A stretch of DNA of 42,828 nucleotides from Candidatus Schekmanbacteria bacterium (GTDB lineage: Bacteria > CSSED10-310 > JACPHN01). Positions 1 to 42,828 of the stretch are shown here, in pieces; the stretch's first letter is position 1, and each line of letters starts with the position of its first letter. A program made the position numbers and the translations under genes. The notes under the pieces were generated by a model. The model did not search any database. It saw only the letters and a program-made list of their open reading frames with translations, and had not been told where the DNA came from. The stretch covers positions 1 to 42,828 of the forward strand of contig JACPHN010000213.1 in NCBI GenBank assembly GCA_016188575.1. The letters run 5' to 3'.

Positions 1-112
1 GTTGCTTCCCACCCCGCCTCGCGGCGACGCAGTCACATTTGGTTACGGGCCGGAGAGCGCATGCCCGAAGAGGACTTCCACCTCTCCGACCACGTACGCT
101 CGCAGGCGCACG

Positions 113-176
113 GTGCGCGGGCCTCCGGCCCGCATCTTTGGGTCGGATGACAGTGCGGACCAGAGGTCCGCGCACC
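113..176. repeat. Inverted pair of short palindromic (REP-like) units
   Basis: Two small hairpins face each other. GCGGGCC/GGCCCGC lies at 117-123/127-133 and GCGGACC/GGTCCGC at 155-161/165-171. The left unit and the reverse complement of the right unit are nearly identical over about 22 bases, so this is an inverted pair of one element, as in BIME/REP pairs. It differs in sequence from the CCTCCCCCCGC-type repeat found elsewhere in the window. Confidence 0.6.
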
Positions 177-223
177 CAGGCAAGGCAGCTCCGAACGTAC
201 AGCTTGTAAACCAGGAAACCCGG

Positions 224-256
224 CATTCGGCCGACGCCCAACATTCGGCCGACGCC
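224..256. repeat. Tandem 15-base direct repeat, period 18
   Basis: CATTCGGCCGACGCC occurs at 224-238 and again at 242-256, separated by three bases. It lies just downstream of the end of the broken glycoside-hydrolase-like gene. No function is evident. The rest of 1-261 holds the REP-like pair but no credible gene. Confidence 0.7.
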
Positions 257-261
257 GGTTT

Positions 262-1700
262 TTAGATACTCTGTGCGTCCCTACCTCCCCGCCGCGCCGC
301 CGACGGCCGCAGCGTGATCCGTACGACGGTCCGCGAGCGGGCGTCGACAGCGAGCTCCAGCGCGCCCGCCGCTGAGGTACTTAGCGGCGCCAAGCGCTCC
401 CCGGCAAGCTCCGCGCAGGAATCGGCGGCGACCTCGACATGCTCCACGAACGGCTCGTAGTGGACGCCCGGGACGAGGCCGCTGGCGTGCACGCGCAGCC
501 GGCCCAGAGCCTCGCCGAAGTCGTGAGATACCAGCACGACCAGCTCGCCCTGCGGCTTGCGCGCGGCCAGCGTGCCTACCGGACCCTCCGCTCTGCCGCC
601 TGCGGAGCGCACGATCTCGCCGTCCGTGAGCTCACCGACCATCTTCATCACGTGGTAGATCGCCCGCGGGCAGGTGCGAGTGGCGGCGATGAAGGGACGG
701 GCCGGATCCTCGGGATACACCGCGCCGTTCTCCATGATGGCGCCGAACTGCGAGAAGGTGCCGCCGCATTGGTTTGGGTCGTACCCCGGCGCCCAGTCGC
801 TCACCCAGCCGCCCCAAAGATAGAAATGGCTCCGCGCGATCATGTCCCGCCCCGCGGTGGCGAAGACGATGATCTGGCTCAGCGTGTTTGCCGCCAGCCG
901 GTGGTGGGTATCGAGCTGAAACGCCGGCCGCTCCACGGCGTCGATGAGGGAATCGTCGAAGTCGTTGCTCGCGTACGCGCCGTAGTAGGCCTGGATGTGC
1001 GCGCGGAAGCTCTCCGCCGACAACCCGTTGGCAGCGAGGATATGGCGCAGGTCGGTGACCCAGGACAGCGCGCCGCTCGGGCCGCCCCAGCTCCTGAGCC
1101 CACGGCCTTCGAAGTTATAGTACTGGAAATGCCCACCATCGAGCGGCGGATCGAAGGGTTTGCGCAGCCGGGCCACTTCCTGATACACCACATCGTCCGC
1201 CGCTCCCTGCGTCGCGCCTCTGACGGCGTGCATCCAGGCGGTGTCGGGCTTGAGGTTGCCGAAGCCCACAACGGCCGCGTCGGGCATGACGGCCTTGATC
1301 GCGCGAAAGCTGGTGGTAAACATCTCGGCCGAATCCGCCGCCAGCCCGAGATAGTCCTCCCAGGCGCGGTCCTTGCCGCGGAAGAAGGTGGCCTCCTCCT
1401 CGCCGGCGCCGAAGGTGAGCACCCAGCCCGCCGGATGGAGGTCGCGCAGCACCGTTGCCGCCACCGTCATCACCTGCGCCCACTCGCCGAGGTCGCGAGG
1501 CGACATGTTCGGAGATTCCGGCGAGTCTGGGGCGATGGAGAAAGCGCGCGGCATGACGCTGATGTTGAAGGTGAGCCGATCGTGGGACACCGTACGTATC
1601 CTCCATCCAGCGCAGATACCACTTGAACGCCGCCGGGTCGAGATAGTAGCGGCCGCGCGATGGTGTTGGCATTGAGCGTCAGACTCTCGGTGCGCAGCAC
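262..1700 (-). pseudogene. Glycoside-hydrolase-like protein with two N-terminal frameshifts
   Basis: The main open frame (262-1590, 442 residues from a GTG) has a composition typical of a TIM-barrel glycoside hydrolase, with many Trp/Tyr/Phe and segments such as WVLTFGAGEEEATFF. It has no proper N-terminus. The sequence upstream continues the same protein in other frames. LTLNANTIARP is read near 1640-1680, then YYLDPAAFKWYLRWMEDTYG near 1590-1635, then SHDRLTFNISVMP in the main frame. Each step is a +1 shift, so two single-base insertions would join one protein. A stop codon (TAA, 1713-1715) that also ends the upstream coiled-coil gene bounds the reading. The family is not identified beyond GH-like. 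The breaks could be real decay or assembly errors; neither lies in a long homopolymer. Confidence 0.5.
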
Positions 1701-1712
1701 CTCGATCAGAGC

Positions 1713-1961
1713 TTACATCGCGGCACGCTGGTCAAGAATCTCGCCCATGGTTGCTTCGTGCCTGGCCATCGCTTCCTCGTGCCTGGTCCGAATTTCGGCA
1801 GTCTCGGCCTCGTGCCTGCTCCGAATCTCCGCCATCACGGCCTCGTGCCTGGTCTGAATCTCGGCCATGAGCGCCGCGTAGCGTTGGTCGGCTTGCCTCT
1901 CACTGGCCTCCATGCGGAGCAGAATGGTCCTGATCTCGTCCACGCTCATTGCATTCTTCAT
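1713..1961 (-). CDS. Small coiled-coil protein with MAEIxxRHEA repeats
   Basis: A predicted 82-residue protein starting MKNAMSVDEIRTILLRMEAS. The C-terminal two thirds is a run of near-identical 10-12 residue units (MAEIQTRHEA, MAEIRSRHEA, TAEIRTRHEE, MARHEA), which should form one highly charged amphipathic helix or coiled coil. No signal peptide or catalytic motif is seen. The open frame extends further upstream, but the extension is low-complexity and Arg-rich, so the ATG at 1961 was chosen. No strong ribosome-binding site precedes it. The function is unknown. The matching DNA is repetitive, so the unit number may vary between strains. Confidence 0.45.
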   Translation of the reverse strand: MKNAMSVDEIRTILLRMEASERQADQRYAALMAEIQTRHEAVMAEIRSRHEAETAEIRTRHEEAMARHEATMGEILDQRAAM

Positions 1962-2273
1962 GCATCTGCCGGACCCCGCTGGCAACAGCGGACCGCCGCC
2001 GCGGGTTGGGCGGCTATTGGCGCCGAACGCGTGCGCGGCGTCATGGGACACCGTGGTCACGAGCGTGCGCCGCAACCTGGCGGTAGCAGGGAGCGATAAA
2101 CCGCGCCCGCACGAGCGCGCACGACTTCGCTGCGACGCCGTTCGCCGCACTGTCGCGTACCCTGTGGCGCCGTCTTGTAGCGTCTTCTCAGGCGAGCTGG
2201 CACCCAGTCGCCAAGAAGGCTAGCAGGTGGGTCATTCGCTGAGCGGTCAGGTGGAGGCAGGGAAGCTCCACCC
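1962..2273. other. Intergenic stretch, nothing recognised
   Basis: About 310 bases between the small coiled-coil ORF and the methyltransferase-like ORF. Open frames on both strands are short, Arg/Pro-rich and lack start signals. I see no tRNA-like fold, strong hairpin or repeat unit. Confidence 0.4.
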
Positions 2274-3170
2274 TCAAGAGACCGAGATGCGAAGCTTCGT
2301 CGTAAGATCTCCGTAACCGACATCGACCTGGCAAGCGCCGGGTCCCAGGGGAACGACCCGGGACCCGTCGAGCTGAATCACGCCTGGTGGGCTCCAGCGG
2401 CCCAGTGCGATGTCGGCGGCGGACACCTCCCGATAGAGACGCCTATCCGCTGACACCGTGAACCACCGACCCGCCGTGTCCAGATCCACCGGTTCATGGG
2501 TCGCCAGTGCGAGCTCGGTTTGCACGGTACTGCCGAGGCCGATGCCGAACACCCCAGGGAGCGCTGCGGCCGGCGATGTACAGAGCGGTAGCGACGCACT
2601 TCGGGTTCCGAGCTCCACGGGGCGACCAACGATCTTCCTACCCCGCAACCAGCTTTTCCACAGGCGACCCGTCGTGCGCAGAAGGGAGAGAAAGCTCTGG
2701 GTCTCCAGGACCTCCTTGGGCGAACGATCCCAGTCGAAGCAAAAGACGTTTTCGCACAGGTCAACGCGCGCGCCTTCACTGGCGCGCTGTAGCGAGTAGA
2801 ACTTGTAGTACGACTCGTCCCCTGCGTCAGGACCGTTGCCTGCGGGGTTCATCGTTACGCCGAATCGCTTCAGGCGTGCATCGTGCCCGAACACGGCGGA
2901 AATGGCGCGATCCACAAAAATGTCAGCCTCCCAGTTTGCGCTTCGAAGGTGGAGATCGTGAAACGCCATGGCCCGTATCGCCCCTGATATCTTGTGCAAC
3001 GCTATCAGATCATTGACAACACCGTTATAGTCATGAGCAGCGTCATGAATAATAAGTATCGACCTTTGCCTGAGTCCATCACAAAAGGAATCGATAAAAG
3101 CGGAAAGGGGTCCATGGAAGAATGAAGTAGAAGCGGCTCCTCTGATCTGCGGACCGGAACGGTAGTCCAT
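2274..3170 (-). CDS. Methyltransferase-like protein, C-terminal half of the fold plus extra domain
   Basis: A 298-residue ORF. The stretch SILIIHDAAHDYNGVVNDL, followed by AMAFHDLHL, resembles the late strands of class I SAM methyltransferases of the Methyltransf_24/CmcI-like type, where the pattern is usually IDGDHxYxGV...xxFHDxH. The N-terminal half that should carry the glycine-rich SAM-binding loop is absent: a stop codon lies just upstream of the ATG at 3170. About 150 C-terminal residues are unassigned. The DNA at about 3000-3150 is noticeably AT-richer than the surroundings, which suggests a different origin. It is either a decayed methyltransferase or a divergent protein. Confidence in the family is modest. 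Confidence 0.4.
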   Translation of the reverse strand: MDYRSGPQIRGAASTSFFHGPLSAFIDSFCDGLRQRSILIIHDAAHDYNGVVNDLIALHKISGAIRAMAFHDLHLRSANWEADIFVDRAISAVFGHDARLKRFGVTMNPAGNGPDAGDESYYKFYSLQRASEGARVDLCENVFCFDWDRSPKEVLETQSFLSLLRTTGRLWKSWLRGRKIVGRPVELGTRSASLPLCTSPAAALPGVFGIGLGSTVQTELALATHEPVDLDTAGRWFTVSADRRLYREVSAADIALGRWSPPGVIQLDGSRVVPLGPGACQVDVGYGDLTTKLRISVS

Positions 3171-3377
3171 ACGCGGTCATGAGGTCCGGTGCCCGGGGCG
3201 GCAGAAGACAAGAAAGCGCTTCTGTTTTCAAGTCTTGAATCCCGCCTCGCACTGGTGTATTGCGGGTCCTCGCCGCACGACCCGCTTGGCCGATCGCAGT
3301 CGTTGGTCGTCTCTGCCCGCATCTGGCTGCAAGAGCATGGATGCGCTCTGCAGGAATCGCAATTTTTGTATCTTGCG

Positions 3378-6173
3378 CTACTTCCCCCGGCGGTTTCGCG
3401 CTCCCGGGAGCGCGCGCCGCGATCCCCGGGCCGCGCCGCCCGCGACCGCCATGGCGGCGGCAATGAGCGTGGCGCTGCCCGTGGAAACCTGGGCGCCGGA
3501 TGCCGACTTGCTGGCCTCAGCCGTGTTTCCGTACGCGCCGAGGTTGGCCCGCCCTCCGTTTGGCGAGGGTTCGGCGCCGTACGGGGTCGCGGGGTCGGCC
3601 GCGTCGATGCCCGGACTGTGCTCGCTGTCCACGACAAACTCGGCGAGCTCCGGGTCCCAGCGACCGCCCGTCGACCGCAGGTGAAAGTCTCCGCCGGCGG
3701 CATCAGCGAAAAACGGGTCAACGCTCAGGTTGCCCGTTCCCGCAAGCGGTTCCGAGGCGAGCGTGTACTGCGCGGTGAGTGTAGAGGAGTCGGCCGTCAC
3801 GAAGATATCGTCACCACCGTTCCACAGGATGGAGTCCTGAACATCCACCGACGAGCCGCCCTCGACGTAGACTCCGTTGCCCACTCCCCCTTCGGCGCCC
3901 GCATTCATGGCGACGGTGCAGCTTCGAATGTGAGCCGTCGAGCCCCCTTCCGCGCCGCCGTCGACGTAGATCCCGGCACCGCCCCTGGACGGCTCCGTGG
4001 TGCTGTTTCCGTACACGAGCAGATGTGCGAGCGTCGCCGTGGCGCCCTCATCGACGAAGACACCCCCGCCGGCGCCCGGAGACTGGTTTCCGGTGACCAC
4101 ATCGCCCGACATTGCCGCCGTCCCCAGCACCAGGATCCCACCTCCCCAGCCGTAGCCGACGTCCTCACCTACGCGGTTGCCGCGAATCACGTTCGCCGCG
4201 GTGGTGACGTTGCCCCAGAGGTAGACTCCGCCGCCGTGGTCGGCATAGCTGACATTGTCTTCGACCGTGTTGCGGGTGATCGTCAGCATGGTTTCGCCAC
4301 CGCCGGCAATGCCGGCGCCACGACCACCGCGGTTGTTGCGCACCACGTTGCCGTCGAGCGTCGCGTCGATCGCATCCGCGAAGATGCCGGCGCCGCGCAA
4401 GTCACCGTTGCCCGCCGCCCCGTTGTTCTCGATGACGTTGTTGGAAATGGTCACTCCGGACAGATGCGGCCAGCTCACCTCGGTGTCGATTTCGACCCCG
4501 CGCAGCCCGCCCGAGATGGTCAGGCCATCGACCGTGCTGCCTGATGCGCCCGTATTGATCAGCTCCACCGCCACCACGGCCGCGGACGCGGCCTGTATCG
4601 ACGACACGTAGACTCGTGGGTCGCGCGTGTCGAAGTCGCCGGATTCACCGCTCTGGTAGCCCTGCTGAGTACCTCCGGCATAGCCCCCGAGAAGCGCGAT
4701 CGACTTGTCTGAAATCTGCACATTCTCCGCGTACACTCCCGCGGCAACGCGAATCGTCGCCGCGGCCGGCGCCGCGTCGATGGCCTGCTGAATGGTGGGA
4801 AACGGCGAGCGCGGCGAGCCGTCCGCTACTCCGACAGTGTTGTCGTCATCGACGCAAAGCGGGCTCGCCTCCCGTTCGAAGGCGCCGATGTCGATCGTCC
4901 CGTCGAGCGGGCGGGCCTGCTCCTGCCCCGCTGGCACGGCTGCGTGGACCGGCGGGTGCGCGGCCGGCGGAAAGAGCGGATTCGGGAAGGCATATCCCGG
5001 CGGGTCTTCGGGCGCGGCTGACGCGGCGTTGAGCAACGGGCTCCCGGCGGCGGGGCGGAGATCACCGGCGTCCAGATCGACGAGCCCGGCGTCGGCCGCG
5101 GCACGCGTGTCCGTCCACTGGCTCGGCACGGCGAGCGCTCCGACCGGCACCCAGTTGCGCTGCCCGGCAATGACCTCGGCGCCCGTCGCCCACACCGCCT
5201 CCACACTGCGTGCCACTGTCAGCGGCTGCCCCGCCGGGCGCACAAACACGTTATTGTGCATCTGGACGCTCTCCAATCCATCAAAGAGGCGAAACACGGC
5301 GGACTGCCCCGCAACGATCGTGTTGTTGACGAACCGATACCGCCCGTTGGTCTGTCCGGTTCCGTCTCCGCCGGCGCGGATCACGTAGAAGTCGTTTCGC
5401 TTGACCAGGACGTTGCCGACCACGTCGGAATCTTCACGCGCCAGCTCGGGATTGCCGCCGTCGCCCCCGTCCGGCCCGATCAGCTCCAGCTCGTGGTAGA
5501 ATGCTCCTGCGATCCAGTTGTAGAAGATCTCGTTGCGCTCGGCGCGCGACTTGACATTGTTGCCCCCGAGGCCGTCGTGGACATAACACTGGCGCATGCG
5601 GAACACGCTGCCCGGGTGATTGACCTCGTCCGTCGCCATGTAGATCTGGTGCCGGTTGTCACCCGAGCCGCTGTTGTAGACCTCGCTATGCTCCAGTGTC
5701 AGCGACCCGGACCCCTCGTCGGCGCCGAGAATTCCGTGTGCCGGGCAGTCGTGGACGACGAGGTCGCGCAACGTCAGGTCGTCAGCCTGGTGAAACACGC
5801 AGCGAAAGCTGCCCGCGGTAATCTCGAACCCATCGAGCACGTAGTGATCGGCACCGGACGTGTACGGCCAGGGCGACGCAAAGGTAATGGTGTTGGTGCC
5901 GCCCGAAATCACGGGGCGCTGTCCACCGGCGCGGATGCCGCGGATGGTGATGGGCGCTTCAGCGGTTCCTGGACGACTGAGCACGAGGTCGCCGGGGTAG
6001 ACGGCGCCGCCGTCGACCTCGACCACGTCGCCGGGAAGCAACTGGTCGGCGACGTTCTGCACGGTTGTGAGTGGGCGAGCGGGACCTATCTGATAGGTGG
6101 CCGCGGTGGCGGCGCTCGCGCTGAGCGCCACGGCAAGTCCCAGGCGGGGGCTGAAGATGCGGCGGAGAAGCAC
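3378..6173 (-). CDS. Secreted double parallel beta-helix protein
   Basis: A predicted 931-residue exported protein. Residues 1-24 form a signal peptide (basic start, then GLAVALSASAATA). Residues about 25-430 look like a polysaccharide-lyase-6/chondroitinase-B-type right-handed beta-helix: a TVQNVADQLLPGDVVEV start, then repeated short strands with Asn ladders. A second module starts near residue 440 (CVDDDNTVGVADGSPRSPF, TIQQAIDAAP) and matches the DUF1565/pectate-lyase-like parallel beta-helix pattern, with many GNxVxxN and GGGVxxxxG turns. The C-terminal 40 residues are a short Ala-rich hydrophobic segment followed by Arg-rich sequence, resembling a CTERM-type sorting tail. It probably acts at the cell surface or outside the cell on polysaccharide, or as a binding scaffold. 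No catalytic residues can be assigned from sequence alone. Confidence 0.8.
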   Translation of the reverse strand: MLLRRIFSPRLGLAVALSASAATAATYQIGPARPLTTVQNVADQLLPGDVVEVDGGAVYPGDLVLSRPGTAEAPITIRGIRAGGQRPVISGGTNTITFASPWPYTSGADHYVLDGFEITAGSFRCVFHQADDLTLRDLVVHDCPAHGILGADEGSGSLTLEHSEVYNSGSGDNRHQIYMATDEVNHPGSVFRMRQCYVHDGLGGNNVKSRAERNEIFYNWIAGAFYHELELIGPDGGDGGNPELAREDSDVVGNVLVKRNDFYVIRAGGDGTGQTNGRYRFVNNTIVAGQSAVFRLFDGLESVQMHNNVFVRPAGQPLTVARSVEAVWATGAEVIAGQRNWVPVGALAVPSQWTDTRAAADAGLVDLDAGDLRPAAGSPLLNAASAAPEDPPGYAFPNPLFPPAAHPPVHAAVPAGQEQARPLDGTIDIGAFEREASPLCVDDDNTVGVADGSPRSPFPTIQQAIDAAPAAATIRVAAGVYAENVQISDKSIALLGGYAGGTQQGYQSGESGDFDTRDPRVYVSSIQAASAAVVAVELINTGASGSTVDGLTISGGLRGVEIDTEVSWPHLSGVTISNNVIENNGAAGNGDLRGAGIFADAIDATLDGNVVRNNRGGRGAGIAGGGETMLTITRNTVEDNVSYADHGGGVYLWGNVTTAANVIRGNRVGEDVGYGWGGGILVLGTAAMSGDVVTGNQSPGAGGGVFVDEGATATLAHLLVYGNSTTEPSRGGAGIYVDGGAEGGSTAHIRSCTVAMNAGAEGGVGNGVYVEGGSSVDVQDSILWNGGDDIFVTADSSTLTAQYTLASEPLAGTGNLSVDPFFADAAGGDFHLRSTGGRWDPELAEFVVDSEHSPGIDAADPATPYGAEPSPNGGRANLGAYGNTAEASKSASGAQVSTGSATLIAAAMAVAGGAARGSRRALPGARNRRGK

Positions 6174-6319
6174 GGCAATCCTCCCGGGCAGTCAGGCACG
6201 GCGTCAGCGCCCGGCACGGGCACGGCCGTGCGCGAAAAAAGCCCTTACCGCTACTCATAGCGCGATCAGCGGCGGCGCGCAAATGTGGGGCCCCGCGGTT
6301 GGCCCGCCTGTTCGCTCGG

Positions 6320-6420
6320 AGGCGGCCCCCCCACCACACGGCGCCCCGCAGGTGGGGGGGGTGAACAGGTACGACGGAGAAGACCCGCCCCCCGCCTGCG
6401 GTGTGGCAGGAGGGGGCCAT
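6320..6420. repeat. GC-rich palindromic repeat region between two secreted-protein genes
   Basis: A perfect 10-base inverted repeat (CCCCCCCACC at 6326-6335, GGTGGGGGGG at 6351-6360) is followed by a second imperfect hairpin near 6387-6417 of the CCGCCTGCGG type. The sequence GGTGAACAGGTACG at about 6360-6373 recurs, inverted, at 33781-33794 beside another copy, so the repeat element extends beyond the palindrome. Lying just downstream of the metallopeptidase gene, it may also act as a transcription terminator. Confidence 0.6.
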
Positions 6421-6440
6421 GATCCCATCTGCGTATCCAG

Positions 6441-8999
6441 CTACAGTGGACGGCGCGCGAGCAGCCGCGTGGCCGCGTAGACGCGGAGCTCAAGCCCGCC
6501 CGCCGCATCCTTCGGCCCAATCTCGAGATCAGCGGCCAGCATGCAGCCGGGTAGGAGCGACGTCGCCGCGCACGCGAGCTGGCGCTCCGACCGCGCGGCC
6601 ACCAGGCCATCGCTTCCCAGTGCCTCGAAGCCGGCGCCGAACGGCAGTTGCCCCGCCAGGCGGCTCCGGCCCGCGAGCTCCGCCACAGAAGAGGCGGAGC
6701 CAGCCGCGTTGATCGCCTGCCGCCGCACGAGCCTGCCCTGCCGCCACAGCTCCACCGTGAAGTCGCCGCGCATCTCTCCCGAACCGAGGTTCTGGACGAT
6801 CACCGTAAGGTTTTTCGCCTTCGCCCGCGGGCGGCCACCGCCGGCGGCGGGTTCCGCGTCTGTCTCGCCAGCGCCAGTAACCATGACGTGCAGGTCGGGC
6901 ACGCCTCGCCCCGCCGGAACGGCCGCGGCTGCCCGCTGCGGCGGCGTGCTCGTAAACCACATCTCGTTCTTGATGTGGAACGAGCCCCCACCATTGGTCT
7001 GATAATGGCATTCCGGCGGCCAGTAGTCGCAATCCCACTCAATGAAATCGCGCTCCCCGACGATGACGCCGAGCTCGATGAATTTCCCGCAGTTTCCGCC
7101 GTTGTCTACCGTCTTCGAGATGACGTCCGGGATCGCATCCCCTGAGTACCAGCTCCAGCCCGTGCAGCGCTCGTAGCGCCTGATCTCGGCGAGATACGGC
7201 GTGGAGAGAGCGTCGTAGCTAGACAGATCGATCTTGTAGCGGGTCGCGTACTTGCCGCTCGTGACGTTGTAGCGGAAATACCGCGCCGACCACTTGCTCA
7301 CGTCCAGCGTCTTCTGGTGATATTCATACGTGTGGCTGCCGCTCGGCCAGTCGAGCCCGCCGCGGTAGCAGTTGCAGCTCGGGTCGAAGCCATTGAATGC
7401 CGGGCGCGGCCAGCTCTGGAAAATGTTGCCTCGCTCGTAGTCTGAATAGGCGTTGGCGTCGTAGGGGATATTGTCTTTCCGACTTTCGAGGTGCACGACG
7501 GGACTCGAATAGTTGGTGTTGGAGGCGATGCCCGTCAGGTAATTCGCGATCGTGAAGTAGATGAAGAGCGCCTTGGAATCGATACCATCGGGAGATGGAA
7601 AGCGCGGATCGCCTACGTACGAACCGGATGGTGGATTCTGCAGGTAGTCGTCCCAGTTCTCGTACATGTTCTTGGTGACCCTGGTCACCAACGTATCCAG
7701 AGCGTACCGCGACTGGTCGGCGCAAAACGTGCAGTAGTCCATGTCGAGCTCGTCATACCGCTCCTTCCAGAAATCCCGCATGAAACCGATGCCGATGGCA
7801 CCCTCCTTGGATGGATAGCGGTGGACGTAGAGCTGGTCCATCAGAAACCGGAAGAAGATCGCGGTGTCGTAGGAGTATCCCTGGCTGTCGAGGTCGTACA
7901 GCAGGGTCCGGTTGCTTGCCCCGAGAAAGTCGCTGGCTTGCCGGGCAAGGTCGAAGTAGTCGTGCTGGCCTGCCGGCACGCGATCCCAGACGGCGTCCGC
8001 GGCCGCTTCCGCGGTGCCTTCGAGAGCGACGGAGTCGAGCGAGCCATCGTTTCTGAGCTCGACCAGGTCGGAGAGCCACTCCACGTACCGGTATTCCATC
8101 TGGTGAAAGAGCTCGTGGGCGGCGAGCTGCGCGAGGCGAATCTTGCCCGACAGGCTGGCGACATCGATATCCCGCTGAATGACCACGTTATATGGTACCG
8201 GGTCATCGTACATGCCGAACGTGAAATACGGGATCAGATCTGCAGCGTCATCGATGTAGGGTGGCATGGAGAAGGAGCGCGATACGTTCATGACGCCGAC
8301 GGTGATGCGTGTATCGATCGGAACCCCCTCGTGGTCGTCGCCGCCCTTGTCGAACGCCCACTGGCGATAGTATTTGTCCCAGGCGTACTCGAGGAAGATC
8401 CCGAGGAGCTCGACGTAATCGGGCGCGCTGTTGGCGGAGGAGACGGAGCGGCTGGTGCCGTCGGACATCTTGACGGTAAAGCTGTTGTTGCCGCGCCCAT
8501 ATTGCAGGGCGTCGTCGCCGCTGGTCTGGTAGGTGATGGCGAACTTGGGCGTGGAATAGGTGTAGGTGGAGCTGGCCGCGGGCGCGACCGCGGCAGTGGG
8601 CCGGGGTCCGGGGCGGCGGGCGGCGAGGAGGGCGCGGACGGCGTCGAGGTTGTGGTCGTCGATGTGCATGAGCGCCTCCATCCCCAGGCGCAGGGCTTGC
8701 GGCGTACCGCACGCCCCGCTGTCGGCCGCGAATAGCGCGTCGTGGAGCTCGCCGAGGCGCTCCGGGTCGACCTCCGCACCGCCGGGGTCGCCGGGCAGAA
8801 AGGCGCGGCGCAGGCGCGCGCCCTCGGCGCCCAAGTGCTCGGCGAGACCGGGAGCGGCGCCGCCGCTGGCGGGGCGGGCGGCCGAGGCGGCGACAGGGGC
8901 GGCAAGCAGCAGGAGGAAAGCGGCGTAGGCATAGGCCGAGGCAGACGCCGGGCCACGGCGGTGGCGGCGAGGCGAACGGCGGAGCGACGTGACGAGCAT
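6441..8999 (-). CDS. Secreted HExxH zinc metallopeptidase
   Basis: The ATG at 8999 was chosen, giving 852 residues: an AAAGGA ribosome-binding site lies about 9 bases upstream, and the protein then begins with a basic segment and a hydrophobic signal (AAFLLLLAAPVAASA, residues 26-40). The longer open frame upstream is low-complexity. Residues 295-299 are HELFH, and a glutamate follows at residue 327 in LEGTAEAAAD. This is the HExxH...E arrangement of gluzincin zinc peptidases, with two His ligands, a catalytic Glu and a third Glu ligand. The C-terminal 400 residues contain several Cys pairs and beta-rich segments and probably form accessory binding domains. Role inferred: degradation of external protein. 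The specific family is not assigned, as no longer motif was recognised. Confidence 0.75.
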   Translation of the reverse strand: MLVTSLRRSPRRHRRGPASASAYAYAAFLLLLAAPVAASAARPASGGAAPGLAEHLGAEGARLRRAFLPGDPGGAEVDPERLGELHDALFAADSGACGTPQALRLGMEALMHIDDHNLDAVRALLAARRPGPRPTAAVAPAASSTYTYSTPKFAITYQTSGDDALQYGRGNNSFTVKMSDGTSRSVSSANSAPDYVELLGIFLEYAWDKYYRQWAFDKGGDDHEGVPIDTRITVGVMNVSRSFSMPPYIDDAADLIPYFTFGMYDDPVPYNVVIQRDIDVASLSGKIRLAQLAAHELFHQMEYRYVEWLSDLVELRNDGSLDSVALEGTAEAAADAVWDRVPAGQHDYFDLARQASDFLGASNRTLLYDLDSQGYSYDTAIFFRFLMDQLYVHRYPSKEGAIGIGFMRDFWKERYDELDMDYCTFCADQSRYALDTLVTRVTKNMYENWDDYLQNPPSGSYVGDPRFPSPDGIDSKALFIYFTIANYLTGIASNTNYSSPVVHLESRKDNIPYDANAYSDYERGNIFQSWPRPAFNGFDPSCNCYRGGLDWPSGSHTYEYHQKTLDVSKWSARYFRYNVTSGKYATRYKIDLSSYDALSTPYLAEIRRYERCTGWSWYSGDAIPDVISKTVDNGGNCGKFIELGVIVGERDFIEWDCDYWPPECHYQTNGGGSFHIKNEMWFTSTPPQRAAAAVPAGRGVPDLHVMVTGAGETDAEPAAGGGRPRAKAKNLTVIVQNLGSGEMRGDFTVELWRQGRLVRRQAINAAGSASSVAELAGRSRLAGQLPFGAGFEALGSDGLVAARSERQLACAATSLLPGCMLAADLEIGPKDAAGGLELRVYAATRLLARRPL

Positions 9000-9306
9000 G
9001 GGATGATCCTTTCTGAACGGCGTCGAGAAGTAGTCAGAAAGGGCCATGCAGGGGGAATGCCAAACTGGGCGAGGGGCGGGGATGGGCGGTGTGGGGCTCG
9101 GCGGCGTGGCGCGGGCGCGCGCGACGACACGTGCCGTCATCCCGTCGTTAGCCGGTCCGAAACCGCGCCATGCAGACGGAATCGCCGCGGAACCAAGCGC
9201 AGCAAGGTCGCGGTCGGCGCCCTCCGCCGCAGGCGGGGGAAGTTTCCCGAACCCCGGCCTGAAGGCTGCATCCTTGTTGGTGACGCCGCAACGCCATCAG
9301 GCCGCC
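9000..9306. other. Intergenic region with one palindromic repeat
   Basis: About 300 bases between the metallopeptidase start and the end of the 175-residue ORF. It holds the peptidase ribosome-binding site and a CCTCCGCC/GGCGGGGG hairpin at about 9221-9239 of the dispersed repeat type. Small open frames here have no start signals. No other structure was recognised. Confidence 0.45.
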
Positions 9307-9834
9307 TTACACCGGCCGAATCTTGATCTCCGTGAACGCCTCCCGAGCAAACACCAGCTTGCTCTCCCGGATCCGCGTCACCGTCTCCTGCCATTGCTGC
9401 ATCGCCTGCTCGAGCTGCCACTCCAACATTTGCGCCGGGATGATGCCCTCGCTCTGGTGCCGCCGAATCTCCACCAGGGCGTCGCGCAGCGTGTCGTTCA
9501 GCCTCCCGATCGCCGACTCGATGGCGTGCTGCTTTTGGCTTTCCGCCTGCGCCCGGACCTCCGCCACAAACGTCTCGGCTTCCGTCATGATGTTGTCGAC
9601 CATGGCGTTGCTCAGGACCTGATGCGAGCGCAACACGCGCTGCACCTCCTGGCGAAAGAGCCGCAACCGCGCTCGCGTCTTTTCCCGACGTAGGACCCAG
9701 GAGTCCGGCTCGACCACGCCGCCAACCTTCCAGTCGCTGAGCTGCTGGAGCTGCTCGGCAAGCTGCTCATCCCGTTCTATCCGTCCCGAGGTCAGCAGCT
9801 CCATGCCCCGCGGCTCGTCGCTCTTTTCGTTCAT
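9307..9834 (-). CDS. Soluble alpha-helical hypothetical protein
   Basis: A 175-residue, mostly helical, Gln/Glu/Arg-rich protein with heptad-like stretches (QLAEQLQQLSDW, IMTEAETFVAEVRAQAES, LEWQLEQAMQQWQETV). No signal peptide, membrane segment or catalytic motif is visible. GGAAGGAG precedes the ATG by about 12 bases. It lies 51 bases downstream of the membrane-protein gene on the same strand, and that protein's C-terminal part is also long charged helix. The two may form a complex at the membrane. Function unknown. Confidence 0.65.
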   Translation of the reverse strand: MNEKSDEPRGMELLTSGRIERDEQLAEQLQQLSDWKVGGVVEPDSWVLRREKTRARLRLFRQEVQRVLRSHQVLSNAMVDNIMTEAETFVAEVRAQAESQKQHAIESAIGRLNDTLRDALVEIRRHQSEGIIPAQMLEWQLEQAMQQWQETVTRIRESKLVFAREAFTEIKIRPV

Positions 9835-9885
9835 AGCTCTGTGTCAGCTCCTTCCTATCCGTATCCGCACCACCCGCCTGCACGC

Positions 9886-10704
9886 TCAGCTCCGCAGCAC
9901 ACAGCTCAAGCGGATCATGGTGCGAGCGTAGCGATCCAGGCGCTCGCGAACCGCCCGCCGCTCCTCCCGCGTGAGCTCCGTCAGCTCGTCGATGCCGGCC
10001 AGGCGCGCCTGCACGTGCGCGAGCAAGCGGCGTGAGGCGGCGCTCCGGGCCGCGAACATCCGCACCTCTTCGTCCAGGATTTCCTGTAGAATTCGCTCTT
10101 CCAGTGCCGACAGCTCCCGTTGGAGAATCATGTCGCCCAGGGCCTCGGCGCGCACCGCCGCCTCCTTGGCGCGCAGCCGCCGCCGTAGCCGCGCGGCTGC
10201 CTGCCGTACCAGCCGGTTGTCTTGCCAGAGTCGCGCGGCAGCGCCGAGCCGTCCGAGCGCCGCGGCGAGCAGCCCGATCGCCAGGCCACTGGTGACCAGC
10301 GAGCTCAGCCGCAGATCCAGGCGGCCATAAAGCGCCAGCGCGCCCACCATGACGATCAACGGCGCGTAGGCCCCCACAGCGGTCCAGCGCGCCCGCACCT
10401 CGGCGCCGCAGCGCTGCATGATGGCCGCCGCGGAGGGGATCGCGCCGCCCTCTTCGGGCAGGTCCGTCGCCGCCAGCCACGCGCGGCACAGCGCCACCGA
10501 GGCGAACGGCGCGGTGGCCAGGCCACTGACCAGCACGAGGTACCAGGGGATGACCGGCAGGATCGGCGGCGTGAGGACCGTGATCAGCTCCGCCGGCAGT
10601 ACCAGCAGGCTCGCGGCGACCCGCCAGCCCGCGCTAGCCAACCCGGCCACCAGCGCGTGCACGGGAACTCCCAGGCTGAGGCCAAGAACCAGCGTCGCAC
10701 TCAT
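9886..10704 (-). CDS. Integral membrane protein with cytoplasmic helical tail
   Basis: The ATG at 10704 gives 272 residues; the open frame continues far upstream but runs antisense to the phosphodiester glycosidase gene and is not protein-like. The first 150 residues contain four to five hydrophobic segments (for example MSATLVLGLSLGVPVHALVA, then WRVAASLLVLPAELITVL, then PLIVMVGALALYG). The last 110 residues are a charged helical region rich in Arg, Glu and Leu, probably a cytoplasmic coiled coil. A G-rich GGCGGGG stretch directly precedes the ATG; a GTG at 10746 is an alternative start. It is probably cotranscribed with the helical protein downstream. No family recognised. Confidence 0.6.
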   Translation of the reverse strand: MSATLVLGLSLGVPVHALVAGLASAGWRVAASLLVLPAELITVLTPPILPVIPWYLVLVSGLATAPFASVALCRAWLAATDLPEEGGAIPSAAAIMQRCGAEVRARWTAVGAYAPLIVMVGALALYGRLDLRLSSLVTSGLAIGLLAAALGRLGAAARLWQDNRLVRQAAARLRRRLRAKEAAVRAEALGDMILQRELSALEERILQEILDEEVRMFAARSAASRRLLAHVQARLAGIDELTELTREERRAVRERLDRYARTMIRLSCVLRS

Positions 10705-11085
10705 CCCCGCCGTGAACGCCGGCAGCGCACGACCCGGGCGGGCCACACCGCGAGAGCGCAAGGCAGTGCCTTTCCCCGAATACCCTGCCCACTCGCCGTC
10801 GCCGCGACAATTCCCCCCTCCGTACCGCCCCCCGCTTGTGGATGGAGGTGAGGTGGGCGGCCTTCGTGAGGTACGTTCCGCGGCCGCCGTGGCCGAGTAG
10901 GTAGTGGCCGGACGCATCGATTCGCTGCTGGATCCAGTGAGCACTTCGCGCCCTCCAGGGACAGTGCGGCAACGCCAGCCTTGGCCTTGCGAGGACCCTA
11001 CTGTACACTGGTGTGCCGCGCGTTTCAGTTCCTCTCCGGTCCGGCCGTCGCGCGCGGCCTGCTGCGCGACGGTACAGAAAGCCTT
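10705..11085. other. Divergent intergenic region with palindromic repeat
   Basis: About 380 bases between the minus-strand membrane protein and the plus-strand phosphodiester glycosidase, so it should carry both promoters, though none can be placed with confidence. A dispersed repeat unit lies at about 10811-10863 (CCTCCGTACCGCCCCCCGC, then the tail GGAGGTGAGGTGG at 10844-10856). Confidence 0.5.
10811..10863. repeat. Dispersed palindromic repeat unit, intergenic copy
   Basis: CCTCCGTACCGCCCCCCGC is followed by the tail GGAGGTGAGGTGG and GGCCTTCG. It has the same tail orientation on the plus strand as the copies inside the PKS genes, so it shows the element outside coding sequence. Confidence 0.65.
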
Positions 11086-11925
11086 ATGTCGGGACTCGTC
11101 ATGATTCTCATGCTTGCCGCGGGTGGCGCTGCTCCGCTTCAGGCTGCGGGTTGGATCGAGCTCGCGCCGGGAATCGACTGGCGCGAGCTCACTCCTACCG
11201 GCACGCCCGCCGCCGGCGACGCTGCGATCGTGGCCATTCGCGTGGACCCGGCGGCCTGGGAGCTGTTGCTGCTCTATCCAGACCAGCACAAGGACGCGCC
11301 CGCGCGCACCGCGCGCCAGTGGGCCGACGCTCACGGCCTGGCCATCGCGACCAATGCCGGCATGTTCGCCACCGACTACCGCACGCACGTGGGTTACATG
11401 GAGTCGCGCGGTCACGTCGTCAGCCAGCGCTTCAACAGCTACCAGTCGGTCGCCGTCTTTGACCCGTCGCGCGCTGGCCGCGTCCCGCCTTTTCGCATCG
11501 TCGATCTCGATGTTCTCGGCACGACGCTGGAATCCTTACGGCGAGACTATTCATCGATCCTGCAAAACCTCCGCTTGATCAAGCGGCCGGGCATCAACAA
11601 GTGGAACCAGCAGGACAGGGCATGGAGCGAGGCCGCTCTCGCGGAAGATGCACAGGGCCGCATTCTCTTCCTATTCTCGCGGGCGGTGCTGGCCATGAGC
11701 GATTTCAATCGCGAAATCCTGTCCGCGGGGATCGGTGTCGTTGCGGCTCAGCACCTTGAAGGAGGTGCCGAGTCCCAGCTATTTGTGCGGCTCGGCGACT
11801 TCGTCATGGAGCTCTCCGGGAGCTACGAAACGCCGTTTGGACCGGGCGACGACAGCCCGCCAGCCTGGCCGATCCCCAACGTCCTCGGCATCAGACGCCG
11901 CGGTGCGGCGGCTCCGGGCCGGTAG
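11086..11925 (+). CDS. Secreted phosphodiester glycosidase family protein (NAGPA/DUF2233-like)
   Basis: Starting at the ATG at 11086 gives 279 residues; an earlier ATG exists but the extra 35 residues are not protein-like. Residues 2-22 form a signal peptide (LVMILMLAAGGAAPLQAAG). The segment LAIATNAGMFATDYRTHVGY matches the NAGPA family signature, in which an N-A-G-(M/F)-F core follows a beta strand. RIVDLDVLG and a late VVAAQHLEGGAESQL segment fit the remaining fold. The human relative uncovers mannose-6-phosphate; bacterial members act in the periplasm or outside on sugar-phosphate diesters. Substrate unknown. It is the only plus-strand gene between 262 and 38529 and converges on the end of the PKS locus. 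Confidence 0.75.
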   Translation: MSGLVMILMLAAGGAAPLQAAGWIELAPGIDWRELTPTGTPAAGDAAIVAIRVDPAAWELLLLYPDQHKDAPARTARQWADAHGLAIATNAGMFATDYRTHVGYMESRGHVVSQRFNSYQSVAVFDPSRAGRVPPFRIVDLDVLGTTLESLRRDYSSILQNLRLIKRPGINKWNQQDRAWSEAALAEDAQGRILFLFSRAVLAMSDFNREILSAGIGVVAAQHLEGGAESQLFVRLGDFVMELSGSYETPFGPGDDSPPAWPIPNVLGIRRRGAAAPGR

Positions 11926-12027
11926 CGCTCTCCTCCCCACTGCGCGGCGCGCTGAATCCGCCGCCTGCCCGATGCGGTGCACGCGTGAGGGGTCTTTTTT
12001 GCCGAGCTCCGTCACCCCTCCCTCCGC

Positions 12028-13185
12028 TCACTCGGGATTGACCCGAAAAACCGTGTAGAAGCCACCCTCTCCGGCGGCGCATCGCCGCGCCATCTCGGGG
12101 ATCTCATCGAAGTCGTGGACGGGCGCGTCGACCAGCGGCAGCCACCCATCCCGCTCGGCGTAGGCAACGGCGGCCTCGCCCTGAGCGTAGCGCGCGTAGT
12201 GCGTGTGGATATGCTGGTGGCGCTCGATGCAGGCCACGGAGCGCAGGTGCGACACGGCCATTCCTTCCCGCCACCCCGCCGTCGCGAGCACGCCTTCACG
12301 GGCGAGCGCTTTGATCGTCGCGCGCACCACCGGCGTGCCGATGTAGTCGATGAAAATGTTCACTCCTGCGCTCCCGGTAAGCTCGTCGACCTCACGTAAG
12401 AAGCGCGCCTCAGCGGCGGCGTATGCCCGGCGCTTCTCGGGCTGAGTCACGAAGCTGCTCTCGTCGAAACTCAGGTCAAGAAACGGCCGCCGGTTCACCG
12501 GGGTGATGCCGGATTGGCGGATCAGCTCCAGGCGCTGTTCGCTGCTCGAGATCTGGAAGGTCCGACAACCCTGCCGGCGCGCGAGATCGAGCTCCGCGAG
12601 CGTCGTGCCGCCGCCCCACCCAAATACGATCGGCACCGGCAGCTCCGCGGCGGCGACTTGAAGGCGAAAGGTCCCGTAGGCCAGTTCCCAGTTGGCCCAC
12701 GCGGTGATGGAGCTGCCCGAAAACGCCGCCCACCGCGGCAGCTCGTGGCGGGTGCCGTGTGGTAGCGCGAGCAGCTCGTGCGCGCGGACGACCATGCGCG
12801 TGGCGAGACATCCCATGGTACCGGGAGCATCGTACGCCAGGGCCTTTTCCATGTAGCCGAAACGGTCGACTTCCGACGCCGCAAACAGCATGGCGAGCTG
12901 TCCCGGGCGGAACCCGGTCAGCGCCTGCCCGACCTCGAGGACGCGCACCACGGCGGCATTTCCGAGCACGACTCGCGCCTCGCGCCGCAGCTTGCAGATG
13001 TCGACGGGATCGCGCTGCAGCGCATGGGTCATGTTTCCGCCCCAGCACCCGTAGAGCGGTTCGACCAGGGCCTCGTGAGGCGCAATGTCGCGAAGGGTCA
13101 GAGTATCTCGCTCGAGAGTTGCCGCCTCGTCTGTTTCTCCGGGCCGGCGCGGGTAAAGAAACCAGGCAGTGGCGCTATGGGGCAT
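12028..13185 (-). CDS. Stand-alone medium-chain reductase, crotonyl-CoA-reductase-like
   Basis: A 385-residue protein of the medium-chain dehydrogenase/reductase superfamily. The nucleotide-binding segment is PVPIVFGWGGGTTLAELDLA (about residues 183-202), followed by an SSSEQRLELIRQSG helix as in crotonyl-CoA reductases. The C-terminal stretch RSVACIERHQHIHTHYARY aligns by eye with the conserved RQKRIQGSHFAN region of that family. No structural zinc-binding Cys cluster is seen. GGAG lies 8 bases before the ATG. It starts 23 bases after the last PKS gene, so it is probably cotranscribed. Possible jobs: a trans-acting enoyl reductase for the module that lacks its own, or making an unusual extender unit by reductive carboxylation. 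Which one is inference. Confidence 0.7.
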   Translation of the reverse strand: MPHSATAWFLYPRRPGETDEAATLERDTLTLRDIAPHEALVEPLYGCWGGNMTHALQRDPVDICKLRREARVVLGNAAVVRVLEVGQALTGFRPGQLAMLFAASEVDRFGYMEKALAYDAPGTMGCLATRMVVRAHELLALPHGTRHELPRWAAFSGSSITAWANWELAYGTFRLQVAAAELPVPIVFGWGGGTTLAELDLARRQGCRTFQISSSEQRLELIRQSGITPVNRRPFLDLSFDESSFVTQPEKRRAYAAAEARFLREVDELTGSAGVNIFIDYIGTPVVRATIKALAREGVLATAGWREGMAVSHLRSVACIERHQHIHTHYARYAQGEAAVAYAERDGWLPLVDAPVHDFDEIPEMARRCAAGEGGFYTVFRVNPE

Positions 13186-13208
13186 GAGCCTACTCCGTCT
13201 GCGCGAGC

Positions 13209-16200
13209 TCAGGGTGAGATCTTCAGCTCTTCGGCGACGCGCCCGGCGATCGCCGCGACCGTGGGATTTTCGAGCGCCAGCGTGTTCGGCAGCTCAACCC
13301 CGAACGCGGCGCCCAGAGAGGCCGCGAGGTCGACGGCCAAGAGCGAATCGAGACCGAGAGCATCGAGGTATTGCTCACGGGGGATCGCGAATCCTTCCTG
13401 GAAGCCCAGCAGGTCGCGCAGCACCGCTTCGATCGTCGCGGTGATCGAGGCCAGGGAATGCGCCGGCAGCGTGGTGCCCGGGCGGGCGCCCAACGGAATC
13501 CGGCGAATGTGCAGGCCGTGCGCTTCCGCGAGAAGATTCCCGGCGTCGTCCATGACGCTCAGCTCGACCTCGATCGCCTCCGGACTCGGCTCGCTGATCG
13601 TCGCATGGCACCACGCCGCCGTCCATGCCGGGCGGTGAAGCACAAAGCGATCGACTCCCGCGATGAGCATGCGCGCTGGGGCACCGCCGGAGAGCGCCGC
13701 TGCCGCCGTCTGAAAGCACGCATCGAGCAACGCGGGATGCACCACGAATGGATCTGGCGGGAGTCCGGCCGGAAGCTGGACGTAAGCGAGCGCCTCATGG
13801 CGGCCGGCGGCAAGCTCCGTGACCGCGTGAAAGGCCGGGCCGAGCGCGATTCCGTGAGCCTGAAGCAGCTCGTAATGGGCGTCCACCGGGACGGCCGTGC
13901 GGCATCGGCGGCGCACCTCGTCTAGCTCGGCCGGCCGCGCCGAGACTCCAGGTTCTGGTCCGCTCAGAGTCGCGGTCGCGTGCCTCATCCAGCCCGCCGA
14001 CAGCGTGGCACGCGCATGGAATCGCGCGGTGCAGCCCGAGCCTGCGGCAGGGTCCCGGCGCACGGCGACCTGCACAGAAGCGGGTGAGCTCGGCGACAGG
14101 ACCAGCGGCTGGTCGATGGTCAGTTTCGCGACCGTGGTGGCCGGCGGATCGAGGTGCTTGCCCACGGACAGCAGCGCTTCGACGAATGCTGCCGCGGGAA
14201 ACACCACCTCTGTGCCGACGCGATGGTCGGCCAGAAACGGTTGCGCATGCAAAGAGACTTCGCCGTGGGCGACGCTCAGGCCCTCGCAGTCCGCAACCGG
14301 GATCAGCTCGGCGAGGAGAGGACGGTGCGGTGTGGCGGACCGCACCGCGGGCACGACGGTTTGCGACAAGTCAATCCAGAGGGGTTCCCGCTGCCAGGGG
14401 TACGGCGGCAGAGAGACCACTCTTGCTGCGCCCTCCGCGAATAGCGCCGACCAGCGGGGGTTGGCGCCGAGCTCATAGAGGTGGCCGAGCGCCCGGCGGA
14501 GCGCCGTGGGAGCGTCGACGTCCGGGCTCGCGAGGGGGTCCACGAACGGGCACGAGACTGGCTCGTAGGCTGGCGACGTGGTGGCGCTCGGCAGCAAGTG
14601 GAGCACGACCTCGTGGCCGCGGGGCTCTGCCGCGGGCGCACCGGCCGCCAGCGCTATCGCCGTCATGCCAGCGGGGACCCCGGCGACTCTGCCGCCCTCC
14701 CTGCCTCCCCCCGCCTGCGGGGGAAGGTCAAACGCCGCGCCTCCCCCCGCCTGCGGGGGGAGGCAAGGTGGGGGGTCCTGAGCGAGCACGAGCCGGGCCG
14801 ACTCCGCCAGCGAGGCCTCACCGGCGACAAGGCGAGCCGCGGCGGCGCCCTGCCCGTCCGCCGTGACGACCGCCGGCTCGACGCCCCACGACCGCCACAG
14901 CGCCGCAAGCGCGACTTCTGTCGCCCAGGATACGCGCGGGTCCGAGGTCGCCGCCTCTCGCAACCGAACGGCGCCGCCCCAGACCTCCGCCAGCGCGGCC
15001 TCGCACCGCTCAAAGGTCGCGCGAAACGCCGCTTCGCTCGCCAGCAGGCCGTCGAGATGAGAGCGTCGCGGGCTGCTCCCGGAACAGTGAAACGCGATTC
15101 GCGGCGCCGAGGTCATGCCGCGCGCGAGCTCGGCCGGCTCGGTGTCACTACCGGCCGCCAACAGCGCGACCAGATGCTCGCGCGACCGGGTGGCGAAGGC
15201 GCGGCGGAACGCGTGGTGAGCGCGGCGAACGCAGGCCGTGTAGGCGATGTCTGCGAGGCTCGCCTCAGCCAGCGGCCCGCGCCCGTCTCGCAGCGCCCGC
15301 TCCAGCGCGCGCGATGAATCCGCCAGCGCCGCAGCGGTGCGCGCGGAAAGCGGAACGACGAAGGGGCGTTCGTCCAGAATCGCGGGTGGCACCGGGGCCG
15401 ACTCCTGATGGCAAGCGTCCGCAATGACGACGTGCGCATTGGTGCCGCTGATTCCGAAGGAGCTGATTCCGGCGACGCGCGGCGCCGAGCGCGCCGGAGG
15501 CTCCCATGCTCGTGGCGAAGTCGCGATTTCCAGGCGCGTTCCCTGCAAGTGAATCCGCGGATTGAGCTGCTGGAAGTTGATCTGCGGCGGGATTCGCGCA
15601 AATCGCACGGCGAGGATGGCCTTGATCAGACCGGCAATGCCGGCGGCGCCTTCGAGGTGCCCGATGTTGGCCTTGACCGAGGACACCGCGCAGCGCTCCG
15701 CGTCCTTGCTTGCTGCCCCGAAGACCTCGCATAGTGTCTCCATTTCGATTGGGTCTCCGAGCGGTGTCGCGGTACCATGCGCTTCGATGAGCCCCACCTC
15801 AGGTGCGGCGATGCCACCGTCCGCAAGCGCCCGATTGATCACTGCGCGCTGCGCCAGCCCGTTCGGTGCCGTCAGGCCGGCGCTGCGGCCGTCGTGATTT
15901 ATCGCCGTGCCGCGAATTACCGCCCAGACCCGATCCGCGTCGCGCACCGCGTCTTCAAGGCGCTTGAGGACCACGACGCCGACGCCCTCGCCGCGGACGT
16001 ATCCATTCGCCTGCCCATCGAACGTCCGGCACCTCCCGTCCGATGACAATGCCCGCATTCGCGACAGGCGCACGAAGCCTTCCGGCGAGAGCATGGCGTT
16101 CGTTCCGGCGACGAGCGCCGCATCGCACTCGCGCGCGCGCAACGCCCGCACGCCCAAATGCACCGCGACAAGCGACGACGAGCAGGCGGTGTCCACAGTC

Positions 16201-16790
16201 AGACAGGGCCCCTCGAGTCCGAAGACGTACGACACGCGCCCGGCCAGAATGCTGGCGAGTCCGCCCGTCAGCGTGTGCGCATCAGCGACGATGCCGCGGA
16301 GCGTCTGAATTTCCTCATAGTCGTGGCTGCACGCGCCGACATAGACCCCGGTGCGACTTCCCTTCAGGGTGCCCGGCACGATGCCGGCATCCTCGAGCGC
16401 CTCCCACGAGACCTCGAGAAGGATGCGCTGCTGGGGATCCATGCGCGCGGCCTCGTGGGGCGAAATCTCGAAAAACTGGGCATCGAAGCCCGCGATCTCA
16501 TCAAGAAAGGCGGCGTGGCGCGTGCAGCTCTTTCCGGGCGCGGCAGGATCCGGGTCGTGATAGTCCGCGATGTTCCAGCGAGTTGGCGGGACTTCCGTTA
16601 CGGCGTCGTAGCCGTCGAGCAGCCGCTGCCAAAAAGCGAACGGATCATTTGCTCCTCCCGGAAATCGGCACGACATCCCAACGACGGCGATGGGTGCCGG
16701 TGATCCGAGCAAGGCGCGACAGAGGAGCTCCCGTTCGGCGGACGACAGCTCCGCCACCAGATCGTTTACCACGTGCAGCATGTCACTCAT
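13209..16790 (-). CDS. Type I PKS, module 3: KS-(degenerate AT)-DH-ACP
   Basis: A predicted 1193-residue protein. The KS spans residues 33-460, with active Cys203 (DTACSSS), His338 (EAHGTAT) and His378 (NIGHLE) intact. Where the AT should lie (about 564-800), GHSxGE is replaced by ADGQGA (644-649), so the catalytic Ser and His are gone, and the FPGQG motif has become FHCSG. Residues 671-700 are a palindromic-repeat insertion. Normal later AT landmarks (RSxLM, the specificity motif near xASH/HAFH, PHPxL) are missing. The DH follows (about 820-1100) with His856 and Asp1023. The ACP (about 1115-1190) carries Ser1149 in LGLDSL. There is no KR, ER, thioesterase or other release domain. The ATG at 16790 is two bases past the stop of the preceding gene; a TTG at 16796 would overlap it. 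It may work with an AT supplied in trans, or be a dead end. Confidence 0.9.
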   Translation of the reverse strand: MSDMLHVVNDLVAELSSAERELLCRALLGSPAPIAVVGMSCRFPGGANDPFAFWQRLLDGYDAVTEVPPTRWNIADYHDPDPAAPGKSCTRHAAFLDEIAGFDAQFFEISPHEAARMDPQQRILLEVSWEALEDAGIVPGTLKGSRTGVYVGACSHDYEEIQTLRGIVADAHTLTGGLASILAGRVSYVFGLEGPCLTVDTACSSSLVAVHLGVRALRARECDAALVAGTNAMLSPEGFVRLSRMRALSSDGRCRTFDGQANGYVRGEGVGVVVLKRLEDAVRDADRVWAVIRGTAINHDGRSAGLTAPNGLAQRAVINRALADGGIAAPEVGLIEAHGTATPLGDPIEMETLCEVFGAASKDAERCAVSSVKANIGHLEGAAGIAGLIKAILAVRFARIPPQINFQQLNPRIHLQGTRLEIATSPRAWEPPARSAPRVAGISSFGISGTNAHVVIADACHQESAPVPPAILDERPFVVPLSARTAAALADSSRALERALRDGRGPLAEASLADIAYTACVRRAHHAFRRAFATRSREHLVALLAAGSDTEPAELARGMTSAPRIAFHCSGSSPRRSHLDGLLASEAAFRATFERCEAALAEVWGGAVRLREAATSDPRVSWATEVALAALWRSWGVEPAVVTADGQGAAAARLVAGEASLAESARLVLAQDPPPCLPPQAGGGAAFDLPPQAGGGREGGRVAGVPAGMTAIALAAGAPAAEPRGHEVVLHLLPSATTSPAYEPVSCPFVDPLASPDVDAPTALRRALGHLYELGANPRWSALFAEGAARVVSLPPYPWQREPLWIDLSQTVVPAVRSATPHRPLLAELIPVADCEGLSVAHGEVSLHAQPFLADHRVGTEVVFPAAAFVEALLSVGKHLDPPATTVAKLTIDQPLVLSPSSPASVQVAVRRDPAAGSGCTARFHARATLSAGWMRHATATLSGPEPGVSARPAELDEVRRRCRTAVPVDAHYELLQAHGIALGPAFHAVTELAAGRHEALAYVQLPAGLPPDPFVVHPALLDACFQTAAAALSGGAPARMLIAGVDRFVLHRPAWTAAWCHATISEPSPEAIEVELSVMDDAGNLLAEAHGLHIRRIPLGARPGTTLPAHSLASITATIEAVLRDLLGFQEGFAIPREQYLDALGLDSLLAVDLAASLGAAFGVELPNTLALENPTVAAIAGRVAEELKISP
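14691..14780. repeat. Dispersed palindromic repeat inside PKS module 3 AT
   Basis: Two palindromes (CCTCCCCCCGCCTGCGG type) are followed by the tail GGAGGCAAGGTGGGGGGTC. Read on the minus strand it gives residues 671-700, with PPPCLPPQAGGG then LPPQAGGG, in frame with the PKS. It sits where the normal AT sequence ends. Confidence 0.85.
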
Positions 16791-16792
16791 CT

Positions 16793-23775
<6,983 letters not shown>

Positions 23776-23779
<4 letters not shown>

Positions 23780-26700
23780 CGCGTGTTCCTCTCGTCGGAG
23801 GTGGCGCCGAGCTCGGCCGCCAGGAGCGCCGCCAGATCCGCGTCGGACAGGCCCCGCAGCTCCCGCGCCGCGGCGTCGTCGGCCTCCGCGTTGGCGTCTC
23901 GCCCCGATTGCTGCGGCTCCAGCAGCGTCATCAGGTGTTCCGCCAGCGCCGACAGCCGCGGATAGGTCCACGCCAGGCTCGCCGGCAAGCGAACCCCAAA
24001 GCCCGCCTCCAGGCGGTTGCGCAGCTCCAACCCGATCAGCGAGTCCAGGCCCAGGTCTACCAGGTTCGCCGTGCGGCGGATCATGCTTTTTTCGATCCGC
24101 ATCAGGCTCGCGACTTCGGTCTGCAGGACGGTCTCGACGGTGGCGATGCGATCCCCCGGCGCCGCCGCGTTCACCAGCGCGAGCAGGCGACGGCGATCCG
24201 CGGGGGCACCGGCCACCGCCGTTGCTTCGGTCGCGAGGATTTCGGCAAAGAAGGCCGTCGTCGCCACCCCGGGATAGTATTCCACCCACTGCCGCGCAGC
24301 GAACGCGGCAACGGAGATCTGGGCGGGAGCGGGTGCGCCGAGGATGTCGCCGAGATGGTCGCAGGCCTGTTCCGCGGTAATCGCGCCCATGCCGCGGGCG
24401 GCGAGCCGAGCGCCGCGGTCCGCTCGCGCGGCGGCCAGACCGACGTCGGAAATGGCGCCCCAGTTGATGCTCGCGCCGGCCAGGCCCGCCTGGCACCGGT
24501 AGTGCGCAAGCGCGTCCAGGAAGGCGTTTGCCGCCGCGTAGTTGCTCTGGCCCGGTGACCCGATCGTCGCGGCTACTGACGAGCACAGCACGAACAGGTC
24601 GAGCTCGCGATCCCGCGTTGCCGCATGGAGGTTCCAGGCACCGCGCACTTTCGACGCCATCACCGCGCGCAGCCGGTCGCGGTCTTGCTGCTCGATGAGG
24701 GCGTCGTCCAACGTGCCGGCCGCATGAAATACGCCTCGCAGCGGTGCCGGCGAGGCCCTTACGGCGCGCTCCACCTGGTCCGGGTCGGCGACGTCGCAGG
24801 CGAGCACCGTAACCCCGGCACCCAGCGCCCGGATCGCGGCCACCGCCTCCGCTTGCGCCGGCATTGACGCGCCCCGGCGCCCGATCAGGACAAGCTCCCG
24901 CGCTCCGCGCTCCACCAGCCAGCGAGCGAGCTTGAGGCCCAGCCCGCCGAGCCCACCGCTGATGAGATAGCTTCCATCGCTGCGGATTGTCATCGGCGCG
25001 CCAGCGAATGCGCCGCCGGGATAGCCGCGCACCAGTCGCGCGACGAATCGCTGCCCATCGCGCAGCGCGACGTGCCTCTCCGGCCCGCCCGCAGCAATCT
25101 CGGCCGCCACCAGCCGCGCTTCGTCAGGCGACACTGCCCCGTCGCCAGGAGCGAGGTCGACGCAGGTGCACGAGAGCTCCGGATGCTCATAATGGAGCGT
25201 CTGCGCGATTCCCCAAAGCGGCGCAGCGAGCAACCGAACGGCCGCGTCACCGTTCCCGACAACCTGGGCCGCGCGCGTCACCACGACGAGCCGCGGAACA
25301 TCTCGGACGGGAAGCGCCGACAGCGTCCGCGCGAGCTCCATCAGCACCTCGCAGCTCAGCAATACGGCATCTTCCACAGCCTCGACCGGCGTCTGAACGT
25401 CGACGTGCCCGTGCAGAGCGGTCAAATCAACGACACCGCGCAACGGCGGTTCGCCGGACGCCAAGGCGAGATTGCCCACGCGCGCCCCCAGAGGTTCTGC
25501 AAGCGTATCCGGAATGATCGTCTCAACCGCGCAGCCGTGCGCTGTCAGATGTTGCGCCAGAGGATGCGCTGCGTCTTCCACAGGGGCGACCAGAAGCCAG
25601 CGACCTGAAAGCTCGCCGTCTTTCGCAGGAAGCGGGGCGGGCCGCCAGCGGACGTGCAGCCACTGGCGCCCGGCGGCGCCCACGGACTCCCGCCCGCCTG
25701 ACATGCGCACCAACCGCAGTCCCGAGACGGCCATCATGGTATTTCCGTCGTCGTCGAGGAGCCGCACGTCTGCCACCCAGCCGGATGCCGCGCCGTCCGC
25801 CTCCGCCGCCGCTGCCGCCCGCAGCACCGCGTGGGTCCAGCAGGCACTTGCCGGCAGCTCGTAGACCGCAACCGCGCCGATGTGAGCGGGCACCAGCGCC
25901 TCGCCTCCGCCGCCCCGCAGGACGGCAGGTGCGGCCGCCGCGTGCAGCGCCGCGTCGAGGAGCGCGGGATGAACGGAAAAACCCGTTTCCGAGCACATTC
26001 TCGGGAGCTGAGCTCGCGCCAGCACCTCGTTTGGCCCGACCCACAGACGCTCGATACCTTGAAAGGCAGGGCCATACTGCAGGCCGCGTGACGCCAGTGC
26101 CGCGTAGTAATCCGGCCCCGCCAGCGGTGCACCTGTCTGGAGATCCGCGATCGCTACGCGCGGCAGCGAGGGTGCGCCGGAGACGGGCCGCCGCGCTCGC
26201 GCGCGCACGTGCTCGGTCCACGCCGCTTCGGCCACGCCTTCCCCGCCATCCCGGCCGAAGAGCCGAACGGTGGCCTCCAAGCCACCATCCCTGCCTCTCC
26301 CCGCACGCGGTGGGAGGTTGTAGGTATCGGCCGCCCCTCCTCCCGCACGCGGGGGGAGCTGAGGTGGAGGGACCTCGCGATGCACCTCCCACGCGACTTG
26401 AAGCACTCGGGGCTCGTCAGAGTCAAGGCGCAGCGGCAGCGGGAACGCGACGTCCTCGAGGATGACGGCGGCGCCTGGGTCGAGCTGCCTGGCGGCGGAG
26501 ATGATCAGCTCCAGGCTGAGAGCTGCCGGAACGATTACGTCGCCGGCCACACGGTGGTCCGCGAGCCAGGGGTGGGGAGGGATCGCGAGCTCGCATTCCC
26601 AGGTGCGTAGATTTGGGCACGCGGGGCTATAGTGCGCTCCGGACAGCAGCGGGTGGTTGCGCGGACCCCGCCGTCGCGCGGCTGGCGCCGCAGCCAGGGC

Positions 26701-29700
26701 GCTTTCGTCCAGCCAGTAGCGTTGCTTTTGCCACGCGTACGGCGGGAGATCCACGACGCGACCGCCTCCCGGAAACAGGGCACGAAAATCCAGCGACACG
26801 CCCCGGGAAAAGAGCGCCGCCGCGGCCAGCAACAGCGCAGCACGCTCGTCTTCGCCGCGCCGCAGTGAACCGATGACTGTCCCCTCGATCCGCGCTTCGC
26901 TCAGGCCGTCGGCGATCGCCGCCGTCAGGACTGGGTGTGGGCTCATCTCGACGAATACCGTGTGGCCGCTTTCTGCCAGGGAGCGCACCGCGCCGGCGAA
27001 GCGCACAGGTCGGCGCAGGTTGTCCGCCCAGTAGCCCGCGTGGAGCTCTTCGCCCGGCTGCCATTGCAGCGATACCGTGGAGAACATCGGCACACTTCCG
27101 CCGCGCGGCGCGAGGCCGGCCAGCGCCTCGCACAACAGCGGGCGGAGCGGTTCCATTTGCGGGCTGTGCGAGGCATAGTCCACGTTGACCCAGCGACAGA
27201 ATACACCCTGGTCCTGCAAGGTCGCGAGTGCGCGCTCGAGCGGCGCGCGCACTCCGGACAGCACGCACGAGCGCGGTCCGTTGCTGACTCCGACGGCAAC
27301 CTCGCTCTCCAACTCCGCTACCGCTGCCTGCGCTTCGTCCCAGGAAAGCTCCACGACCGCCATCGCGCCGTTACCGCTGGCGTGCTGACGCGCAATCCGA
27401 CTGCGCAACGTGATCACTCGCGCGGCGTCCTCGAGGCTGAGAGCACCCGCAACGCACGCCGCGGCGATTTCGCCCATGCTGTGGCCGACCACGGCGTCCG
27501 GCCGCACGCCCCACGAGCGCCACAGCTCCGCCAGCGCCACTTCCATGGCCCAGAGCACCGGCTGCACCACGTCGTTCTCTGCCAGACGCGAGCGGGCCTC
27601 GTCCGCCCCCAGCTCCTCGCGGAGCGACCAGTCCACGAATGCGCTCAGCGCCTGCTCGCAGGCCTCGATGCCACGGCGAAAGACAGGCTCACCAAGGAGC
27701 AATCCGCGGCCCATCCCGACCCACTGAGATCCCTGACCCGGAAAAACAAAGGCGATCCTGGGTGGATCGGCGAGAAGCTCGCCCCGCCGCATCGAGGGGT
27801 AGTCCGTATCCGCGGCGAGCGCATCCAGGCCGGCGGCCAACGACTCTCGGGTTGCTCCGACGACGCCCGCTCGATGCTCGAGAGCGGTTCGGCGCAACGC
27901 CGCCGTGTAGCAGAGATCTTCCAGCGGGACATCGGCCCGCTCGGGCTGGCGGATCCAGGTCGCCATCTGTCGCGCGTTGTCCCGTAGCGCTCCCGGCGTT
28001 CGCCCCGACAAGGGCAAGAGCACGGAATCCGGGTGCGGGAGAGGTCGCTCGGCGCCGCGCACGAACAGGGCGCTGCGCGCCTGCAGCAGCGGCACGCGCT
28101 CATCGCCCGAGCGGCGCATCGTGGCCAGCGCGGTGCCCTCGATGCCCGCTTTGGCCATTGCCTGCTGCAGCGAATACGAGATCACCGGGTGGGGTCCGAT
28201 CTCGACAAACAACCGATACCCATCCGCGAGCAGTGCCTGGACGGCCTGGTGGAAGCGAACCGGTTGCCCCAGGTTGCGCACGAAGTACTGCCCGTCAATC
28301 GCGGCGGCGCTCACCCGCCCGCCGGTAACCGTGGAATAGTAGGCGGCCGCACCCCCACCGGGCGCACACCAACGAACGCTCCGCAACGAGGCTGCGAGAT
28401 CGTTCAGGTACGGAGTCACGAGCGGGCTGTGACCGGCGACATTGGTGCGAATCGGAGCGTGGTCGACGCCGCGGATACGCAAGCTCTCCAGGATAGCCGA
28501 CACCGCCTCGCGCTCGCCGCTCAGGACTGTGGACCGGCTGTCGTTGATCGCCGCCACCACTACTTGCCCCGAATAGCGCTGCAGCTCGGCCGCAAGCTCA
28601 TCGGGGGCAAGCTGGACGACCGCCATGGCGCCGCGTCCGGCATTCGGCCTTTGCACGCGAGCGTAGTGGTGCATGACGGATGCGGCGGTAGGCAGGTCGA
28701 GGATTCCGGCGATGTGGGCGGCCGCGGGCTCGCCAGCGCTGTGGCCGATCACGGCGTCAGGCTCGAAACCCCAACTCCGCAGCAGCGCCGCAATCGCGAC
28801 CTGGATCGTGAAGAGCAGCGGCTGGACATACACGACATCGTCCAGGCGGGTGTCGTCAGCGTCAGGCGCGGTCAGCGCCTCCAGCACGGACCACCCCAGG
28901 AGCGGCCGGAACGCTTCGTCGCAGCGCGCCAATGCGACGCGGAATGCCGGTTCCGTCGCCGCCAGCAGCCGGCCCATCCCCCGCCACTGGCAGCCGAGCG
29001 GGGAGCACACAAAGACGACTGGCAGGCAGGCACTTATGCTCCCCTCCTGACCGCCCTCCGCTTGCGGTGGGTGGTGAGGTGGGAGGTCCTCGGCGCAGAT
29101 TCCGTAGCTCGTCCCCTCCGGGGTTTCGCCCTGCGCGAAGGCGCGAAGGAGGCTCTCGGTCTCGTGCGCGGAGCGGGACACGAAGGCGAGCCGGTGTGGC
29201 CCATGCGCGCCGCCTTCGCCGCGTACACCGACCAGCCCGCCACCGGCCTCGCTGGCGACGCAGGCCGCGGCCGCACGCTCGCGCAGCTCGGCCGCGCTCG
29301 CCGCCGCCAGACCGACCCACCGGGGATCGGGCGGCGCTCCCTCCAACACCACGTGGGCGTTGGTTCCTCCCCAACCGAAAGCGCTAACCCCGGCGATGGC
29401 CGGCTCAGCGGCAACACCCGGCCATGGTTCGCATCGAGTGGGGATGCAGACCCCGAGCTCCGCAAACGGGATGTGGGGATTGGGTTGCCGGAAGTGCAGA
29501 CTGGCCGGAACCGCGCGGTGCCGCATCGCCAGAATGGTCTTGATGAGGCCGGCGACGCCGGCGGCGCCTTCGGTGTGGTTGATGTTGGTCTTGACCGAGC
29601 CGAGCCACAACGGCCGGCCGTCTTCGCGATCCCGGCAGACGACCTCGCCGAGCGCCTTGACCTCGATAGGATCGCCCAGAAACGTGCCGGTGCCGTGCGC

Positions 29701-30933
29701 CTCGACGTAGTCGACGGCGCTGCCGGGAATCCCGGCGCGGCGATACGCGAGGCGCAGGACCGCCTCCTGCGCCGCCGGATTCGGCGCGATAAGCCCCTGG
29801 CTCTGCCCATCGTTGTTTACCGCGCTGCCGCGAATCACGCACAGGACGCGGTCTCCGTCGTGGCGCGCCCGCGACAGCGCCTTGAGCACCACGACGCCGC
29901 CCCCCTCCCCGCGCCCGAACCCGTTGCCGCCGGCGTCAAACGCCTTGCACCGTCCATCCGGCGACAGGCCGCCGAACTTGGTGCAGAACACCATGGATTC
30001 CGGTGCCAGCAAGACATTCACGCCCCCGACGACCGCGAGGTCGGCGTCGCCATACCAGAGCGACTGACAGCCGTGATGCAGCGCCACCAGCGCCGAGGAG
30101 CAGGCCGTATCGATAACGGCGCTGGGGCCGCGCAGGCCGAACACATAGGATACCCGGTTCGCGATCAGGTTATTGGAGATTCCCGTGGCGCGATGGGCGC
30201 TCATCGTCTGCACGGCTGCATGCGTGATGTCCGCCCAGTCGTGCCACATCGACCCGAGAAATACCGCCGTGCGACTGCCGCGATAGCTCGCCGCCGGGAT
30301 CCCCGCGTCTTCCAACGCTTCCCACACCAGTTCCAGGGCCAGACGCTGCTGCGGATCCATCTCTTGCGCCTCGCGGGGCGAGATGCCGAAGAAGAGTGGG
30401 TCAAACAGCTCCACGCCCGCGATGAAGGCCGCCCGTCGAGTGTTCGTGCGCCCCGGCGCCTCCGGATTCGGACTGTAGTAGGCGTCGACGTCCCACCGCT
30501 CGGGCGGTACCTCGCCGGTGGCGTCGATTCCTTGCCGCAACAGCCGCCAGAACGCCGCCACGTCCTCGCTTGCCGGGAAGCGGCAGGCCATGCCGATGAT
30601 CGCAACCGGCTCGCCGGTGGCGCGAGGGGAGTCGCAAGCAGCGGCGGGCGCCACCGCCGCCGTTTCCGCTGGCGTGGCGAGAAAATGCGCCAGAGCGCGA
30701 ATCGTCGGGTATTCCCACAGCACGGTCGGCGACAGTGGGCGGTCCAACAGCCCGGACATTTCGCGCACCAAACCGACGAGCTGGAGCGATGAGAAACCAT
30801 ACCGGGAAAGCTGCTCGCCGTCGTCGATTTGGGTCGGTGCGACGCCGGCGACGCGGGCGACGGCCTGTCTTAGCCAGCTCTTGAGCTCGTTGGGCCGGTT
30901 GGCATCGGGGAGTGCGGCCGGGTGCTGAGGCAT
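23776..30933 (-). CDS. Type I PKS, loading plus module 1: ACP-KS-AT-AT-DH-KR-ACP
   Basis: A predicted 2385-residue protein and the first PKS gene transcribed. Loading ACP about 15-90, Ser49 in YGFSSLQL. KS about 107-535: Cys278 (DTACSSA), His413, His453; the usual NIGH is NINH (450-453). First AT about 638-950: divergent FVCSPLGCQW entry, Ser732 in GHSAGE, VAGH at 832-835. Second AT about 1058-1370: FPGQGSQ, Ser1152 in GHSMGE, YASH at 1253-1256, typical of methylmalonyl. DH about 1425-1745: His1460 and Asp1660, with a repeat insertion at 1520-1550. KR about 1985-2170: GGLGGLG, Ser2119 and Tyr2132, LDD as in B-type. ACP about 2255-2335, Ser2298. A C-terminal docking helix follows (LSDADLAALLAAELG). 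Known precedent: the ACP-KS-AT-AT order occurs in myxobacterial loading systems such as stigmatellin, where the first AT loads the starter onto the N-terminal ACP. Confidence 0.93.
26284..26376. repeat. Palindromic repeat insertion inside PKS module 1 DH domain
   Basis: Two palindromic units (CCCCGCACGCGGTGGGAGG and CTCCCGCACGCGGGGGGAG) are followed by the tail GAGCTGAGGTGGAGGGACC. It encodes residues 1520-1550 (PPPQLPPRAGGG, then NLPPRAGRG), between the catalytic His1460 and Asp1660 of the DH, apparently in a surface loop between beta strands (WEVHRE before, ATVRLFGRDG after). Confidence 0.85.
29041..29095. repeat. Palindromic repeat insertion between KS and loading AT
   Basis: The unit reads CCGCCCTCCGCTTGCGGTGG, then GGTGAGGTGGGAGGTCCTC. 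It encodes about residues 614-632 (EDLPPHHPPQAEGG) in the KS-AT linker of the first PKS protein, in the same frame as the other three intragenic sites. Confidence 0.75.
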
Positions 30934-31090
30934 TTCGCAGGTAGCGGGTTAGGTTTCGTCCGAGAAAGCAGCGAAGACGGGCAGGAAGCGGCCGCGAATG
31001 CGAGGTGATCGCCGGCCGGCTCGCGAAGAAACCGAAGTATAGCACTGACCGCCGGATGAGTCACATCCCGCTCGTGGCTCGCAGATCGCA

Positions 31091-32038
31091 TTAATGATAG
31101 CCTTTCGACCCGACTGCGCGCGCCAGCGGGCTCCGTGCAGCGTCTCCCGCGGTCAGGCAGTCGATGACTCGCCTGAAGTCGTATCGGGGCTGCCAACCCA
31201 GGTCACGCCGCGCCCGTTCATTCACGTACACCCGGTCTATGCCCGGAAACATCTTCCAGCCGCGACGGGCGTACTCTTCGACGTACTCGGGTACCCACCG
31301 CGCAGTCACCTTGGGCGCGTTTTGGCGCAGGTCGGCCAGGTCGTCGCGCTGGAATGGCGTCGTCGCGCTGATAATGTAGCGACCGAAGCCGATCGACGGC
31401 GCCTTCTCGAGGGCGAGAACGTGAGCGTCCACGACATCGAAGAGGTCGACCCGTCGATACAGCAGCTCATTCGCCTTGACGTTACCGTCGTCGTAAGCTG
31501 CGCGCACGACCGGGTCGTCATCTTCCTCCGGAAAGAACCGCGACGTCCGCAAGATGACGCAAGCGAGCCGATGGCGGCCGCAATAGAGCTCGCATAGATC
31601 CTCGGCCGCCGTCTTGGTGACACCGTAGATATTCTTGGGGACGGGCCGCACGTCCTCGGTGATCCATACGGCCGGGGCCTCCGGAGGCGGCGCCAACGCG
31701 AGCCCAAACGCGCTGGTCGTGCTCGTGAAAACAAAGGACGAGACGCCGGCCGAGGCCGACTCCTCGAGCAGGTTGAGCGTGCCGGTAACGTTGGTATCGA
31801 GAAAATCCTGCTTGGTGTGGGTCAAGACGTGCGGCTTGTGCAACGTTGCCGCGTGAATGACCGCGTCCACGCCATGCATACATCGCCGGACGAAGTCCCG
31901 ATCAGCAATCGTTCCCACGCGTGCGGTATAGGGCGACGCCAGGCGGTCCAGGCCGATGGCTTCGTGGCTCGTGCCCTGCAAGGTGCGCATCAGAGCCTCG
32001 CCGAGATGCCCGCTGCTTCCCGTAACCAGGACTTTCAT
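31091..32038 (-). CDS. NAD(P)-dependent epimerase/dehydratase (extended SDR)
   Basis: The ATG at 32038 was chosen over the one at 32056 because GGGAG lies 8 bases before it and the protein then begins exactly at the first strand, MKVLVTGSSGHLG; 315 residues. The Rossmann glycine motif TGSSGHLG (6-13), the Ser/Thr cluster TSTTS (105-109) and the catalytic Tyr138-xxx-Lys142 (YGVTK) are intact, so it should be active on a nucleotide sugar or another hydroxylated/keto substrate. The upstream ATG overlaps the phosphatase-fragment stop (ATGA), so the genes are tightly coupled. The PKS operon starts 157 bases downstream on the same strand. It may tailor the polyketide or supply a sugar; no glycosyltransferase is present in the window. 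Confidence 0.85.
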   Translation of the reverse strand: MKVLVTGSSGHLGEALMRTLQGTSHEAIGLDRLASPYTARVGTIADRDFVRRCMHGVDAVIHAATLHKPHVLTHTKQDFLDTNVTGTLNLLEESASAGVSSFVFTSTTSAFGLALAPPPEAPAVWITEDVRPVPKNIYGVTKTAAEDLCELYCGRHRLACVILRTSRFFPEEDDDPVVRAAYDDGNVKANELLYRRVDLFDVVDAHVLALEKAPSIGFGRYIISATTPFQRDDLADLRQNAPKVTARWVPEYVEEYARRGWKMFPGIDRVYVNERARRDLGWQPRYDFRRVIDCLTAGDAARSPLARAVGSKGYH

Positions 32039-32052
32039 GAGCTCGTCTCCCT

Positions 32053-32451
32053 TCATGTGCTGGCGCGCAGCGCCAGAATCGTGATGTCATCCTCTGCAAC
32101 GGCTCGGTGTTGCCGGACGTCGTCGATGAGCGCGGCGACGAGCAGTGCGGCAGAAGGGTTTCCGTGCCGGCTCACCTGAAGCTCGAGGCGCTGCGGCCCG
32201 TACGCTTCGCCCGCGGAATTGCGAGCGTCCAGCACGCCGTCGCTGCAAAGAATGAGATGGTCTCCAGGTTGCAGCCGATAGCTGGCGGCCTCGTACTGAA
32301 CGCCATCGCCGCGGCCCAGCGGCGGCCCGCTCACGCGTAGGAACGACGTGCGACCGCTCCGTCTGGACCGGCACAAGGCGAACGGCTGACCCGCGTTGGC
32401 GATGCGCAGCTCACCTGAGCCGCTGTCGACGACGCCGACGAGCATGGTCAT
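32053..32451 (-). CDS. C-terminal half of a SpoIIE/PP2C-type phosphatase
   Basis: A 132-residue protein matching only the second half of a SpoIIE-type PP2C domain. RIANAGQPFALCR corresponds to the YANAGHxPxxL strand, CSDGVLDARNSAGEAYG to the conserved SDGVxE metal-binding motif, and DDITILALR to the final DDxT strand. The first half, which should contain the GxDxxD and GHG metal ligands (about 80-100 residues), is missing, and no such sequence is seen in the other frames. The start ATG overlaps the kinase stop (ATGA), so translation is coupled. Alone it is unlikely to be catalytic. It may pair with another polypeptide or simply be a remnant. Confidence 0.7.
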   Translation of the reverse strand: MTMLVGVVDSGSGELRIANAGQPFALCRSRRSGRTSFLRVSGPPLGRGDGVQYEAASYRLQPGDHLILCSDGVLDARNSAGEAYGPQRLELQVSRHGNPSAALLVAALIDDVRQHRAVAEDDITILALRAST

Positions 32452-33782
32452 CGAGCGCTCTCCGCGGCCGCCTCGACGTCGGCGAGCTCGGTTCGCGGGG
32501 CGCGCTCGCGCGGGCTCACGGCGCCGCTACCCGCCGCCACACCGGCGTCCCACGCCGCGAGCACCACGCGAAACTCCGAACCCCGCCCGACCGCACTCTC
32601 CACCTCGATCCGGCCTCCGTGCAAGACCACGATTTCCCTTGCCAGGGCCAACCCCAACCCGGTCCCCGACTGTTCCCGCCGATACTGCGAACCCGAGCCC
32701 TCGCCGCGGCTTCTTGCGGGCGCGCGGCGAAACGGCGAGAAAAGCAGTGGCAGCTCCTCCGCCGGAATGCCTACCCCCGTGTCACGAATGCAGATCCGGG
32801 CTTCACCGCCACCACGCTCCAGCCGCACGAGAATCTGGCCACCTCGGGGCGTGAACTTTAGCGCGTTGCCGAGGAGATTGAGCAGTACCTGCTCCATTCG
32901 CTGCAGGTCTACCTCGACGACCAACGAGCGCGCGGCGGCCTCCTCGAGCCCCTCGATGCCTACCGTGACCCCCTTGGTCTGCGCCGCGGCGACGACTTCC
33001 GGGAGCACACCGTGGACCAGGTCGATAGCTGCGATTGGGGTAAGCGAGAGCTCGACTCGCCTCGCCTCGATCCGCGCAAAGTCGAGCAGCAGGTCGACCT
33101 GCCGCAGTAACCGACGGCCGTTGCGCGCGACGAGGTCCAACGACTGATGAAACGTCGCGGGTAGCGCGTCGTCGTCGCGAACCTGCCCGAGCGGGCCGAG
33201 CAGGCGCATCCCACCCCACGGGCCTGACTTGCTGGCCCGCTGCCAGGGCTCGCTCCAGACCCTGAGGCAGACGACCAGCGGATCAGCCTGCCGTACCACT
33301 GCTACCGGCACCGGGAAGATCTGCTGGCGGTCCCACTTGGGCACAGCGGCTGGGGGAAAGGCACCGCCGCCACCCAGCCTGGTGCCGTTGACATAGAGCT
33401 CGTAGGCATCTCCGACCATTCCGGGGACGAGCCCAAGCCCCTCGCGCCAGCAGCGCTCACACTCGGCAGGGTGCGGTAGGCGAACGCGACGGCGATACCA
33501 GCCCCACTTTCCCTGCGCGGCGACGCCAGGCGCCGCCTCATTTGGCCAGGCTCCGGGAACCCGAAGCGAAATCCAGTGCGAGTCGTCGAAGCTCGGCGAA
33601 GCCCAGGTGGGGTCGTCGCCCACTCGAAAGGCCCAGGTTCCATCCAGGGAGACGAGTGGCGGCGCGGAGTCCGCTGCGCCGTAGACGGAATAAGTATCAC
33701 AGCCGGAGGCCAGCATCAGCGTCGCGCAAAGCAGGCCCGACAAGCGCCCGTGGGCGGAGGGCTGGTGTGGGAGAAGAAACAC
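32448..33782 (-). CDS. Chimeric lipoprotein: GH2N-like sensor domain fused to partial histidine kinase
   Basis: The GTG at 33782 was chosen because a full AGGAGGTGA ribosome-binding site (33791-33799) sits 8 bases before it; 444 residues. Residues 1-28 form a lipoprotein-type signal (LLCATLMLASGC, Cys28). Residues about 43-190 are a beta-sandwich like the sugar-binding domain of family 2 glycosidases (SLDGTWAFRVGD, then SHWISLRVPGAW, then GKWGWYRRRVRLP), as seen outside the membrane in some 7TM sensors. From about 194 it continues directly as LLGPLGQV and NGRRLLRQVDLLLDFARIEA, the second half of a HisKA domain, then an ATPase with N-box N302/N306, DTGVGI (334-339) and GTGLGL (373-378). No transmembrane bundle and no HELRTP phospho-histidine lie between, so an ATP-binding domain is predicted on the same side as a lipoprotein sensor. 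Confidence 0.75.
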   Translation of the reverse strand: MFLLPHQPSAHGRLSGLLCATLMLASGCDTYSVYGAADSAPPLVSLDGTWAFRVGDDPTWASPSFDDSHWISLRVPGAWPNEAAPGVAAQGKWGWYRRRVRLPHPAECERCWREGLGLVPGMVGDAYELYVNGTRLGGGGAFPPAAVPKWDRQQIFPVPVAVVRQADPLVVCLRVWSEPWQRASKSGPWGGMRLLGPLGQVRDDDALPATFHQSLDLVARNGRRLLRQVDLLLDFARIEARRVELSLTPIAAIDLVHGVLPEVVAAAQTKGVTVGIEGLEEAAARSLVVEVDLQRMEQVLLNLLGNALKFTPRGGQILVRLERGGGEARICIRDTGVGIPAEELPLLFSPFRRAPARSRGEGSGSQYRREQSGTGLGLALAREIVVLHGGRIEVESAVGRGSEFRVVLAAWDAGVAAGSGAVSPRERAPRTELADVEAAAESAR

Positions 33783-33830
33783 GTACCTGTTCACCTCCTC
33801 CCCGCTTGCGGGGGGGACGGGGATGGAGAT
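33783..33830. repeat. Palindromic repeat carrying the kinase ribosome-binding site
   Basis: CCTCCTCCCCGCTTGCGGGGGGGACGG at 33794-33820 is a copy of the dispersed palindrome, between the end of the RND gene and the chimeric kinase. On the minus strand its tail is AGGAGGTGAACAGGTACG, which supplies the ribosome-binding site. The same GGTGAACAGGTACG recurs at about 6360-6373. Confidence 0.65.
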
Positions 33831-33844
33831 CAGGAATGGCGCAG

Positions 33845-36800
33845 CTATCCTTCGTCCGGATCGCGAAAGATCGCCCTGCGGTTGAGCTGCATGGTTTCGT
33901 CTCCGGAGACTTGCGGCTCCGGTTTGGTGGCGGCAGCGGGCGCTGCTACGGCCGGCTTGACGCCCTTCCTGATGACCCAACGCCAGATGCGGCGAAAGTC
34001 CGACCCGATCCCGTAAAGGCAGGGCAACAGCAACAGCGTGACCGGCGTGGCGAACAACAGCCCGTAGCCGATCGCCAGCGCCATCGGGGCCATGAGCGGG
34101 TCGGCACCACCGATGCCGTAGGCGAGCGGCAGGACGCCGGCCACGGTAGTGATTGTGGTCAGGATGACCGCTCGCAGCCGGTCGGCGCTGCCACGGGACA
34201 CCAGGTCCAGTGGGTTTGCGTAGGGCTCCCGTTCGCGCAGCATGTTGATGTAGTCGACGAGCACGAGCGCGTCGTTGACGACGACACCCGCCAGACCGAC
34301 GACGCCCAGCATCGCCACGAAGCCCAGCGGCTCATGATGCAGCGCGAACGTGGCGATGACCGCGACCAGCCCGAAGGGAATGCTCACCAACACCATGAAG
34401 GGTTGCATCAGTGACCCAAAGAGCAGCGCCAGCATGAAATAGATTCCGATCAGAGCATAGGCGAACGTCACGGCCAGGTTGCGGACCGATTTTTCGGTTT
34501 CCTGTGCTTCACCCCCGGCGATCAGCCGCGCGCCCGGGTAATCGCGATCCAGGTCGAAGTGGCTCGAGACGGCATTCATCGCCTCTACCGGCGTGGTCTT
34601 GTTCTTGTCGACGTCCGCTTCGACCGTGATCGAGCGCTCGCGGTCGTAATGGCGAAACGCGTGCGCTCCCGGCGTGGTGTCCAGCGTCGCCACCGTTTCC
34701 AGTGGGATCAACCGCCCTTGGCGGTTCGGAATCAACAGCTTACGCAGGTGGCGCGTGCTTTTCCGCGCATCTTCCCTCAGCGTGACTCGGAAGGTCACGT
34801 CCTCGTCGCCGTAGCGGATGCTCGTCACCACCTGGCCGTCGTAGGCGACCCGGACGTTCTGCGCAATCTCCGCGACGGTCAGCCCGAGCTCGGCGACCTT
34901 GTCATAGTTCAACTTGATCCCGATCTGGTCCTTGCCGTGCCGGTCGTCGCGCACCACGTCCAGGACCCCATTCAATGTCCCGAGATACGCGACGACATCG
35001 TCGGCGAGGCGCTTGCGGAGCGCGTCGTCCGACGCCACGACGCGTACCTCCACGGGCCGGCCGAGGGGGGGGCCACCTGCCGCAATCTCGTATGCGATTT
35101 TCACGAAGCCTTCGAGCTGGCCTGTCGCCGCCCGCACGTCCGCCACGATCTCGTCCGCGGTGCGTTGGCGCGACGAATAGGGCGTGAGCGTCACCACGAC
35201 GGTGGCGTAGTTGCCCCCGTCCGCCGGATATTCCACGCCGAGCCGACCCACGCGGGTAACAAAGGAATCCAGCTCTTCCTTGGGTAATTTCTCCAAGATC
35301 TGCTCGATGCCCTTGACCTTCTCCTCGGTCGCCTCCAGCGAGCTGCCGCTCGGAAGCTCGGCCGTGATGCGAAACTCCTCGGCGTTCCCCGTGGGAAAGA
35401 GCTCGAAATCCATGCGGTTCTTCGCGTACCAGAGCGCGCCCACGAACACGGCGGCGGCGCCCACCACAATGAGATAACGGAAGATCAGCAGGAAGCGCAG
35501 AACGCGTGCCCAGGCCCGCTCCACGTACGAAAACCAACCCAGCTTCTGGCCACTGTCACTCTTTTTGGGCTGCCGCCGCCGGAGACCGGGAATGAGATGT
35601 GCCGGCAACAGCGCCAGTGATTCGATGAGCGAGCACGCCAGAGACAGACTGATGACCAGTGGAATAACGAAAATGAACTTGCCCATCGCGCCGGTCATGA
35701 AGAACATCGGCGCGAAGGCCGCCAACGTCGTCGTCACCGTCGTCAGCACGGGCAGGAACACCTCCGTGGTGCCCCGCACCGCCGATGCCAGCGGCGCTAG
35801 CCCCATCTCGCGATATCGGTAGATGTTCTCGGAGACGACAATCGCATCGTCGACAACGATCCCGATTACGATCACGAAGCCCGCGAGCGACAGGGCGTCG
35901 AGGTCGTACCCGAGTATCGAGAGGATCCACAGCACGCTCATCAGCGTGAAGGGGATCCCCTGCGCGACCCAGAAGGCGGTGCGGATATCCAGAAAGAGCG
36001 CGAGGATCACCACGACCAGGATCAAGCCCATGATGCCGTTGGACACGACCACGTCGAACCGGTAGCGGACAAAGCGGGAATAGTCGGCGGTCGAGACCAG
36101 CTTGAGCCCCTTGGGCAGGATCTCCTCTTCCGCTTTCATCAACGCGTGGATGGCGTCGACAGTCTCGAGAATGTCGGTTCCTTCGCTTTTCATCACCTGA
36201 AATGAAATCCCGCGCTGCCCGTTGATGCGCGCGAGCATGGTGGCGTCCTCGAAGTCGTTCCTGGCCACGGCAAGGTCGCGGACGCGGATCTTCGGGCCGT
36301 CGAAGGATGCCCTGACGATCACGTCCTTGACCTCCATGGGGTCGCGGAACTGCGCCAGGGTGACGACGTTCTTCTCACTGGTGTAGGATTCGAAGGTGCC
36401 GGCGCTGGCCCGGATGTTGCGACCCTGAATCGCCGCCATGACCTCCGCAATAGAGACCTGCTTGTTCTCGAGCTCGCCGGGAGAAAGCTCCACGCGCACT
36501 TCCCGGGCGCGATAGCCGTAGCGCTCGAGCTGCGCGACGCCGGGGATCGCGCGCAGTTTCTTCTCGAAGCGCCTGGCGGCCTCGCGAAGCTGCGGATACG
36601 GCACGTCGCCGACGACGCCCACCTCCAGAATCGGCAAAACGGAGGTCTTCACCTCGATGATACGGGGCGCGTCGCTGACCTCCGGGGGCAGATCCGTGAC
36701 CCGCGATACGGCCTCGCGGATCTCGGCAATCACCTCGTCGATGTCGCTGGCGTCCTCGTTGATGCGGATGCGCACCGTCGAGATGTTTTCAAGCGAGGTG

Positions 36801-37048
36801 GAGGTGACCTGCTTCAGATTGGTGATCCCCGCAAGCTCCTTCTCGATGCGATCCGTGACGTTGATCTCCACGTCCTCGGGCGCGGCTCCCGGATATCTGG
36901 TGATGATGAGGAGCTCTCCGAGCTCGACATTCGGGAACAGGGTGCGCTTGAGATTGAATGCAGCGCCGGTGCCGAGCACAAACACCATGATCATGGCGAG
37001 GCTGGCCAGCAGGTGGCGCGACCCGAAGAACTGGATGAGGGATTTCAC
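33845..37048 (-). CDS. RND-family efflux permease
   Basis: The GTG at 37048, preceded by AGGAAAG, gives 1067 residues; the open frame upstream is antisense-like sequence within the TolC gene. It is full length for an AcrB/MexB-type inner-membrane transporter. TM1 is at residues 12-30. A large periplasmic loop begins FPNVELGELLIITRYPGAAP. The TM4 region carries GIVVDDAIVVSENIYR with the paired Asp used in proton relay. A second periplasmic loop and the TM10 region (VVVNDALVLVDYIN, with Asp where many pumps have a second Asn) follow, then a cytoplasmic basic tail. It starts 8 bases after the TolC-like gene, so the two form an operon. The substrate is unknown; the PKS product is the obvious candidate from position. 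No periplasmic adaptor gene accompanies it. Confidence 0.9.
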   Translation of the reverse strand: MKSLIQFFGSRHLLASLAMIMVFVLGTGAAFNLKRTLFPNVELGELLIITRYPGAAPEDVEINVTDRIEKELAGITNLKQVTSTSLENISTVRIRINEDASDIDEVIAEIREAVSRVTDLPPEVSDAPRIIEVKTSVLPILEVGVVGDVPYPQLREAARRFEKKLRAIPGVAQLERYGYRAREVRVELSPGELENKQVSIAEVMAAIQGRNIRASAGTFESYTSEKNVVTLAQFRDPMEVKDVIVRASFDGPKIRVRDLAVARNDFEDATMLARINGQRGISFQVMKSEGTDILETVDAIHALMKAEEEILPKGLKLVSTADYSRFVRYRFDVVVSNGIMGLILVVVILALFLDIRTAFWVAQGIPFTLMSVLWILSILGYDLDALSLAGFVIVIGIVVDDAIVVSENIYRYREMGLAPLASAVRGTTEVFLPVLTTVTTTLAAFAPMFFMTGAMGKFIFVIPLVISLSLACSLIESLALLPAHLIPGLRRRQPKKSDSGQKLGWFSYVERAWARVLRFLLIFRYLIVVGAAAVFVGALWYAKNRMDFELFPTGNAEEFRITAELPSGSSLEATEEKVKGIEQILEKLPKEELDSFVTRVGRLGVEYPADGGNYATVVVTLTPYSSRQRTADEIVADVRAATGQLEGFVKIAYEIAAGGPPLGRPVEVRVVASDDALRKRLADDVVAYLGTLNGVLDVVRDDRHGKDQIGIKLNYDKVAELGLTVAEIAQNVRVAYDGQVVTSIRYGDEDVTFRVTLREDARKSTRHLRKLLIPNRQGRLIPLETVATLDTTPGAHAFRHYDRERSITVEADVDKNKTTPVEAMNAVSSHFDLDRDYPGARLIAGGEAQETEKSVRNLAVTFAYALIGIYFMLALLFGSLMQPFMVLVSIPFGLVAVIATFALHHEPLGFVAMLGVVGLAGVVVNDALVLVDYINMLREREPYANPLDLVSRGSADRLRAVILTTITTVAGVLPLAYGIGGADPLMAPMALAIGYGLLFATPVTLLLLPCLYGIGSDFRRIWRWVIRKGVKPAVAAPAAATKPEPQVSGDETMQLNRRAIFRDPDEG

Positions 37049-37056
37049 GCTCTTTC

Positions 37057-38529
37057 CTACTCCAGAGTGAAGAGCTGGTCGGAAAGCTCGCGATAGCGGA
37101 GGTAGAGTTGCTGGTAACTCGCCATGAGCTCCGCGTAGCGCAGCTCGGTGGCGTACTCGCCGTCTCGGCTCTGAATGACGAACGCCAGGCTGTTGCGTCC
37201 TTGCTGGTACATCTTCAGCTCTTCTACGGTCTTGCTGCGCGCCGTCGCGAGCTGCGCGGTGGTGAGCTCGAGCACTTCCTGGTAGCGGCGCAGTTGGATC
37301 GCTACGTCCGCGAGCTCGGCGCGCAACCGCGACTGGGCGTCGGCGAGCTCGTCCTGGATTTGCGCCAGAGCGATCTCGGCGGCGCGCACCTTCGCCTTGG
37401 CCGTGCGCCGACCCAACGGGTAGCGCAGGCTGATGGCGGCGTACAGATTCGGCTGATCCATCCCCCACGAGTCGACATAGTTCCGATCGCCGTCACCGAT
37501 TCCGGCGCCCACGGCCACATCCAGGTCGGCGAGCAGCTCGTTACGCAGCGCCTTCAAGCGGTGCGTGAGCTGATCACCGGTCGTGCGGATGAAGGCGAGC
37601 GTCCGCGACTTCTCGAGGATCGAGTCGATCGCGGCGTCGCCGCTGTCCACCGCGTGCCGTTCGTACAGGTCGAAGGCCGGCGAGCGCTCCCTGAGCTCGG
37701 GCCAGATGGTTGCGGCCGCCAGGCGTTCGCGCACGGCGTTGGCGGCGAGGTCAGCCTGGACCACAAGCTGCCGCGCCTGTTGCACCCAGTCCTCGCCGCG
37801 CAAGACGTCGACTTCATCCGCCAGAAACGCTGCCCGGCGCTTCTTCACCAGCTCGAGCGACTCGCGGGCGACGTCCACGCGCGTGGCCATGATCCGCTGC
37901 TGCTCCTCGATCTGCTTCCACTGCACGAACAAGGCGCCGATGTAGGCGAGAAACGCCTCCTCGGTCTCCACCGACTGGAGTTGCCGCGCCTTGATCTGGA
38001 AGTCCTGCTGCTCAAACTCGAGCCTGTCGAGGACACCTTTGGCGTTCTTCAGCAGCGGCTGGATGAAGGCCACCGAAAGGGTTCGCGAAAAGAAATCCGC
38101 AGGCCCGACCAGCGAGACGGTCTGCACATCGCCGGAAGGGGTGGGGAGGCGAATTTCCGTCGCGCCCCCAAACTCCTGGCGCTGGTACTGCGTCGAGTAT
38201 GAGGCGCTCACGCGGGCGCCGCTACTCCAGTACAGCCGACCGACGCTGGCGCCGAGGTCATAGCCATAGACGCGGTCGGGGGCAAATGGGGAGGCCGAGA
38301 GGGGTTCGGCGTAGGAAAGCCGGGGGCCGATGGCCACCTGCCAGTCCTGAGCTCCGGCGTAGGCGTCCTTTTGCGCCGCGAGCACCTCGACACTGCGCGC
38401 TTCCTTGGAGAATAGCGGGTGCGTGCTGCGCACGTGGTCAAAAAGGTCGGTCATGGTCAGCGTCGCCGCCGACGCTGTCGCCCCGGTCACCAGCACGATA
38501 GCCACAACGGTCAACCGCACAAGACGCAT
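37057..38529 (-). CDS. TolC-family outer-membrane efflux channel
   Basis: The ATG at 38529 (GGAGGCG 6 bases upstream) gives 490 residues, beginning with the signal peptide MRLVRLTVVAIVLVTGATASA. Two long helical repeats are visible, with Gln/Arg/Ala/Glu-rich coiled-coil stretches such as RQLVVQADLAANAVRERLA and LAQIQDELADAQSRLRAELA. Beta-barrel-like segments also occur (GASVGRLYWSSGARVSASYS, then LYAAISLRYPLG). This is the outer-membrane component that would pair with the RND permease directly downstream. The divergent 430-base region upstream presumably holds the promoter. The long N-terminal extension of the open frame was rejected. Confidence 0.85.
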   Translation of the reverse strand: MRLVRLTVVAIVLVTGATASAATLTMTDLFDHVRSTHPLFSKEARSVEVLAAQKDAYAGAQDWQVAIGPRLSYAEPLSASPFAPDRVYGYDLGASVGRLYWSSGARVSASYSTQYQRQEFGGATEIRLPTPSGDVQTVSLVGPADFFSRTLSVAFIQPLLKNAKGVLDRLEFEQQDFQIKARQLQSVETEEAFLAYIGALFVQWKQIEEQQRIMATRVDVARESLELVKKRRAAFLADEVDVLRGEDWVQQARQLVVQADLAANAVRERLAAATIWPELRERSPAFDLYERHAVDSGDAAIDSILEKSRTLAFIRTTGDQLTHRLKALRNELLADLDVAVGAGIGDGDRNYVDSWGMDQPNLYAAISLRYPLGRRTAKAKVRAAEIALAQIQDELADAQSRLRAELADVAIQLRRYQEVLELTTAQLATARSKTVEELKMYQQGRNSLAFVIQSRDGEYATELRYAELMASYQQLYLRYRELSDQLFTLE

Positions 38530-38960
38530 CAATCGCCTCCAGATGGAGTATCCTCCGTGAGCACCGAACAACACCTCCGCCAGCGCCGCGAGTCGCAGCG
38601 GTGTCCACCGCGGTCTCGGGCCGGCCGGCAGCTCGAATCATACCAGTCCATCAGCACGCCTTCAACTGCTCGCCACAGGCTGATCGGCACTGCACGCGGT
38701 CGCTGACGCTGATCAGCCGTGGAAATGCCCGTGGCCAGACTGTCTCATCGTCTTGCAATATTTGCCGATCACAACGCGTGCCGCCATATTTGTCCGTATT
38801 GCGAAATTGCTCGCCAATTTTTCGCAGAACCTTCCGGGTGCGGGAATCGGGTTGTGCAAATTGTGGGCTTCTCGGCGGCCGTGGAGCTGGCCATGATCTT
38901 GCATCGAGTGCCGGTGGGATGGCGGAAACAAGCGCCAAGTCGAACCGGAGGAGAGTGGGC
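38530..38960. other. Divergent promoter region with AT-rich core
   Basis: About 430 bases between the minus-strand efflux operon and a plus-strand secreted protein, so promoters for both should lie here. The stretch 38750-38830 is far more AT-rich than the rest of the window (for example TTGCAATATTTGCC). It contains an imperfect hairpin, GCGAAATTG (38801-38809) with CAATTTTTCGC (38815-38825), which could be an operator or leader structure. No promoter boxes can be assigned with confidence. Confidence 0.5.
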
Positions 38961-40133
38961 ATGTCAGGTACACGAATCAGTCTTCTACTCGCGATTGCAC
39001 TAGTCGTTGTCGTTGGCGCCTCACCCGCAAGCGCCGACTGGTCAAGCGTCGGTTGCGCGAATATCAGCTCCCACCATTGGACCAACGCGGACGAGGGCGA
39101 CATGATCGTCAACCGCACCAACGGCATCATCCTCGATACCGTCGACGCCCTCGGCGAGTACTGGAGCCACGCCTCGATCGCGGGACCAAAAACCTGGGAT
39201 TCCAACAACAGCCGCTGGTTCCAATACATCGTTCACAACACTGCGGCAACACCACCGGCCGACGGCGCAAAAATTAATGCAAGCTATCTCAAGTATGGTT
39301 GGCCAGGTGCCGCGAGAATTACGGCCGACGAGTGGTACACCTTCCTGCACTGGGGCGACTACGACAAGGATGATGTCGCCCAGACCGTGACCACGTATAA
39401 CTTGAAGCACACAACCCTGACATCCTCCAACGAGACTCTGTATCGCGCGGACATGCAGGATACCTGGGACTGGATCAGCACCGACACGGGAACAGAACCC
39501 GACCTGGACGACACCGCGTCGAAGGACCGGTTCGGCGGCAGCGACGTCTTCGAGCAGATCGGCTACTACCTCGGCACCGGCAGCGAGAACAAGTGGGACT
39601 ACCGCTTCCGGCGATACAAGGCAGGCGGCAACCAGGGGACAGGCGCCACGCCGGCACGAGAAGGAGCCGTGTGCTCGACGACGATTGCGTACGCGAGTTA
39701 TCGGGCAACGGGCGACACCCAGGACGACTATAGCTATACGGATGCTACCGCTCTGCACAACGCGGCGCAGTCGCTCGTCGACGGCGTGAAAGACGATTGC
39801 AACGCGGGGCGGAAGTGGTACTGGGCCTTTGACATCAACGCCTGCACCGAGGCCGCGCATCAGGTCTTCAACTGCTTCATCTACGGTTCCTATGGCGCGA
39901 ACACCGATTGCGACGACCAGAGCGGCGGCCCGCTCGACGACTTCCTCGACGATTCGAACGTGAGCGCGACCTCCCTGTCTCCCGACCGCATGGTCGACTC
40001 CGACGGCAACACCAGCGGCTCGACAACCTATTACAATAGCGGCGATCGCGGCTACTGGGTATACTCCATTCACCCGCTGGAAGACCTCCAGTGGTACGGC
40101 GACGGAAACACGAGGAACGACTGCTGGTACTAG
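38961..40133 (+). CDS. Secreted protein, candidate permuted papain-fold (NlpC/P60-like) hydrolase
   Basis: The ATG at 38961 has GGAGGAG 7 bases upstream; 390 residues with a signal peptide (MSGTRISLLLAIALVVVVGASPASA). GDMIVNRTNG (47-56), then EYWSHASIAG with His70, resembles the first strands of permuted NlpC/P60 (YiiX/LRAT-like) proteins, where GDIV..., then a W(S/T)H(V/A)xI segment, carries the catalytic His. Much later, GAVCSTTIAYA places a Cys at 238 at the start of a helix, as in the CSxLV motif of the same families. His before Cys is the permuted order. Between them lie about 170 residues of Tyr/Trp/Asp-rich sequence not expected in the minimal fold. If correct, it is an exported cysteine amidase or acyl hydrolase. 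Family assignment is by motif only. Confidence 0.5.
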   Translation: MSGTRISLLLAIALVVVVGASPASADWSSVGCANISSHHWTNADEGDMIVNRTNGIILDTVDALGEYWSHASIAGPKTWDSNNSRWFQYIVHNTAATPPADGAKINASYLKYGWPGAARITADEWYTFLHWGDYDKDDVAQTVTTYNLKHTTLTSSNETLYRADMQDTWDWISTDTGTEPDLDDTASKDRFGGSDVFEQIGYYLGTGSENKWDYRFRRYKAGGNQGTGATPAREGAVCSTTIAYASYRATGDTQDDYSYTDATALHNAAQSLVDGVKDDCNAGRKWYWAFDINACTEAAHQVFNCFIYGSYGANTDCDDQSGGPLDDFLDDSNVSATSLSPDRMVDSDGNTSGSTTYYNSGDRGYWVYSIHPLEDLQWYGDGNTRNDCWY

Positions 40134-40203
40134 GTCGTCCTGGCCCCCTCCTCGCTCCATCCCAAGCCGGCAGCGCGGCAATCGCCGCCGGTGGCAACTC
40201 CAG

Positions 40204-40231
40204 CGTGTGCGGCCCAAAGTGGCCGCACACG
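40204..40231 (+). terminator. Perfect 11-base inverted repeat, probable transcription terminator or RNA hairpin
   Basis: CGTGTGCGGCC (40204-40214) and GGCCGCACACG (40221-40231) pair perfectly around a 6-base loop. It lies 70 bases after the secreted-protein stop and 30 bases before the next start codon. No long T run follows, so it may be a weak terminator, an mRNA-stabilising hairpin or a translational control element for the PKD protein. Confidence 0.5.
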
Positions 40232-40261
40232 TGCTTTCAGGCCAAGCGGAGAACATCCTGA

Positions 40262-41851
40262 ATGCCGATGTCCTACCAGGAGCGCGCCCGAAAATCGGAC
40301 CGCATCCTCAAGCGCGGAGTGGTATTCGGGCTGGCCCTTTTGACGATCGGCTTCGTGGTCATGATCGCCCTGCTGGCGCGAAAAACGCACTCCGGGCCAG
40401 CACTCTGGGTCGAGCTTTCCGTGTCGCCGCGCCAGCTCAGCAGAGACGGCATCGCGACCGCGCGCGCGCGAGTAACCAAGCTGGGCGGTGACGCCGCGAC
40501 GGCTGCGGGATATCAGTACACGTGGAGCGCATCCTATGGAACCGTGCTCGGAAGCGGTCCAATCGTGTCCTGGCAGCCCGACGGCAAGACCGGCACGGCC
40601 GACATCTCGGTTGCAGTGACCGGACCTCCAGACCTGCGCGGAGCTGCCAGCGCATCAGTCTCAGTGCGCGCCGACTCTGCTCTGGAAGCAAACCGCTCAC
40701 CCTCCGAAGGCTGGCAGCAGGACTACTGGCACGCCGTGCGCAGAGCGAAGGAAAAGGCCGCCTTGCCGGGCCTGAAGCCCATCATCGATCACGTCTCCGT
40801 CGAAAAAAAGGAAGTGTGCGAAGGCGAGGAAAACCTCATCACCGTGGGCGCTCATACCGAAGGGCACCGCGAGGACGCGTTCCTGCACTACGTGATCGGT
40901 GGCAAGTCGGGTCGCAGCCTGCCCTATCGACCTGTTTTGCATCACGGAAAGTTTCGACCGCCCGGCATCAGCGTCTTTGGGCGCGGGGGTCAGGTTACGC
41001 ACATTCCGATGCCGGAATTTGTCGTGAAGCCGTGCAGACCCCAATGGCCGGTCCAGGTGACCTTCTGGCCGGTCACCAATACCGCGCTGACCTACAGGTT
41101 TCAGGCCAAGGTCTTGCTCATCGGAGATGACGCGGCGCCGTTTGCGCCCGTCAGCTTCGCATGGGATTTCGGGGATGGCATCACCCAGACGACCGCGGCT
41201 CCCATTGCCGACCATGATTACGCCGGTGCGCCACAGGATACGCTCTACACCAGTTACCTGGTGCAGGTCACCATCACCGGCGATCGCGGAGAAATCGCCA
41301 AGGGACGCGTGGCGTTCGACGTCAGAAACCACGCCTTCTACGAGATGGTGCGACTGGGTCGTATCTATTTCTTGCGCGATCTCGAGCCCAGAGTGGCAAT
41401 GCCCGGACCGGACGGTGTGGTTCGGCAAGGCGTCCGGATGTGGCACACCCACGATGAGTCCGTCTACCTTACCCACATCGAGCGGACGACGCACGCCGGT
41501 CAACCACAAAACAAGATCGATATCCTCGACGTTCGCTCCATCGTCGGAACGCATGTCGTTCAGCCCGGCGAAAAGGTCAGCTTCGAGCTCATCCTCGATC
41601 CGCAGCGGGACCCCGGCGTCGTGCTGGCGGACTACCGCATCTTCGGCAGCACCTTGAACGGGGTGCCGGCATTCGCGAAGATCTCGGTGGGCAACCCGCT
41701 CGCCCGGCCGGTCGACGAGAGTATCGGCACGCCAGAGGACGTGCCCAACTGGGAGCCTGGAGACGTCCATGAGATGCCCGAGGGCCCACCGGGTGGCCAA
41801 TCGGGGGCGCCGGACTCGCGACCCCTACCGCGCGACGACGCAAGCGACTGA
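40262..41851 (+). CDS. Membrane-anchored protein with PKD domain
   Basis: A 529-residue protein starting at the ATG at 40262 (GCGGAG about 10 bases upstream; a second ATG follows at 40268). One transmembrane segment at residues 19-40 (VVFGLALLTIGFVVMIALLA), preceded by basic residues, predicts a cytoplasmic N-terminus and an external body. Residues about 48-140 look like an Ig-like beta domain (ELSVSPRQLSRDG, then YTWSASYGTVLG). Residues about 285-350 contain a PKD signature, PVSFAWDFGDGITQTT, with the following SYLVQVTITGD strand. The C-terminus is Pro/Asp/Gly-rich and disordered. No enzyme motif is seen. It may be a surface adhesion or assembly protein, and it shares strand and secretory character with its neighbours on both sides. 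Confidence 0.75.
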   Translation: MPMSYQERARKSDRILKRGVVFGLALLTIGFVVMIALLARKTHSGPALWVELSVSPRQLSRDGIATARARVTKLGGDAATAAGYQYTWSASYGTVLGSGPIVSWQPDGKTGTADISVAVTGPPDLRGAASASVSVRADSALEANRSPSEGWQQDYWHAVRRAKEKAALPGLKPIIDHVSVEKKEVCEGEENLITVGAHTEGHREDAFLHYVIGGKSGRSLPYRPVLHHGKFRPPGISVFGRGGQVTHIPMPEFVVKPCRPQWPVQVTFWPVTNTALTYRFQAKVLLIGDDAAPFAPVSFAWDFGDGITQTTAAPIADHDYAGAPQDTLYTSYLVQVTITGDRGEIAKGRVAFDVRNHAFYEMVRLGRIYFLRDLEPRVAMPGPDGVVRQGVRMWHTHDESVYLTHIERTTHAGQPQNKIDILDVRSIVGTHVVQPGEKVSFELILDPQRDPGVVLADYRIFGSTLNGVPAFAKISVGNPLARPVDESIGTPEDVPNWEPGDVHEMPEGPPGGQSGAPDSRPLPRDDASD

Positions 41852-42308
41852 CGGCGCGCCGCGCCCCCTCTCTCCCCCCGCTTGCCCGGGGCGACCGGGT
41901 GGGGGGAGACTGGCAGTGGAAGCGGCGGTGGATCCTGGTTCGCAGCAGCGGCTTCCAACTCTTCTCGCGAACCGCCGCGATCGCACCGCGAAACTCGGGC
42001 CAGCGCGGTCTGCATGTCCGTGCGGCGACCATTTCTGGCGATAGCGGCGGCAGCTCGGGGTGCTCATGCGTCCGGTCGCCCAGTAATTCCACGGGGCACT
42101 CTTCATCCGCGCAGTTGTCGACTCGAGGGCGGTCCCCCTGGCGAGGAGACGACTGTACCGCCTCGCGACGGGGGCATTCGCAACGGCGGCAAGGGACGAG
42201 GCGCGCCCTGAGCTGCGCTCGGCAGTCCGAAAGCAGCGCGCGGACGGACGGCCGCATCAGGGCGTAGGGCAATCTCGTCAGGCAAACCCTTATGACCTGC
42301 GCGCCCAG
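41852..42308. other. Region without a clear gene; carries one palindromic repeat
   Basis: About 450 bases. A dispersed repeat copy lies at 41863-41910 (CTCCCCCCGCTTGCCCGGGG, tail CGGGTGGGGGGAGAC). From 42087 one plus-strand frame is open through to 42650 but has no start codon before 42309. A minus-strand open frame (41589-42689) covers the whole region and looks like a shadow. I cannot decide whether a short gene lies here. Confidence 0.4.
41863..41910. repeat. Dispersed palindromic repeat unit after the PKD gene
   Basis: CCTCTCTCCCCCCGCTTGC is followed by GGGGCGACCGGGTGGGGGG. It begins about 12 bases after the PKD protein stop, a typical intergenic position for this element. Confidence 0.6.
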
Positions 42309-42650
42309 ATGGAGGCGGATGGCATCACGCCGAAGACCGAGGAATGTGGGACTGCCAATGGCGTACCCCAGTACTGCTACCCGGCACAGGGAATCGGAGT
42401 CCGGGTCTACGACGAGCTCGGTAGCGGCGCCGCAAGGGTTACCGCCACGGCGCGCCCGGCGAGCCTGGCCGGCAGCGGCGACGATGCGGAAAGCCTCCTC
42501 TCCCAGCGTCCAGCGGCGGCCCGACCGATGGCCTGGAGCAATTCCCATTGGCGACCGCTGACGCCGCAAGAGATTGGCGAGAGCGACAGCCCCTGGGCCG
42601 AGCTGTATCGCCAGGCCAACGGCATTCCGGCGTTGCCTCAGGCTCATTGA
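42309..42650 (+). CDS. Small hypothetical protein upstream of lipoprotein gene
   Basis: 113 residues from the ATG at 42309. The same frame is open for 74 codons further upstream and reads plausibly (QANPYDLRAQMEADG), so the true start may be an unusual codon or the gene may be 5'-truncated. It contains a Cys pair in EECGTANGVPQYCYPAQG, then a Ser/Ala-rich stretch and a TPQEIGESDSPWAELY segment. No signal peptide is seen in this version. It ends 20 bases before the lipoprotein gene on the same strand, suggesting an operon. No family recognised. Confidence 0.45.
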   Translation: MEADGITPKTEECGTANGVPQYCYPAQGIGVRVYDELGSGAARVTATARPASLAGSGDDAESLLSQRPAAARPMAWSNSHWRPLTPQEIGESDSPWAELYRQANGIPALPQAH

Positions 42651-42670
42651 AAGAAAGGCGAGGTGGCGAG

Positions 42671-42828
42671 ATGCGGACCGCGGTTTCAATGATCCACGAC
42701 ATCGCGAATCAACCTGGTCGGGTCGTCCTCCTGACGGTGCTGGTAGGGCTGCTCACCGGCTGCTCCTCGAGCCCTGTCCAGGCGAATGCGGTGTGGGCGA
42801 AGAGCGGCGGAAGTCTGGGGGACGACAA
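42671..42828 (+). CDS. Lipoprotein, 5' part only (runs off the window)
   Basis: The ATG at 42671, after GAGGTGGCGAG, begins MRTAVSMIHDIANQPGR, followed by the hydrophobic segment VVLLTVLVGLLTGC. LTGC is a clear lipobox, so the mature protein should start at that Cys, followed by SSSPVQANAVWAKSGGS. The frame remains open to the window end (52 codons seen). The mature domain is outside the window, so its function cannot be given. Confidence 0.7.
   Translation, partial: MRTAVSMIHDIANQPGRVVLLTVLVGLLTGCSSSPVQANAVWAKSGGSLGDD

What the first reader, a model, noticed from the sequence alone, without database searches (positions are those of the whole stretch)
13209..30933. A palindromic repeat has entered three PKS genes at four sites, always in the same reading frame
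Insertions at 14691-14780, 19820-20032, 26284-26376 and 29041-29095 share the palindrome CCTCCCCCCGCnTGCGGGGGGAGG and the tail TGAGGTGGGnGGTC with intergenic copies (10811, 33794, 41863). All four have the same orientation and yield the peptide core PPPxLPPxAGGG without a stop or frameshift. They fall in a KS-AT linker, a DH loop, the DH/pseudo-KR linker and a dying AT. This suggests a mobile or amplifying element that is tolerated as a protein linker, as known for some repeats such as the Rickettsia palindromic elements.
Basis: partly seen in the sequence, partly recalled or inferred. Interest (0 to 1): 0.85.

Follow-up and report, generated by a model that had tools for sequence, protein, structure and literature searches.

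The report
Mobile palindromic element inserted in PKS genes
A short hairpin-shaped jumping element, present at roughly 500 places in this one bacterium's genome, has inserted at four linker positions in its three polyketide-synthase genes without breaking the reading frame, a clear new example of mobile DNA turned into pieces of protein.

Summary
The palindrome is the core of a mobile element: complete copies are about 140 bp (about 176 bp with two palindromes), with inverted ends CCTGAATCCACCGCCTG...CAGGCGGTGGATTCAGG. They carry 4-bp target-site duplications (14 of 45 exact; permutation mean 0.6, maximum 5). I estimate about 500-540 sites genome-wide and found none in 385 other genomes. Four aligned right ends, three beside IS1380-family transposase remnants, match the element's terminal 10-13 of 13 bp, so it is most likely an IS1380-mobilised MITE; no intact transposase was found. 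Most copies are intergenic (147 of 177 hits). Twelve well-supported intragenic insertions lie in 2.49 Mb, four in these PKS genes, a density close to intergenic. PKS homologues lack the insert cleanly at three of the four sites. 'Same frame' is not a rule: two antisense frames occur genome-wide, and one sub-copy here uses the other. Orientation is firmer: 11 of 12 are antisense to the gene, partly because that strand has fewer stops. A new element of a known kind.

The parts
10775..10910 (+). near full-length intergenic copy of the element (reference copy inside the window)
   Evidence: profile hit at model positions 1-130, 68 bits, with degenerate terminal repeats; falls between called genes 9886-10746 and 11011-11925
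14683..14780 (+). two-palindrome core copy inside PKS gene A, in the degenerate AT region; read antisense as QDPPPCLPPQAGGGAAFDLPPQAGGGREGG
   Evidence: compared with homologues (about 100 aa of AT also missing there); codon score negative in the insert and positive on both sides
19797..20035 (+). composite insertion in PKS gene B: a 180-bp two-palindrome copy with both terminal repeats (19797-19976) plus a partial third copy (19977-20035); at the DH/pseudo-KR linker
   Evidence: four homologues lack the ~80 aa; 239+4 bp is a multiple of 3
26281..26376 (+). two-palindrome core copy inside PKS gene C, within DH between the two hot-dog halves; read antisense as PPPQLPPRAGGGAADTYNLPPRAGRG
   Evidence: absent from 12 homologues
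29035..29103 (+). single core copy inside PKS gene C, in the KS-AT linker immediately before AT1; read antisense as EDLPPHHPPQAEGGQEG
   Evidence: absent from 12 homologues
33786..33826 (+). degenerate intergenic palindrome core with the alternative 'CTGTTCACC' flank
   Evidence: not reported by the profile
41863..41937 (+). degenerate intergenic relative ending in GCGGTGGATCCTGG, similar to the terminal repeat
   Evidence: not reported by the profile
13209..16796 (-). PKS gene A: KS, degenerate AT, DH, ACP
   Evidence: Pfam; no GHSxG motif
16793..23779 (-). PKS gene B: KS-AT-DH-pseudoKR-ER-KR-ACP, similar to mycocerosic acid synthase
   Evidence: Pfam; PDB 9d2y
23776..30933 (-). PKS gene C: ACP-KS-AT-AT-DH-KR-ACP
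   Evidence: Pfam; homologues

Best explanation
The repeat is a miniature inverted-repeat transposable element (MITE). A complete copy is about 140 bp: inverted ends beginning CCTGAATCCACCGCCTG around a GC-rich hairpin; a form of about 176 bp has two palindromes. Shown: it transposed, leaving 4-bp target-site duplications, and reached roughly 500 sites in this genome. Inferred: an IS1380-family transposase, now seen only as decayed remnants with nearly the same terminal 13 bases, moved it in trans. Most copies survive between genes. A copy landing inside a gene survives only if it keeps the frame. Complete copies often do, because 140+4 and 176+4 bp are multiples of 3 and the antisense strand usually has open frames. 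The result is a Pro/Gly-rich peptide of tens of residues. The PKS genes have kept four such copies at linkers, a loop and one decayed domain, where the proteins presumably tolerate them as spacers. Inferred: the copies lacking terminal repeats (14.7, 26.3, 29.0 kb) are trimmed remnants of full insertions.
For: Transposition: exact 4-bp duplications in 14 of 45 copies with both ends (permutation mean 0.59, maximum 5 in 10,000 trials); flank identity 0.61 at length 4 versus 0.21-0.32 at other lengths. Copy number: 158 sites in 2.49 Mb, about 500-540 extrapolated; 218 palindromes with at most 2 mismatches genome-wide. IS1380: family predicted from the 4-bp duplication and CCT ends, then found; four aligned right ends match CCTGAATCCACCG at 13, 12, 11 and 10 of 13 bases and lose homology at the terminal base. 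A complete in-gene copy: metallophosphoesterase gene, C162:71498-71673, 176 bp with exact CGCC/CGCC duplication, 176+4 divisible by 3, coding signal on both sides. PKS: homologues lack the inserts at three sites; inserts score as non-native codons; all three genes remain open.
Against: No intact transposase was found, and three of four PKS inserts lack recognisable terminal repeats and target duplications. The palindrome core also occurs next to unrelated repeats, so it may move or be copied separately. The composite PKS insert has no clean target duplication (GAGC/AGGC). The IS end that matches all 13 bases (L040) has no transposase hit of its own. No close relative was available to show the empty site in the same gene.
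Confidence: 0.85

Rival explanations
1. The palindrome core (~54 bp) is itself an independent mobile or copied hairpin of REP type. The 140-bp element is a composite that captured it, and the TIR-less PKS copies came from the core rather than from trimmed MITEs.
For: Many cores have unrelated flanks (44 intergenic cores unclassified). The core adjoins a second dispersed repeat, GCGACACTTGTAAAGGAGCATCACCCGACATTCGGC, which also occurs alone. Two-palindrome forms have spacers of variable sequence. Six of twelve intragenic copies retain only the core.
Against: No transposition signature was found for bare cores. Eight Y1-type transposase genes exist but those read look like IS200 TnpA; three of eight loci have an element nearby on one side only.
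Confidence: 0.25
2. The inserts are native low-complexity Pro/Gly-rich linkers of the PKS proteins that resemble the repeat only by composition.
For: Pro/Gly linkers are common in multidomain proteins, and the inserts sit in linkers or loops.
Against: The DNA similarity is specific: no shuffle matches, and the gene B copy differs from the intergenic consensus tail at 1 of 32 positions. Homologues lack the segments. The codon score drops in the inserts. Another gene contains a complete copy with an exact target duplication.
Confidence: 0.03
3. The PKS cluster is decaying, and the inserts simply accumulate there as they do in intergenic DNA.
For: Element density in the PKS genes (4 per 17.7 kb) is close to that in non-coding DNA (about 146 per 377 kb) and about 59-fold above other coding DNA. 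The AT of gene A has lost GHSxG and about 100 residues.
Against: All three genes (1195, 2328, 2385 aa) remain open with coding signal throughout, and every insert is in frame. Neutral insertion would usually shift the frame.
Confidence: 0.2

Closest known systems
Rickettsia palindromic elements (RPE; Ogata et al. 2000, as described in PMC10969869)
   Same: ~150-bp palindromic elements, many inserted in frame in unrelated protein genes as added peptides.
   Different: Here terminal repeats, 4-bp target duplications and a candidate mobiliser are identified. Most copies are intergenic (147 of 177 hits), whereas nearly half of RPEs lie in ORFs according to the review. Sequence and host differ (no RPE sequence was compared), and the hosts here include large multidomain PKS genes.
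IS1380-family insertion sequences and the MITEs derived from ISs
   Same: Terminal bases CCTGAATCCACCG nearly shared with local IS1380-type ends; 4-bp duplications, within the 4-5 bp that I recall for the family (IS1247 gives 5 bp, PMC3281130).
   Different: No transposase; internal hairpin unrelated to the IS; copies outnumber the decayed IS remnants by more than 100 to 1.
REP/BIME elements with RAYT transposases
   Same: Short GC-rich palindrome, hundreds of mostly intergenic copies, paired palindromes with a spacer.
   Different: Has long terminal inverted repeats and target duplications; no RAYT gene flanked by the repeat was found.
ERIC / enterobacterial repeat units (PMC2759123)
   Same: 127-168-bp MITE-like repeats with open frames, sometimes fused to genes.
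   Different: Several of the enterobacterial fusions described are terminal or in small ORFs; here the insertions are internal to large enzymes with flanking domains on both sides. No sequence comparison was made.

Membership tests
MITE | short, non-autonomous, multicopy | tested here: met
   modal length 140 bp, no transposase ORF, about 500 sites
MITE | terminal inverted repeats | tested here: met
   20-bp perfect inverted ends in the consensus, extended by CCT/AGG
MITE | target-site duplication | tested here: met
   4 bp, 14/45 exact versus 0.59 expected
MITE | ends shared with an autonomous IS in the same genome | tested here: inconclusive
   four right ends, three beside IS1380-type remnants, match 10-13 of the terminal 13 bp; no intact IS and no left end seen
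IS1380-mobilised element | ends begin CC(T/G) and duplication of 4-5 bp (own knowledge of the family) | tested here: met
   CCTGAATCC ends, 4-bp duplication
IS1380-mobilised element | moved in trans by an IS1380 transposase | not testable with these tools
   needs a transposition assay; only decayed transposase genes were found
Rickettsia palindromic element | in-frame insertion in unrelated protein genes | tested here: met
   twelve well-supported internal cases in 2.49 Mb
Rickettsia palindromic element | sequence homology to RPE families, Rickettsiales host | not tested
REP/RAYT system | a RAYT transposase gene flanked by the repeat | tested here: not met
   eight Y1-type genes; three have an element on one side only, five have none in the fetched flank

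The most novel reading that the evidence does not exclude
This MITE is a protein-compatible element: selection has favoured copies whose length plus duplication is a multiple of 3 and whose antisense strand lacks stops, so that it can live inside genes and act as a recurrent source of linker peptides in large modular enzymes such as PKSs. The evidence allows this but does not show it: 15 of 33 single-palindrome copies fit a multiple of 3 (about a third expected), and 9% of random local intergenic 133-mers have at least as many open frames as the consensus.
Probability: 0.15. Interest if true: 0.8.

Novelty: new member of a known kind. Interest (0 to 1): 0.55.

Why it matters
In-frame palindromic repeats in protein genes are best known from Rickettsia, and a recent review calls the extent of their contribution to protein evolution unexplored (PMC10969869). 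This element comes with terminal repeats, target duplications and a candidate transposase family, so the origin of such peptides can be tested directly. It also indicates that multidomain megasynthases can retain several insertions at linkers, which bears on where PKS proteins can be extended.

Tried and rejected
Rejected: chance similarity; the idea that every insertion shares one frame (one search shows two antisense frames genome-wide, and 19977-20032 in the window differs); a REP/RAYT origin. A general preference for PKS genes cannot be tested, because the window's three KS genes are the only large modular PKS genes found in the genome. Two apparent internal insertions, C239:50881 and C239:115698, were dropped after checking coding signal: the element only extends a gene end there.

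Searches of the paper library found no report of this element or of MITEs in bacterial PKS genes; the library is incomplete.

Full report
Observation. The palindrome CCTCCCCCCGCNNGCGGGGGGAGG occurs in the three PKS genes at the stated places, with no match in 100 shuffles. All copies are antisense to the PKS genes, whose frames stay open. The insert in gene B is larger than stated (19797-20035) and composite, and its last sub-copy is read in another frame.

What the repeat is. In the window's own genome (9.2 Mb, 275 contigs) the palindrome with up to two mismatches occurs 218 times. Aligning copies shows a larger element. Its consensus has 20-bp perfect inverted ends and folds into one long hairpin. 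Flanks extend the ends by CCT and AGG. In 2.49 Mb of sampled genome, 45 copies have both ends; the commonest length is 140 bp, and a second group of about 170-200 bp has two palindromes.

It transposed. The 4 bp on either side are identical in 14 of 45 copies; shuffling right flanks among copies gives 0.59 on average and at most 5 in 10,000 trials. Flank identity is 0.61 at length 4 and 0.21-0.32 at lengths 2-3 and 5-9. This is the signature of a 4-bp target-site duplication.

Candidate mobiliser. A 4-bp duplication and CCT ends pointed to the IS1380 family (my own knowledge of that family), so I searched for PF13701 before knowing the answer. Four hits mark three decayed copies; one sits at a contig start and one has an in-frame stop. 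Their right ends, plus a fourth at L040:2483, align with each other and lose homology at the terminal base. Read inwards they are CCTGAATCCACCG (L040), CCTAAATCCACCG (L163), CCAAAATCCACCG (L165) and CCTAAATTCACTG (L164), against CCTGAATCCACCG in the MITE: 13, 12, 11 and 10 of 13. The perfect match, L040, has no transposase hit of its own. I call the link likely, not shown. The Y1 transposases that I read look like IS200 TnpA; three of eight loci have an element on one side.

Distribution. Unbiased sampling extrapolates to about 540 sites, large contigs to about 500. A 32-bp tail pattern with up to three mismatches is found in none of 385 other genomes, an exact 30-mer in none of the GTDB r220 genome contigs, and an exact 28-mer in none of the viral contigs; the window's own record may be left out of the last two. 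Seven genomes of the same phylum have none, but none of them is close.

Coding versus non-coding. I called genes with a simple codon-usage method of my own, so boundaries are approximate. Of 177 hits, 147 are intergenic, 11 overlap gene ends and 19 lie inside genes. After checking coding signal on both sides, 12 internal events remain: 4 in the PKS genes and 8 elsewhere. Non-coding DNA carries about 0.39 sites per kb, other coding DNA about 0.004 and the PKS genes 0.23. Against the other-coding rate, four or more in 17.7 kb has P = 8e-7. The locus was chosen because of the inserts, so this overstates the case; correcting for some 1,600 genes leaves about 1e-3.

Frame and orientation. The consensus is stop-free in five of six frames, including all three antisense frames. 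Across intergenic full-length copies, antisense frames are open 2.42 of 3 times and sense frames 1.42 of 3. Eleven of 12 internal events are antisense; one-sided P is 0.003 against 50%, 0.012 against 57% and 0.031 against 63%. Intergenic copies between co-directional genes also lean antisense, 42 to 23. Two antisense frames are used: the PPPxLPPxAGGG frame and a PPTSPPPASGGRDGG frame. Four main PKS copies in one frame is therefore not remarkable.

Insertion into existing genes. Homologues on plasmids of Streptomyces, Kitasatospora, Burkholderia, Methylosinus, Nostoc, Dolichospermum and Eleftheria lack the segments at both sites of gene C, and four homologues lack the segment in gene B. In gene A the surrounding AT domain is itself reduced, so the comparison is less clean. 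The clearest single case is outside the window: a 176-bp two-palindrome copy in a metallophosphoesterase gene with CGCC on both sides, 176+4 being divisible by 3.

How it works. Shown: transposition with 4-bp duplication, amplification in this genome, in-frame presence in genes, absence from homologues. Inferred: mobilisation by an IS1380 transposase; trimming of terminal repeats after insertion; tolerance of the peptide as a spacer. The family looks old: the best copies are 93% identical to the consensus and the candidate transposase genes are decayed.

Comparison. The biology resembles Rickettsia palindromic elements, described in PMC10969869 as ~150-bp elements making in-frame fusions, and enterobacterial repeat units (PMC2759123). 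By its anatomy it is a MITE. What is new is the element, its host and the PKS setting, not the kind of phenomenon.

Noticed in passing
window 23776-30933 (gene C): Two acyltransferase domains in tandem; the first has VCSPLGCQW in place of the usual GQGSQW, a variant close to a Streptomyces homologue (L170, FVCSPYGQQW), so it may be a distinct AT type rather than a decayed one.
   Followed up: partly
window 13209-16796 (gene A): The AT domain lacks the GHSxG motif and about 100 residues compared with homologues, leaving a KS-DH-ACP module that may depend on another AT.
   Followed up: partly
C162:105735-105806, L035:11002-11069, L026:3613-3681, L032:15485-15540 and others: A second dispersed repeat, GCGCCTGCGACACTTGTAAAGGAGCATCACCCGACATTCGGC, with about 19 hits in 2.49 Mb, with or without the palindrome beside it.
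   Followed up: partly
L045:12518, L110:1631, L161:6459, C102:144223, C177:71162: A third repeat around TTCGGGAACCCTCCCACCGCCTGCGGCGGCGGGCGCCGCCC, with a different palindrome.
   Followed up: no
L095, L100, L102: Three of eight Y1-type (IS200-like) transposase loci carry an element copy close by on one side; possibly chance.
   Followed up: partly
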